DNA of 64,000 nt from Blepharisma japonicum (taxonomy: Eukaryota > Ciliophora > Heterotrichea > Heterotrichida > Blepharismidae): positions 1 to 64,000 of the forward strand of contig CATKHK010000054.1 of NCBI GenBank assembly GCA_949751835.1, written 5' to 3'. The notes beneath the pieces were generated by a model that searched no databases, was not told the DNA's origin, and saw only the letters and a program-made list of their open reading frames with translations. This document shows, one piece after another, positions 1-64,000 of the stretch; position 1 is the first letter of the stretch, and each line of letters opens with the position of its first letter. Made by a program: the position numbers and the translations under genes.

Positions 1-940
1 GAAACCTCTAGCGAAGAAACCTCTAGCGAAGAAACCTCTAGCGAAGAAACCTCTAGTGAAGAAGAAACGTCTATTGAAGAAACTTCTATTGAAGAAACTT
101 CTAGTGAAGAAACCTCTAGCGAAGAAATCTTTAGCGAGCAAATCTATAGTGAAGAAGCAGCTAGTGAAGAGACTTTAAGCGAAGAAGAAACCTCTAGTGA
201 AGAAATCTCTAGTGATGAAATTTCTAGTGAAGAAACCACTAGTGAAGAGACTTTAAGCGAAGAAGCAGCTAGTGAAGAAGAAGAAATCTCTAGTCAAGAA
301 ACCTCTAGCGACGAAACCTTTAGTGAAGAAATCTCTAGTGAAGAAGCATCTAGTGATGAAACCTCTAGCGAAGAAATCTTTAGCGAACAAATCTATAGTG
401 AAGAAACAGCTAGTGAAGAAACTAGCGAAGAGATTTCAAGTGAAGAAATAGCTAGTGAAGAAGAAACCTCTAGTGAAGAAACCTTTAGTGAAGAAACTAG
501 TGAAGAAACCTCTAGCGAAGAAACCTCTAGCGAAGAGACTTCTAGTGAAGAAACCTCTAGCGAAGAGCCTTCTAGTGAAGAAACCCCGAGCGATGGGACA
601 ACTGAATCTAGTGAAGAGGAATCAAGTGAAGAGACTGAAACAACTGATGAAGAATCAAGTGAAGGCACCTCAAGCGATGAGGAAATTACCGAGTCCAGCG
701 AAGAGTCCCCTAGCGAAAGTGAAACAACCTATGAGGAATCAAATGAAGAAAGCTCGAAGGATGTTGAGTCAAGTGAAGAATTCTCAAGTGATGAAACAAC
801 TTATGAGGAATCTAGTGAAGAAGCATCGAACGATGAAACAACTACTGAGTTCAGCGAGTCAAGTGAAGAGTCCTCAAGCGAAGATGAAACAACTGATGAG
901 GAATCAAGCGAAGAAACTTCTAGTGATGAGACAGAGGCTT
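1..940 (+). repeat. 15-bp coding minisatellite (GAAGAAACCTCTAGC-type units)
   Basis: Direct repeats of about 15 bp run in register with the reading frame, each unit encoding E-E-T-S-S. The first units are nearly identical; drift is mainly silent (AGC/AGT) plus occasional extra GAA codons. Past about 600 the units degenerate. The low divergence at the left edge suggests recent expansion or homogenisation. Confidence 0.85.
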
Positions 941-2025
941 CTTTGGAATCCAGCACATTAGAATATAGTGAGGACCTAATTCAATCTACTGAAGTAGAAT
1001 ATACTGAAGAATATTATACTGAAACTACAGAGTCAGAATATAGTGAAGAAGCATTCAGTGATGAAGAAACAACTGAGGAGTCTAGCGTATCATCTGAAGA
1101 TACCTCAAGCAGTGAAGAAACACAACCAACAGATGAATCCAGTGAAAGTGAAAGCACTGAAGAAACTTCGAGTGATGAAGAAACAAGTGAAGAATCATCT
1201 GAGAATGTTGAAGACTTTTCTAGCGAGTCAAGCGAAATTGAATATATCGAAGACTCATCTAATGTGGAAGAAATAACTGAATCCAGCGAGTCTGAGTATA
1301 CAGAAATTATTTTAAGTGATGAGGCTAGCGCTGAAGAATCCAGCGAAGAGACTTATAGCGAAGCAACAGAGTCCAGTGAAACTTCTTCAACTGAAGAAGA
1401 ATACGTAGAAATCATTGATATATACGAGGATGCCGAAGATGAGCTTCAAGCAGACGAATATTACATCCTTGACTCCGAAACTGGAACCACCTTAGACATT
1501 GATGAGGATGAATCTGAAGACGAAGACAGCAATGAAACTGAAATACAAGTAGAAACTTCTTATGAAAGTGAAACCTCTACTGAAAGCGATACAGAAAGCA
1601 CTGAATCTCTTGAATATAACCCTGAAATCTATTTTGATTCAGATGAATTTGATGAAGTTGACCAAGACGAGGTAGACGACCTAAATGAGCATTATGATGC
1701 TGCTGTAGAACAAGCAGAGACTGGAGTTATTATTATTACAGAAGATGACGTAGAAGATATAGAAGACGATCTTGAAGACGTTGAAGATGAGCTAGAAGAT
1801 GCTGAGCCAGGAACAACTGTAACTGTAGGAGACTCTGAACTTGACTACCAAGATGTCAAAACATTGCAAAACGAAGCAGAAAATGTCAATGATAAAATAG
1901 ATGAAGATGATTATGAATCTGTTAGCTATGATGTAGACACAAAAACCACGTCTTACAATGATGAAGACGAAACAGACGCACTGTATGAAGAACAAGATGA
2001 ATATTATGAAAGCAAAGAATCATAA
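1..2025 (+). CDS. Acidic Ser/Glu pentapeptide-repeat protein, 5' end outside window
   Basis: Frame 1 is open from the first base to TAA at 2023-2025 (674 codons visible), so the gene starts upstream. Roughly the first 315 codons are an array of the unit Glu-Glu-Thr-Ser-Ser with small variants (EEISS, EEASS, DEISS), decaying into irregular S/T/E-rich sequence. The last 200 residues are less repetitive but very acidic, with D/E runs and several Tyr. Lys and Arg are almost absent in the repeat part. The Ser-x-x-Glu spacing is the consensus for casein kinase 2, so heavy phosphorylation is plausible (inference). I see no folded domain in the visible part and recognise no family; the N-terminus that could show a signal peptide is missing. 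The other open frames here are by-products of the repeat. Confidence 0.8.
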   Translation, partial: ETSSEETSSEETSSEETSSEEETSIEETSIEETSSEETSSEEIFSEQIYSEEAASEETLSEEETSSEEISSDEISSEETTSEETLSEEAASEEEEISSQETSSDETFSEEISSEEASSDETSSEEIFSEQIYSEETASEETSEEISSEEIASEEETSSEETFSEETSEETSSEETSSEETSSEETSSEEPSSEETPSDGTTESSEEESSEETETTDEESSEGTSSDEEITESSEESPSESETTYEESNEESSKDVESSEEFSSDETTYEESSEEASNDETTTEFSESSEESSSEDETTDEESSEETSSDETEASLESSTLEYSEDLIQSTEVEYTEEYYTETTESEYSEEAFSDEETTEESSVSSEDTSSSEETQPTDESSESESTEETSSDEETSEESSENVEDFSSESSEIEYIEDSSNVEEITESSESEYTEIILSDEASAEESSEETYSEATESSETSSTEEEYVEIIDIYEDAEDELQADEYYILDSETGTTLDIDEDESEDEDSNETEIQVETSYESETSTESDTESTESLEYNPEIYFDSDEFDEVDQDEVDDLNEHYDAAVEQAETGVIIITEDDVEDIEDDLEDVEDELEDAEPGTTVTVGDSELDYQDVKTLQNEAENVNDKIDEDDYESVSYDVDTKTTSYNDEDETDALYEEQDEYYESKES

Positions 2026-2272
2026 ACAAGAATTAGAAGAATTAATTATTTTTAATAGTAATCAAATTAAATAAACTGTCTTTATTTTTTCTATAAGTTT
2101 TTTAATAAATATAGCTATGCTTAAGTTTGAATAATCATCAAAATATAAAAAGGATTTATTTGATTTTTCTAGCAATATCAATTTTATCAACAATTTTTAA
2201 TATTTTTTACAAAGCTTTCTTATAATGACTTCTAAAAATTTTAAAAAATTAAATATAATAATTTAGCAAAAT

Positions 2273-3715
2273 ATGAGCAATTTAGATGAAATCCAAAAAG
2301 CTTGTAGACTTGGAGATATAGAACTTCTGAAGAAGTCCCTCACACAAACACCCGAACTTATAAATGAGCTTGACCCCAAATTAGGTTGGGCACCTTTATA
2401 TCGGACAGTTATATGCGGCCATTTCGAAGCATCAGAATTTTTATTGAATAAAGGAGCAAATCCAAACATTCAAAATCGTCTAGGCGAGGCTCCTCTGCAC
2501 CAAGCAGCTGACAGCAACCAATTGAAAATCGCTCAATTTTTGCTTAAATTCAAAGCTGATCCAAATATTCAGCAAAGTGATGGTGACACTCCACTTCATC
2601 ATTGTTGTGTCAAAGGACACTTAAAAATGGCTCAGCTCCTATTAAAGCATAAGGCAAATCCCAACATTCAAAACGCTACCTTTGGAAAAACACCCTTACA
2701 CTATGCAGCTGAAAATAATTTTCTCCCTATAGTGCAGTCATTAATTTCTTATAATGCAGATAAAGATATTAAAGATAGAAATGAAAAAAAGCCTATTCAA
2801 TATGCACAAAATTTAGAAATAATTCAAGCCCTTAGTGAGGAAATCGAATTTATTGACAAAAATGAAATTTTCAGCGAAGATATTCCTCCTGTTAAATTTC
2901 TAGTCCGAGATATCCCAGTTGCAGAGTGCACTGAAGCGGTTGTGGAAAATGCAGAAGAATTGGTAGAATTTTCATCAGAAAATTGTGGAAAACAGCTGGA
3001 AAACGATGTCGTTTTGTCGGTGAAATCAGAATCCTTGTTGGAGCCTGAAAGTGAAAGAGTAAGTTTACAAAGCAATTTTATTGGGACAGATAGACATTTT
3101 TCTTTCGGGGGAGATTTGAATAAAAACATGCTTTATAAGTGACTGGTAAGCAATAGACTTGAGCCACTTTTTCAAGCTTTTTTGCATAATGGATATGAGG
3201 ATTTGGATTTTATTAGACAAATTATGAGGTCAACAGAGCCTTTAACATTAAAGCATTTAGAAACAATGGGAATAAAAAAACCTGGCCATAGGGTAAGAGT
3301 TCTAGCTTTATTAGAAGACGAAGTCTTAAGGATGAGAAAATCATTAGCTGAGCCCAGTAATTTTAATTGCTGTGCAGCTCCAATAGCATCACAAGTAATT
3401 TCCAGCACCTATCATGGTAAAAATATTGAAAATTGGCTCGATGAGTTAAGCTTGGGATTTCTAATTAGAAATTTCAGAGACTCTGGGTATGATGATTTAG
3501 ATCATATATGGATGCTTATGAATTCAAATTACCCAATTACTGAAGATGTGCTGAAAAATGATATAAAAATTGATAAATTAGGATACAGGCATAGAATCTT
3601 AGCAAAGCTAAATGAAGAAGCAACCTTGAAAAGGAGGAGACCGGTTGCTCAGTGTGGACTAAAGATTGAAAAAGATACTCAATCACTTGCATGTGAAATG
3701 TGTAGAATTATATAA
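2273..3715 (+). CDS. Ankyrin-repeat protein with two C-terminal SAM domains
   Basis: Protein of 480 aa. Ankyrin repeats fill about residues 5-185 (TPLHHC, TPLHYAAE and NPNIQN motifs), followed by an acidic linker and two SAM domains at about 290-345 and 386-450. The codon for residue 290 is TGA. Read as Trp it is the conserved first aromatic of SAM1 (WLVSN...), mirroring the TGG-encoded Trp that opens SAM2 (NWLDEL), so the apparent stop is not real. Both SAM copies share the G-Y-[ED]-D-L-D segment and a G-x-R-x-R-[VI]-L-A end. Ank-SAM proteins are usually cytoplasmic scaffolds; the partner here is unknown. The start is the first ATG, in an A-rich context. Confidence 0.85.
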
Positions 3716-3836
3716 TTAATGATAATTAATTGTGGAATTTAATCATCAGCTTAAATTTATCGATATTAAAACAGCAGAATTTTATATAAAATTTCATAAA
3801 ATCCATTTCAAGCTTTTCACATAAATAATTTCTAAA

Positions 3837-4637
3837 ATGTCCATTCAGAACCTCCAAAATGCCATTGAAAACGTCAGACTTACCCTCCAATCCAACTCCT
3901 CCGACCTAGCCAGACATACCAAAGCCCTAAAAATCGCTTTGATAGGTATCCCATCAATGCCTCCATCCCCAGTTCAAGTCCCTGAAGAATTGGCATTAAT
4001 CAGGACTGCATACGAGCTCAGTTTGCAAGCTTATATCAAGCTCCAAGACACCACAGGCATTGAGCAATGCTTTGACTTGCTAAAGGTCCTTTACTTCGAC
4101 TACACCGGGATTATTGGCAGTTCCGAGCACGTTTGGAGGGTTCTCGGTTTGCATTTGACTTATTTGCTTTCTTTCAATAAAATTACCGAGTTCCATACAG
4201 AATTAGAAGCAATCCCATGGACTGAAAGGCAGAACAACTTCATTAGGTTCGCTGTGGAATTGGAACAATACTTTATGGAAGGAAATTATCAACAAGTCTT
4301 AGATGCCAAAGATAATGTCCCGGCCCCAGAATTCAGCTTTTTTGTCAACAGAATATTGGACACTATTAGGTTTGAAATAGCAGCTAGTTTTGAAAAAGCT
4401 TATGATCTGTTACATGTTAACAGTGCATGCGAGTTATTAAGACTGAATAGCAGGCAAGAATTGGCAGAGTTTATATCAGTTTTTAAGAGAGAAAGAGAGC
4501 TACAAAAAGAATGGATTTTAGATGGAGAATGGCTATCACTTAGAGGGGAAGCTGAAAAGAAGTCGTCTGAACTAGAGAATTGGCATCTGATTTCACAAGC
4601 TGTCAGCTACGCAGTAGAGCTAGAAAGAATAGTCTAA
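3837..4637 (+). CDS. RPN12: 26S proteasome regulatory subunit RPN12 (PSMD8)
   Basis: Uninterrupted 266-aa protein, the family's usual length. It matches the RPN12/PSMD8 pattern: N-terminal helices, then F-D-L-L-K-V-L-Y-F-D-Y, the L-T-Y-L-L-S-F-N-K-I-x-E-F-H-T-E-L-E segment and a PCI-type C-terminal half. RPN12 is a lid subunit of the 19S particle that deubiquitinates and unfolds substrates. It lies 22 bp upstream of STN1 on the same strand. No TGA codon is needed and no intron is evident. The family-level call is strong. Confidence 0.87.
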   Translation: MSIQNLQNAIENVRLTLQSNSSDLARHTKALKIALIGIPSMPPSPVQVPEELALIRTAYELSLQAYIKLQDTTGIEQCFDLLKVLYFDYTGIIGSSEHVWRVLGLHLTYLLSFNKITEFHTELEAIPWTERQNNFIRFAVELEQYFMEGNYQQVLDAKDNVPAPEFSFFVNRILDTIRFEIAASFEKAYDLLHVNSACELLRLNSRQELAEFISVFKRERELQKEWILDGEWLSLRGEAEKKSSELENWHLISQAVSYAVELERIV

Positions 4638-4659
4638 GATAATTTATTTAGAAAATCAT

Positions 4660-5547
4660 ATGGCAAGCTTTGTAAAAGTTCCCGCCAGTATTTATAGACT
4701 GTTTATAGGGAATATTTTAAGCCTAAAACAAGAAATGAATGCAGAAGGCCAAACAGAGTTTTTTATGTATGAAAATCAAGTAAAGCAGGTTGTTACACAA
4801 GGTGTTGTAATCTATGTGAAATTAGGAACATCTCATACTCTTTTTGTTTGTAATTTTTATTCAGTGGATGACACAACTGGCACTATCAGCTGCGTTATTT
4901 TTGCAGAAGGGTGAAATCAGTGCCGACTACCTATAAAAGTAGGCGACTTAGTAAGAGTTAAAGGGAAACTAGAAATTCACAACGATAATTTGCAAATAAA
5001 AGTTAAAGGAAATCCTTATATAATGGATGATTTCGATGAAGAAATAGAATGATATCAAAACACTTCGAATATCTGAAACAAAGTGTACACATCAAGAATT
5101 GTGAAAACACCTAAGAATTCGCTTAAAATGCAGAGGCATTATAGTAGTAATAAAGATGCATTAGAGCTTAAATTAGTGTCTCTTATTAGAGAAACTGAAA
5201 AAACACAAATTAATTATCAAGAAATTTTACAGCTTGCAATAGGGGAAAATGAAATAGAAGAAGCTATTTATAACTTAGTCGTCAAAGGATTTTTAGAGCC
5301 ATTTGATAAGGAATCAGATTCTAAGGTCACAATTTTTGACATAAATCCTAATCCTTTTCATCCCAAAGAGCTGATTTTGCAAGCTTTCAAAGAAAGCAAT
5401 AGGCCTCTAAATTTTTCTGAGTTACGAGCTATTGCGAACCGAAAGTTTCAAGATAACGCAGCATTGCTATCTGTATTATTAGAAGAGCTTAAGAAGAACG
5501 ACGTGATTTATGAAAGAAATGATCAAGAATTTGCATTAATTTCATAA
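4660..5547 (+). CDS. STN1: CST telomere complex subunit STN1 (OB-fold plus winged helix)
   Basis: Reads through three TGA=Trp codons to TAA at 5545-5547. The N-terminal half aligns with STN1: Y-R-L-F-I-G-N-I-L, F-M-Y-E-N, a V-V-I-Y-V-K strand, D-D-T-T-G-T-I-S-C and G-D-L-V-R-V-K-G, then a W-N-K-V-Y segment after the OB fold. The C-terminal third looks like winged-helix (E-L-I-L-Q-A-F, L-L-E-E-L-K-K-N-D-V-I-Y). Bases 4850-4864 (GTAATTTTTATTCAG) match this genome's intron exactly; removing them gives HTLFVLDDTTG, the expected OB strand spacing, and a 290-aa protein instead of 295. STN1 works with CTC1/TEN1 in telomere C-strand fill-in. An RPA32-like protein is the alternative. Confidence 0.8.
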
Positions 5548-5582
5548 TTATTTTTATATCAAATTTTATAATAATTTGAAAA

Positions 5583-7379
5583 ATGTTTAGGCTCGCTAAA
5601 AATTTGTTATCAGCAAAATTTTTGTATCCTACTTTTGCTCGTATTTATGTACGGCCATTATCCAATTTTAATATGGAACCTGGTGAAGGCGAAGAAAAGA
5701 AGATCAGCAAAAAGTAAATTTTATTCAGCGAGCTTAAACGTCAACAAAAAGCAGAACGTTTAGCCAAAGAAAAAGCAGAAAAAGCTGCTAAAAAGCTAGA
5801 AGAAGCTGAAAAACACGATTCCGCCGAAAAGCATGAATCCGCCAAAAAGGAAGAGGAAGAAATTGATCCTAGTCAGTATCTTTTAAACCGCTGCGAATAT
5901 GTAAAATCCTTAAAAGCAGCAGGAATTGAAGCTTATCCTCATAAATTCCAAATTTCAATGGAGCTTCCAGAATTCATCCGCAGATACTCACACTTAGAAA
6001 AAGGCCAAAAACTTGACAACGAAATCGTCTCAGTCGCTGGAAGAGTTATCCACATAAGAGAGCATGGTAAAATCCTTTTTTACGATTTACAAGCTGACGG
6101 TGTCCATTTACAAGTAATGGCTGATGCTTCTAATTACCAAGGAGATTTTGCTGACATAACCAGTAAAATTCACCGTGGTGATATTGTAGGCTTTACCGGT
6201 ATTCCAGCTAGATCATCTCCTAAGAACAACCCAGGTGAGCTCAGTATTATTCCTCATCATATCAATATTTTAAGCTACTGTCTTCATATGCTCCCTACAC
6301 ACAGCTTAAAAGACCAAGAAACTCGCTATCGTCAAAGATATCTTGATCTTATCATAAACAATGATAACAGAAATACCTTTATCATCCGTAAAAAAGTCAT
6401 CCAAATGGTCAGAAGTTTCCTTGACACCCGCGGATTTACTGAAGTCGAAACCCCAATGATGAACATGATCCCTGGAGGAGCCTCAGCCAAGCCTTTTGAA
6501 ACCCATCACAATGACCTAAACATGAAGCTTTTTATGAGAATTGCTCCAGAACTTTACCTCAAAATGCTCATTGTAGGAGGAATGGAAAGAGTCTATGAGA
6601 TCGGCAAACAATTTAGAAATGAAGGAATTGATCTTACCCACAACCCTGAGTTCACTACTTGTGAGTTTTATTGGGCTTATGCAGATTACAATGACTTGTT
6701 GACGATTACTGAAGAGATGATCAGTGGAATTGTCTATGAAATTAAAGGCTCACACAAAATAAAATACCACCCAGACGGCCCAGAAGGCAGAGAAATTGAA
6801 ATCGACTTCTCAACTCCATGGAGACGTCTTCCTATGATCGCTTCATTAGAAGAAGCTACTGGAGAAAAATTCCCAGCTGACTTGTACTCTGAAGAAGCCA
6901 AAGTTTTCTTTGAAAATCTATGCCATAAGCACCATGTGGAATGCAGCCCTCCTCGCACCACCACTCGCTTATTAGACAAATTATGTGGACATTTCTTGGA
7001 ATCCCAGTGTATAAATCCAACATTTATAACTGATCACCCACAAATTATGAGTCCTTTAGCTAAATACCACAGAAAAACCCCAGGATTAAGTGAAAGATTT
7101 GAGCTGTTTATTAACCATCATGAGTACTGCAACGCTTATACTGAACTTAATGATCCATTTAAACAAAGAGAGTTGTTTGAAGAGCAAGCTAAAGATAGAG
7201 CTGCTGGAGATGATGAAGCTCAATTCTTAGATGAAAACTTCTGCACTTCTCTGGAATATGGACTACCTCCTACTGGTGGATGGGGTTTGGGTGTTGATAG
7301 GCTTACTATGCTTTTAACTGACAAGAATAACATCAAGGAAGTCTTGTTATTCCCAGCTATGAAGCCTATTCTTAACTAA
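5583..7379 (+). CDS. KARS: Lysyl-tRNA synthetase, class II (15-nt intron)
   Basis: ATG at 5583; intron GTAAATTTTATTCAG at 5714-5728; TAA at 7377-7379. The spliced protein is 593 aa. The splice restores S-K-N-E-L-K-R, the typical start of eukaryotic KARS, followed by a Lys/Glu/Ala-rich tRNA-binding helix, an OB anticodon-binding domain (about 125-235) and the class II core. Motif 1 precedes E-V-E-T-P-M, motif 2 is F-R-N-E-G and motif 3 is G-L-G-V-D-R. It charges tRNA-Lys. Upstream of the second Met (residue 31) lies a basic/hydrophobic leader ([13 protein letters not shown]) resembling a mitochondrial presequence, so one gene may supply both compartments (inference). The next gene begins 18 bp downstream. 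Confidence 0.93.
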
Positions 7380-7397
7380 TTAGCTCCATTTAATAAA

Positions 7398-8429
7398 ATG
7401 ATAAGTAAAGCCTTTAGAAGATTTAGTAGCTTTAAAGTTGTTCTTATGCCTGGAGATGGGATTGGGCCTGAAGTTGCAAATTCTGTTGTGGATATTTTTG
7501 ATGCTGCACAAGTCCCCATTTCCTGGGTTCATGCAAATTTGATCAATAAAAGTGCAAAGCCAGGAGAAGATCCGTTTAATAGAGATACCTTGTGCCAAAT
7601 AAGAGAACACAAAATCGGATTGAAAGGGCCCACTGGAACTCCAATAGGCGGAGGGCACGTAAGCTTGAATGTCCATCTCAGACGTGAGCTTGACTTATAT
7701 GCAAATGTGAGGCCATGCAAAACTGTCCCAGGGGTCAGAACAGTCTATGAAAATGTAGATTTGGTGACTATCAGAGAAAACACTGAAGGCGAATACAGCG
7801 GCAAAGAGCACGAAGTGATACCAGGTGTCATTGAAAACCTAAAAATTGTATCCGAAAGAGCATGCTTAAGAATTGCCAGATATGCCTTTGATTACTGCGA
7901 AAAATACGGTAGATCTAAAGTCCACGCTTTCCACAAAGCCAGCGTTATGAAAATGGGTGATGGGCTATTCCTGAAAAAAGTTCGAGAAATCGCTAAATTG
8001 CATCCAAAAGTCCCTTATTTTGAAAAGAACATGGATACTGGTTGTGGAATTTTGGTATCAAACCCATCGAGTTTTGATGTCATGGTTATGCCTAATTTGT
8101 ACGGAGATATTGTTAGTGATGTCTGTGCTGGTCTAATTGGAGGGTTAGGATTGACTCCAAGCGCTAATATTGGGGAAGAGCATGCTATTTTTGAAGCAGT
8201 CCATGGATCTGCTCCTGATATTGCAGGAAAGAATTTGGCGAATCCGACAGCTTTGCTGTTTAGCTCGATTATGATGCTGAAACATTTGAATTTGTTAGAG
8301 CATGCAGAGAAAATTGAAAAAGCAATCCATTCGGTGTTACTTGAAGGGACTGTAAGAACTGGAGACTTAGGTGGAAGATCTAAAACAACTGAGTATACAA
8401 AGGCGATTATTGATAAAATTAAAGGATAG
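7398..8429 (+). CDS. IDH3A: NAD-dependent isocitrate dehydrogenase, catalytic-type subunit, mitochondrial
   Basis: 343 aa, ending in TAG. It has the isopropylmalate/isocitrate dehydrogenase fold: P-G-D-G-I-G-P-E near the N-terminus, L-Y-A-N-V-R-P-C, T-I-R-E-N-T-E-G-E-Y-S-G, N-L-Y-G-D-I-V-S-D and H-G-S-A-P-D-I-A-G-K. The Asp residues of N-L-Y-G-D-I-V-S-D, which bind the metal in catalytic alpha subunits, are kept; beta and gamma subunits lose them. The first residues (MISKAFRRFSSF) form a short basic mitochondrial presequence. It oxidises isocitrate to 2-oxoglutarate in the TCA cycle. Only 18 bp separate it from the lysyl-tRNA synthetase stop. Confidence 0.92.
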   Translation: MISKAFRRFSSFKVVLMPGDGIGPEVANSVVDIFDAAQVPISWVHANLINKSAKPGEDPFNRDTLCQIREHKIGLKGPTGTPIGGGHVSLNVHLRRELDLYANVRPCKTVPGVRTVYENVDLVTIRENTEGEYSGKEHEVIPGVIENLKIVSERACLRIARYAFDYCEKYGRSKVHAFHKASVMKMGDGLFLKKVREIAKLHPKVPYFEKNMDTGCGILVSNPSSFDVMVMPNLYGDIVSDVCAGLIGGLGLTPSANIGEEHAIFEAVHGSAPDIAGKNLANPTALLFSSIMMLKHLNLLEHAEKIEKAIHSVLLEGTVRTGDLGGRSKTTEYTKAIIDKIKG

Positions 8430-9780
8430 CAAATCTTTTAAAATTGGTTTTATTTTTAAAAAAATATATAAACTTAAAAGTAAAAAAGGAAATTGGTTGA
8501 GTTTTGGACAATTTTTTGAATAAAATTCTTCTTAAAAGCAAATAGATGGAAAACTTTTGTAATTAATTCAATTTTTGCTATAAAAATGTCATCTTATAAT
8601 TTTTTTTTAAGTCGCATATAGAATTATCCGCTATAATTTCAATGCCTTTTGAGAGAATTGAGATTATTTTTATTAATAAATGCTAATAAAATCTACACAA
8701 GAATGATAAATCCACTCAATACTGCAGATTTCTATTTCTTAAGTTTGCATTACCAATATTAGCTATATAATTAAATTTGCATTAAAAGAAGGCAAATAAT
8801 CTTTTAATGAGCAATAAATTTCAATAAGACTAATTAAACATAAAATGTATTCATCAACTTATTTATCATAAAGCTATTATAGAATTTTGTTGAATATATA
8901 AAATCAAAAATTCTAAATTAAATCATCTAACCCAATTAGCAACCACAAGCAAAAAATATCTTATTTTTAAGCTATGACTTATATCGTTATCTAAGAGTTT
9001 CTCAATAAATAAGAAAAGATATTTATAGCATGAAAATACAAAATATTAATCGAAGTCTTTAATAAATTAAAAGTCTTATGGTTTTGATTTTAGCATTTTA
9101 CAATTATCAAAATAATTAGTTGAACTGATTAGATATTTTTATAATTTTGTGAATTTAATTTTTTCTAATTTTTGTGTTGCTTCGTCATTTTAATTTTCAC
9201 TTTCGGACTTAAGTTCATTTTTTTTTTGAATTAAAAGAAATAATTTTTTAGGGATTTGAAATCATAATTTTAGTAGATGATAAATCTCAATTCTTTAAAG
9301 AATTTTTACTGTTTTAACCAAGAGAGTTTAATGCATAGCTAAATAGCATTGAGAGCAGTTAAATTACAAAAAACTGATAAGATGGCTTTCAATTATGCAA
9401 AATAAATCACTGCTGAGTATTTTAGCACTAACCTGCACTCAATCCTACTAAATTTTGCTGTTATCCATGCTCCTAACTTGCTGAGCTCTTCTGCTCGAAA
9501 TTTTTCTATGTTTTTCAATTTCCTGATAACTTCTAGGAATATCTGTCTAGAAATTAAAAATTTTTATTTAAATGTACAAATACCTGCAATCTATTACAAT
9601 TTTATAAATGAAGGCAAATTGATAAAAAATAGTCAATTAAATATGAAAACTAACCTTATAATTTTCTAGGAGATTGATACAAAATATCTAACATATTAAG
9701 AAAATAACAATTTTTAATGATATATGATCTATTCTATCAAAAAACATCAATATTCAAACTTAAATTTTATTTAGTTTAAA
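8430..9780. other. Gene-poor spacer, 1.35 kb
   Basis: AT-rich with stops in all frames and no RNA gene that I can recognise. The only coding-like trace is on the minus strand at 9393-9563: 56 open codons without a Met, ending in TAA, with a helical composition (L-E-V-I-R-K-L-K, E-E-L-S-K-L-G-A-W). No 15-nt intron extends it at either end, so it may be a decayed exon. Confidence 0.5.
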
Positions 9781-10761
9781 ATGGAAAATCAAAGAAAATT
9801 TTTATCTGCTTGCACAAGAGGTCAAAAGAACTTGCAAACTCAAGATCAGCCATCCTTAAAAAACTCTCAAAATTCATTTGAAATAGTTTCTAGCATTGAT
9901 GAAGATTTCAACTCATCTTTTGCAAAAGGTCTTGCTTCATCATTGCTTCTTAACACTCTTACATCTATTTCATTTAGACTAAAACGAAAATCATTGGACC
10001 AATGAAAACGAAGGACTTGTTTTGAATTAAATCATCCTATTTGCTACAAAATAATCCCAAGCCCATCGAGATTAAGAGAAAATAAAATCATTGAAAAAAT
10101 GCTTAGATCATATACAAGATATTTTTCCCGTAAAGTAACAAGATCTTTTAATTTGTGGAAAGTTCAACTAAAGAAATCAAAAAATGATCAGAAATTGACA
10201 GGAATTTCTATGATTTTTGAATATGGGAGAAAGATCATGAACTTTGGATTTATGAAAATATGGAATCAAGCTGTAGAGACTGAGAAAAGGAATTCAAGGA
10301 TAAAATTATCAATAAAATGGGCAATTGCTAGGTTAAATGTTTCTAAAGGACTTAAGACAAGGAAAGCTTTTAAAAAATGATATATTAAAGTTGCAACAAA
10401 TAAAAACTCTTCAAGGTTGAATTTGCATATGAAAGTAATGAAATTTAAGGTAAAAAATAATTAGAATTATCAAGCAAAGTTATTAGGGAGAATTTCTGGG
10501 ATTTATAAGAAATTTTCTATCCAAAAAATACTGCATGTGCTGTATAATTGAAAAGTGTGAACTGAAAATGAAGCTAAAAAACAAAAAGCTGAGGAATCTT
10601 TGATGATTAAACAAATTATGAGTAATAAAAGGCTTCAAAATTATAAAGATCTTGAGAATAATTTAGGTGAGCAAAGGGATGGGATTATTCTTGCTCAAAT
10701 TCAAAGGCAACTATATGAGATGTGTGTTGAAGTTGTTGATGGCACAATTCAATTGATTTAA
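9781..10761 (+). CDS. Hypothetical protein with spaced Trp/basic helices (Sfi1-like?)
   Basis: Two exons split by GTAAAAAATAATTAG at 10450-10464, giving 321 aa to TAA at 10759-10761; several TGA=Trp codons are needed. The C-terminal two thirds contain recurring short helices with an aromatic/Trp and following basic residues (F-N-L-W-K-V, F-M-K-I-W-N-Q-A, K-K-W-Y-I-K-V-A, L-Y-N-W-K-V-W). This resembles the spacing of centrin-binding Sfi1-type or IQ-like repeats, but the match is loose and I would not name the family. The N-terminus (first 75 residues) is Ser/Gln-rich and probably disordered. The gene converges with the EF-hand gene on the other strand. Confidence 0.6.
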
Positions 10762-10936
10762 TTTATTATTTTTCTAATTTAATAAATGTTTTTAAATTAA
10801 TAATAAGCTTTGATTACACTAGTCTAATATGACAAACAAATTCAAAATTTTATAAGAAAATCCAAATCTCTAAGCCGAAAAAACCAGATCTAAAGTATAA
10901 TCATTTTAATCTTAGAATAAATTATTATAATTTCTA

Positions 10937-13120
10937 TTAGCCACTAATTAGAGATTGATAAAATTCACTTAGCCCGTCAGCGTTGATTTCTAGTTTCATT
11001 CCCAAATTATTGAATCTAAAAATAATTTCGATTTTTGGCTCAAAATTATCAATTATTTCTTTGGTAACGTTTACCATATACGGTGTGTCCACAATATAAG
11101 CTTTCATTATCTGTTTTATAGAGTTCAGCACATCTCCAGCTTGAGGAGCAGCCCCACTCCTTTCTGGGAAAAATGCCCTTGGGATATCACTTACACTTTT
11201 AAATTTCATCTCTATATTTCCTGACATCAATAGAAAAGACATGGGGAAAATACCTGTTGAGATCTCACTTTTATGTTGCAAAGTCATTATCATTTCTAAA
11301 AATTTCACCCAGTGGACGTAGGTGATTTTTAATCTAAATGCTTCAAACAATAAATCATTGCTAGTCATTTCATTAGATTGCAAGTTTTTTATCCCATTTT
11401 TGAATTGCAGTGACAAGTCCAAATAATCATCGACTGGGGATCGGAATACTTTTTCAAATAAAGAGATGTGGTCATGGATCATGCCAAATTTTTCATTATT
11501 TAGATCAATCCAAGTACCAACAAATACTTTGTTCCCAACTGATTGAGCACTGGTCCCAATAGAGTTTTGTAGAGAGTTTCCATCATAAGCGGATGCCAGG
11601 AAGGAACTCAGCGAAGTTTTACTCGTTTCTTGGGCTAACTGTGAATGAGCTGAAGAGGCGTTTCCTTGTTTAGTTGTAAATGCGATTGCAAGCCAACTTT
11701 CACGCATATTAAAAGACAACGCTTGGTTAGCTTCTTGCAATATTTGCTCTCTTTTAGCACTTTTCCCAAGCATAAGATGAATATTTAGCTTAGGATCAGA
11801 AAAATCTTGGCCAACCCGAAACGAAAATTCTTTTGTATAATAAGTTTTGTCGATAGTTCGTTTGCCAATTCCAATATTTCTTAGGAGATCTAAAGACCCA
11901 GGCACATTTGCAGCAAATCTACTAGCAATGGTTCCAGCCATCTTTTGGATAGAAATCGCTCCTTGGCGTCCTCTTTTCCACCAATACACAAATTCTTGGA
12001 AATTTATTTTCCCATCATGGTTAAGGTCCATTTCCTGCATTGCATTTTGAATTTCATTCTGATTAGGGTTTTCCCCAAGCTGTTCAGTAGCCGATGCAAG
12101 CTCACTCATATCGATATATCCGCTTCCATCCTTATCAATTTTCATGAATACTTCTTTCAATAAAATATAAAGTTTCCTATCATCATTATACACCTTTCTC
12201 ATAAAATCGTCCATACTATTTACAATTGCGATCCCAATTTCATCAGATAATGGCTCTACGTCAAGCATAAGCTGCTCGTTTTCACAGATCACCCCTTGGC
12301 TTCATACATATCTGAACTCAGTGTTGATTTTTCTGATTTCTTCTATATCTTCGGGGGTCTTATAAATATAAGCAATGCAGTCTACGATTTTGGGAATATT
12401 TTTAGATTTTATGTGAGTAATAGGAAAATCGTTGAAGGTCAGTTTTTCTGTAACTCCATTGATTATTACATTGAATGCCACTGCAGGCTTGTGACGCTCG
12501 TCAGCATTAACCTTTTGTTTTGCCCAAATTACTTTGTTATAAGTTGTGGGAGGCTTAAAGTCAACTAAGTTTTGATTTTGAATAATTTCAGCATCAGATG
12601 CAGGGGATTTTAGTTTTTCTAGTTTTTGCTGAGATGGGTTTCTTAGGATTTTTTGTGATTTGGATTCTTCAAGCTTCAAAGCACCTTCATTTTTCCTCGG
12701 TTCAAGTGATTTGAGGGAGTTATTTTTTTGGATAGGCTTAATATCCGTGTTTTCTAATGCAGCAGATTTTAAATCTTGTTTGGTTTTTTGAATACTGCTG
12801 GGATTTGGTTGATGACCACTTGGTTCTGAATTTTTGATCTCTGGAGGTTTCGATGCTTTTTCTTGAGGTTTTACTTCTGAAGGTTTCGAAGTTTTTTTAT
12901 CTGTGGAATTATTATCTTTTACTCTTGGAGGCCCAGCTGGCTTTTCCTGTGGCTTTTGATTTGCAGTAATGACATTTCTTCCTAAAGAATCGGATAAAGA
13001 TTGTTGGGTACCAACATTTTGGCCATTTCTTGGAGTCAAACCTGATGGCTTATCTTTTGATCCTGCAAGTTTATGAGGTTCTGAAACTCTGTTATTTTTC
13101 TTAGATCCACCACAGCCCAT
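10937..13120 (-). CDS. N-myristoylated disordered/EF-hand protein
   Basis: ATG at 13120 to TAA at 10937-10939, 727 aa, with one TGA=Trp at residue 274 joining two halves that would look like separate genes under the standard code. It starts MGCGGSKK, a good N-myristoylation plus palmitoylation signal. Residues 10-185 are Lys/Pro/Ser-rich and disordered. A compact region (about 195-272) follows, then two canonical EF-hand loops at about 329-340 (D-K-D-G-S-G-Y-I-D-M-S-E) and 365-376 (D-L-N-H-D-G-K-I-N-F-Q-E). The C-terminal 350 residues look folded but I do not recognise them. Likely a calcium-responsive protein at a membrane; the function is unknown. Confidence 0.75.
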
Positions 13121-13586
13121 TATGAAATAATTATGAAAGCATAACTGAAAATATGCATTTATCTTTTTTCCAATAACTTAATATTTCCAAACATGAAAAC
13201 AATATGCCCCATGTGAAAGATAAACTGCTCTTTGTGTAAATTTAAATCGGAAATTGCATTTTTAAATATATAATTTAAAAATAAATTATATAAGACTTCA
13301 TCTATTTTCAAAAAATATGACATGCTGAGCGGATTTTAAAATATTTGAAAAGTGTAATTATGATTTACCTTATAAAACGCTCAAATAGCTAAAATTTTTT
13401 CTATAAAAATACGAATTTATGCAATAATTTCATGATTAAAGATTCTTTAGGGCTATTTAAAAACTTGCCAAAGCATGCCTTGGAATTAACTAAGCTATAA
13501 ATATTACAAGTAATCTCTGCTTAAATTATATCTATTAAAATTATAAAAATCTCTCATCTTTCTACTCAAAAGCAATTTACACATAA
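13121..13586. other. Divergent intergenic region
   Basis: 466 bp of AT-rich DNA between the minus-strand EF-hand gene and the plus-strand TRAPPC5 gene. It must hold both promoters. I see no ORF, RNA gene or clear motif. Confidence 0.6.
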
Positions 13587-14126
13587 ATGAAAAAATCAAT
13601 CTATGATCGTCCTGTAAAAACCAAGCGTGAAGTCTCTAAAAGTGCCTTCAATTTTCTTTTCTCAGAGATCGTTCAATATTCTCAGTCCCGCAGCAACCGT
13701 GATGCCCAAATTCTCACAAATCAGCTGGAAGAGCTCGGGTACCCTTTAGGCTTAAAATTCCTGGAACTAACGTGTCTACGTGAAAAGAGCTCAACTAAAG
13801 AGCACACCATCATAAATATGCTGCGATTTATTCGAGACCCATTTTGACGTACTTTATTTAACAAACCAGCTGGAGATATAGAGCAGAGCACCGTAGATGA
13901 TTGCATGTTCATGATATATGAAGATGAACCTTCGCTTTGCAATCAGTTTTCAAGTGCTCCTAGAGGTCAGGAACGCATAAATTGCTCCTCTTTTGTAGCA
14001 GGAATTATCGAAGGCTTATTAAATGCTTCAGGTTTTGCTGCGAGAGTGACTGCGCATTTTAGTAATGATTCTACTGTTTTTCTAGTAAAATTCGCACCTG
14101 AAACTATAAAGAATAGAAATGTTTAA
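13587..14126 (+). CDS. TRAPPC5: TRAPP complex subunit 5 (Bet3/Trs31 family)
   Basis: 179 aa, close to the usual length. TGA at residue 87 is Trp, where relatives have Trp in the V-W-K-A-L-F-G-K segment (here F-W-R-T-L-F-N-K). Other matches are L-F-S-E-I-V-Q-Y, Q-L-E-E-L-G, the E-Q-S-T-V-D-D segment, I-N-C-S-S-F-V-A-G-I-I-E and S-G-F-A-A-R-V-T-A-H. TRAPPC5 is a core subunit of the TRAPP tethering/GEF complexes acting on Rab1 at ER-Golgi membranes. The next gene starts 14 bp after the stop. Confidence 0.9.
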
Positions 14127-14140
14127 GAAAAATATAATAA

Positions 14141-14821
14141 ATGGGCTCTTTAAAGATCAAGCTTTCCTTGTCTGCTGACCCAGAAGCTCCTCAAGAAGCA
14201 GTTCTACAAGTCTCGAGCGGGAATTCAGTTTCACCCAAAAAGAGAAAGCCAGAAGTTAAAAGTGAGCAAATCCCTGCCAAAATCGAACTGCACAATCGAC
14301 CAAAACACTGGGAACCAAGATGGGTCCTTTACAGCAATGTCTTTGAGCACGGGCCAGAAATTTGGCTGAAAAGATGGGTCGCACTTGATGAAATTGAAGA
14401 AGAAATGCAGGTAGAAGAAGAAAAAATCGCCCCAAAAATTTATAAGTGTAGCCTTGAAGATTGTGGAAAAGTTTTCAGTGACCATGGGACGCTTAAAAAG
14501 CACGCTGCTACACATGGAGAAAGACAGTTCGTCTGTGCTTATGAAGGGTGTGGGAAAAGGTTTTTAGACAATTCCAAGCTTCGAAGGCATCAGCTGGTCC
14601 ACACAGGAGAAAAACCATACGAGTGTCAATACTGCAATAAGAAATTTTCTCTTGATTTTAACCTAAGGACACATCTGAGGACCCACACAGGAGAAAAGCC
14701 TTATCAATGCTCATTCCCAGGATGTCTCAAACGGTTTACACAATCTAGCAACTTAGCCGCCCACGAGAAGTCTCACCAGTCTAAACAGACGAAAAAAGAA
14801 GAAGAAAAGAAGGCTGAATAA
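14141..14821 (+). CDS. YY1-like C2H2 zinc-finger transcription factor
   Basis: 226 aa with four tandem C2H2 fingers at about residues 103-220, joined by T-G-E-K-P linkers between fingers 2/3 and 3/4. The fingers follow YY1 closely: S-K-L-R-R-H-Q-L-V-H-T-G-E-K-P in finger 2, F-S-L-D-F-N-L-R-T-H in finger 3 and F-T-Q-S-S-N-L-A-A-H in finger 4. The N-terminal part has a Lys/Arg patch (K-K-R-K-P) and an acidic stretch just before the fingers. Likely a nuclear DNA-binding regulator; in plants and animals this class contacts a CCAT-containing core. Whether that site is kept here is inference. The spacer from TRAPPC5 is 14 bp. Confidence 0.85.
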   Translation: MGSLKIKLSLSADPEAPQEAVLQVSSGNSVSPKKRKPEVKSEQIPAKIELHNRPKHWEPRWVLYSNVFEHGPEIWLKRWVALDEIEEEMQVEEEKIAPKIYKCSLEDCGKVFSDHGTLKKHAATHGERQFVCAYEGCGKRFLDNSKLRRHQLVHTGEKPYECQYCNKKFSLDFNLRTHLRTHTGEKPYQCSFPGCLKRFTQSSNLAAHEKSHQSKQTKKEEEKKAE

Positions 14822-14847
14822 CTTGATTAGTGATAATATTTGATAAT

Positions 14848-16191
14848 ATGGAAAATCAAGATCTTATTGATGGCAATTCTCCAGCAGACCAGGATAATTT
14901 AATTGCGCATGAGAAATCAGCAAGACTCTTTATAGAGGCTGAAAATTTCTTTTCAGCGCTGAATGAACTCGCCAAATGCGAAGAAATCATTCACGAATTT
15001 TCGATGCAAGGAATAACTCCAGACCCAGAGTACGCAATGGCGACACTTTATAACATGGCTTATTGCTACTATAAGGTAGGATGCATAGATAAGGCAATTT
15101 CGTATCTGGAAGCATGCTTATGCCCAAGAGAGCACCCAGTTTGGAATAGTCTCAGTGAAGCAGAGATTATGGGGTATATTAAGAAATCAAAATATATGTG
15201 CCAGATTAATTTACAAGCAGCGTCTTTGTATTGCCAATTGGGCAACCATGAGGATTCTTTAAATAAAAACCAGGACGCTGTTTATATCGCAAACTCACTT
15301 GTGGAGGCAACTGCAAAAGTGTATAAGTTTCATATATGTGCATATCAATATAAGAAAAGCAAAGAATTTTCTGAGAAACAGATAGCACTTTATAGCTTAG
15401 CACAAAGGTCAATACCTACACTAAAAATTTTACTTGAATTTATAAAGAATGGAAAACTTCCAGACTGTGATAGTCCTTCAATCAAAACTTTATTGGGAAT
15501 TAAGAATGTCCCTGACTGAGTAAATAATTTTACAGTTGGAAATATATTAGACTTAAAACCAATGAATGTGGACAACTTAAAAAGAAGAGGGAAATTGCAT
15601 AATGAATTTTCTAAAGACGCTTTATTTTCCAAGATATCATTTGTGTGCTTAAGCCTTTATAATACTGCAATAGAAATCAGACATTTAAGAATGAATACAT
15701 CAGTATCATCAGATTTGAATGCTTGTGCTGATTTATTTATGCAGAGAGCTTATAAGCTTTCCTCATTATTTTTCCCAACAAATTCGGCCTTTGGAAATTA
15801 TATAAATAATGGAAGCTTAAGAAGAAGCCCTACAAAGCTGAGATCAATAGTAAATTTTAATTAGCCTGAAGAAACAGACGAGTCTCAGAAATCTTCACCA
15901 GTCAAGCTCCCACTTATCAGGGAACTATCAAAGAAAAAGCTTTCAATTCCAAAACCGATGAGAGTATCTAAAACAGAGAGAATTTTGCCTCCTGCTGAAA
16001 AAAGTAATAATTTGCTCGCAAACGTCTCCTTACAAAAACAACTGAGTGAACTGTTTGAAAAGCTTGAGACTGGAAAAATCAAAATCAAAAAAGTAAGACA
16101 GAAATCATTGGAAAATAGACAGAGAAATCTGACTCCATATGATAGGAGTCCTTTGAAAATCACTGATACTTCTAATTCAAGTGTAGCATAA
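14848..16191 (+). CDS. TPR-containing protein, function unknown (15-nt intron)
   Basis: ATG at 14848 (M-E-N-Q-D-L-I) is preferred to the in-frame GTG 18 bases upstream. Intron GTAAATTTTAATTAG at 15850-15864; TAA at 16189-16191; 442 aa with TGA=Trp at residue 225. TPR-like helices are visible at about 20-110 (L-Y-N-M-A-Y-C-Y-Y-K-V-G-C-I-D-K-A-I-S-Y-L-E) and 115-190. The last 100 residues are basic and Ser/Pro-rich, probably disordered. TPR arrays bind proteins; I cannot name the partner. It starts 26 bp after the zinc-finger gene, the third member of a tight head-to-tail run. Confidence 0.75.
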
Positions 16192-16972
16192 ATGCTATTT
16201 AACTATAGATGGTTTATATAGTGGAATTTTCCTTAATTGTTAATGTATGATATTAATTAATAGGAAAGCTTTTAAAATAAATATTCATTAATCTAAGCGA
16301 AATAAAATAATTAAAACTTGAAATTTCAAAGCAAATATGCCTCAGGAAAGCTAAAATATTTGCAATTTTGTCCACTGTACACATAAAAAATAAAATCAGT
16401 ATAAAAAGTGCTGATTAAGAATAATTAAATATGGCCAGATAAAGGTATTTGCAAGAGACCTATCATCAGAATTCGTTATATATTGATGTTTTACTTCCTA
16501 TTCTCAATATTGATTCTTTCAGTAATAAACTTTACACAGGATTAATATAATTTTGGTAAAACGAGATCATCTTAGACTAAATAATTCTAAGATGAATTTT
16601 ACTTACTATATTTGTTCTCAGTATTAATAAAGATATTTACGATATTTAACCTCTCAATGGTTTATAAAAGTACTAGCATATTAAAGAAATATAAAATAAA
16701 CTCTAAACAATATCAAGCATGAGGTTCTATTTACGGTTATCCTTTATTGAAAGATCTCCCTTACTATATATGCATATTGTTTCCCATTTAATATCACCTC
16801 ATTATTACTTATATTTCCATTTCTGGTGTTCATCATTTGATGAAAATTAATAATACCATAATGATGAGCTTCTTCAATATTATGAAAACAATTTTTCTCA
16901 AAATATTACTTATATACAAATCCCATGAAATGATCAATTGCTGAAAATTATGGACGCCCTTAAACTCATATT
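16192..16972. other. Convergent intergenic region, 0.8 kb
   Basis: Lies between the 3' ends of two genes. AT-rich, with stops in all frames, no tRNA-like fold and no repeat that I can see. Confidence 0.6.
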
Positions 16973-18298
16973 TTACACTACACAATTATTTTTCTTCTTG
17001 ATTTCTTCACTCCTTTCATAATTTTCTTTACTCAGCATCTTTATATCTTCAATCATCAAATTAAAAAACTTCAAATATTGGCATTTCATGCTTGGGTCTT
17101 TGCGCCTTAGCTTCCTTTCAATACAAGCTGCTAACTCCCCAGCTTTATTAGCTTCAAACCCATTTGTCGTCAAAACTCTTACAATTTGTTCACAAGTTTT
17201 CTGTTTCAGGTCAATATCTGGGCAAAATTCATCCTCTGTATTATAATATTGGCAAGAAACCTCAGGGGATGACGAAGTAGTTGACTCACTTGAAGAAATT
17301 CGTAATTCTGGTATAATTATGGTGCTTTTGGTCTTTTTCAGACTCTCAGGTATTTTTTTCATAGGGCTTTCATGAATTCTTTTCACAGGACTTTCATGCA
17401 TATTTTTCATAGGACTTTCACTTATTTTTTTTATCGGAATTTCAGCTGATTTTTTTTCAGTTACTTTGTAATCTGGTATTCCTAATGTATGAGATATTAT
17501 TTTTCTTTTCCAAAACAAATATAACTTGTGGGCCAGTTTGGCAAGTTCACTCAAAATATGATCATCATTATCAATAAACTCTTCATGAAAATGCTTAATA
17601 GCTTTTAAAATTTCTGAAGAATTCAAAGATGACGAATTTGGATCAGTGTTCAAAAGATAAGAAAATTGCTCATATAGATTATGAAGGGTCATTTTATCAA
17701 TATTCATTTTATTCATGTTTGCTGAAGTATACCCAGTTAAAATCTTCTGCAGCTTCATAACTTTATTCTGAATAAATGTTACAAGTGTATAAGGTATTTC
17801 TGTGAGTCTCAAACACGTATTATTAATCATTTCTTTGTTATCAAGGCTTTCTTCAATGTCTTTTAACTCTTTCACATATGATTTTTTATTTGTTTCATTC
17901 AAATTAATTTTTGGGGGAAATAAGCTTTTATTAATATATTCATTGATTTTTGGCAACTCATAAATCGAGATTTTTCCATTCAATATGTCGTTGGCTGCTT
18001 CAATGCTTTTCTTCAGAAACTGCTTATTTTTCACCTTTTTCTTGGAGAAGCAATATTTAGCATAGTTTTCTTGGTAGTCACAAACGTTATTTTCTGATAA
18101 GTTAGAGCTATATGTCGGTTACTGTGAATTTTCCCCAATGAAATTGACTTTGATGAATCTTGATTTTTCAGCTTCATTTGCCCCATAGACTGGCTCTTCT
18201 GATTGTGTTACCTAAATTATAATTACCACTCCAGGCCACCATGGATACCCTTTAAGCTTTGCCCACACTAACTGGCCCTTTGCGAAGCACTTGTCCAT
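16973..18298 (-). CDS. PWWP-domain chromatin protein with TFIIS-type helical domains
   Basis: Three exons: ATG at 18298, introns GTAATTATAATTTAG (18212-18226) and GTAACCGACATATAG (18108-18122), TAA at 16973-16975; 431 aa. The N-terminus is a clear PWWP domain (V-W-A-K-L-K-G-Y-P-W-W-P-G-V-V, then V-N-F-I-G and Y-Q-E-N). A helical domain at about 180-245 resembles the TFIIS N-terminal/LEDGF integrase-binding fold. Next comes a Pro/Lys-rich stretch with four or five H-E-S-P-[MV]-K-[KR]-I-type repeats. A C-terminal domain resembles TFIIS central helices. PWWP domains read methylated H3K36 with DNA, so a role in transcription elongation is likely. The start is 56 bp from the divergent PKG gene. 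Confidence 0.82.
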
Positions 18299-18354
18299 AA
18301 TTTCAAATATTATTAACCTCACATTTTTTGACTTGGGAAATATAAAAAACACGA

Positions 18355-21042
18355 ATGGGCTGCGGTATCAAAACAATGGGAATTAAAGGAGAATACCCAG
18401 AAGAAGTGCCTGTGAACCAAATAAAAAATAATAACGAAGATTCTAAGTCAACCCCCTTCTTATCTTCAGATCAAGCACGAAAGCATCTCAAAAGAAAGGC
18501 CGCCGTTATTGATTCTCGTTTAGAAGCTCAAGAATCGGTAGATGCTCAAACCGCTACAATAACAAACAAAATTAAATCAGAAACCGATGCAAACATGATA
18601 AACAAGTCTTTAAGTCGGCATTTTATTTTCAATAGTCTTACTGATGAGCAACGAGATCTTGTAATTGACCAAATGAAGCATTATTCCTTAAGCACCAATT
18701 CTATAATTTTTGAAGAAAATCAATCAGGAAATAATTTTTTTGTTATCATTTCTGGCAAGCTTGAAGTCATTATAAAAGGTAAACGTGTGAATATTTTGAA
18801 GCCTGGGGATTCCTTTGGAGAACTCGCACTGCTTCATGATACCCCAAGAACTGCTACTATAAAGACTATCGAAAAAAGCACGCTGTGAGGACTTGATAGA
18901 AGAACATTCAGAAACGCAATAGAAGCTCTAAATGCTATGAATTATAATGAAAACAAGCACTTTATCAACAGCATCCCACTCTTTCAGATATTGACAATGC
19001 CGCAAAAGGAAGCTTTGGTGGGATCTTTGACTTCTATTAAATTCTCAGCTGGACAAAGAATAGTGAATGAAGGAGATCCTGGGGATTTGTTTTATATAAT
19101 AAAAGATGGAACTGTATCTTGTGTAGCTCATGGAAGAGAAATCAGGAGAATGACTAAAGGAGACTATTTTGGAGAGCAGGCATTACTTTATAATAGCCCA
19201 AGGACTGCAACTATTTCTGCAATTGATGATGTTAGATGTGCAGCTATTTGAAGAGAAAATTTAACAAAAGCATTGGGAAGCCACCTGCAGCAGATTATTT
19301 ATAGGAATTCTCAAAGAATGGCTCTCGATAAAAGTTCTGTACTTTGTCGGCTTATAAAATCACAAGCAGATTCATTGATTTCTAATATGAAAATCCAGTC
19401 TTTTGAAGCTGGAACTATTGTTATTGCAGCTGGAACTCCTTATGGAGAATATTTATGAATCGTCGTCAAAGGGTCATTAATAAAAGAAACTAATCGAGAA
19501 ATTTTCTCTGATGTTTTTTGCTGTATCGGCGACAAAGAAATTATAAATAATGACAATAATGGTACTTTTGATGAAAATATAATTGCTGGAGACGCCGTAG
19601 ACATTGCTATGATAAGTAAAGCAGAATTTGAAGCCTGCATAGGAGGGGAGTATTCGCAAGTGACCTCTAATAATGAAGCCTTAAAAGTACTTAAACAGAT
19701 TCAGCTTTTAAGAAGTCTTTCTTTTGAAAAAATGAATAGTCTACTTCGAGCTTTGAAAATCGAGCAATACATTGATCGGCAAGTCATCGTCCAACAGAAT
19801 AACCCTGGGGATTCTTTATTTATCATAAAAAAGGGCAAAGTGGAGGTTTTCAAAGACAATTTAAAAATTCGGGCTATTACCAAGCATGACTATTTTGGGG
19901 AAAGGTCAGTACTTTTTGATGATTTTAGGTCAGCCACTGTTCTAGCTAATGGTATGGTTAGCTGCTGGGTAATCAGCAAGGCTGATTTTCTAGAAATAAT
20001 TGATGACCAGATAAGGGTGCAGCTCTTGAAAAGAATTGAACTTCAAGATGACACAATCAACATTGAAGATTTATCAGTCGTCAAAGGTCTCGGCAAAGGA
20101 AACTTTGGGATCGTCACACTGGTTGTTCATAATATAAAACGCACTTTTTATGCATTAAAATCAGTAGATAGGCACAAAATCAATGCATATGAGCTTCAAG
20201 AAAGTCTGACTTTAGAGCGTAGAATTCTTCAACAAATGGACCATGTTTTTGTTATGAAATTAATTAAAACCTTCAGAGACACTAAACGAATTTATTTTCT
20301 GCTGGAATACGTAAGAGGGATGGATTTATTTGATGTTTTGCGACAAATGGGAATTGTAAACGAAAAAGATGCAAAGTTTTATATATCATGCTTAATTTAT
20401 ATATTAGAGCATTTGCATGAGCATGATATCGTATACAGAGATTTAAAGCCGGAAAATATCATGGTAGATGATGAAGGATACCCCAAGCTGATTGACTTTG
20501 GGACAGCTAAAATTGTTATAGGGAGAACTTATACTATTGTAGGGACGCCTCATTATATGGCTCCTGAACTTATTACTGGCAAAGGATATGGAATTGCAGT
20601 AGATTTGTGAAGCTTAGGTATCATGCTGTACGAGTTTTTATGTGGAGGAGTCCCATTCGCAGAAGATGAAGAAGAACCTTATGAAATTTATAAGAAAATT
20701 TTGGAGAGAAACTTGGCATATCCATCATGAGCAGAAATTAGTCAAAATGCTAAAAACCTTATAGAACAATTTTTAAGCAAAGATCCAGTCCTCAGGACTG
20801 GAGGAAGCTATGAAATTTTGAAATGTAATCCTTGACTGAGTGGGATGGACTGGGACAAATTGGTATGCAAAATTTTGAAAGCACCGTATATTCCGCAAGT
20901 TCCAAATTTGAGAAAAGAGGCTGACTTATCTATCAAGAAGCAAACAAGTCTGGATGAATTTATTAGTAAACAGGAAGAACAAGTTTCAGGAAATATTAGA
21001 ATAAGGAGAGGAATTGCCACTGGGTGGGATCTGGAATTCTAA
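18355..21042 (+). CDS. PKG: cGMP-dependent protein kinase (PKG) with four cyclic-nucleotide-binding domains
   Basis: 895 aa with six TGA=Trp codons and no intron. It starts MGCG (myristoylation/palmitoylation). CNB domains lie at about 86-172, 202-298, 330-425 and 446-555. A and B keep the phosphate-binding cassette (F-G-E-L-A-L-L...P-R-T-A-T; F-G-E-Q-A-L-L...P-R-T-A-T) and D has F-G-E-R-S-V-L...R-S-A-T, while C lacks it. The kinase spans about 572-826 with G-K-G-N-F-G, A-L-K, Y-R-D-L-K-P-E-N, D-F-G-T-A-K and A-P-E; the Trp of D-L-W-S-L-G is a TGA. This A/B/degenerate-C/D layout is that of apicomplexan PKG. It phosphorylates Ser/Thr targets in response to cGMP, probably at a membrane. Confidence 0.92.
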
Positions 21043-21132
21043 TTTTGATGTAGAATAAAAGCCTTAATAGTAATTTATATGCTGATTAATATTTTCAAAT
21101 TTTGTAGAGCAATAGTTCTCTTTCTTTTTCTT

Positions 21133-22239
21133 TTAAAAACATTTATGATGGACTATAGCACATCCTCATTCATCATATTCATCTTTTTTGATTCACAGTT
21201 GCTGAAAGCTAGAAAGTGAAGAAAGGATAGACCCTCCAAGCCAAGCTGAGTTCTTTCTTTCTGGTGGTGCCAAAATATGTATATTCATTGATGGCGGTGC
21301 CAGAGCAGAAATTTCTTTATGAAATCTTTCAACAAGGCCAGGAAACATACTCGATCCTCCGCTCATCAAAATATTTCCATAAATTGTTTTCCTAAGATCT
21401 CTATCACTTTTCTCAATTGATTTGCATGCCATATCAACAATTGAAAGTGGATCGAATCAGTCTCGAGGGCTAAACAGTGATTCTGCGACGATAAATCTTT
21501 CTTTTCCCAGCATAATCGAGCTTCCATCAGGCATTCGATAGTCTTTTTCATATTCAGCATGATTTGATCTCGCCATTTCTTCTTCAAAATCAAGGGTCAC
21601 ATAGCATAGATTTTCTTTGATGTATTCTGTAAAACCTCGATTTATTGCTAGCCCTTTCTCAAGCATGAGATTTTCTAAATGCCGACTTATACTACTGCCA
21701 CCTTGATCAATTCTTAGAGTTGATCCTCTTAATGAATATGATTCATAGACTGGAATGGAATAGCATCAATCATGGCCTAAGTCAACAACCATTCCACTGC
21801 ATTTTCCTAAGCTAGCCAAAGACAGAACGGCTGGAACAGTAACATAGAGAGCAGGCACATTAAAAGTTTCAAACATAATTTCTGCCATTTTTTCTCTGAA
21901 GCTTTTGGAGTTAAATGGAGGTTCTGTTATGAGTACTGGGTGCTTACCAATTGGGACCTGCAATTGATTGTAAAAAATTTGACTCCATAGATTTTTCATA
22001 TCATCTCAGTCAGCAATATAACCATTCGTGAAAGGGTATTTATAATTAAATGCCCATTTATAAGTTTCATTTTCATTTATCATTACTTCTTTATACATTT
22101 CTGGCATCAGATCATGGTATTTTGGAGTTGGAATAATACTGCGAATAGTAAAGCTTGGGCTTTCATCGTCAGCTATTCCAGCTTTAATCATATGTGAGCC
22201 ATTATCAATGATAATTGCCTTGGTATTTATATCAAACAT
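21133..22239 (-). CDS. Divergent actin / actin-like protein
   Basis: 368 aa from ATG at 22239 to TAA at 21133-21135 with several TGA=Trp codons, one being the invariant Trp of Q-Q-L-W-I. Actin landmarks are clear: I-D-N-G-S-x-x-x-K-A-G, [11 protein letters not shown], the G-G-S-S-M-F-P-G segment, L-A-P-P-E-R-K, W-L-G-G-S-I-L and the terminal H-K-C-F. Aligned by eye, Gln137 is Pro, Asp157 is His and His161 is Tyr, so the residues that position the hydrolytic water are gone while Asp154 remains. The subdomain 2 loop also differs. It is nearer to conventional actin than to the Arp families in length and C-terminus. Polymerisation ability is unknown. Confidence 0.88.
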
Positions 22240-22533
22240 TTCTTATTTATTATTCGCCAATATTTCAAATTTTTTCAAACCTATCAAAATCAGTAAAAAT
22301 AGTTGCTTGGGTATTCTCAACTATTTGCATTCATAATTATACTTTTATAAAGCTACTTTACATATAACCTGGAGTATTGTTTATATAAAAGCAATAAACT
22401 TTCAAATTCATTGGGGTTCTTGATTTATAAAAAATTACTATTTTCAATTTTCAATAAAAGAAATACCCAGTTTAATCTGATTCTCATAAAGCTGTGAATC
22501 ATTGAGCTTTTATTAGGAATCCATTTAAAATTT

Positions 22534-23160
22534 ATGAACACATATGGAGGATTTTCAACAAAACAGCAAGAAATCCTATATGGAAAGCTATCAGAATCTC
22601 TGATTTTGCTATTATCTCACTATATAATTCAAACTATAAAGCATTCAGAAATAAACCAAGCCGAATTCATAGAAAGGCTACTATTAATTTTCCAGCAGAT
22701 GAATAAATTAGAAGCAAATAAGTATAGCCCTCCAAGATTATCTGAGTTTTTCCAAGATTTAGCTTTAATGGTGGCACCAAAGGAAGAAATGGCACCGAAT
22801 GAGGAATATACAAGCATGGACTCCCCAAAGACAAAAACCGATTCTGATATAATGGAGAGAAACTATATTTCGCCCAAATTTCACTCAAAGGAGACTAGTT
22901 TTACAAATAAACGAGCAGGAAGGTCATTTAGCAACACAAGGCTTGATAAAGACTTAAAATTCGAGTCTCCTGTGAGAGCTTATAAAGGCTGAGCACAAGA
23001 TTCGAGACCAAAAATATTGTCGAAATCTCCTGGAATTGAGAAAACTATCAATAAATATTTTCATATTAAAAAGCATCAAGAATCATCGAAATTTCATCAA
23101 AAAGCAAAAAAAATTTCTGAAAATCCTAAAGATATATACATTAGATCGCCTTTATCGTAA
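22534..23160 (+). CDS. Hypothetical protein, 208 aa
   Basis: One continuous frame with TGA=Trp at residue 153, ending TAA at 23158-23160. The N-terminal 75 residues are predicted helical and hydrophobic-patterned (L-S-E-S-L-I-L-L-L-S-H-Y-I-I, E-F-I-E-R-L-L-L-I-F-Q-Q-M); the rest is basic, Ser/Lys-rich and probably disordered. No signal peptide or known domain is seen. It lies divergently from the actin-like gene (294 bp apart). I do not recognise a family. Confidence 0.65.
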
Positions 23161-23332
23161 CTAAATCATGTTTCGTCATTTAAGTTTTTTTCGCTAATTA
23201 TAGAACATTTAATTAAATTATTATATATAAGAAGTGTGGTCTGTCACAGCAAGCAAACATCTATGTTTATAGATAAGTAATATTTGTTCAATCTTTTCTA
23301 TATAAATAAAAACTGTAAAAATGCTCCAGCAT

Positions 23333-23415
23333 GGCTGTTTGCCCGAGTGGTTAAGGGGGCAGACTTAAGATCTGCTGGATCAACGTCCGCGTGGGTTCGA
23401 ACCCCACAGCAGCCA
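23333..23415 (+). tRNA. tRNA-Leu (anticodon UAA)
   Basis: A type II tRNA folds cleanly: acceptor GGCTGTT pairs with AGCAGCC (one G-T pair), the anticodon stem GCAGA/TCTGC holds loop CTTAAGA (anticodon UAA), there is a variable arm of the leucine class, and T arm GTGGG-TTCGAAC-CCCAC. Discriminator A at 23415 is followed by TTTT, an RNA polymerase III terminator. It has no intron. It reads codon UUA, abundant in this AT-rich genome. Confidence 0.93.
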
Positions 23416-23720
23416 TTTTATATTTTTTCTCCTAGACTTGATTATCAATCTATAAAAATAAAGAAGAGTTATTCCTTTCTTTAATCTAGTGTTAATATTT
23501 AGTGATACAAGTAAATCTTGCATTTATTAATCCTTTATTAGTGATTTTATGAATCCATTGATATGAACAATTAATATGGAAAATATTGAATTTATATATT
23601 TAGGGTTTTTTATTGAAATTGATTATTCATAATTATTTTTAAGCAGAAATACTCAATAGAAAATAAAATATAATGATTTTGGAAAATCTGCTATCATATT
23701 TTAAGAATTTATCTAAATAT
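23416..23720. other. Spacer after tRNA-Leu
   Basis: 305 bp, very AT-rich, between the tRNA and the 3' end of the IPP isomerase gene. Apart from the T-run terminator directly after the tRNA, I see nothing in it. Confidence 0.55.
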
Positions 23721-24446
23721 TTATAATCTATGATTAATTGCTATTTGACTTAAGTCTAAAATTTCATCTGAATTTTCATAGTCTTCAATTTTACCTTTTT
23801 CAAATGCCTCCCATCATTTGAGCAAATCTGTGTTCCTGAGAAAAATATCAAACCAGGGAGTTATCTTCAAATCTTTCCTATCAATAAACTGCTCTATCTC
23901 ACTTCTATTGATCCACATAATATTATTAACTTCTTCACTATTTATCACGGGACGATTTTCATTTGAATACTTCTCAGTCATCACAAAAAATACATAATCC
24001 ATCTCATATTCGCCCCAGTTTTCATCTGATTGTGATTTATATAGCACTTTTGATAAAAATTTGAGAGACCTAGGACTTAAATCAGTCCCGAGCTCAAATT
24101 TGGCTCTCTCTGTAGCTTCATCACAAATCTCGAATATTGATCTTCCTATTATGGGATGGCTGCAACAAGAATTGCTCCAGTAGAGAGGGAAAGTTACCTT
24201 AATGGAACTTCTTTGTTGGAGAAGCAGTTCAAAGTTTTTGTTAAAAATTAAGAGTGAAAATGCTCGGTGGGGAAGGGCATCTTTGCTACAAATTCATTCC
24301 CAATTGTGAGCTGTGTGCTTATCAATGCTCTTTATGTACTCATCTTGGCTGTTGACTAGAAAGAGCTGCTGTCTGAAAGTTTCGAGCTGTTTGGGGTCGT
24401 AGACTTTAGATCCAAATTTTCTAGTAAATTGGAAAATTTTAAACAT
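23721..24446 (-). CDS. IDI1: Isopentenyl-diphosphate delta-isomerase, type I
   Basis: 241 aa from ATG at 24446 to TAA at 23721-23723, with two TGA=Trp codons. It follows the type I (Nudix-fold) isomerase: H-R-A-F-S-L-L-I-F, L-L-L-Q-Q-R-S, the active-site N-S-C-C-S-H-P with the catalytic Cys, a Nudix-like helix R-A-K-F-E-L-G, W-G-E-Y-E-M-D-Y-V and I-T-P-W-F. It interconverts IPP and DMAPP, feeding isoprenoid and ubiquinone synthesis. The protein ends N-H-R-L, close to the atypical peroxisomal signals (H-R-M/Y-R-M) of mammalian IDI1. The C-terminal W-W-E-A-F corresponds to the conserved K-W-W-D-N of relatives. Confidence 0.92.
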
Positions 24447-24698
24447 AATAATAAGTGCTCAAGGCTAAATTATTACCATTCTATAAAAGCAAGCTTTTGA
24501 AAACTAAAAAGTTATTAATAGATAGAAATAGCAAGATTACTGTTATTAGCATTATTAGCAAGTAGAATTTCTCAAGCATCTTCTTTCAGGCTTAATCTCA
24601 TCTCCTGTCTATTATTGTACTTATAATCAACAAATATCACCCTAAGCCTCTATTTTTTCAAATAATTCATAATAAATAGTTTATAATTAAATTTTTAA

Positions 24699-25142
24699 AT
24701 GGTGAGCAGATTAGAGGAAGCGAAAGAGGTGTTTGATATTCTTGATCGAGAGCATGCTGGCGCTATTGACATCAAAGAACTAGGCAGAGGTCTCAGAGCC
24801 CAAGGTCTCAATCCTACTGAAGAAGAAGTTCAAAGTCTCATTAAAGAAGCCGATCAAGTCCCCATTGGTAAAGTACAGTATAATGAATTTCAAAAACTAT
24901 CTGAAAAATGTCGCTCTACAAGTGCGACCAATCCAGAAGATGTTAGGAAATTCCTCGAGACTTTTGATCCAAATCATGAAGGATTCGTTAATGCAAATGA
25001 TATAAAAGCAGCATTATGCGGCTCAGGAGAAGCCTTAGAAGAAGCTGAGGTGGAAGCTGTGCTAAAAGATTTTGACAAAGCAGGAACAGGAAGGATCGAT
25101 TTGAGAGAGCTAATGGAAGGGCTATTCAAAGTAAGTCATTAA
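24699..25142 (+). CDS. Calmodulin-like four-EF-hand protein
   Basis: 147 aa, calmodulin-sized, with four EF-hand positions. Loop 1 is D-R-E-H-A-G-A-I-D-I-K-E, loop 2 (D-Q-V-P-I-G...) has lost its ligands, loop 3 is D-P-N-H-E-G-F-V-N-A-N-D and loop 4 is D-K-A-G-T-G-R-I-D-L-R-E. None is fully canonical, so calcium binding is probably weak or partial. This points to a myosin or other light-chain-like role rather than true calmodulin (inference). The closest architecture is the calmodulin/troponin C/essential light chain superfamily. Confidence 0.8.
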   Translation: MVSRLEEAKEVFDILDREHAGAIDIKELGRGLRAQGLNPTEEEVQSLIKEADQVPIGKVQYNEFQKLSEKCRSTSATNPEDVRKFLETFDPNHEGFVNANDIKAALCGSGEALEEAEVEAVLKDFDKAGTGRIDLRELMEGLFKVSH

Positions 25143-25482
25143 TTCTGATTAAATTAATGTGTGCTATGAATGATTAGTGCTGTCATAGTAAAAGAGAGTT
25201 TTTAAATGTGATTTTGATCTTTATTGGACTTATACATCTAAAAAGCTATTTTTATATAAGTAGCATAAAATTTGCAAATAAATGCAGGAATTAAGGGTAT
25301 CTTTATGATGAATTATACATTAAATCAATTTAGTTATACTTTTTTTAGTTTTTATTGATAAATTTCATATAAAAATCATAAAGCTTCATAATTACTTCTT
25401 CCAACTTTTGTATTGAGATACTAATTTATTTCTTAATCGTCTTTAGAGCAATCGAATCTCTTATTAATAAATATTTAAAATT
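25143..25482. other. Convergent spacer
   Basis: 340 bp of AT-rich DNA between the 3' ends of the EF-hand gene and the TPR gene. No feature is recognised. Confidence 0.55.
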
Positions 25483-27927
25483 CTATTCCTCAAATGAGAG
25501 AAATATACTACTTATAAGATCTATATCAAGCTCTAATGGTTTATATCCAAGTTCTTCCAATTTTCAGCTATAATCTACTATTTTTGTGAAGTTCAGCCCA
25601 GTCAATTTGCCTATTTCCCTCAGCATCTCTGGTCTGCTAAGCAATTGATTCTTATAATCAATTCCAAAAACTGCAAAAACTTCACAGTGCTTCTTTTTCT
25701 GTTTGCCTTTCTTACTCTTATTGCTTGCATTAATTTGTTTGCTCTCAATTTCAATGTTCGCTCCCTTAGTAAATCTATACATAGAAGGAATTGAGCTTGC
25801 CCGCAACACAAATTCCTCAGTGCTTAATCCAGCTTCAATCTGATCATTCATAATTGCCATAATAATCTTCAGTGCATCAATGCAGCCTAAAATTTGTTCT
25901 GGACTCTGATACATGCTATGATCAATATTCACTCTAAAAAAGTCCTGACATCTTTGCAGTAGTCCTTGGTTACGCCAAAAATCAATTTCTTGGTTTTTTG
26001 CTATATTTAGCAACTTCCTTTTAATGTTTATTGTAATATTTTCAGCTGTTTTTTTAATAGCACTTTCTCTTTCCTCAGGATTTCTACCTGTTATCATTTT
26101 TAATTTAATTGCTTGGGTTCTGATAGAATTACTGTTTACCAAATCAACGCACTTATCAAAAACAACACTCAGAATATTACCAAACATAGGAGCCATGCCT
26201 AATATATAGCTAATTATTGATGATGCTGGCCCTGAACTGTTCAGGGCAAGATTTCCTCCACAAATCACTTCTGCTTCTACTATAATTGCATGAAGTTTAT
26301 CGTACAAAGCAGAATAATAAAGATTAAGATAAGAAGTCTGCAAGATTATAGGGTTGACTTTTAGAGCAGATATCTCAATTTCATTTTTTCCTACTTTTTC
26401 TTGGCTTAGTTTAGTGATTTCTTCATTATAATGACATTTAAGATCTTCCATTTGCTTTTTTAAATCCTTTAACTCATCTATCAACTCTTTGGTTGACTGG
26501 GTTGAAATAAGAACTGAATTTATTGGGTTAATTTTGTCAGCTAGCTTTTCAACAAGCTCAGTTTGTTTCTCTTTTATTTTCTCAACCTCTATGGCTACCA
26601 TATGTTTAAAAACTGAGTCACCTTTAATGAGGCTGCTATCAATTTTAATTTCTTCTTCGAATTTAATTGCCTGGCTTTGGAATTTTCTGAGTTTTTCTAA
26701 AAGTTTTGCTTGGTCGTTCCTTAAAGTTTTATTGATGAAATCGACGCTACTTTTTGGAAGAGACTGTCTGAATTTATCGTTTCTAATTAGCTCTGATGCC
26801 TTTTTGAAGTCCTCTAATGCTGCTCTATCATGTTTTAGCTCATTATATACTCGTCCTCTATTGCAGAAGCATAATGCATAGTCTGGGTTTAGACTTATGG
26901 CAGTAGTGAAGCTTTCTAGAGCTTCATTTAAAGCTCCTATATTCATTAAGGCTGCACCTTTGCTGTTGTGGGTCTCTGCATCATTTGCGTCCATATCAAG
27001 TGCAATACTGTAGCTCTCTATAGCTTCTTGATATCTTCCTGCCTTATTCATTAACATACCTCTCCCTATGTAAGCACTTTTGAGGTTTGGCTTGAGCATA
27101 ATTGCTGTGTTAAAACAGTTAATTGCAGAATTGTAGTCACCTAGTTCGTCAAGAGAGCTAGCCTTATTTAAATAATCCTCAGCAATACTCGGGTCAATTC
27201 TAATAGCAGCATCATAGCAAATAATAGCTTCATGGTGCCTACCTAATTTTTGCAATGAGTTGCCTTTTGCAAAGTAAATATTTCCTCCATTTGGGTTCAA
27301 GTTTAAGGCAGCATCATAAGATCTAACAGCCTCCTCGTAATTCTCACAATCTTCGCAAGTCGCACCTTTATTAATATGCGCGTTAATATAGCTTGGACTT
27401 AATACAATTGATCTGTTATAATTTTCTATTGCTTCTTCATATCTTTTGAGTTTTCTAAGAGCATTTCCTCTATAGTTATATAAATTCGCAGAAGCTGGAT
27501 TGACTTGAATAGCTGAATCATAGCATTTGACTTCTCCTTCGTAATCTTCTAAGCCTTTATGACAGTCAGCTTTATTGATATATGCATTTATTTTTTTGGG
27601 ATTAATTCTTATAGCTAAGTCATAGTTATTTATTGCAGCTTTATAGTTTCCTATTCTCTGTAAGTTTTCAGCCAGCAAATAGCAGGCTTCTTCATGATTT
27701 GGATTAAGGCTTACTGCTGTGTGGCAACTAGTGATTGATTCTTGATATTTTTTGGTTCAAAAGAGAGCGATTCCTTTGTAAAAGAACGCTTGAGAACAGT
27801 TAGGACTACTCTGAATAATCTGATTGCATATTTCAATAGCTGGATTGTAGTTTTTGTCATTCAATAGCTTAGCTGCTTGCTGAAGAAGCTGGCTTTCATT
27901 GAAAGTCTGATAATTTGATTGTTTCAT
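25483..27927 (-). CDS. Large TPR protein with coiled coil and unknown C-terminal domain
   Basis: 814 aa from ATG at 27927 (preferred to an in-frame TTG 21 bases upstream) to TAG at 25483-25485; TGA codons near both ends are Trp. Residues about 10-350 form roughly ten 34-residue TPR units with the A-I-x-x-Y-[DN]-x-A-I-x-[IL]-[ND]-P pattern, very regular and similar to one another. A coiled-coil segment follows (about 385-490), then a conserved-looking helical domain containing a glycine/hydrophobic stretch. The C-terminal part has a basic patch (K-K-G-K-Q-K-K-K). The TPRs resemble OGT-type repeats, but no glycosyltransferase domain is present. Probably a scaffold. Confidence 0.82.
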
Positions 27928-28251
27928 TTTTTGTTTTAAAAGTATCAAAACAAATCAGAATTAGTAATTAAATATATTTAGACATCATGTTAGCGGTTTA
28001 ATTAGTAAAATTTTTATCCAAGGGATAATATTTAGTTTTTATAAAATAAACCACAACAGTATTTATATACGAATACTATATATGCACTGCTACCTATAAA
28101 ATACTAATTAAAACTATTCTTCTTTGTATAAACAAAAGCTCTTTGTCAAATCTTTTTTATAGCAAGCAATTTCAATCAGTAAAGCTTGATGCTGCTTGGA
28201 TTATATTTAAGTTAAAATAAGATTTTTAACCTGAATTCGTAGATTAAATAA
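27928..28251. other. Spacer between two minus-strand genes
   Basis: 324 bp, AT-rich. It must contain the promoter of the TPR gene and the 3' UTR of the acyl-CoA oxidase gene. I see nothing else in it. Confidence 0.5.
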
Positions 28252-30339
28252 TTAACTTGAACTTAATTTAGTTAGTTTCCTGATGTCCTTGAACATATGT
28301 GCCCATGAGGCCTGTTTATAGACATCTGGATAGCTTTCTACTGTGTTTATTATGTTTTGGTAAACTTGGCCATCAGAAGTTCCAATTATAGACCCTATCA
28401 TCTTGTCTGGTGGAGCTACAGCTTCAATGATATTTATGCAATGATCACTAAGTTCTTTACAAAGCTCAAGCTCAGTTTCTCTAACAATATCAGCCTGAAC
28501 TGGATTAATTGCAAACTCCAAATATGTAGCCAAGCTTTTCTCAATTCTTTCCACTATAAAGAGATGCAATAATTTTCTAAATACCTTCCCTGTATTTTCG
28601 CATCTTGCAAGAACATCATCTGCCATAAATCTCAAGTTATTTGCCATCACTCTTTCTCCATAAGCTTTACTCAACTCTTGTACATAAAAAACTTGTGTGT
28701 TATTCCAAGCGTCTATGACTTCTGCATACTTTGCTGCATTTGTCTGTAATTTGTTTATGCATTTGTGAATCAAGTAGTTGACTCTATATTCCAGAATTTC
28801 GAAAAGAAGTTTTTCGTTGAGGAGCTCTTCTTTGTTAGAGAAATTTGCTTTGTAATTTTTAATATGGTCGAAGTCTGGGTTTAAATATTGCAGAGTTGGG
28901 CTTGTGACTTTTTGGCCTTTGTACATTCTTTGAATCTGTTTAAGGAGATATTTTCCAGTTTGCTGAGCAAGAACTGTATTATCGCCTTCCCAAGTGGAGT
29001 TTATATCTTGGTTGTTTAGCAAACGGCCAAGTGAAGAATGAGCTGAATATCCATGACCTCCACATGCTTCACGGCATTCTTTTAGGGAAAGAGCAGAAAA
29101 CTGTGTGCATAAGCCTTTAAGTGTAGATAAGAGAGCATGATATTCTTGAACTTCTTCACACTCTGGGTCAACTCTTGATTTTTGTCTGACAGATTTGAAG
29201 TCAGAGAGCATCTGGTTTGCTGATGCTCTTATTGCAAAAAGCTTCGGAATATTAGTGATCAGTCTATACTGATGAGTTTGGTAATCTAAAATGGCTGACT
29301 CTTTATTTTTGTTCCCAAACTGCTTTCTGACTGCTCCATATCTTAGTGCAATTGTTAGCCCATTTTTCATGGCATATTCTGCAAGACTTATCGTCCCTAT
29401 TCTTCCTCTCATTATCCCTCCAAGCATCATCGCAAGTCTTTTGTCATTATTTTTTATAAGGCTTTTGAATTTATTGTCAAGTGAAATAGAGCTATGTTTA
29501 TCAAGCAAGCAATCATAAGGTACTCTATAATTTTTGAAGATTAAAAAGCCGTTATCAATCCCATTTAGACTGTTCTTCTTCCCACAATCACCAATTATAA
29601 CTCCAGGCAGAGGTTCATGTGTATTATAATCTCTGATAGGAATTGCAAAGACATGGATTCCTCTATCAACTCCTTCTACAATAAGCCTTGCAAAAAGAGC
29701 GGTCATATTTGAAGATTTAGCTACCCCACCAATCCACCATTTAGCTGATGTGGCTGTTGGAGAATTAATAATAAATTCTCGAGTTATATGGTCAAAAGTT
29801 GCTGTAGTCTCAAGCATTGAGACATTTGACCCATGCCCCATTTCGGTCACAGAGAGTGAGCCATAGTCGTGGACTGCATAAACTCTATCAATAAGATTCT
29901 TGTGTTTTTGAGTGCCTAAGGATTTCAAAGTGTCTCCATAAAGACCTACAGAGACAGTGAGACGAGTTGCAACTCCTGCATCAAATTCTCCAAGAACGTA
30001 GAAAACTTGGGTTGATCTTCATGGGTCTGCCTCGTCTAGTTCTGGAGTTATATTTTGAGCAAGATAAACCTCTTGAATTTGTTTGACAACGAGTTCTCTA
30101 AGCTGATCAGTGGACATGTTTACTTCTGCTTGGTGATCGAAAAGCTTACTTGATGTTAAGAGTTGGCGAATCCTGATTACTCCTGGAGTCATAGCACGAA
30201 AATAGCTCTCGAGGATAGCTGGAGCATTTAATGGAGATCCACGCTGTCGAAAAGCCTGGAGAGAATTATCGTATGGAAGAGCAGGAAATTGGGAAAGAAG
30301 ATGAGAGTTAATAAGGCTCAATCGGTGCGATTTAGCCAT
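28252..30339 (-). CDS. Acyl-CoA oxidase (peroxisomal beta-oxidation), with PTS2
   Basis: 695 aa from ATG at 30339 to TAA at 28252-28254; one TGA=Trp (residue 107). Family signatures: T-E-M-G-H-G-S-N, W-W-I-G-G, R-Y-G-A-V-R-K-Q-F-G, a C-G-G-H-G-Y segment, and S-T-W-E-G-D-N-T-V-L-A-Q-Q. The enzyme uses FAD to convert acyl-CoA to trans-2-enoyl-CoA with release of hydrogen peroxide. There is no C-terminal PTS1 (it ends K-L-S-S-S). Instead residues 6-14 read R-L-S-L-I-N-S-H-L, a perfect PTS2 (R-L-x5-H-L) right behind the chosen Met, which supports both the start and peroxisomal import through PEX7. Confidence 0.92.
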
Positions 30340-32063
30340 ATAATTATTAAATTTCTTCACCAAATCGACGGAGATAATATGTCAATTTATTATTAAATCT
30401 TTATCAATATGTTTAGCCACGTGCACGCTTATTATAAGAGTTTGCTAAATTTTTTCCACTCTTTTGCAAGATTTGTTGAAGTTAAAAATTAGCATTATTA
30501 ATTTTCTTTTTTTATAATGCAATCTATTTTATTATAATTTTGGATTTCCTATACGTCATATACTTCTAATAATTATATTATACTTTATTTAGATGTGATC
30601 TTATTTATAAAAAATTATTAGTTTCAAATATTAATATGAATGCCGATATACAAAATCTCTATTATTTTATTCACTGTTGGTAATTGTTTGGCTCGAGAAG
30701 AAATTTAAGCTTATTATAATAAATCTGTGCTTAAAATAACAGCTAAACGGTATAAAGCCTGCATAGCTTGGAAGAGAAATTCTAATTATAAATCTCATAA
30801 ATTAATTATTTAACCTAATGAATCTAGAGCAATTTATCTTATTTTTAGCTATATTGTCTTGTGACTTGTTAAAATGTTAGAGTATTGGCTAGAAAACATA
30901 TTGATAAATTATATTGTGAGATAAAGTTATAACCCGCCATTTTAATTTCAAGCCTGTGATGTCATGGGTATTCTTCCTTGCTGAGGACGAAGATTGTCTA
31001 AAGAGCACATCTTACTTAGTGCAAATTTGCTGAAATGGTATTCTTCTAACTTCCCAAAAAAATAGAAACTTTACCTATATTTTATAATTATAGCCCGCTA
31101 TTTTAGCACTCAGCTCATTATGAGGTGGACATCCTTCCACATCCGGCGTTGAGTGCCCAATCACAAAATCTCATTAGCTGCCCTCTTTCATCTATAGTTG
31201 AATCCTGAAACATTCTGCCTAAGGGTCTTCATTCTAGGTCGTATAAAGCAATAAAAACTTTATGCCTTCTAATTTCCAAGAGCTAAAGCCTCCTATCTTA
31301 TGCGGCAAGCCTTTCTGGCATCACTAGATATGGGCCACTGGGAAAATTGAAATCCTGTATTAATAAAAATTGCCTTTCAGGTATAGCTAATTACATTGAT
31401 GGTATTAAGACTAGAAAGTATTAGAGTGAGTCCTTGCCTAAATGAGACAAATTGCTAAGGAAGAAATTTAATTTGATAAATCGATATAAAATTCAATCTT
31501 TAAATGCAAGATATTGGATGTTGATACAATTCAGGGTTATTAATTATTTCAAAAATCTTTGGGGAAGCTTTATCTGGCTGCTGATCAAGAAAAAATTATG
31601 CTTAAATTCATATAAAGCCTTCATATTTAATGCATAAATTTCGAGAAATTAAATTATAGAGATAAATACCTTATTTCATACTTAGTCATATTAATAAATT
31701 AAATCTCTTACATTTTGAGCTTTTCAAAAATAAATAATTTTGCTATTTTATTTATATATCATTAAAAATTTGAACTTTTTGAAACTCAAATTATATGACA
31801 GATAATCGTTATTTCAAAAGAAGTGAGCTGAAGAAAATCGTGATTATACACGATCTTACAGTTGATATAAAATGCTTCAGAATTCAATTAAAGATAATTA
31901 GCAAACAGCTATTTACTGACGAAAAAATCATAAAAGTTCATTTTTATGATTCAGATAAGAGCTCTGGTTTTATTACTTAAAATAATCATTGGCTTTGATA
32001 ATAATCTTAATGAAATGAAAATATTTGCTATTTGTCTAATAAATTAATTTATATAAGAAGTGA
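30340..32063. other. Gene-poor region with structured repeats and decayed coding traces
   Basis: 1.7 kb without a convincing gene beyond the tiny ORF at 31795. Two diverged elements share the motif TTATARCCCGCYATTTTA (30927-30944 and 31087-31104). The second is followed by a 7-bp stem (31106-31112 with 31150-31156) enclosing a 5-bp hairpin. The minus strand has a 54-codon coding-like stretch (31121-31282) that is closed by stops at both ends. At 30640 a short ORF encodes a signal-peptide-like sequence ended by TAA. The whole may be a degraded mobile element or gene. Confidence 0.5.
31795..31980 (+). CDS. Possible small protein, 61 aa
   Basis: ATG to TAA with no TGA, in an A-rich start context (AATTATATG) like that of real genes nearby. 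The product is basic and hydrophilic with no signal peptide or known motif. Part of it is spanned by a short inverted repeat, ATCGTG/CACGAT. It may be a chance ORF in a gene-poor region. Confidence 0.3.
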   Translation: MTDNRYFKRSELKKIVIIHDLTVDIKCFRIQLKIISKQLFTDEKIIKVHFYDSDKSSGFIT

Positions 32064-35000
32064 ATGAAAGCGTTATGTTTCAATTTACTCCTAACAGTGG
32101 CTTTTTGTCAGCACACGCTCAATTGTGATGTAGGAAGAAATTGAGAGCCAACTTTAGTCCCTAATTTTCATCCTGGTAGAGAGCTTGCCTCAGGCTTAGC
32201 AAGAGGTTCCACCTTACAGCCCATTCGGCTTCATTTCGAGTATATGGATTTATATATGACAGACAGTCAAGAAAGTCTTCTCAGAGGCACAGTTATATCA
32301 GCTGTCAATAATTGATTCACAAACCTCCTATCAGTTTATCCTATACAATCAAACTTAAAGTTGAGCATATCTAAATGTAATAATGTCAATGTCCCAACAA
32401 GCCACCAAACAACAGGTGTAGCTGCTGATTATATTTTATATATTTACGGGAACACTACTTCAGCAACTTATATTGCAAGAGGAGGTGCTTGCACTTATGA
32501 CTCTGGAAATAATAACCCTTTGGCAGGGACATTTGAAGTGAATATTGCAAATTTTTTTGGCTCAGGGACTCAAAATAATATTATTAATTCTATACATGAA
32601 GTGACACATGCTCTAGTTTTTTCAAGCTCTTTGTATAGCATGTATAAACAGCCTGATGGGACTAAATATTCAAGCTACCAACAAACAGTTAATTATCCAA
32701 ATCGAGGCAAAAGTGTGACTGTTTTGACGTTTCCTACAGTTTTAGCAAAAGCACAGAGTGCATTTGGCTGTAGTACTTTAGTGGGTCTTGAACTTGAAGA
32801 TGCAGGAGGTTCTGGATCGGCTGGATCCCACTGAGATATGAGAGTGATGCCACATGATTATATGTCTCCTTCGTTTGCGTACTTCTCAGTATTGTCTGAT
32901 ATAACCTCAGCTATGTTTCAAGACTCAGGATGGTATACTGTGAACTGAGACTTTCCTCAAAGCATCATATGAGGAAAAAATCAAGGCTGCTCATGGTTTG
33001 AAAATAAATGCATAGATAATGGAGTAGCCAAATTTCCAGGATTTTGTACTAACTTGAAAAGCAGTGGCTGTGATGTCTTCCACTTATCTGAGGCTTCTTG
33101 TTATAAGGGATCTTATTCAAGCATTCCTTCTTATGAACAGTATTATAGTGACAGCACAATAGGAGGTGCTTCGCAGTTCGTGGATTTTTGTACTTATATG
33201 TATCCTTATACTAATCGCTTTTGCCAGAATACCACAGCTTCAAGCTACTATAAATATTATGGGGAAGCCCTAGGATTCACCAGCAGATGTGTTGAGTCTA
33301 CATTGCTAAGCAAAAGCTATACTTTTACTGAAAAACTTAAAGGAAATTGCTACCCAGTAACAAGCTGCACATCAGATGCAGCCTATTTGACGGTTGGCAC
33401 TCAGACTATTAAATGTCCTTTTACAGGAGGAAATGTCACTATCTCTGGGTATAATGGAGTTCTTATATGCCCAGCTTCCAGCATTTTGTGTGATGCAGTC
33501 CCTTGCTTAAACGCATGCTATGGTCAAGGAATTTGCAAGTCTGGGATATGCACTTGCAATTCAGGCTATGGCGGCAATGACTGCTCAATTGAATGTGATT
33601 CAACATGCAAAAATTGCAATGGAAGTGGCTCAACCAGCTGCACTTCATGCTATTCAACAGCTACAGTTACCAACGGAGCTTGTGCTTGTCCATCCGGCAG
33701 CACATGGGATCAGAATTCATTAAGCTGCCAAACAACTTTGACATGTGCAAGCCAATGTTTGACATGCACAACTTCAAGTCTATATGCTTGCAACTCCTGC
33801 AATTCCAATTATTATCTCTTTCTAGGGACTTGCACTCAAACTTGCCCATTTGGATACACAGCTTCAAATAGTCAATGCAGTGAGAGCTCTAATCCGAATG
33901 TTTATAAAGCCTCCTTTTATTTGTGGAATAATACATATTCAAGTGAGAATTCAGCACTCTCATTATATTTTGGAAGTTCTGACAGCTTTATGCCAACTCC
34001 AGACTCTTATGATCCAACTCTATCATACTCACGAGGAGTTTATTTCAAATCAAGCTCATATGCATCACTTCCTCCTAATAGTGTAAGCTCTACGCCTATT
34101 CTTTTGTCTCCAGTTCATTCAGCTGAAGTATGAATAAACCCAGATAAGGTTACATCTGAACAATGCATGATATCCAAGTACAATGGTGACCCTTTAATAG
34201 AATTCAAGCTAGCATCAAATCTTTTAAGGGTAAAAATATCACTAACATCGACAGCTGATTACTCTTTGAATACAAAACTATGTGATGGATTAAGTGCATC
34301 TGCACAATCTTGGCAGTGGGCAGCTTACAAAATTTCATATTCATTAAGTTCTCTGACAACTACTATTACTTTATACTTAAATTCAGGTACACTTACCTGC
34401 ACCTACAGCTCATATATTTTTATTGATACCGCCAGTTCTAGTAGCAATTCATTTTTAGTTGGGAGTGGGTACCAAGCCTATAAATATGCAGAAGGTTTTC
34501 AAGGATTTTTAGGTTCATTATACATCACAAACCAAAACAGTTATGTCCCTACCAATCCAAGCTCATTATGCATCAAAGACAATTTATGCCTTTCCTCTTG
34601 CAGCTTTTCACAATATGTAAAAGATAGCAGCTGTGGAAGTTGCTTATCCTCATGTACAAATGGATGCACAAATCCTTATAACTGCTTGTCAAATCTAAAT
34701 AGCCTCTGTAGTAGCTTTACTAACTTTACAGCCTGCTCTTCATGCAATATTGGGTCATATTTATCAGGCGGTACTTGTGTCTGCGTTCAATATTCAAGCT
34801 TTGACACATCTTCAAATACATGTTTATGCAATACTGGGTATACTTATGTGTCTCAAGGGTACTGCGCTGTCTGTGGAAATTACTTTAATACAACTGAAAT
34901 CTCTGCCTACTTTTCCCAGGATTATTTAAGCCTAATCTTGGATTTTTCAAGAAAAGTAAAGTCAGAGACATCGTCTGATTGCTCAATGATATTCCAGCAA

Positions 35001-38000
35001 GATTCTTTGGGAAAGCTAGGAACTTCTCCTTCATGTTTATGGGCGACTTCAAGCTCTTTAAAAGTCTTGTTAGGCTCAGGGGCTACCTTAAAAAATGAAA
35101 GCATTTCGCTTAACCCTCAAAATGTACAAGCAAGTGGTACACTTTGTGACCTGAATATTCAGCAGCTGACTCCAGTTGTTCAATTTAAATATGATTTGCC
35201 TACCCCAAGTGCTTGCATAGATGCTCCAACTTCATATTCACTTACATGTGCTATTTATGATTTAACCATATCTGGTGACAGATCTCAAGGAACTAGTTTG
35301 AGTTATAATTGAACAGCTACAATATCTCCTTCAAGTTCATCACTATTATCTTACATTAATAGTCAAACTGGGTCAAAGTTTACTATTCCATTGTCAATGC
35401 TTTCTGTTTCAACAATCAATGTAACACTTACTGTAACAAATTTTAGAGGAATGGTATCAAATTCTAAATCTTCAATAAGCATTGTAAGCGAAGCTTCTCT
35501 TTCTGTTCATATAGATAGTGGAAACTCTGCTGGTATTTACTCTAATGTAGTGAGTCAGTTCAAAATGACAGTTTCGAGCTTTTGCAATTCATCTTCAACA
35601 ATTGTATCATATAGTTGGAGTTATATTTCGTCTACAAATCCTTCGATAGACGTCTCTTCAGTAATTTCTAATAGCAAACAGCCAAATACTTTAATCATAA
35701 ATCCAAATCAGCTACCAGCAGGATATCAATATGTATTTAACGCAACTGCCTCTGATGGGACAATGACTGGATGGAATACTTTAACTATTTTTGTTATCCC
35801 ATCAAATCTGGTGCTAGTTTTGAATAAAGTAAGTGGATCTGTTTTCAATGGAAGTGACTTAGTTTTAGACGCTAGCAACTCTTATGATCCAGATAATCCA
35901 GGATCAACGTTGAATTTTGAATGAAATTGCTATGAAGGGACCGTAAGCTGCTTGGACTCATCAGGGAGCCTGCTGATTGGAAATGTCACCACATCGATTT
36001 TGACAATACCTGGAAGCAAGCTAAAGGTAGGAGCTACTTATGATTTTTATGCTAGAGTTTATAAAAATAATCGAACAACAACTGGAACTGTAGAAATCCT
36101 GGTCGTTGATGGGACTGGATCGATTTCAGTTAGCCAGCCGCTAAAAAGTATTGATTATCAGCACGATTTTAATTTATTGCCTGATGTTTCAGCAGGAAGC
36201 AACGCAACTTTCTTATGAACTCAAAAATCTGGTCCTTCTATTGCTACTGAAATTCAAACAAACAACTCTTATATTATGTTCCCGGGTAACTCTATGAGCC
36301 AAGGAACTGCTTATACCTATACATTGTCCATGAGTTATCAATCAGGAGAAAAGATTTATGCTGACATCTCTTGGACTACAAATGTTCCCCCTTCATGCTC
36401 TAACCTTTCTTCATCAATAAATTCTGACAATTCCTGACTTCTTTCTGCTAATTCTTGCACAGACCAAGATAGCAATTATCCTTTGAATTATCAATTTGCT
36501 TTATTTATTGACCCGACATATTATGCACTCAGCGTTCCTTCTCAAAGTTCATATATATCAGTGAATCTCCCAGCTGGTACATGGAATTTGCGAGCAAAAG
36601 TGTGTGACTCAATTGGCTCTTGTAATTTTTATCAATCAAATGTCACAGTTTCATCAAGAATTTTGCAAGGGTCAGCTAACACTGTAAGTCAGTTTAATCA
36701 AATGATTAAAAACCCTGACCTAATACCTGCAGAAATTATATTTTACAGTTTATCAACAATAGATACTGACACCTTCAGTGCGATGTTTGGTGCTTTGGAT
36801 TATTACATTACTGAGATTTCATATATTAATAATGGGGTTTTGGATACTGCTTTTACTTCTCTTCAATGCATGCTTAAGAATCAAAAGGCACTTGTAAATG
36901 ACACTTATTTAGATCTTTCTTTTAAAATATTGAATTGAACCTTAAGTAATTATGATGACTCTATTGTGGATTATCAGGTCTCAGAAATATGCAGCATGTT
37001 CGCTCCATTTTATGGGCCGGATTTTAAATTTTATATGCAATTGCAAGAGCTGCTTGACAAGGTGAACGATAATTGAATGAGCTCAACATTGCCTGGGCAA
37101 TCTAAAGAGTCTATAGAGTCGACTCTACTTTCTTCAAGTCGATTGCTTCCATCAAGTCTAGCAAATTATACATTGAGTATCCAGAACAGAACAGTAGTAA
37201 TACCTTCTGCAATCCCAATTGCCAATACTGACGTTTATGATTTAAATGTCTTCGTTTATCCGCTTGCTGGGAATCTATCAGACATCATTGATATCACTTT
37301 CAAAAGGTCAGGAGTCTACCAGAATTATAACTTGTCTATCAACCCAAGTCCCTCAACAAATTCCTTTACAAACCTTTCTCTTCCAATTGCAGTTCTGATT
37401 AATATAAATAATGCCAATAATGATACACTCGAATGTGCTTATTTCAATGATAGCAAATGAATTTCAGATAGCTGCAATATTTTGAAAACTACTGAATCAA
37501 CTGTAGCCTTTAATACAACCCACACCTCAATGTTCCAAGTCAGAATTAAAACTGATGTCATTCCTATTCCTGAGGACTCTTCAGACTGTGGAACTACTTA
37601 TGGGCCTATAGCTTCCATGATTGTTGTGGTCTGGCTGTCTTTGATATTAATCACTATTTTTGGAGTTTTAGATAGGCAATTTAAGGGCATGAGCAGTGAT
37701 TCTCTATCATTGGAGAGCATCTTAGAGATGCACGAATTGACGACACTATTTATACCCCAAGGTTCATTCAGAAGGTCACAAAAAGTTCTGCAAGTGATGG
37801 GCATTTTGCTATTTGAGCTATTCATATGTGGAGTTATTTATCGGTCTATTGACGATCCTTACAATAGCAGTGATGAAGGCTTTGACGATTACTCTTCAAA
37901 GGAGCTCCTAAAAGTGTTGATAGCTTTATTACTAGGTCAAGTCTTATCAATTGCTTTTATTATTCTGAATAATCAGTCAAGAAACTTCTCAATTTTCCAA

Positions 38001-38372
38001 GCAATTGCATGCACAACAAGCATCTTTATTTCAATTGGTTGCATTATTGGAATCATTATTTTGAATATCGATTACTGCTCAACGTATTCTGATTATTGGT
38101 TTATTAACTTTATGATTGCTTTACCTTGTGAATTCTTCCTGTTCAATCCTCTCCATTGTGTTTTCTTTGCTCTTTATAAAAGATTAAGTGCGAAAGTTAG
38201 TAGTGAAGCTCCTGGAATTGTAATAAATCGCATTGATGACTTGATCCCTGAAACAACTGAAAGAGGAGGAATTGGTGATGAAACTAGTAGATTTGATATG
38301 ATGACTGTTGATTTCAATACCATGAATTCTTTCATTCAACCGAAGGCTGCAAATGTAAAAACTGTTGAATAA
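32064..38372 (+). CDS. Giant leishmanolysin-LamG-REJ-GPS multi-TM surface protein
   Basis: 2102 aa in one frame with many TGA=Trp codons. A signal peptide (residues 1-16) leads into an M8 metalloprotease: H-E-V-T-H at 178-182, third zinc His in G-S-A-G-S-H at 256, then V-M-P-H-D-Y-M as Met-turn. Next come Cys-rich EGF/furin-like repeats (about 470-610), a laminin-G-like domain (about 613-830), a second Cys-rich block, and a long REJ-like region (about 950-1680). A GPS-like motif follows at about 1789-1829 (C-A-Y-F-N, Trp, Cys, T-H-T-S-M-F), then about five TM helices (from 1848, 1911, 1948, 1979, 2011) and a cytoplasmic tail. The REJ-GPS-TM end resembles polycystin-1; no PLAT domain is seen. 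Probably a cell-surface protease/adhesion receptor. Confidence 0.85.
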
Positions 38373-38692
38373 ACTAATCTTTAGTAAGATTGGCAATTTA
38401 TTTAATTTTGGAGCTAATTTTTATATCATAAAAAGTTTTTGTATAAAAATAGTCCGATAACTTTTCAAAGCTCATTCATTAGTAAAATTTAATAATTGGT
38501 AAAATATATTTAATTGAATAATACTTACTGAGAGCAGATTACTATTTTATTATAGAAACCTAAATTTTTGATTTGGCTGTTGATGTGTTAGATTGATAAA
38601 AAGTTATAATTGAATAAATAACAAGATATTAATATGAATTAAAATATTTTTATGCTGACGTGGCTTAAAAATAAAATGTGTTATTTGACTTT
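38373..38692. other. Convergent spacer
   Basis: 320 bp of AT-rich sequence between two 3' ends. No ORF, repeat or RNA gene recognised. Confidence 0.5.
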
Positions 38693-39112
38693 TTACTCTG
38701 TTTTTTTCTTTGCTTTTTTATTTTCCACAATAACCCAATCCTCATTCTCTGCTTCAGGCAAAGTGCTGGCAGCCTTTTCCTCTTTAGCCTCATTTTGCTT
38801 TATCTCAGTTTTCTTTTTTAAAGCTTCTTTCTTAGGCTTTTTTTGAACTGTAGATGGCTTAGCTGAGCCTTTTTTCTTTGCATCTTCTTGATCTTCCTTT
38901 CTGGGCTCTTCATCATACAAATCTTCAATATCAACCTTTTTACCTCTTGATGGGTCGCCTAAAATTACTGAAACAAGGCACACAATGAATATAAAGATGA
39001 ATAGAGTCACCAAGGCGCTATATTCATTTAGTGGTAAAGATTTGAAGAATTCTTGAAAATCTTGAGGAAGCTTTATAAGCAAATTTTCATTAAATGCTCT
39101 TAAAGTTTCCAT
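38693..39112 (-). CDS. Single-TM protein with Lys/Glu-rich tail
   Basis: 139 aa, no TGA, TAA at 38693-38695. About 32 amphipathic residues precede one TM helix (A-L-V-T-L-F-I-F-I-F-I-V-C-L-V-S-V-I-L, about 33-51). A highly charged Lys/Glu/Pro tail follows and ends with E-D-W-V-I-V-E-N near the C-terminus. The layout (short lumenal or N-terminal part, TM, charged cytosolic tail) is that of small ER or endomembrane proteins. I do not recognise the family. Confidence 0.7.
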   Translation of the reverse strand: METLRAFNENLLIKLPQDFQEFFKSLPLNEYSALVTLFIFIFIVCLVSVILGDPSRGKKVDIEDLYDEEPRKEDQEDAKKKGSAKPSTVQKKPKKEALKKKTEIKQNEAKEEKAASTLPEAENEDWVIVENKKAKKKTE

Positions 39113-39402
39113 ATTATAAAGATCACTTTAAATTTATATCCTGAATATAATTTTAATTCACTAGCTCGCATCAATTCTTTGCAAGCAAAATATATCTGTC
39201 TGTATCTTTTAAAATAGAGTATGATCTTTCATGATTATTTGAGCTTAATAAAATGTATTTTTGAGCCTGAATTGTTTTTCTAGATAAGTTAAATTTGAAT
39301 ATTTATATTCCAGGATTCTAAAAAGAATAAAAATTGCAGTTAAGATAAAATATAACCACTTATAATATGCTTTCAAAGAAACTTGCAATTTAAATAAATA
39401 AA

Positions 39403-40320
39403 ATGATATCAAATGCCTTAAAAGTGCACTCATCAAAAAACAACAAAAAGCTTCATGATCTAGGATTTAACACAAGACCGAAAAAAGAAACAAAAGTTCA
39501 AGCTAGGCTTGATGGATTTTTGATACCAGTCCCGCTTACTTTCCCAAACTTGCCTAAAAATCTAAAAGCCAATAATGAAAAAAGCTCTTTTGAGCCAAAG
39601 TCTGAAAATGAAGATTATAAGACTTTAGCTTTTCAAATAAAAGAACATGACGAATCTTATACTAAGAAAATAAAAGAAGAAGCAAAGAATTTAAGTATAA
39701 GCACAAAAGAAATAGAAAATGTTATTCCTTTTTTAAATATAACAAGAAATAAGATAGAAGAAGATTCAGACGGATTTAAAATGACAAAAACCCTAAAAAT
39801 TAGTCCTACTAGTGAATCAGATCATACTCCACACAAAAGAAAACTATCACCTGATTTTATATCAGTTAAAAAACTCAAAACTCAAATGCCACTTGGCTCC
39901 AATGCTGAGGTGATCATCACTCAAAAGAAATCACCAGACAAGCTAACAAATTATGAATTAATTGAAAACTCTAAGATAGAGCCTGTCACTGATCTAATTA
40001 AAGATTCTGAAGGTTTTATAATAAATAAAAAGAAAAAATTGATTGTTGAAACTGATGAAAATTTACAATCAAAAGATTATAATTTTTCAAAAAAACATTT
40101 TCCAGCAATTGAGCCTGAAGAGAAAATAGATTCTCCGAAGTTCAAAACTTTATCTAATAAAGAGAAAAAGAAATTAAAAGGATATGATTGTGAGCGCTGT
40201 AAGCCTTTTTATGAGGCATTCAGTGATTGTATGGATCCTTCAGTTTTAAAAGACTTATGCTCAGAGCATAAGCACCAGCATCCTCCTACTAAAACTCCTG
40301 AATGATATTACAAGGTATAA
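39403..40320 (+). CDS. CtIP/SAE2/COM1 DNA-end resection factor
   Basis: 305 aa ending TAA at 40318-40320, with TGA=Trp at residue 301. Most of the protein is disordered and Lys/Ser/Glu-rich. The last 50 residues carry the diagnostic CtIP/Sae2 C-terminus: G-Y-D-C-E-R-C-K-P-F-Y, then C-S-E-H-K-H and P-P-T-K-T-P-E-W-Y-Y, matching the C-x2-C, C-S-R-H-R and P-P-x-T-P-E-x-F-W elements. It also has S/T-P sites that could be CDK targets. CtIP activates the MRE11-RAD50-NBS1 nuclease at double-strand breaks and Spo11-bound ends; ciliates use it in meiosis. The small size fits Sae2/Com1 orthologues. The call rests on the C-terminus only. Confidence 0.78.
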
Positions 40321-40509
40321 TGATTGAGATAAAATTAAATTTTATTTTATTTAATTGATTTTAAAAAGATCATTTAATCCATTATTTCTCAAAAGCTAAA
40401 TTTTCAATTGTATAGAATAGATCTTCCATTGCCCATAGATTTCTGCCATTCAAAAAATCTCTTCATTTGATCATTTTTTAACTAATATTATTTACTTATT
40501 TAATATAAA

Positions 40510-41889
40510 ATGGGCTGCGTCCAAGGAAAAGCCAAAAACGGTACCATTATGATGCAAGCAAGCTGTGACATGCTCTGTGTATATAATAGAGACGCAACTT
40601 TAATGATAAAAAGCTCCAAAGTGCCAGGACACTCCGAAGAAGTTCATTTTAAATTAAGCGATCCTGCACAATTCTCATCCCTGAGAGTTCAAATTGCATC
40701 CTATGATTTGTGGATTTCCAAATGTGTTTTGCCTGGGCTTGATCCTAGGGACCCATCAAAAAGGACATGCCAAGATTACTGTGTATTTGTCAATGATGAA
40801 ATAAGTACTTTGCTTGGAGTTTTTGATGGGCACGGGACATATGGAAAAGAGGTTGCTCAGCTTTGCTCTGCAACTGTCGAAATTTTTTTCCCTGAGAACA
40901 AAGAATTTTCTCAAGTAGACTTTATTTAGACTGATCCTAAAGGATTTTTAATTGCCTTAACAGAAAAATGCACTGAAGAGCTGCGAAAAAATGAAAATAG
41001 TGTAGACTCAAAATTCTCAGGATGGTAATCATTATTTAGCACTGCGGTTTTTGTGCTGCTGGCTGGGGATTCTATCCATTCTGCATGTGTAGGAGACTCA
41101 CGAGCTGTCCTTGGGACTTCATCTCCTCCATCAGTTATGCCAGCTCCTACGACTCAAATTAGAGAAGAAGAAAGAAAACTTCTGGAAAAAGTTAAAAAAA
41201 GAAGACAAAGCAATCCTATGCTAGAAGTCCAATCTGTTCAGCTATCAAAAGATCAAAAACCTGAAGATTCTGAAGAGCTTGAGAGGATTACGCAAAATGG
41301 AGGAAAAGTTCAGAGAATTACTGATGCACAAGGAAACCAGATAGGGCCTTATCGTGTATGAGAACCAGATTTGAAGGCTCCAGGACTTACTATGAGCAGG
41401 TCTATTGGAGATAAAGATGCTGCATCATTAGGAATTATTTCAACTCCTGTTTATACAAAGCATAAAGTGCATCCTTACGCAGACTTTTTTGTAGTCGCTG
41501 GAACTGATGGGATATGAGATGCGATGGACAATCAAGATGTTGTCAACTATGTTGAATGCTATCGTGATAAATGCAAAAGAGGATGCGCTTCACCTCCAAT
41601 CGGAGACCAAGTCACGATTTATAATACATGCATAGCTCAATTGCTATGTGAAGAAGTAAGAGTCAGATGATTGACAATAGTAGAGGAAGAAGATGTCACA
41701 ATAGATGATATTTCGTGTATAGTCCTTGAACTCCAGCCTACAATCTTACCTTCGTCTGGGCATGCTAAGCGCCCTATTCCAAATGAATATGATCCAATAA
41801 GAAACATTGGAGAAGTGCCAAATCAGCAAGCGCCAACGAATCCTGTAAGAGATCCTCGCAGAGGAAGCATAGTTTTATCTAGCTCTTAA
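40510..41889 (+). CDS. PP2C-type protein phosphatase (two 15-nt introns)
   Basis: Introns GTAGACTTTATTTAG (40915-40929) and GTAATCATTATTTAG (41025-41039); spliced 449 aa, TAA at 41887-41889. Splicing the second intron rebuilds F-S-G-C-T-A-V, the S-G-[ST]-T-A-V motif of PP2C. Others present: V-F-D-G-H-G, G-D-S-R-A-V-L, L-T-M-S-R-S-I-G-D, G-T-D-G-I-W-D (Trp is TGA) and D-D-I-S-C-I-V-L, which has Asp where most PP2Cs have D-N. The metal-binding Asp residues are retained. The N-terminus MGCVQG fits myristoylation. A Lys/Glu insertion (about 170-220) sits between the G-D-S-R and S-R-S-I-G-D motifs. A Mn/Mg-dependent Ser/Thr phosphatase, probably membrane-linked. Confidence 0.92.
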
Positions 41890-42633
41890 AAATAGTATAA
41901 ATAGTATTGGATTATATATTAAGCTTTATTATTGAATATGCATTGATCAAGTAAATATTTAATTTTTAAAATAAGTTTGACCTCAGTTAATCTAAGAATT
42001 CGTTGCAAAAATCTCTTTATTGAATTGAATTAAAGTATACAATAAATTGTTTCCTGCTATTATTTAGGCGATTTAGAAATAAATGAGTAACCTTTGGCTA
42101 TTTGTTATTGTATATTGAAGTTAGGCTATATATATTATCAAAATTTCAAGATAGGCTATTAATTATGATTTATTTAAAAATGATAGGAGCAGGCAATAAA
42201 ATCGGCAATATAATCTTTTTTAAAACCCAAAAATTGGGTTTCTGTAACTTATTTCTTTTTACATATTTATGAGATGCATCTATCTTCATTTTCATGTATT
42301 TCATAAAATCATTCTTGTTCAAAATTTTAGTTTAATACTTATAAAAGCATTAATTTTTGAATCAAATATTTGGTAAGACTGTACTAATAAAGTATATGAG
42401 TTTTAAAGAGTATTTATGTGAAATATTTAGCAGAGCTAATATAAGGTTATCTATTTAAAACTTTAGTGTGTAATGAACTTTAACTGATGGAAACTAGCAA
42501 TTTTTCTAAAATGTTTTTGCTAGAGATTTTGCTATTTTAAGAGTAAAAATTATATTTTTAGAATACTTGCTAATCTATGGTTATTTTGAATCAGAGCTAA
42601 TATTTAAAATAGTAAAATAGGCAAATAAAATAA
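41890..42633 (+). other. Intergenic region, 0.74 kb, with one stem-loop
   Basis: AT-rich, with no ORF. An 8-bp inverted repeat AAACCCAA/TTGGGTTT with a 3-nt loop lies at 42223-42241. It is the only structured element I notice; its role is unknown. Confidence 0.5.
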
Positions 42634-45600
42634 ATGAATTGTATTTGCTATCTTAGTTTGATCCCATTGGCTTATTCAATTGGCGATATGCTGATGTATG
42701 TGCTTTATTCTGAAAAAACGAATTCAAACTTACAAATAGATATGATGAACGACTTATATAGCATTATTAACCAAAATGAAATATATTTTGATATAAGGCA
42801 CTCAAAGATAGATATTACTTCAAATTTGGCTGATATTTTAGTAGCTGAGCAGATTTTTCTTACTATAGATGCAACTTTTGATGTGCATTATAGCAGAATA
42901 ATAAATCAGTACACCGAGGAAAATAGCATTGTAAATCTTATTTTAAGTCTTGATGCCAGCTTTGATGGTGAATGGCAATTTTTCCTTCACAATTCTGCCG
43001 CTCAACATCAACAAATTGCTGAAATGACTATTAATTTCTTCGATTGAAAGAACATGGCAATAATTTCTAATGAACAACAAATAAATGTAAAAGTCGCAAC
43101 AAATCTTGAAAAAAAGTTGAAAAACCGTGTCTCATTAAAATTGATACTTCCTGAATCAATAAATAGAGACAGTATAGAAAACTTAGTTAGCAAAATAATT
43201 AAGCCAAATGGTATTCAAATGTTTTGTATTCTGGAAGAAGGCCAAAGTTTTATCAATTTTATTCAGAATTTAAAAAATAAAAACATTTATAAAAAAGGCT
43301 CAGGAGTTCTAGCGGGGAGCTCTTCTATTTGGGCAGCCAATGAGAATGGAATCCTTATATATGTTGAAAAAGGACTAGAAACTGCAAAATCTTATACAGA
43401 ATATGAAATGCTGGCGATAAAACAGTTTACCGATATGATTCTTGAATATAAAAATGGAGACATGAAATATAATAATTTTGACTCACTGTTTCTGAAGCAG
43501 TTATTTGAGTCCAAAACTTTAGGGCATAGAAAATTGCCATTATTTTTTATAATAAATATTGAAAATAATGAAAAGATTATAAAAGTGTTAATAGATGGCT
43601 TTAATGCTCAAGTTTTTAATAATACTTTTTTATACCCTGGTAATACTAATACCCCTCCGAAAATCGCTGAAGCAGAGATCGTGGTTTCAATTACTTCAGG
43701 GTCAAAAGAACCAAACGGCTTACCAGATAATGTTTACAATTCTGAAAATTTTGAAGGCTCTCTATATGCCCAATGAGTTATAAACAACTCAACATCTATC
43801 TTAAAGAATTTTTATATTACCCAGTTTCCAACAGACTGCGGATCTGACACTTTTGATTTTGATTTTTATTATAATTGTATGAGTCCTTATAGTGATCAGC
43901 TTGGAGTAGCATTTCTTTCCCCTTCATTTGAGTCAGGAGCTCTTGGATATATTTTGGTTTTGAGACGCTTAGGTCTGGAAATCCCCCAGTGTAGCGCTGC
44001 AACTTCAATTAGCGAGTTGTCAAATAAAACTGAATACCCTGAATTTATGAGAATTTCAAGCAGTCCTTACGATTTTGCAATCGCTGTAACTAAAATGATT
44101 ACATATTTTGGATGGAATAATATTGCTGTCATCTATAGCAATGATTCTACCATGGCATCTCTGTACAGAGTATTCACTGCGAATTGTGCAAGGTTAGATA
44201 TATCTATTTTGAATGATGAAAATAAAAGGATGATCTCACCAGGCTATCTAAGAAGCAATTTCGGGAAATTTAAATACCTATTTCAAAATATCTATGATTC
44301 AAAGGCCAGAATTTGCATTATGCTTATGAGTGTTATATCTTCTCTGCATGCAGTAGAAAGCTTATATGATATTGGCTTTCGGAAAGGGGATATCATTCTA
44401 ATTTTTAAGAGCAAAATAGGAGGAGCCCAAGCTTCCTTTAATGATCTTCCAGAATTTGTAGATAAAAGAAAAGAATTAATCTTAGGATCTTTGAGTTTTT
44501 CAAGTATAGAATATTTTGGAGAATATGGAGCACAAATTGAATCGGAAATCGCAAAAGCTTTTTATCCAGAAGATCCAAGCTATAAATGCTTTTCATTTGA
44601 TGCTTTTATGCTTGCAGCCAATGGACTTGATTATACTATAAATCAAGGTGGAGAAATCGAAAATCCTTGATTATTAAATAAAAATATAAGAAAACAAAGA
44701 TTTGTTGGCTGCAGCGGAATTATTTCTATTAATTCAAATACCAATGATAGAAATTCTTCTCCAAGACAACTAATGAATTTTTATTATAATAGCACAGACA
44801 AAACATATTATGAAGCATTGGCTATTGTGTTTAATCTAGAATCATCAAAGCCTCTGACTGTTTTGCAGCAAATTATTTGGCCTGGTGGCTCTTATGAGAT
44901 TCCAAAAGATTTGAGAGATAAAAATTTTGACTGCCCATTTGATAAAAAACTTATTAGAAGATCTGAACAAGGTATTGGATTGCTTTTTGGCATATGCTTT
45001 TCAATTTTTTCTATATCAGGAATTATCATCTTATACTTATGAAAGAGATGAAAATTAATTGACTTACCTAAACTTAAAAAGCAGAAAAATTTAAAATTCG
45101 CTGATATTATGATTTATTTAGTTATTGTAACCGATTTCTTTCAATATCTTTATTTAGGCCCTCCAATATCAATTAATCCTCTGGTAGCGTATATTAGTGA
45201 AGTAACTTCTGCAGATTTATCAAGTATTATTTCTCTTAAAGGGTCAATTTTTTGAATTGAAATGATTCTTGCTCTTTCTATAGCTTCTTTGAGCATCTTT
45301 TTATATATTTTTACAGTAACAAGATTCAAATATTATTTTGAATTAAAATGTTGTATAGATATAAAAGCCTTAACAGAATTATTAATGCCTATACTTGGAA
45401 ATGTTTTATTTATCCCAATTTTTTCTTTTCTATTGAATATCTTTGCATGCACTCATTCGACTGGACAGAAAATCTCTGAAACTTATTTAGACCATGACTG
45501 TTATCAATATTGCTGACAAGGAAAACATTTGATATTTGCTATACTTTCTATAATAGCAATTTTCATTTATGTGCCTTTAACAGTTTATTTTCGGCCCTCA

Positions 45601-46266
45601 TATCAAGAAGTTCAAGAGTCTCTAAATATAAAAACAATGCCAAAGTACTTTTTCATTAAGAGTTTTACTCAAATTTTCTTTGTAGTCCTCAAGAAAACTC
45701 TTGGTCTTTATCAATCACAAATTCACGGATTTGTATATTTAGTTGTGTTTTTTGTTTATATTTGAATTACTACTAGAATAAAACCATATAATTATGAGAA
45801 AATTTCTCTGGTTCTTTTAGTTTCATTGCTTATGGTAAATTGATCCGTATTGTGGACATCGGTTGCAAATGTCTTTGAAATGGCATCTTTCCCCTGTTTA
45901 TGCTGCCAGCTAGTTGGCTGAGCAGCAATTTTTGTATGGGGAGCTTGGAAGTCTAAAAAAATTCCTTCTCTGATTTTATCTAAGGAAGGGATTGATGTGT
46001 CAGTTTTATTTAAATTTATGCTTGGGCAGATTGAAGCATCTCAAATTAGCCAAAGAACAAAATTTGTTTCTAAGAAAGAAATAGAAAATCCGTGAAATAG
46101 CATTCATAATCAATATGAAGAAAAATTAGAATTAAAAGTCCAAGATGATTCTTTTCAAGAAAAACCTTCTAATCAAGTAGATATGAGCATACGAATAGAT
46201 GAAAATGAAGCTCTAGAAAAAAACGAAGAAACAGCAAGACCATTTTCAGCTCGGAAAATTTTATAA
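42634..46266 (+). CDS. Multi-TM receptor with periplasmic-binding-protein-like ligand domain
   Basis: 1210 aa in one frame using many TGA=Trp codons; TAA at 46264-46266. A signal peptide (about 1-16) precedes a long extracellular region. Within it, about 400-700 resembles the type 1 periplasmic-binding / ANF-receptor fold (G-V-A-F-L-S-P-S-F-E-S, A-A-T-S-I-S-E-L, M-I-T-Y-F-G-W-N-N-I-A-V-I-Y-S-N-D). About eight TM helices lie between 782 and 1105 (starts near 782, 821, 872, 913, 964, 1032, 1058, 1086), followed by a charged cytoplasmic tail of 105 residues. The layout is that of class C GPCR-like receptors, though the TM part is divergent. The ligand is unknown; amino acids or peptides are typical for the fold. 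Confidence 0.78.
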
Positions 46267-46744
46267 AATTGTATATTATATAACTAGTAATTGTGTAAGC
46301 AACTTTATTTCTAATGCTATATCTTTCATAAGGGCAATTGGATAAGTGAAGTTTCTTAGAATCTCTCATGATTCATTATTTTATTTTATTTAAGCTAACC
46401 ATAAATTAATTGTAAAATTTCAATTGAGTATGAAAATCCTATATAACCATAGCCTTCTACATAATATTAGCTGCTTTTCTAGATTGATTTTATCTCATTT
46501 AAAATGCATGATCAATTTAGAAATGAATTTATTTAGTAATGAAGAGTTGATGCTAAAGCAAAGCATCTCTTTATTTTTTAATCTCTAGCAAAATACTTTT
46601 TTATGATTTGTATAAATATGTCTGATCTAAGAACTCAATTTTTTAAATAAATTATTAAAAAATAGATTTATAAGTAAATTCTCAATATTATTATCAGAGA
46701 AAAAAATTATTAATTCAAATAAGCTATATTTTTTTAACTAATAA
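46267..46744. other. Convergent spacer
   Basis: 478 bp, strongly AT-rich, between the 3' ends of the receptor and the first tetraspan gene. Nothing recognised. Confidence 0.5.
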
Positions 46745-47350
46745 CTAGTAGGATTGATTATATTGAGGAGTGTACCCTAGATGCCTTCCAATTGGTATTC
46801 CATAAGCAGGCATAAATTGAGCACTTGCAAATTGTGGATTTTGAAAATTCTGAACTCTTCTTAATATCAAATCTTTCAAATTATTTGCATGCTTATTAGA
46901 AAATCACCACAAAGTAAAAGCTGAAATAGATAAAATGAAATATAAAAAGATTAAAATAAAGAGTATGATCCCCATAGCCTTAGATAATCCGCATGCATCA
47001 TTACTTGATGAGTCACAATGAAAAGTAAGAAGGGAGTATATCATCAAGAGAGAGGCAATTCCTGAAATTCCTGTGCTCGTTGCACAATATATAAATGTAC
47101 ATTTCAGCATTGTGAAGTAATAATTTGCATAGGAATTTTCATCTTTGATAGCAAAAAATCCGAAAATAGCAGTTAGTGCATAAGGAGAGAAAATTAAGGC
47201 TAGCCAGAAAGCAAGTTCGCCGTTTCAGATTAGCAATATTAGTGTCATCGGAATAAAAAAGCATACTAAAAATAAAATTGAGTCACATTTTATCCTCCTC
47301 TTCGCAACTTCTATATCGCGATTGTTGAAAATAGATGTGAATGGATCCAT
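46745..47350 (-). CDS. Four-TM protein, copy 1 of a tandem pair
   Basis: 201 aa from ATG at 47350 to TAG at 46745-46747 with TGA=Trp at two sites. Four hydrophobic helices are visible (about 25-45, 48-65, 84-103, 121-145), with a Cys-containing loop between TM3 and TM4 (C-D-S-S-S-N-D-A-C). The cytoplasmic tail is rich in Gln/Asn/Pro/Tyr and ends P-Q-Y-N-Q-S-Y. The architecture and tail match the next gene upstream, so the two are paralogues. The family is not recognised; it is not a canonical tetraspanin because the C-C-G loop motif is missing. Confidence 0.75.
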
Positions 47351-47707
47351 TTTTTATAATGGAAATTTTTATTTTATAGTCAAACCAGATTTTTTCTATT
47401 AAAGAGATATATATAACTTAAAATATTAAATATGAGAATAAAAGCAATTCTTAATATGTTCATTATGAATTTACACCTAACCATAATAAATATAATTACT
47501 TCTCCTATCCATTTTTGCATAGAAAAGGATAACAGCTGATGCTTTTAATATTTATTGTTATTAATTTAAAAAAATAGTAGAAATTCATCAAAAATAAACT
47601 ATTAAATTGTTATAAAAATATTAATAACAATGAAGAAAATTTCGATATAGCACATTTAGCATGTAAAAGTTTGCTTATTTAGCTGGCTTTAATATTACTT
47701 TCTCTAT
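47351..47707. other. Spacer between the paired four-TM genes
   Basis: 357 bp of AT-rich DNA holding the promoter of copy 1. No other feature recognised. Confidence 0.5.
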
Positions 47708-48355
47708 TTATACTCCTGCATTATTATATGCAGGAGTTCTATATGAAGGATTTATATACCCAGGATTTGATCCAGGAAACTGCTGATAATCTGCTTGTGG
47801 ACTCTGACCCTGCATCAAATAATTTCCGGGAGGTAGCATATAAACTTGATTTGAATGAGTTTGATTCACCAACTGAGCCTTCAGCATCCTTGAAACTCTA
47901 ATACCTCTAATAGCTATAAAGCAAGAGACTAAGAAATAAACTGCAAAAAAAAGAGCAATTCATGTTAAAAATCATCCTAGTCCTTCCCATATAGAGCACT
48001 GCTCATCTTCTGATGAATTGCAAGAATATCCCTTCATTGCTATAAGGAGCACCATGAAAATGATTGCCCAAAATACTACATTGATTATGCCATAAACTAG
48101 CAGGCAAATAAATAGAGCCGTTATGGTGCTTATGCGACTAGGAATAGTGCTTCTTGATATACATATCCCAGTTATTCCTGTGATTATATAAGGGCATAAG
48201 TATAGGAGTCACAGAATAATAGCTGCTGCATTGACTATTAAAAAGATAACTATAGGAATGAGTACCCAAACCAAAATTAAAATAGAAATGCATAATAATT
48301 TTCCCTTATATAAGCGATTTTTTGAGCTATCTGGTTGAGAAAGATCGAATTGCAT
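47708..48355 (-). CDS. Four-TM protein, copy 2 of a tandem pair
   Basis: 215 aa from ATG at 48355 to TAA at 47708-47710, visible only when TGA is read as Trp (three sites: I-L-W-L-L, G-W-F-L-T and L-T-W-I-A). Four TM helices lie at about 21-45, 47-62, 79-103 and 124-145, with a short acidic Cys loop between TM3 and TM4 (C-N-S-S-E-D-E-Q-C) comparable to copy 1. The tail is Gln/Pro/Tyr-rich and ends A-Y-N-N-A-G-V. The last ten codons form a perfect 10-bp inverted repeat around a 6-nt loop, immediately before the stop. Function unknown. Confidence 0.78.
47711..47736 (-). terminator. Perfect 10-bp stem-loop at the 3' end of the second four-TM gene
   Basis: ACTCCTGCAT and ATGCAGGAGT pair perfectly around a 6-nt loop directly before the stop codon. 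It could be an mRNA 3'-end or stability element. It may also be a coincidence of the coding sequence, since the same bases encode the last residues. Confidence 0.3.
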
Positions 48356-48674
48356 ATTTTATTTATTATAACTTATTTTTTGTGTTAACTAAAGATTGAT
48401 AAACTCAATGCTCTATTAAAAAAATTCATTATAATGTCACAATAAACAATTCTTAATAGTTTTGATACTAGCAATTATATTTTATTATTGAAATTTATCA
48501 GGAAAAGTTATGCTTACAACTAGTAAAATTTCCATTTTATTTCCATCACTCATTTTTATTCTAATTTATGTAGAGCTCCTATTATTTTTATAGATTTTTA
48601 AATTATATAAATAAAATCTAAAGTAATTTTCCTAAATCTTAGTCAGATCCTCATATCTTTTTAAATACACAAAT
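48356..48674. other. Divergent promoter region
   Basis: 319 bp between the starts of the second four-TM gene (-) and the SUV3 helicase (+). AT-rich; no motif recognised. Confidence 0.5.
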
Positions 48675-50201
48675 ATGTCAAGATTGAGAGGACTCAAAAA
48701 ATTCGCTGATTTGCGAAGTCCTCACGAATGGTTTCCACTTGCTCGAATTTCGCCTCGAAAAATTAATTACCACATCGGTCCTACCAATAGTGGCAAGACA
48801 TATTCTGCATTAGAGCATCTAAAAAAGGCGAAAACTGGGATTTATTGTTCCCCTCTTCGCCTTTTGGCTACAGAAATTTTTGAAAAATTAAATTCTTCAG
48901 GAGTTAAATGTTCTCTTATTACAGGACAAGAGAAAACTATAATTCCTGGAGCAACACACATATCTTGTACAATGGAATCCATTAATTTAGATGAAAGCTA
49001 TGACTGTGCATTAATTGACGAAATTCAAATGATAGGAGACCAAGAAAGAGGCTCTGCATGGACAAATGCATTGCTTGGGCTTTGAAGTCCTGAAATTCAT
49101 TTAACTGGTGACAAAAGGCCACTAGGACTTATAAAGAATTTAACTAAAATCACTGGGGATGAGCTACAGATTTTTGAGTATAATAGGCTTAGCCACCTAG
49201 AAATATGTGAGCCAGTGACTTCAATTAAAGATTTGAAAGAAGGAGATTGCATTATCGCATTCTCTAGGAAAACTTGTCACAAATTGAAGAAAATCATTGA
49301 AAAGCAAGATCCTGGATCCTGTGCTATAATATATGGGAGTCTACCAGCAGAGACAAGGAAAGAGCAGGCTAGGAAATTCAATGAAGAAAAATCTGTGAAG
49401 TATTTAATATCGACAGATGCAGTTGGGATGGGATTGAACTACAATATTTCAAGGGTAATTTTCTTTGATATAAAGAAAAATGATGGATATGGAATTAGAA
49501 GACTAAGGCCTTGAGAAGTAAAACAAATATCAGGAAGAGCTGGGAGATTTGAAAAGAATGGTCTTGTTACAGCTTGAACTTTAGAAGATACAAAATTTAT
49601 TAGCCAATCTTTAATAGAAACGCACTTATCTAATGAAAGAGAAGCAGTTAGGAGGGCAGGACTTTTCCCTATTTATAGTCAGATTTCTGAATATGCTGAA
49701 CAATTCGCACAAAACACCAAGGATATTGTATATCATAGAATTTTGAAAAGCTTTGAAAAATCTGCTTTTATTGAAAAATTTTACTTTTTTCAAAACATCG
49801 ATGATGTGTGCGAAAATTCTGAATTATTGAGGAATTTGCATTTGGAGCTTGAAGACCAGTATGTATTTTCTCATTCTCCTCTTAGTTCAAATTCAAAATA
49901 TTTTACAAAATCACTAAAAGAAATGGCATATAAATTAAAAACCAAAGGAGAAGTAAAATTTGAAATGGAATTTGATAACACATATAGTCTTGATCATTTA
50001 GAAAATTTACATTCTTTATTTGAACTTTACATTTGGCTATCAAAAAATTACGAGCCTCAAGTTTTTCCTAACTATAATGATGTTTGCTACCAGAAAAAAA
50101 TTGTAGCCGAACTGATAGAAAACAAGCTTGATGAGCTCCCATATGAAGATATTGATGAAATTAGAAGTGCAAGAGATAGACACAGTTTTAATAATATTTA
50201 A
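48675..50201 (+). CDS. SUV3: Mitochondrial ATP-dependent RNA helicase SUV3
   Basis: 508 aa with TGA=Trp at residues 137, 280 and 301. SUV3 signatures: H-I-G-P-T-N-S-G-K-T-Y (Walker A), Y-C-S-P-L-R-L-L-A-x-E, T-G-Q-E, T-M-E-S, D-E-I-Q-M-I-G-D-x-x-R-G (DEIQ box), I-Y-G-S-L-P, S-T-D-A-V-G-M-G-L-N and Q-I-S-G-R-A-G-R (motif VI). SUV3 unwinds RNA and partners with a 3'-5' exonuclease in the mitochondrial degradosome. It is shorter than human SUPV3L1 (about 786 aa), lacking the long N-terminal part. The N-terminus is basic (M-S-R-L-R-G-L-K-K-F), compatible with a mitochondrial presequence. Confidence 0.92.
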
Positions 50202-50254
50202 TAACTTATAATTCCAGGATCTTTTGATTAAAATTTATCCATTTAATAATTATT

Positions 50255-50539
50255 ATGAGAGAATTCTATAAGCTTGAGGCTCCAAGAATTTACGGGTTTT
50301 TCAAATGCATAGAGGATAGGCAATTTCTGTTAGGATTAAGAAGGATCACCAGATATACAACTTATAAAGTCCTCAAATATTGGCCAACTCCTATTTATGA
50401 TAAACTTTTCAGTAAATCTTATCTCCCATTTGCTACAAGATATAATCTTCCAATTCTCTTTACAATGTGGCTTGGGTGGAAAGTCTATCGTAATGTTGCT
50501 TATGACTCAAGTGATTGCAGCTGCAAGGCTAAAGCCTAA
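50255..50539 (+). CDS. Small TM/basic protein, 94 aa
   Basis: ATG to TAA with no TGA, basic N-terminal 60 residues rich in Arg/Lys/Tyr, then one hydrophobic helix (N-L-P-I-L-F-T-M-W-L-G-W, about 64-75). Near the C-terminus is C-S-C. The size and the basic-then-TM layout resemble small accessory subunits of ciliate respiratory complexes, but that is a guess from form only. It sits 53 bp after the SUV3 stop. Confidence 0.55.
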   Translation: MREFYKLEAPRIYGFFKCIEDRQFLLGLRRITRYTTYKVLKYWPTPIYDKLFSKSYLPFATRYNLPILFTMWLGWKVYRNVAYDSSDCSCKAKA

Positions 50540-50672
50540 AGTTAACTAGATTTACTAATTCTTTATTTTCATATAAAATAATACCCATTCGATGGATTTC
50601 TAATTTGTTGTTCAGTGAGCACTTTATTACTCAAATATTTTAAATTAATTCTATTTAAGTTACAATTATTGC

Positions 50673-52577
50673 ATGTCTACTTTTCGAAAACCAAAAATTA
50701 GAGTTCAGTCAAGGCAAAGGATCACTACAAGGACTCCTGACCAAATTTCTAATGAAGATCCAATCAGACCTCTGCTATCTCGCAATCAACTTCCATCTCC
50801 CAAACTTTCCTTCAGCTCTGCCTCTTCATATGAAATTACCAAATCAATAATTTCTAGAAGAGAGCCAAAACTGATAAAAATAAGGAAAATTTACTCCACA
50901 AGTTCGCCAGATAAAGCTCAAAAAATGCCTAAAAAAAGAAATAAGCCAGAAAACTCAAAGGAAGAGCATTTTACCCCTCTTCTTCCTAATTTAAAATCAA
51001 TCAGCTCTCAAGGATTCGAACCAAAAATGAAACATGAAGAAAACTCTTCAATGATTTTTATTAAAGAATTTCCTGAAAAATTACCAGCAAGAAATTCAAT
51101 GATTTCTTTCAAAAAAGCAATGAAAAACAAAAAGTGACTGACCAAAGCAAAGGATTTCTTGAAAACAGAGTTTAATAAATGTCTAAAAGAAAGCAATGGG
51201 ATAAATGTGGTTAACCCTGAGAATTTGGTAACAACTTATAAATATTATGTAGGAAAAGGAAATAATAGCGGTTTAGTAAAGCAAGTAATGCAGTCTAGAT
51301 GATGGTGGGTTGAAGTAGAAGAAGCTGAAAATATGAATGTAAATCTTTATTGGTCACAGCTTTTTAATTCACAATTTTCAGGGAAAATACCTGCAGCTGT
51401 TCCTTTTGATGATAATTCTACTATAAGTAAACCATTATCAGTCTCATGTTTGAATATAGAAACTGATATATCAAACAATGTAAAAGTTGATATATCAGTC
51501 TTAGGGTTTGATTTGATTACCCAAAGTAGCTCTTATACAACTTTAAAAGAAATTCATCAATATGTCCCAAATCTTGTTCTTACCCACAATAGGCTTCCAA
51601 GTAACAGCAATCTTTGTAATAAAAAAGCTTTATATAGAAACATGAAAGTCTACTATACAAGCAATGCAAAAAATGTTTTCGATTACTTGCCATTAACTTT
51701 CCATTTAGTTAATGGAGAAAATGATGAAATTTTTACCGAATTTTCTCAGTGTTTTGAAGAATTTAAAGAAAAATCTCAAAATCTTTGAATTCTTAAACCT
51801 GGAGAAAATACCAATAGAGGAAATGGAATTTGTGTATGCAATAGCATAGAACAAATAAAGAATGAGCTTAGAAATAACCCATTCCCCCAAACAGGTGAGC
51901 ACACTTATATATTACAGAAATATATAGAAAATCCATTACTTATAAGCAGAAGAAAATTTGATATCAGACTTTACGCGATGCTAACATCAGTAAATGGAAT
52001 TATTCAAGGCTACTTTTATAAAGAAGGATACTTAAGAACAGCTTGCAAGGCATATACTGCGAAGAATTTAGATAATAAATACATCCATCTGACTAATGAT
52101 GCAGTCCAAAAGAAAAGTGAAGATTATGGAAAGTATGAAAATGGCAATAAAATTTCATATAAGGAATTTCAAAGATACTTAGATATAAAAAGAATTGGTG
52201 TAAGCTTCATGAATGACGTAATTCCAAAAATAAAAGATATAGTAAAAGATACATTTATGGCGACTTTTCAAATGATTGATAAGGAAAGAAAATCCCATTC
52301 ATTTGAAATTTATGGATATGATTTTTTATTAGATACCAATTTTACCCCATGGCTATTGGAGGTGAATACAAATCCATGCTTAGAGTTGTCATCCCCTTTG
52401 CTTGGAAGAATTATTCCTTCAATGCTAGATAATGCATTTAGAATAGCTTTAGACCCTGTTTTCCCAGAAATTGCTCAGTGTTCGAGAAGAAGCAATGTTG
52501 TTAAAGAATCTTATCCTCCGAATAAATTTGAGCTGATATTCCATGAACTTATCGATGGTAAAAATGCTTTTGAATAA
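50673..52577 (+). CDS. Tubulin tyrosine ligase-like (TTLL) enzyme
   Basis: 634 aa with TGA=Trp codons, including the pair W-W near residue 210. A disordered, Lys/Ser-rich N-terminus (about 1-150) precedes the TTL/ATP-grasp domain. Key motifs: the K-P-G-E-N-T-N-R-G-N-G-I nucleotide-binding loop, Q-K-Y-I-E-N-P-L-L, K-F-D-I-R-L-Y-A, K-Y-I-H-L-T-N-D-A-V-Q, F-E-I-Y-G-Y-D-F-L-L-D and L-L-E-V-N-T-N-P-C-L. TTLL enzymes add glutamate or glycine to tubulin tails in cilia. Which reaction this one performs cannot be told from the motifs I can see. Confidence 0.88.
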
Positions 52578-52780
52578 GTTATTTTTAGTATTTTTATAAC
52601 AATAAAATTTTTATGATTTAAAAGCAGCATTACTTATGTTTTAATAAAAATGTAAAATAAATAATTACTATATAGGAACATTATATGATTGGGAAATAAA
52701 ATATAATTATGTACGAAAAATTATTCAATGATTTAATCAAAATATTAGAATTATGGGGAAAAATTAAAGTTTCTAAAAAG

Positions 52781-52852
52781 AGGTTCTACCGAGATTTGAA
52801 CTCGGGTTACAGGATTCAGAGTCCTATGTGATAACCACTACACTATAGAACC
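52781..52852 (-). tRNA. tRNA-Gln (anticodon CUG)
   Basis: 72-nt cloverleaf on the minus strand: acceptor GGTTCTA pairs perfectly with TAGAACC, anticodon loop CTCTGAA (anticodon CUG), T arm with CCGAG/CTCGG around TTCAAAT. Downstream on the same strand are five T residues (52775-52779), the Pol III terminator. It closely follows the eukaryotic tRNA-Gln(CUG) consensus. It reads CAG only, in keeping with UAA and UAG remaining stops here. Confidence 0.92.
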
Positions 52853-53052
52853 TATTGCCTGTTAATCATTATCTGTGCATTTATAGCTGAAAACTGTAGT
52901 TATCATGCTAGCAACTAATTTCAATTTTTTTTTTGATTTTTTTTATAATATACTGAATCTTTGCCACCTAGTCCATGACGTTTTAATAAAATATTTTTAT
53001 TATTTATATTATAACGTGTGTAATTTCTTACCTGAAGTCAAGATAAATCAAA

Positions 53053-54198
53053 ATGGATTTTATCCAAGAAATTCCTAGGATTCAAGAAGCTCAAAATAGT
53101 AATATTGAAATATTTGTTCTCAATCCTGTTATAAATAACGAGAATTTTCAAAGGCAAGTTACATATGAAGTCAAAGGTCAAGATAGCTTAGGACAGTTTG
53201 GTAGCTTAAGAAAATATTCTGAATTCATCACACTAAGAAACATATTAATACAAAAATGGCCTGGCCATTATATTCCTCCTGTGCCTCCTAAGAAATTAAT
53301 GGGAAGCTTTTCATTAGAATTCTTAGAAACTAGGAGAAAACACTTAGAGTATTTTTTGCAACAATCTTCAAAGATTAATATTTTTTATACAACAGAAGAA
53401 TACCAACTATTTTTAAGAGGACCCGCAGATTTTGATAAACTCATGAATCAATTTAAATATACAATCAGAGATATCTCAGATAAATATAAACAAGTTTATG
53501 AAGAATGTACTAAAGTTTTTGTGACGACACAAATGGCTGATCAGATTGCTGAATATGAAAATTTGTTTAAAGAAAACCTGAATAAATTGCTTGATTTTAA
53601 AAATGTTGTTAAAGAAGTTCATACAAGATTTGATGCTTTCCAAAAGCAATTTTGTTCATTTAATGCTAAAATGGCTTGCTTAGAATCCGAGTATATAGGC
53701 GAAATCATGCCTTCTTATAGCAAAATTTACAGTCCAATTGAAAAAAATGAAATAGAAAATCCTTTTCACGAAATATACGAATGAGTAAAAATTGAAATTT
53801 TAGATCTTGAAGCCATTTTAGAAACAATTTCAAAAAAATCGGAAATCGAAACACAAAGGGCTAAAATAGAAGAAAAAATAAAAAAGGAGAATGTCAATTT
53901 GAAAGATCTTCAAGCAGGAAAAACAAAATTTTTAAATTTATTAAACACAAAACCTAAATCTGATCAAGCTGCTGAGATAGAATCTACTATTAAAGAACTA
54001 GAAGCTGACATTATTGATCATTCTTGCATACTCAGAATAATCGTTGTTCGGCTTTTTGAGACTGTTTTACCTGAATTCAAGTTAATGAAGTCAAAAGTGT
54101 ACAAAGATATGATGAAAACTTATGGAAGAATTTCCCTTCTTGCTTTTCAAAACTTCACAGATTCAGCTAAGCAAATAAATTGGCATTCTGAAGCTTAA
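53053..54198 (+). CDS. PX-domain sorting nexin (PX-BAR type)
   Basis: 381 aa with TGA=Trp at residue 244, TAA at 54196-54198. A PX domain fills about 15-120 (R-K-Y-S-E-F, the P-P-V-P-P-K Pro loop, L-E-T-R-R-K-H-L-E-Y-F-L). The Arg/Lys positions that bind phosphatidylinositol 3-phosphate are present. The remainder (about 125-375) is helical and coiled-coil-like, as in the BAR domains of retromer-linked SNX1/2/4/5. It probably tubulates endosomal membranes during recycling. Which SNX subfamily it belongs to is not resolved. Confidence 0.87.
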
Positions 54199-54395
54199 TT
54201 AGTTTCCACATAAAATAATTTACTCTTGGCTTCTTCATAAAATCCTTCCATTTTAATAATCAAATAATAAAATTTAATTAATATTTATGTAATCAGAAAG
54301 GAATTTAAATTGCTTTAGTTTTCACTTCTCCATTGGATTCTATTAAATTAAGGTCTTCTTTATGAGTAAAAGCATTGGCCAAATATGGCATAAAT

Positions 54396-54716
54396 ATGTT
54401 AGCGTGGAGAGCAAGACAGACTTATAGGCTCGTTCAATCAACAATGAGAATGGTCCATGACAAAGAACCTTTCGAAGGCTCAATTCTGAAAAAGAAAGGC
54501 AAAGGTGATGAAGAGATTTATTTCAATAAAAGAGAAAAGGAGCAGTTGAGAAATTTACTTCATAAACTAGAAGATGCTGCAGGAGAACCAGAACTGACTG
54601 TAGAAAGTGATAGGGAAACGAAAGCAAAACTTCTTGCAGTGCTAGCCAAGCACAATATTAGAGCTTCAGAGTCACTCCTTGACGATATCGTGAGTTGGAA
54701 GAAAGGGATTAATTAA
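54396..54716 (+). CDS. Mitochondrial ATPase inhibitor IF1-like protein
   Basis: 106 aa from ATG at 54396; an in-frame TTG 21 bases upstream is not needed. The N-terminus (M-L-A-W-R-A-R-Q-T-Y-R-L) is a typical mitochondrial presequence. After a Gly/Lys-rich stretch comes G-D-E-E-I-Y-F-N-K-R-E-K-E-Q-L-R-N-L, matching the IF1 inhibitory core (R-Y-F...Q...E-Q-L). The C-terminal half is a further helix. IF1 blocks ATP hydrolysis by the F1 ATPase at low pH. The match is short, so another small mitochondrial helical protein remains possible. Confidence 0.6.
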   Translation: MLAWRARQTYRLVQSTMRMVHDKEPFEGSILKKKGKGDEEIYFNKREKEQLRNLLHKLEDAAGEPELTVESDRETKAKLLAVLAKHNIRASESLLDDIVSWKKGIN

Positions 54717-54885
54717 GTAATCAATCCATTATAACAAATAGCTAATTTTGCTTGGAATTGTAAAATAATTATATTTGAGATAAGAGAGATACTCTGAAAA
54801 TTCGAATTTTTGGAAAAAAATTGTACCCATTTTCATCTATTCAGCTACAGTTATATATCGCAGCACACCATATTATCTGTAATAA

Positions 54886-55917
54886 ATGCAAAAGAGAGGA
54901 TTACAACTTGATAGCTTTTCAGATAATCCTATGGAAGAAGACTCTCTCTCAATAGAAGTGTAATCTCTACTTAGTGGCAGCGACGCCTTACGATTTTACA
55001 AAATTGGGCTTGAAGTTGGTCGAGAAGGCATCACGAATTGCTCCACAGGCGTCAGTCTCAGCATAAACCCTTCAGAGATAGAGCTTGGACAAGTTATAGG
55101 CCACGGCTCTAGCGGAGTGGTCTTTGCAGGGCGTCACGTGCCTACTAACACTTTGCTAGCACTGAAGTCTATAAATATATATGAACGCGACAGGAGAAAA
55201 CAATTGGAGAATGACTTAAAAGCCCTGGACGAGTTTTCAAGCCCTTTCCTTGTATCTTATTATGGAGCTTTCTTTGGAGATGGCGTTGTCAAAGTAGCTA
55301 TGGAGCTTATGGACTTAGGAAGCTCAAGAAAAATCATAAGTGTTCTTGCAGGAAGACAAGAGCCAGTTCTCCCTGAAGAAATTTTATATGCTTTGTCATT
55401 TCCTATATTGAAAGGACTGCAGTATTTGCATACAGAAAAACATATGATTCATAGAGACATCAAGCCAGACAACGTGCTAATTAACAGCAAAGGAGAGATC
55501 AAATTAAGTGACTTTGGGATTTGTAGGGAGCTGGCCAATTCAGCTGCGTTTTGCAACTCTTTTGTGGGGACAATTACTTATATGTCGCCAGAAAGGATCA
55601 TGAAGACTTCCTATGCGTACCCAGGGGATATATGAAGTGTAGGCTTGGTTTTGATTGAATTGATCAGAGGGGTTTTTCCTTATCCAAGACCTGGGACTTT
55701 TATTGAAATGGTGGAAAATTTGATGAATTCGCAGCCACCACAGCTGCCGAATAATGGTCTCTATTCAATTGAATTAGTAGATTTCATATCAAGGTGCATG
55801 CAGATTAATCCAGAAAATAGAGCAACAATTAACGAGTTATTAGCACATCCCTGGGTGAGAAAATATGAAGGGTCAAGCATTGATTTGCTAGGATGGCTTA
55901 GAGGAGTACTAATGTAA
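54886..55917 (+). CDS. MAP kinase kinase-like protein kinase (15-nt intron)
   Basis: ATG at 54886; intron GTAATCTCTACTTAG at 54960-54974; TAA at 55915-55917; 338 aa. Kinase motifs: G-H-G-S-S-G-V-V, A-L-K-S-I, H-R-D-I-K-P-D-N, S-D-F-G-I-C and Y-M-S-P-E-R; the Trp of D-I-W-S-V-G is TGA. The activation loop (L-A-N-S-A-A-F-C-N-S-F-V-G-T) has the spaced Ser residues of MAPKKs, and Y-M-S-P-E-R-I is the MEK signature. The N-terminal 60 residues lack a clear MAPK docking site. It would phosphorylate a MAPK on Thr-x-Tyr. A gelsolin/DSP phosphatase of the MKP kind lies only 0.5 kb away. Confidence 0.88.
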
Positions 55918-56061
55918 TTCTTGATGAGTATTTGGTATGTTAGTTATTTTGGATTTAAATATCTCTTGCTTTTGAAAATTTAAAAGAACTTAATCAAAAT
56001 TAAATATTCAACAGTTGAAAGCTCTTTATTGTTCATAAAAAGTAATATGGTTATTTATTAT

Positions 56062-56370
56062 CTAAGTAGGCTTGGCTCCTTCTTCTGATTTATTGATTTC
56101 TTGAAGAACAATGATCCTAAAATTCTTTCCAGGCGCCACAAGGATTTCATGTCTTTTTAAAGTAAACCTTAAAAGTGTCATATCGTTAGCCGGGTCAACG
56201 TCTCTGACTACGCTTCTTGCCTTATCTACCAGCTGATTGATATAACCGGTGAGTTTAGCATCTTCCGCTTTGGTCATAGTTGACCTTACTGAGCTTCCAT
56301 CTGGCCCAGTGATTAAAAGTCCTTTTACTCTTCCTTTGACCCTGTTAATTGCCTCTTCAATTTCTGACAT
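56062..56370 (-). CDS. DYNLRB: Dynein light chain roadblock/LC7
   Basis: 102 aa, TAG stop, no TGA. It follows the roadblock family: E-I-E-E-A-I-N-R-V, V-K-G-L-L-I-T, a Y-I-N-Q-L-V-D-K-A-R-S-V-V segment, D-P-A-N-D-M-T-L-L-R and R-H-E-I-L-V-A-P-G-K. This light chain dimerises on the dynein intermediate chains in cytoplasmic and axonemal dynein. Length and end match those of other eukaryotes. It lies head-to-head with the gelsolin/DSP gene (41 bp apart). Confidence 0.93.
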   Translation of the reverse strand: MSEIEEAINRVKGRVKGLLITGPDGSSVRSTMTKAEDAKLTGYINQLVDKARSVVRDVDPANDMTLLRFTLKRHEILVAPGKNFRIIVLQEINKSEEGAKPT

Positions 56371-56411
56371 TTATAACTGCGATATAATCAAGACTTCATA
56401 TAAGTTTAAAA

Positions 56412-58559
56412 ATGGGAAGCACAATAAGCATTGAAACCCAACAGTCAAACCTGGATGAATTGCTTTCACTCAGTCCATCTACCTTTACAAAGCTTGGCAA
56501 TGAGGCTTTGGTTACTGATTTTTCACATCATTTAAGAATATGGCGGTTCCAAGAGGATCCGCAAAATCCAGACCTTATAAAATCGCAGCCCCTGAGCTTG
56601 AGCACAGCCCAAACATTTAAAAGTCAAGAATGCTATTTAGTGCTGCTTATAAGCAACAGTGGCAAAGACTATTCTTTTGAAGACCATCCAGGATCTATTA
56701 TTAACATCATTGAAAGCATCACAAATTTAACCCCAAGAGGCCTTGAAAACGTGTTTTCAACAGACGATTCTGCTATAAGTTCACTTTTGTTGTCCAAAAA
56801 TGAAATAAATGAGGCTCTGCATTATGCATTATTTGTGTGGAATGGAAAAAGAGCAAATCCACTGCTCAAAGCATTTGCGCTGACTAAAGGTTTTGAGCTG
56901 GAAAACCAGATATCGAAAGGAGGGGCAAAGATGTTAAAATCACTATTTAATGGAAACGTTATTAAAGGGAAAAAAATCCAGCAGGGGTCTGTCATGTCTT
57001 TGAATTCTGCATATGAAAACGAAGCATTAAGACCAGAAAACTCAGAATCCTTTGAAATCATACGAAAATGACTGAGCCCTGAGCAGCCAAATCCTAGCTT
57101 TCTAGCAAAGCCTTTATTTCCTAAATTTAGGGAGCATTTTTTAATAGGCCCAGGTGAGCCTTACTTTGTAGCATGCCAAGAAAACACCCCACCTCCTGCT
57201 CCACCCAAAATGAGCTTACCCAAGTTAGATATGAAGCCTGATTTAAAGCCAAAATTTGGCTTACCAATCCCAGGTCTTAATATAAAAAAAAATGAAGAAA
57301 GCAAGCCGAAATATGAAACCCTAGAAGAAATTGAAGCACTTGAAAACAACCATTACTTATCTGAAAAAGAAAAGAAACAAATTAAATTGGACTTTTTTGA
57401 TAAAATTTGCTCAGAATTAGATGATGGCCTATATGTCGGAAGTGATAGAATAGCAAGAGATTTAAATGTTTTAAAAGCAAATGGGATCACTCACATTATC
57501 AACTGTGCAGGAAATGTATGCAAAAATTACTACCCAGAAGATTTCACATATTTAACCTTCTTTTTAAAAGACTCTAAAACTGAGCCTATTGAGAGTGTGT
57601 TTTACCCAACAATAGATTTCATTGATAATGCTTTGCAGTCTGGTGGAAAAGTCTATGTCCATTGTATGCAAGGGGTATCAAGATCTGTAAGCGTGTGTCT
57701 TGCTTATATAATTTTTAAAAGAAAAAGACCTTATGATTTGGTTATAAAAGAAGCTAAACAAAAACGAGGGGTTTGCAGTCCCAATGTGAGCTTTGAAATA
57801 CAACTAATGTGGTGGCATAAAAGACTATTTGAAAGTTTTGACTCGCTTTCTATTAACCCAAGAGTTTTTGCTGTCTGCTCACATGAAATTGAACAACCAC
57901 GGAGAATAGTTGCAAGGCTTTTGATGCAAAATCTTTATAGAGGTCCTGATAAAGAAGTTTTAGATTCCAGAGGTGTATTTATCATCCAGACAGAAAACGC
58001 TACTTATTTGTGGATTGGCAAAGAATTGCCAAGCTGCAATAGAAATGCCTATCTAGAAGTCGCAGAAAAGCATATATGGAATCTGAGACAGTATGAAAAA
58101 GCCAAAGAACATATAGAAATCTATGAAGGAGAAGAGCCAGAACAGTTCTGGGCATCCTGAAAATGTCCTCGCCCAGCTGTTACATCAGGCAAAAATCCAA
58201 GCATGAGTAAATGGTATTTTTCTTTAGATACTGCTATTGATATGGAGCCTCAAACGCAAGAAGAAGAAATAATTGAAGAACCATTAGAAAATAAACCTAC
58301 AGCTTTTGTGTACCCTGGGCTGAGCAGAATAACTGTTCTTGATGAGTTTGAGCTTAATGAAGATGAAATGGTTTGCTTGTGTACAGATGAAAAGTGTTAT
58401 GTGTGGAGAGGAGAACTCTGTGAGATTGAGGAAGAAGAGGAAGAGAAATTTGTGAAGGATGCTTGTGCCGAATATTATGGATTTGCTGATGCAATTGTAG
58501 TAAGGGAGCAAGCAGGCTTAGAAAGTCCTGAATTTAATAGTTATTTCAATTTAGAGTAA
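56412..58559 (+). CDS. Dual-specificity phosphatase flanked by gelsolin-like domains (plant MKP1-like)
   Basis: 715 aa with two TGA=Trp codons. It starts MGSTIS (possible myristoylation). The N-terminal 220 residues resemble a gelsolin repeat. A Pro/Lys linker (about 255-300) leads into a DSP domain at about 335-480 with D-D-G-L-Y-V-G-S, the V-H-C-M-Q-G-V-S-R-S active site (catalytic Cys) and the general-acid Asp in the F-L-K-D-S loop. Gelsolin-like segments follow (G-V-F-I-I-Q-T-E-N-A-T-Y-L-W-I-G-K-E; C-Y-V-W-R-G-E). DSP plus gelsolin is the arrangement of plant MAP kinase phosphatase 1, suggesting a MAPK phosphatase with actin or calcium links. Confidence 0.83.
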
Positions 58560-58605
58560 AAATTATTAGCTTCAATTTAATATAAATACTTTAGCATATC
58601 CTGAT

Positions 58606-60532
58606 TTATATCAGATCTTTATACTTGTCATAAAACGTTTTCAATTTATCCCTTTGTGACCTCGCTTTTTTCAGCTTATCTTTAAATGTAGATATTTTTT
58701 CAAGTAGTTTTTTAATATAATCTCCTACTTCTTTGTTAACCAAAACATCTCCATTTTCTATTTTTTGCTTATAGCTCATATCCTTGAAGTTAGGATAAGA
58801 CATCTCATTCAGATCGTTCATTTGAGCAAAAGCGCTTCGATTGCTCATTTTATCAAATGAAAGGTTGAATTTGACTTTTTTAGAAGATTTTTGCTTTTGT
58901 TCTAATTCCCTAATTTTGCCCATAAGGCCGTTTTCATTTTCTAGCATTTGAGAAACTAATGAATCTTTTTCTTCTTGGAGCTTCTTATTTAAAATGCTCA
59001 TTTCATCTAGCTGATCAGACAATATTTTAATATCTTTGGATGGCTCTGCATTTTGCTTAGATTTTTCATCAATTAATTCCTGCTCCATCTCAAGGACCTG
59101 CTGCTTATAAAATTCCAAATTTGATTCAAGTTCTTTTATTATTTTCTTTTGATCATCACAAAGTTTCTTATATTTTTCTGACTCTTTATATAACTCTTCA
59201 TAAGCTTCATCTTTAGTAGAAGCCTTAAAAACAAAGCCTTCTAAATCATTTATTCTGCTATTAAGCTTCTTTACTTGTAAAAGCAAATCTTTTCTTTCGT
59301 CTTCACGCATCTTGAGCATATTTACAGCATATTCGTATTTTTCATGGCCAAATCCTTCTTCTTCCTCTTTGTTGATGTCATCATATAGCTGGCAATAGCT
59401 GATAAGTTCATCAAATAGAGGTTCAATGTTATTATTAGGCTTTGTTGTCCATTTTTCATAACTTGGCTTATCAATTTTATCAAGCTGAAGCTTTGCGATT
59501 GGTAAGCTTAATTTTTTAACAGGGGTTTCTATTTCTTCATCTCTCACTTCTCTCGCAGCATCTAAAAAATCACTCAAAGTAATTTCTTTTAAATCCATCT
59601 CATTTTCACATGCAGCATTATTCAGTGAAACCCTGCTTTCCGTATGATGCTTATCTACAAATTCGCAAGGCTCTTCACATATAATTTCGTCGTATACTTC
59701 TCTGCCACTAAACCTGGAGCTTCCTCCATGCTTACTAGACCTTCTTGAATATCCTCAGTCAGGGCTTATTGAAATTCTTTCGCTTTCTTTATGCTTTTTT
59801 ATAAGAGTCCTATATCTGCTTGATTTTATCTCTTTCAGCTTTTCTGGGTTTCTATAGTACACTCCTTCCTGGAGTTCTGTAAAATTGGCTGGAAAATCGG
59901 ATGACGTACAAAATGCATCTCGGGCTTTTAGCTCTCTATTTAGGTCTTACGATTGCAGTGGGTTATGTCTCAGATTGACTACTGAGATGCTTGAATTTAT
60001 ATTCAAACAATCTACGTCACTCTTTTTAGTTATCAAATTTCCTTCAACTTCCAACTCAATTAAATAATTTAACCGCTCCAAGCCTTGAAGATTTTGGATT
60101 TTATTGTAAGCTGCATATAGGCACTTCAGGTTTGTGAGATTTGAGAGGGAACGAAGAGATACTAAATTGTTATGGCCTATATCTAAGGTATGGAGACGGG
60201 TAAGTAATAGAATTGAAGGCTGCAAAGTTTCTAGTAGGTTATCTGAGAGGTTTAAATTTTCTATTGTAGAGGGAAGTGGCCAAAGAGCTTCTATATGGTT
60301 GTTGGAAAGTATTAGTTTTTTTAGATATTTTAGTGAAAGGAGCTGAGTTACTTCTGAACTTAAATAATTTCCTGAAATATCAAGCTCAGCCTTTTTAGAA
60401 ACTTACTAGATTTTTAAATTTCTCTATTCCATTAAGTTCAATTTCGTCACGGTTTGCCCATAATAATGATACGAGTGCGGATGGCTTGACAATGTCGCTG
60501 AGATTTTTAGGAGTGAATTCACTCGTTTTCAT
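58606..60532 (-). CDS. Leucine-rich-repeat/coiled-coil protein (one 16-nt and one 15-nt intron)
   Basis: ATG at 60532, 16-nt intron GTAAGTTTCTAAAAAG (60391-60406), 15-nt intron GTAAGACCTAAATAG (59936-59950), TAA at 58606-58608; 631 aa. SDS22-like LRRs (about 25-190) have L-x-x-L-D-I-x-x-N/L-x-x-L-x-L-S-x-N spacing and an LRR cap. A basic, Ser-rich linker follows, then long coiled coil (about 385-610). LRR plus coiled coil is typical of centriolar, ciliary and cytoskeletal proteins (LRRCC1, CEP97 and similar); I do not place it further. Removing both introns is needed for continuity and gives an intact repeat register. Confidence 0.82.
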
Positions 60533-61027
60533 CTTTAAAATAATCAATCGTTATGCAAACTGAAAAATTATTTTGGGTCTTTATAGAGTTATTGAATGAG
60601 ATATAGATAAGTAGAAAGAGGAAAGAAAGACCCTTTTTCTTCTCCAGGTCGAGGATAATAAGAATGGTGGACGAAATTTTAAATAGGAAAATTTTGTTAT
60701 ATGAAAGGACTTTATTTGGGAGCTTCATGATAGAATTTGATAAATAAATAAATTTAATGTTATAAATTGATGGAAAATATTATCTTAATGGCATTATTTA
60801 TGAATTTTTGAAAGATGTCTTTAGAAATTATTATGTATTTTAATTTTTTTACTAAAAAATTAGAAATGAAATTATTAATCAAATAGTTCAAGAGCAAAAT
60901 ATATAAACCACATACTTCTTAGATTGTAAACTTTATTATTATTTTTTGAAGTTATATCTTTTCTTTAGATACAAATTAACATCAATTTTTATTTAATTTA
61001 ATTGCATTAATCCATATATTTCTTCCA
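60533..61027. other. Spacer, 0.5 kb
   Basis: AT-rich sequence upstream of the LRR gene and downstream of the disordered-protein gene. An open stretch overlapping the LRR start on the same strand is composition-driven. Nothing else recognised. Confidence 0.5.
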
Positions 61028-61969
61028 TTATTTCATGCTAAAGCTTAATTTGGTTGGTTTTTCAGATTTTCCACTATCACTTCCCTTTTCTGAAAATTTT
61101 TGATAAATTATTTTTTCTTGCTTTAACTTTTTCGCAAGCATTTTCACAATTTTTGGAGATCTTCCTCTATGGCCTGAACTTTTAGGTGGAGCTGGAGTTC
61201 ACCCACTTCCAAAACTGGAAGTTAACGGCCTTAGATCACGATCTCTATAGTTATTCATATTCAATGTCTTTATTGTCATAATTTTCAGTCCATTTCGGTC
61301 AGCACGATTTAGCATAAAAGCAGGCAAAACTGTATCACAAGGTCTTGATGGATTTCTATCAAGAACTGGGCTTTGAACCTTAGGGTCAACTCTTGAATAG
61401 TTAATGAAATCAGCTGTAAAATCACTCATTGTGATTTGATGATTGGTTTTTCTGCCAAGAATTTTGTTAAAAGGAATTCCTTTTGACGTTTTTCTTCATA
61501 CTAATTCATAGTTAGGATCATATGAAGGCTGCTCCGATAAATCTCCATATATTTTATTGAAATCTCTCCCAGAGTATTTTGAAATATCAGGAGTCGCCGA
61601 ATGGCGAACTTTTGTAAAAATAGGTGGAGACATATCAAAAGAAACAAAACGATTCTGATGTACATCATTCGTATATTTTGAAAAATCAGGTCTTCCTATT
61701 TGTTTATTTAAAGGAATAGGAGACTTAACTCGTGGCGCTATTGCAGCGTCATTATAGGACATCGCTGAAAGAGCTCTGCTGCGACGGTTCTCTGTAATAT
61801 AAAAATTTTGTGAAGTTGTTGAATTAGCTTTTGGAGACATATCATATTGGCTCGATGTGATAGATCTTTGAGGTGAATGAGAAGATGTATTTGTTCCTAA
61901 ATTAAGTTCAGGAGAAGCTCCAAGTTTTGTAAATAAATCGAGAGTATGAGGATTAAACTGCCTTGCCAT
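61028..61969 (-). CDS. Disordered basic Ser/Pro-rich protein, 313 aa
   Basis: ATG at 61969 to TAA at 61028-61030, two TGA=Trp codons. Low-complexity and rich in Ser/Asn/Arg/Pro, with many S-P sites and a recurring D-[FI]-[ST]-K-Y / D-F-x-K-I-Y motif (about 95-150). No folded domain. S-P clusters make it a candidate phosphoprotein, for example a cytoskeletal linker (inference). Family not recognised. Confidence 0.68.
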
Positions 61970-62203
61970 TCTTTGTTATAATTAACTGATCTCATTTCAT
62001 TTAAAGCAGAAGGATAATTAATTCAACTGATAGAATAATTTAATCAATAACAAATATGCACATGTCAAATTACTATTAAAATTTTTTGTATTTTAGCTAC
62101 AATTTTATATGCCTTCAATTTTCAACAAATAATGCTTTTAAATAATTACAAAGAGCATCTATGCTAATTTATTTATCAATAAAATAATTACAGAATTTTT
62201 TTA

Positions 62204-63019
62204 TTATGTTTGCACAGTTATATTGATAAGGGTCTCTACATTCGTCCTGCATATAGGGCATCTACTATTATGATGGCTTCTCATAATATTTGCACACTCT
62301 ACACACAAGCACATGTGACAGCATGGAATTACAAGAGTGTCTTTCCTATTAGTGAGACAAACAACACACTCTGGTGTTTCTTCATCTTCACACCCAGTAG
62401 TTGTCCCATAAATATCATGCAGCTCGTAACACAATTCATTCATTGATAATTTTTGTCTTATGAGCTTCGGCTGATATTGGTTCCCAGATTGTCCAAATTT
62501 TATATACGTGCTTTCAATAATCCTTGAAGTAACACTTGCTCTCTACATAATACTTACAATTTCTATTACGAGAGGATAAGTTTTTCCATCTGCGTGACTT
62601 AATTCGTGGAAAGAATATTTACTTGTATCAAAAATTGCGAGGTTTTGAGGGAACTTTTGATCAAGACCTGAGCTAAATGTATGAGTGCATGGAACTGGGA
62701 ATCTGGAGGTATCAACATAATAGCATTCAGTGACCCCAGTTGACATAAGGGTTTCAATTGCAAAGAAATATAGGGAAATTGTACAGTCAGTAAGAGAGTC
62801 AAATGTAAAAGAAAGAGAAAAAGTTGTAGGGGAATCGGCTTGGACTGTTAAACTGCTTCCACGGATGTGAACTTGCTCAATTACTGTAGGAGTTGGAGTC
62901 ATAATTTGATCTTGAGTTGGAGATGAAATATTAGGGATAACTTCATTAGGTGGAGGCTCTAGCAAGTTTTGGGCTTGAGGATTATTTTGGCCTACATAAA
63001 GAGGTTGACGATTTCCCAT
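62204..63019 (-). CDS. MGRN1/LOG2-type RING E3 ubiquitin ligase (15-nt intron)
   Basis: ATG at 63019 (M-G-N-R-Q-P-L, a myristoylation signal like that of plant LOG2-type ligases); an in-frame TTG 105 bases upstream is ignored. Intron GTAAGTATTATGTAG at 62543-62557; TAA at 62204-62206; 266 aa. The middle (about 65-155) matches the DAR2-type beta domain of the mahogunin family (S-L-S-F-T-F-D-S, Y-Y-V-D-T-S-R-F, F-P-Q-N-L). The C-terminal RING is C3HC4: C-V-V-C-L, then C-C-H-M-C-L-C-V-E-C and C-P-I-C-R. It ubiquitinates trafficking or signalling substrates at membranes. Confidence 0.9.
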
Positions 63020-63187
63020 GTTGAAAGAAAAATTATAAATGGACTTTTCTGTCCATTTTGTATTTAAATAATTTAAAATAGCTATAAATTCTAAATGACA
63101 GGATTTAAATAATTGCTTGCACAAGATATATAAGCAGAGTTGATTATTGTATATAAGCCTTATATATTTTTTTATAATTTATTACAA

Positions 63188-64000
63188 TTATTCCTGTTTT
63201 TCTTCATCAGTGGTTTTTTGTTTTTTATTAGGAGTTCCTATTTCTTCCTGCACTTTGCCTTCAAAATTATTTATCCATTTTATCACCTTCTCATCCAAAT
63301 CATTGCTTTTTACACCTCCATTTAAATAGTGTTTTTCAAGAGCCAGAAATTTTGTCATTGTATCTCCTTCTTCATCGCTTTCAATAGATCCTCCTTTAGA
63401 GTATCTTTGTCCTTCTGCTTCATTTTTAAATCATCTTATAACAGTTCTTTCAGGGACTCCAATTTTCTTTGCTAATCTTTCTTTATTTTTAATTTTTTCA
63501 TGTATTTTTAAAACGGCTTTAATTTCATTTTGGCCATAAACAATTGCATATCTTTCAAGATCTCCAGAAACTTCAACGATCCTATGTTTTCCTATTAATA
63601 ATTCTTTAGCAATTTGGTCGTCAGTCTTTCCTTCTCTTCTTAAAAGCTGAATTTTATATTTTAAATAAGAATTCTTTTTCCCTTTGGAGCCAACCATTTT
63701 GTTTCAGTCAAATCAACTGTGGATCATGAAAATATTGGGAAGATCAAAAAGAGTTTGGATTATTCTAGGCTTTACACCAATTTCATAAAGTCTTCCAACT
63801 CTTTTTTTTAATTGAGTTACACATTCACTAGTGTTTTCTTCGAAATTTACTTGAAGTGGTGCCGCTTTAATGCTTTGTGAAGTAATGAATTCAAGAGCAT
63901 ATGAGGAAATATTAAAAATCTCAGCAGCCCTTTCTAGAGATAAATTGTCAATCATTTTTCTTAGAACTTCAGATAAACTGCTTAGGCAAGGGATATTTTC
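63188..64000 (-). CDS. Helix-turn-helix protein, N-terminus outside window
   Basis: Open from the right edge to TAA at 63188-63190 (about 270 residues visible), with four TGA=Trp codons. It contains an HTH-like segment (E-R-L-A-K-K-I-G-V-P-E-R-T-V-I-R-W-F-K-N-E) and, before it, two other short helical motifs (T-D-D-Q-I-A-K-E-L-L-I-G; A-A-E-I-F-N-I-S). The tail is acidic. The pattern is that of an HTH DNA-binding protein, CENP-B/Psq- or transposase-derived; the missing N-terminal part would be needed to choose. Could be a domesticated transposase fragment (inference). Confidence 0.65.

Follow-up and report, generated by a model that had tools for sequence, protein, structure and literature searches.

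A leishmanolysin-type protease fused to a REJ domain, a GAIN-like region and a multi-transmembrane end in the ciliate Blepharisma japonicum

The window, that is, the whole stretch of 64,000 nucleotides analyzed here from contig CATKHK010000054.1 of Blepharisma japonicum, contains a gene that joins a zinc metalloprotease of the leishmanolysin (M8) family to a REJ domain, a GAIN-like region and a transmembrane (TM) end (Table 1). This is a real fusion, one gene rather than two. Based on the residues that are conserved in its relatives, the product is probably a membrane-tethered, active cell-surface zinc ectoprotease, standing on a REJ-GAIN stalk and held by about five TM helices. We searched the genome (45.2 Mb, 224 contigs) for related genes, which are named here after their contigs; C54 is the gene under study.

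Table 1. Features of the C54 gene and its product, in window positions
Feature	Position	Strand	Basis
Whole gene	32064..38372	+	2102-aa frame, TGA = Trp; P0002 90% identity, no gaps
Signal peptide	32064..32120	+	hydrophobic N-terminus, judged by eye
Short propeptide with Cys21 (codon at 32124), candidate cysteine switch	32121..32255	+	
M8 (leishmanolysin) metalloprotease	32256..33497	+	Pfam PF01457 2e-66; PDB 1lml 1.6e-42
HEVTH; third His codon at 32829	32595-32609	+	
EGF-like and furin-like Cys repeats	33498..33881	+	PF23106 0.0005, below cut-off; conserved Cys columns
LamG-like (concanavalin-fold) domain	33882..34568	+	PF13385 0.00015, below cut-off here
Second Cys-rich stretch	34569..34883	+	conserved Cys columns
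Linker to REJ, conserved in relatives	34884..35570	+	
REJ domain	35571..36701	+	PF02010 8.2e-28; same place in six-frame genome search
GAIN-like region: helical part, then strands	36702..37541	+	low-confidence model; Foldseek
Degenerate GPS: C1791, W1799, C1804, H1820-T1821-S1822-M-F1824	37434..37535	+	alignment with 17 other tails; C78 7.6e-6; hhalign 1.8e-5
TM helix 1	37593..37682	+	hydropathy
TM helix 2, after a loop of ~32 residues	37779..37850	+	hydropathy
TM helix 3	37899..37976	+	hydropathy
TM helix 4	37986..38084	+	hydropathy
Probable TM helix 5	38094..38168	+	below threshold here; above in C8, C46, C1; aligned

Results

A single gene read with TGA as tryptophan

A preliminary description of this DNA proposed an uninterrupted 2102-aa frame belonging to one gene, and both points held. 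The frame is open when TGA is read as Trp (the Blepharisma code) and ends with TAA at 38370-38372, while 13 TGA codons would interrupt it under the standard stops. All 13 positions are Trp in P0002, the corresponding protein of B. stoltei, and 11 of the 13 are Trp in the paralog C8 and likewise in the paralog C46. In B. stoltei, UGA has been reported to encode Trp and introns are mostly 15 and 16 bp long (PMC9942806). Given the base composition, the chance that neither TAA nor TAG occurs in 2102 consecutive codons is about 10^-44.7.

P0002, the closest match of the gene, has the same length and matches from end to end. Its identity to the C54 protein is highest in the M8 part (95.4%) and the EGF/furin part (95.3%), followed by LamG (90.8%), the REJ, GAIN and TM end (87-89%) and the tail (77%). 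Its records are titled "unnamed protein product" and "EGF-like domain-containing protein", and both M8 and REJ figure in its precomputed Pfam list. When the frame was scanned for 15-nt strings beginning with GTA and ending with AG, one was found compared to about six expected from the base composition. Since this string falls within conserved M8 sequence that aligns without gaps to the paralogs, and the ortholog is gap-free, nothing points to an intron or to a second gene.

That two genes were merged through an assembly or gene-model error is extremely improbable. Besides the gap-free ortholog of equal length, the paralogs C8 (2064 aa, 50% identical to the C54 protein) and C46 (2324 aa, 42% identical) have the same domain order, each in a single frame. 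Moreover, a separate JGI contig encodes P0003, whose 2111 aa form an exact suffix of the C46 protein, which points to the same organism, or one almost identical to it, having been sequenced independently. The database proteins P0004, P0008, and P0009 also join a protease to REJ.

Three further frames in the window were assigned. An acyl-CoA oxidase (28252-30339, minus strand) adjoins the protease gene, and a similar acyl-CoA oxidase-like frame adjoins the M8 gene on C9 (L031, by eye). A kinase with cyclic-nucleotide-binding domains lies at 18355-21042 (plus strand), and a 1210-aa frame at 42634-46266 (plus strand) contains an ANF_receptor ligand-binding region (7e-20).

The protease head and the N-terminal half

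The protease head is well supported. Peptidase_M8 covers residues 65-478 with 225.2 bits against a cut-off of 21, and the one solved structure that was matched is leishmanolysin (1lml). The zinc-site residues H178, E179, H182, and H256 are identical in all five aligned Blepharisma proteins. HExxH is kept in 9/9 family proteins that reach the site, the C54 protein included (P0003 starts after HExxH and is therefore outside this count), and the distal His is found in all 10 proteins examined. Leishmanolysins are kept latent through their propeptide. In the short propeptide found here, Cys21 is identical across the five aligned Blepharisma proteins, and by analogy it is possible that it serves as a cysteine switch.

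The Cys-rich EGF/furin repeats and the LamG-like domain that had been described behind the protease were also recovered, both under the Pfam cut-offs in the C54 protein itself. The EGF match is teneurin-like, and Laminin_G_3 covers residues 663-821 with 22.4 bits (cut-off 27.6). LamG scores above the cut-off in C46 (the same protein as P0003), P0004, and P0008. In P0009 it was absent at E 0.01 in our Pfam scan and present in the database's own list.

The REJ domain

Pfam places REJ at residues 1170-1546 (377 residues; 97.6 bits, cut-off 25), in agreement with the REJ region of the preliminary description. The REJ domain is the defining feature of the REJ (PKD1) family and has about 600 residues with six conserved cysteines (PMC1934368). 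Linker and REJ together are 28-30% identical over about 610 aa to P0004, P0005, and P0008. The REJ of C8 went unreported by Pfam in a whole-protein scan at E 1; it scores 7.4e-15 in the six-frame search, and C8 aligns along its whole length. In P0005 the REJ is invisible to Pfam and is seen by alignment only (28% over 611 aa).

A GPS relative in a GAIN-like region

At E 10, a setting at which the HMMER filters discard most weak matches, Pfam still reports no GPS for the tail, and thus the segment before TM1 is a GPS relative rather than a Pfam GPS. When the tail (residues 1511-2102) was searched against its own genome, 47 matches were obtained, self included, and C8 and C46 matched over nearly the full length. 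Residues 1754-1844 match the GPS of a gene on C78 (E-value in Table 1), and another match of the tail falls on that of a second C78 gene (5.9e-5). Pfam recognizes the GPS of both, and C78 has the same H-T-S-x-F within it. C-W-C is present in 18/18 aligned tails and H-x-[ST] in 14, which are all ten tails of REJ genes without a protease and four of the eight protease-headed ones. The cleavage-site His is kept in C54, B. stoltei, C8, and P0005 and is missing from C46, P0004, P0008, and P0009.

With hhalign, three protease-headed tails aligned at the GPS segment with two canonical-GPS tails (probability 78%). A profile of 13 tails matched adhesion GPCR structures at their GPS (best 8e-4), and the same profile without its two canonical sister rows gave no PDB match. 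Both structure models are of poor quality (pLDDT 48.6 and 37.6). A low-confidence model begins with seven helices, continues with about eleven strands and closes with long helices; its H-T-S turn joins the final two strands. In Foldseek, GAIN structures were the only two matches below 0.001 for the pLDDT 48.6 model (8.6e-5 and 2.4e-4), with query TM-scores of 0.13 and 0.11; in the GAIN-fold comparison the VIA rows were mixed. The C54 segment lacks the Cys pair beside the cleavage site, and its position -1 is Thr, not Leu. We therefore take the segment for a relative of the GPS in which the usual Cys pair is missing. The motif that had been proposed stands by its C-W-C, its H-x-S-x-F and its C78 match, and does not stand as a GPS recognized by Pfam.

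Self-cleavage of the C54 protein between Thr1821 and Ser1822 is conceivable from this motif, with a likelihood that we place somewhat short of even. The cleavage consensus, His-Leu before and Ser/Thr after the cut, is frequently lost in adhesion GPCRs, and GPS cleavage is dispensable in LAT-1 of Caenorhabditis elegans (PMC3776922). The release by cleavage that had been suggested is plausible for this protein (H-T-S-M-F, cut after T). It is unlikely to be the core function of the family, because four of the eight protease-headed proteins lack the His and one paralog lacks both REJ and GAIN.

The transmembrane end

Four TM helices exceed the hydropathy threshold in the C54 protein and the fifth is clear in three relatives (Table 1), which agrees with the earlier estimate of about five. 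The absence of PLAT was borne out as well: Pfam finds neither PLAT nor PKD_channel anywhere in the 2102-aa protein, and the loop between TM1 and TM2 is too short for PLAT. PLAT after TM1 is usual, not defining, in the REJ (PKD1) family. None of the 13 tails in the scan, of which ten belong to REJ genes that lack a protease head, gave a PLAT match; a PLAT search of the whole genome gave no match, and its control was likewise silent. As far as these scans can tell, the missing PLAT is not special to the C54 protein.

Polycystin-1 has 11 TM helices with a channel half. The C54 protein is not classed as polycystin-1 proper, since the frame stops after four to five TM helices and no PKD_channel was found in it. 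Nor does it have the 7TM part of an adhesion GPCR, as there are four to five hydrophobic helices rather than seven. A profile of the TM end had no polycystin among its 15 PDB rows, so the label "polycystin-1-like" has support in the REJ and GPS parts only. In P0004 no TM helix beyond TM1 is seen, and P0008 and P0009 stop before TM1; their early ends perhaps lie at an intron. The multi-TM end is therefore established only for the Blepharisma proteins and P0005.

The gene family in the genome

There are 10 M8 matches in the genome and 54 REJ matches at 51 places (three split hits were merged). REJ lies downstream of M8 within 6 kb in three of the 10 M8 genes (C54, C46, and C8), where 0.03 would be expected by chance. 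The same domain order is found in C8, C46, B. stoltei, P0004, P0008, and P0009, and by alignment in P0005. Four of these are further protease-REJ proteins from the database: P0004, P0008, and P0009 are 67-68% alike, and P0005 is divergent. In the C1 paralog (1126 aa), five TM helices come directly after the protease, EGF and a LamG-like stretch, and both REJ and GAIN are missing. Two other M8 genes, on C9 and C65, encode short proteins whose tail is hydrophobic and, judged by eye, GPI-like. Four M8 genes are clustered at C1:884000-899300, one of which is the REJ-less five-TM form. A partial copy of the tail of the C46 gene lies directly downstream of that gene (C46:113344-113880).

GAIN and TM content is known for ten tails out of the 51 REJ places. 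All ten come from REJ genes without a protease (L061-L070) and have a GPS segment with His-x-Ser/Thr; by hydropathy, nine have five TM helices and one has four. Among six REJ frames that were spot-checked, five showed REJ, and the L012 frame, which was without any family, was probably a wrong frame. For the Cys-LamG module (residues 478-852), the genome search gave 110 matches. It lies within 6 kb upstream of REJ at 13 of the 51 places, three with M8 further upstream and 10 without M8; this count used 40 of the 110 rows, the rest being by eye on REJ-less contigs or fragments of C46 and C1. Since Cys-LamG is shared by part of the REJ family, the C54 protein is best viewed as a member of the large REJ-GAIN-5TM surface family that has been capped with M8. 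Many Cys-LamG matches, among them those on C69, C37, C55, C75, and C78, lie next to one another, suggesting large surface proteins built of LamG repeats.

Two trees were examined, both limited by long branches. In the M8 tree, which includes eight of the 10 M8 genes of the genome (C71 and C1:898k were left out), C46 groups with two M8 genes lacking a detected REJ, and C54, B. stoltei, and C8 group with C1 and P0005. This tree gives no single origin for the REJ-bearing rows, which need four changes, at least two of them forced. In the tail tree, C54, B. stoltei, C8, C46, and P0005 form a clade (95/93) and the P0004 group is placed apart with weak support. Here the protease-headed rows need two changes, and one is still possible. 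An old fusion with losses would fit, and a single origin is possible.

Discussion

Proposed function

The features that stay constant among the proteins examined are the zinc site and, where the frame extends that far, the membrane anchor. The GPS His varies, and so does the REJ-GAIN part, which C1 lacks. As C1 keeps the protease and five TM helices without REJ or GAIN, protease plus anchor appears to be the constant unit. Together with HExxH kept in 9/9 proteins and the GPS His-x-Ser in only 4/8, this leads us to favor a tethered ectoprotease.

Such a protein would be secreted by its signal peptide and could be held latent by the short propeptide with its conserved Cys, as in leishmanolysins. 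With its zinc ligands conserved, the M8 site would be active outside the cell. The Cys-rich and LamG parts may bind a partner or a glycan, and the REJ-GAIN part would act as a stalk. In the ortholog group of C54, the H-x-S motif suggests that GAIN probably cuts between Thr1821 and Ser1822 and that the protease part stays bound non-covalently; the cleaved, protease-bearing part could then be shed or come away when pulled. In relatives that lack the His, the protease would remain permanently tethered.

The protein might instead be a self-cleaving receptor whose main output is signaling, in which a tethered agonist, bared by release at the GPS, would act as the switch of the five-TM part; this mode of action has been proposed for adhesion GPCRs and polycystin-1. 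Such an agonist has been described for polycystin-1 (PMC9672506), and H-x-S is kept in C54, B. stoltei, C8, and P0005, as is H-x-[ST] in all ten protease-less REJ tails. However, the His is missing from half of the eight protease-headed proteins and GAIN from one paralog, no channel domain was found in the protein, and the TM helices are too few for a 7TM receptor. We therefore regard this receptor as rather unlikely. Still less likely is an adhesion receptor in which M8 is mainly a binding domain or a mechanical cap. The ectodomain is long and of adhesive type, and Cys-LamG lies upstream of REJ at 13/51 places, 10 of them without M8, but a pure binder would not need the HExxH (9/9) and distal His (10/10) that are conserved. 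A tethered ectoprotease thus remains the reading that we prefer.

Tentatively, and below both the ectoprotease reading and self-cleavage of the C54 protein in likelihood, the REJ-GAIN-5TM proteins may constitute a third class of GAIN receptors, lacking a 7TM or channel part, with perhaps about 50 genes in this genome, one branch of which would shed an active metalloprotease by its own self-cleavage. Two publications state that adhesion GPCRs and PKD1-like proteins are the only known carriers of GAIN domains (PMC9672506; PMC11697300). A ciliate family with REJ, a GAIN-like region and about five TM helices, some of its members headed by a protease, would, if true, widen the range of settings in which GAIN works. 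Since one cell holds proteins with the His, proteins without it and one without GAIN, a comparison of the paralogs could serve to test what GPS cleavage does.

According to the preliminary description, no protein with this exact order had been described. As regards publications this agrees with our searches, while the order itself is present in B. stoltei and in database proteins. In a limited literature search, no publication was found that joins leishmanolysin and egg jelly, and none of the matches listed for leishmanolysin and the REJ domain contained both. Publications joining leishmanolysin, transmembrane and polycystin were unrelated, judging by title and the start of the abstract, and a wider search had no Blepharisma publication among the matches listed. 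The main text of the B. stoltei genome paper contains neither "leishmanolysin" nor "protease" (PMC9942806).

Comparison with known systems

The C54 protein shares with leishmanolysin/GP63 the catalytic domain with its zinc ligands, the Cys-rich stretch that follows it and probably the surface address. Most leishmanolysins of Philasterides have Cys-rich regions, a C-terminal TM helix and a predicted GPI signal (PMC13384842). In contrast, no REJ, GAIN or multi-TM end was mentioned or seen for these or for the short C9 and C65 proteins, and C54 adds about 1600 residues.

Members of the polycystin-1/sea urchin REJ (PKD1) family have REJ, a GPS segment just before TM1 and a multi-TM end (PMC1934368). 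C54 shares these three features, but it has an M8 head, lacks PLAT after TM1 and has no channel half. With adhesion GPCRs it shares a GPS segment before TM1, here within a GAIN-like region, and the profile that includes canonical rows matches their GPS. Unlike them, it has four to five TM helices instead of seven, and its GAIN-like part is preceded by REJ. For the GAIN/7TM module an origin in stem holozoans has been proposed, in a study whose tree is rooted with the 7TM of an adhesion-type GPCR from Stentor (PMC12716839). The REJ-GAIN-5TM genes of the same genome share REJ, the GPS segment and the TM end with C54, and some of them have Cys-LamG as well; they differ from C54 in having no protease head and a longer loop between TM1 and TM2.
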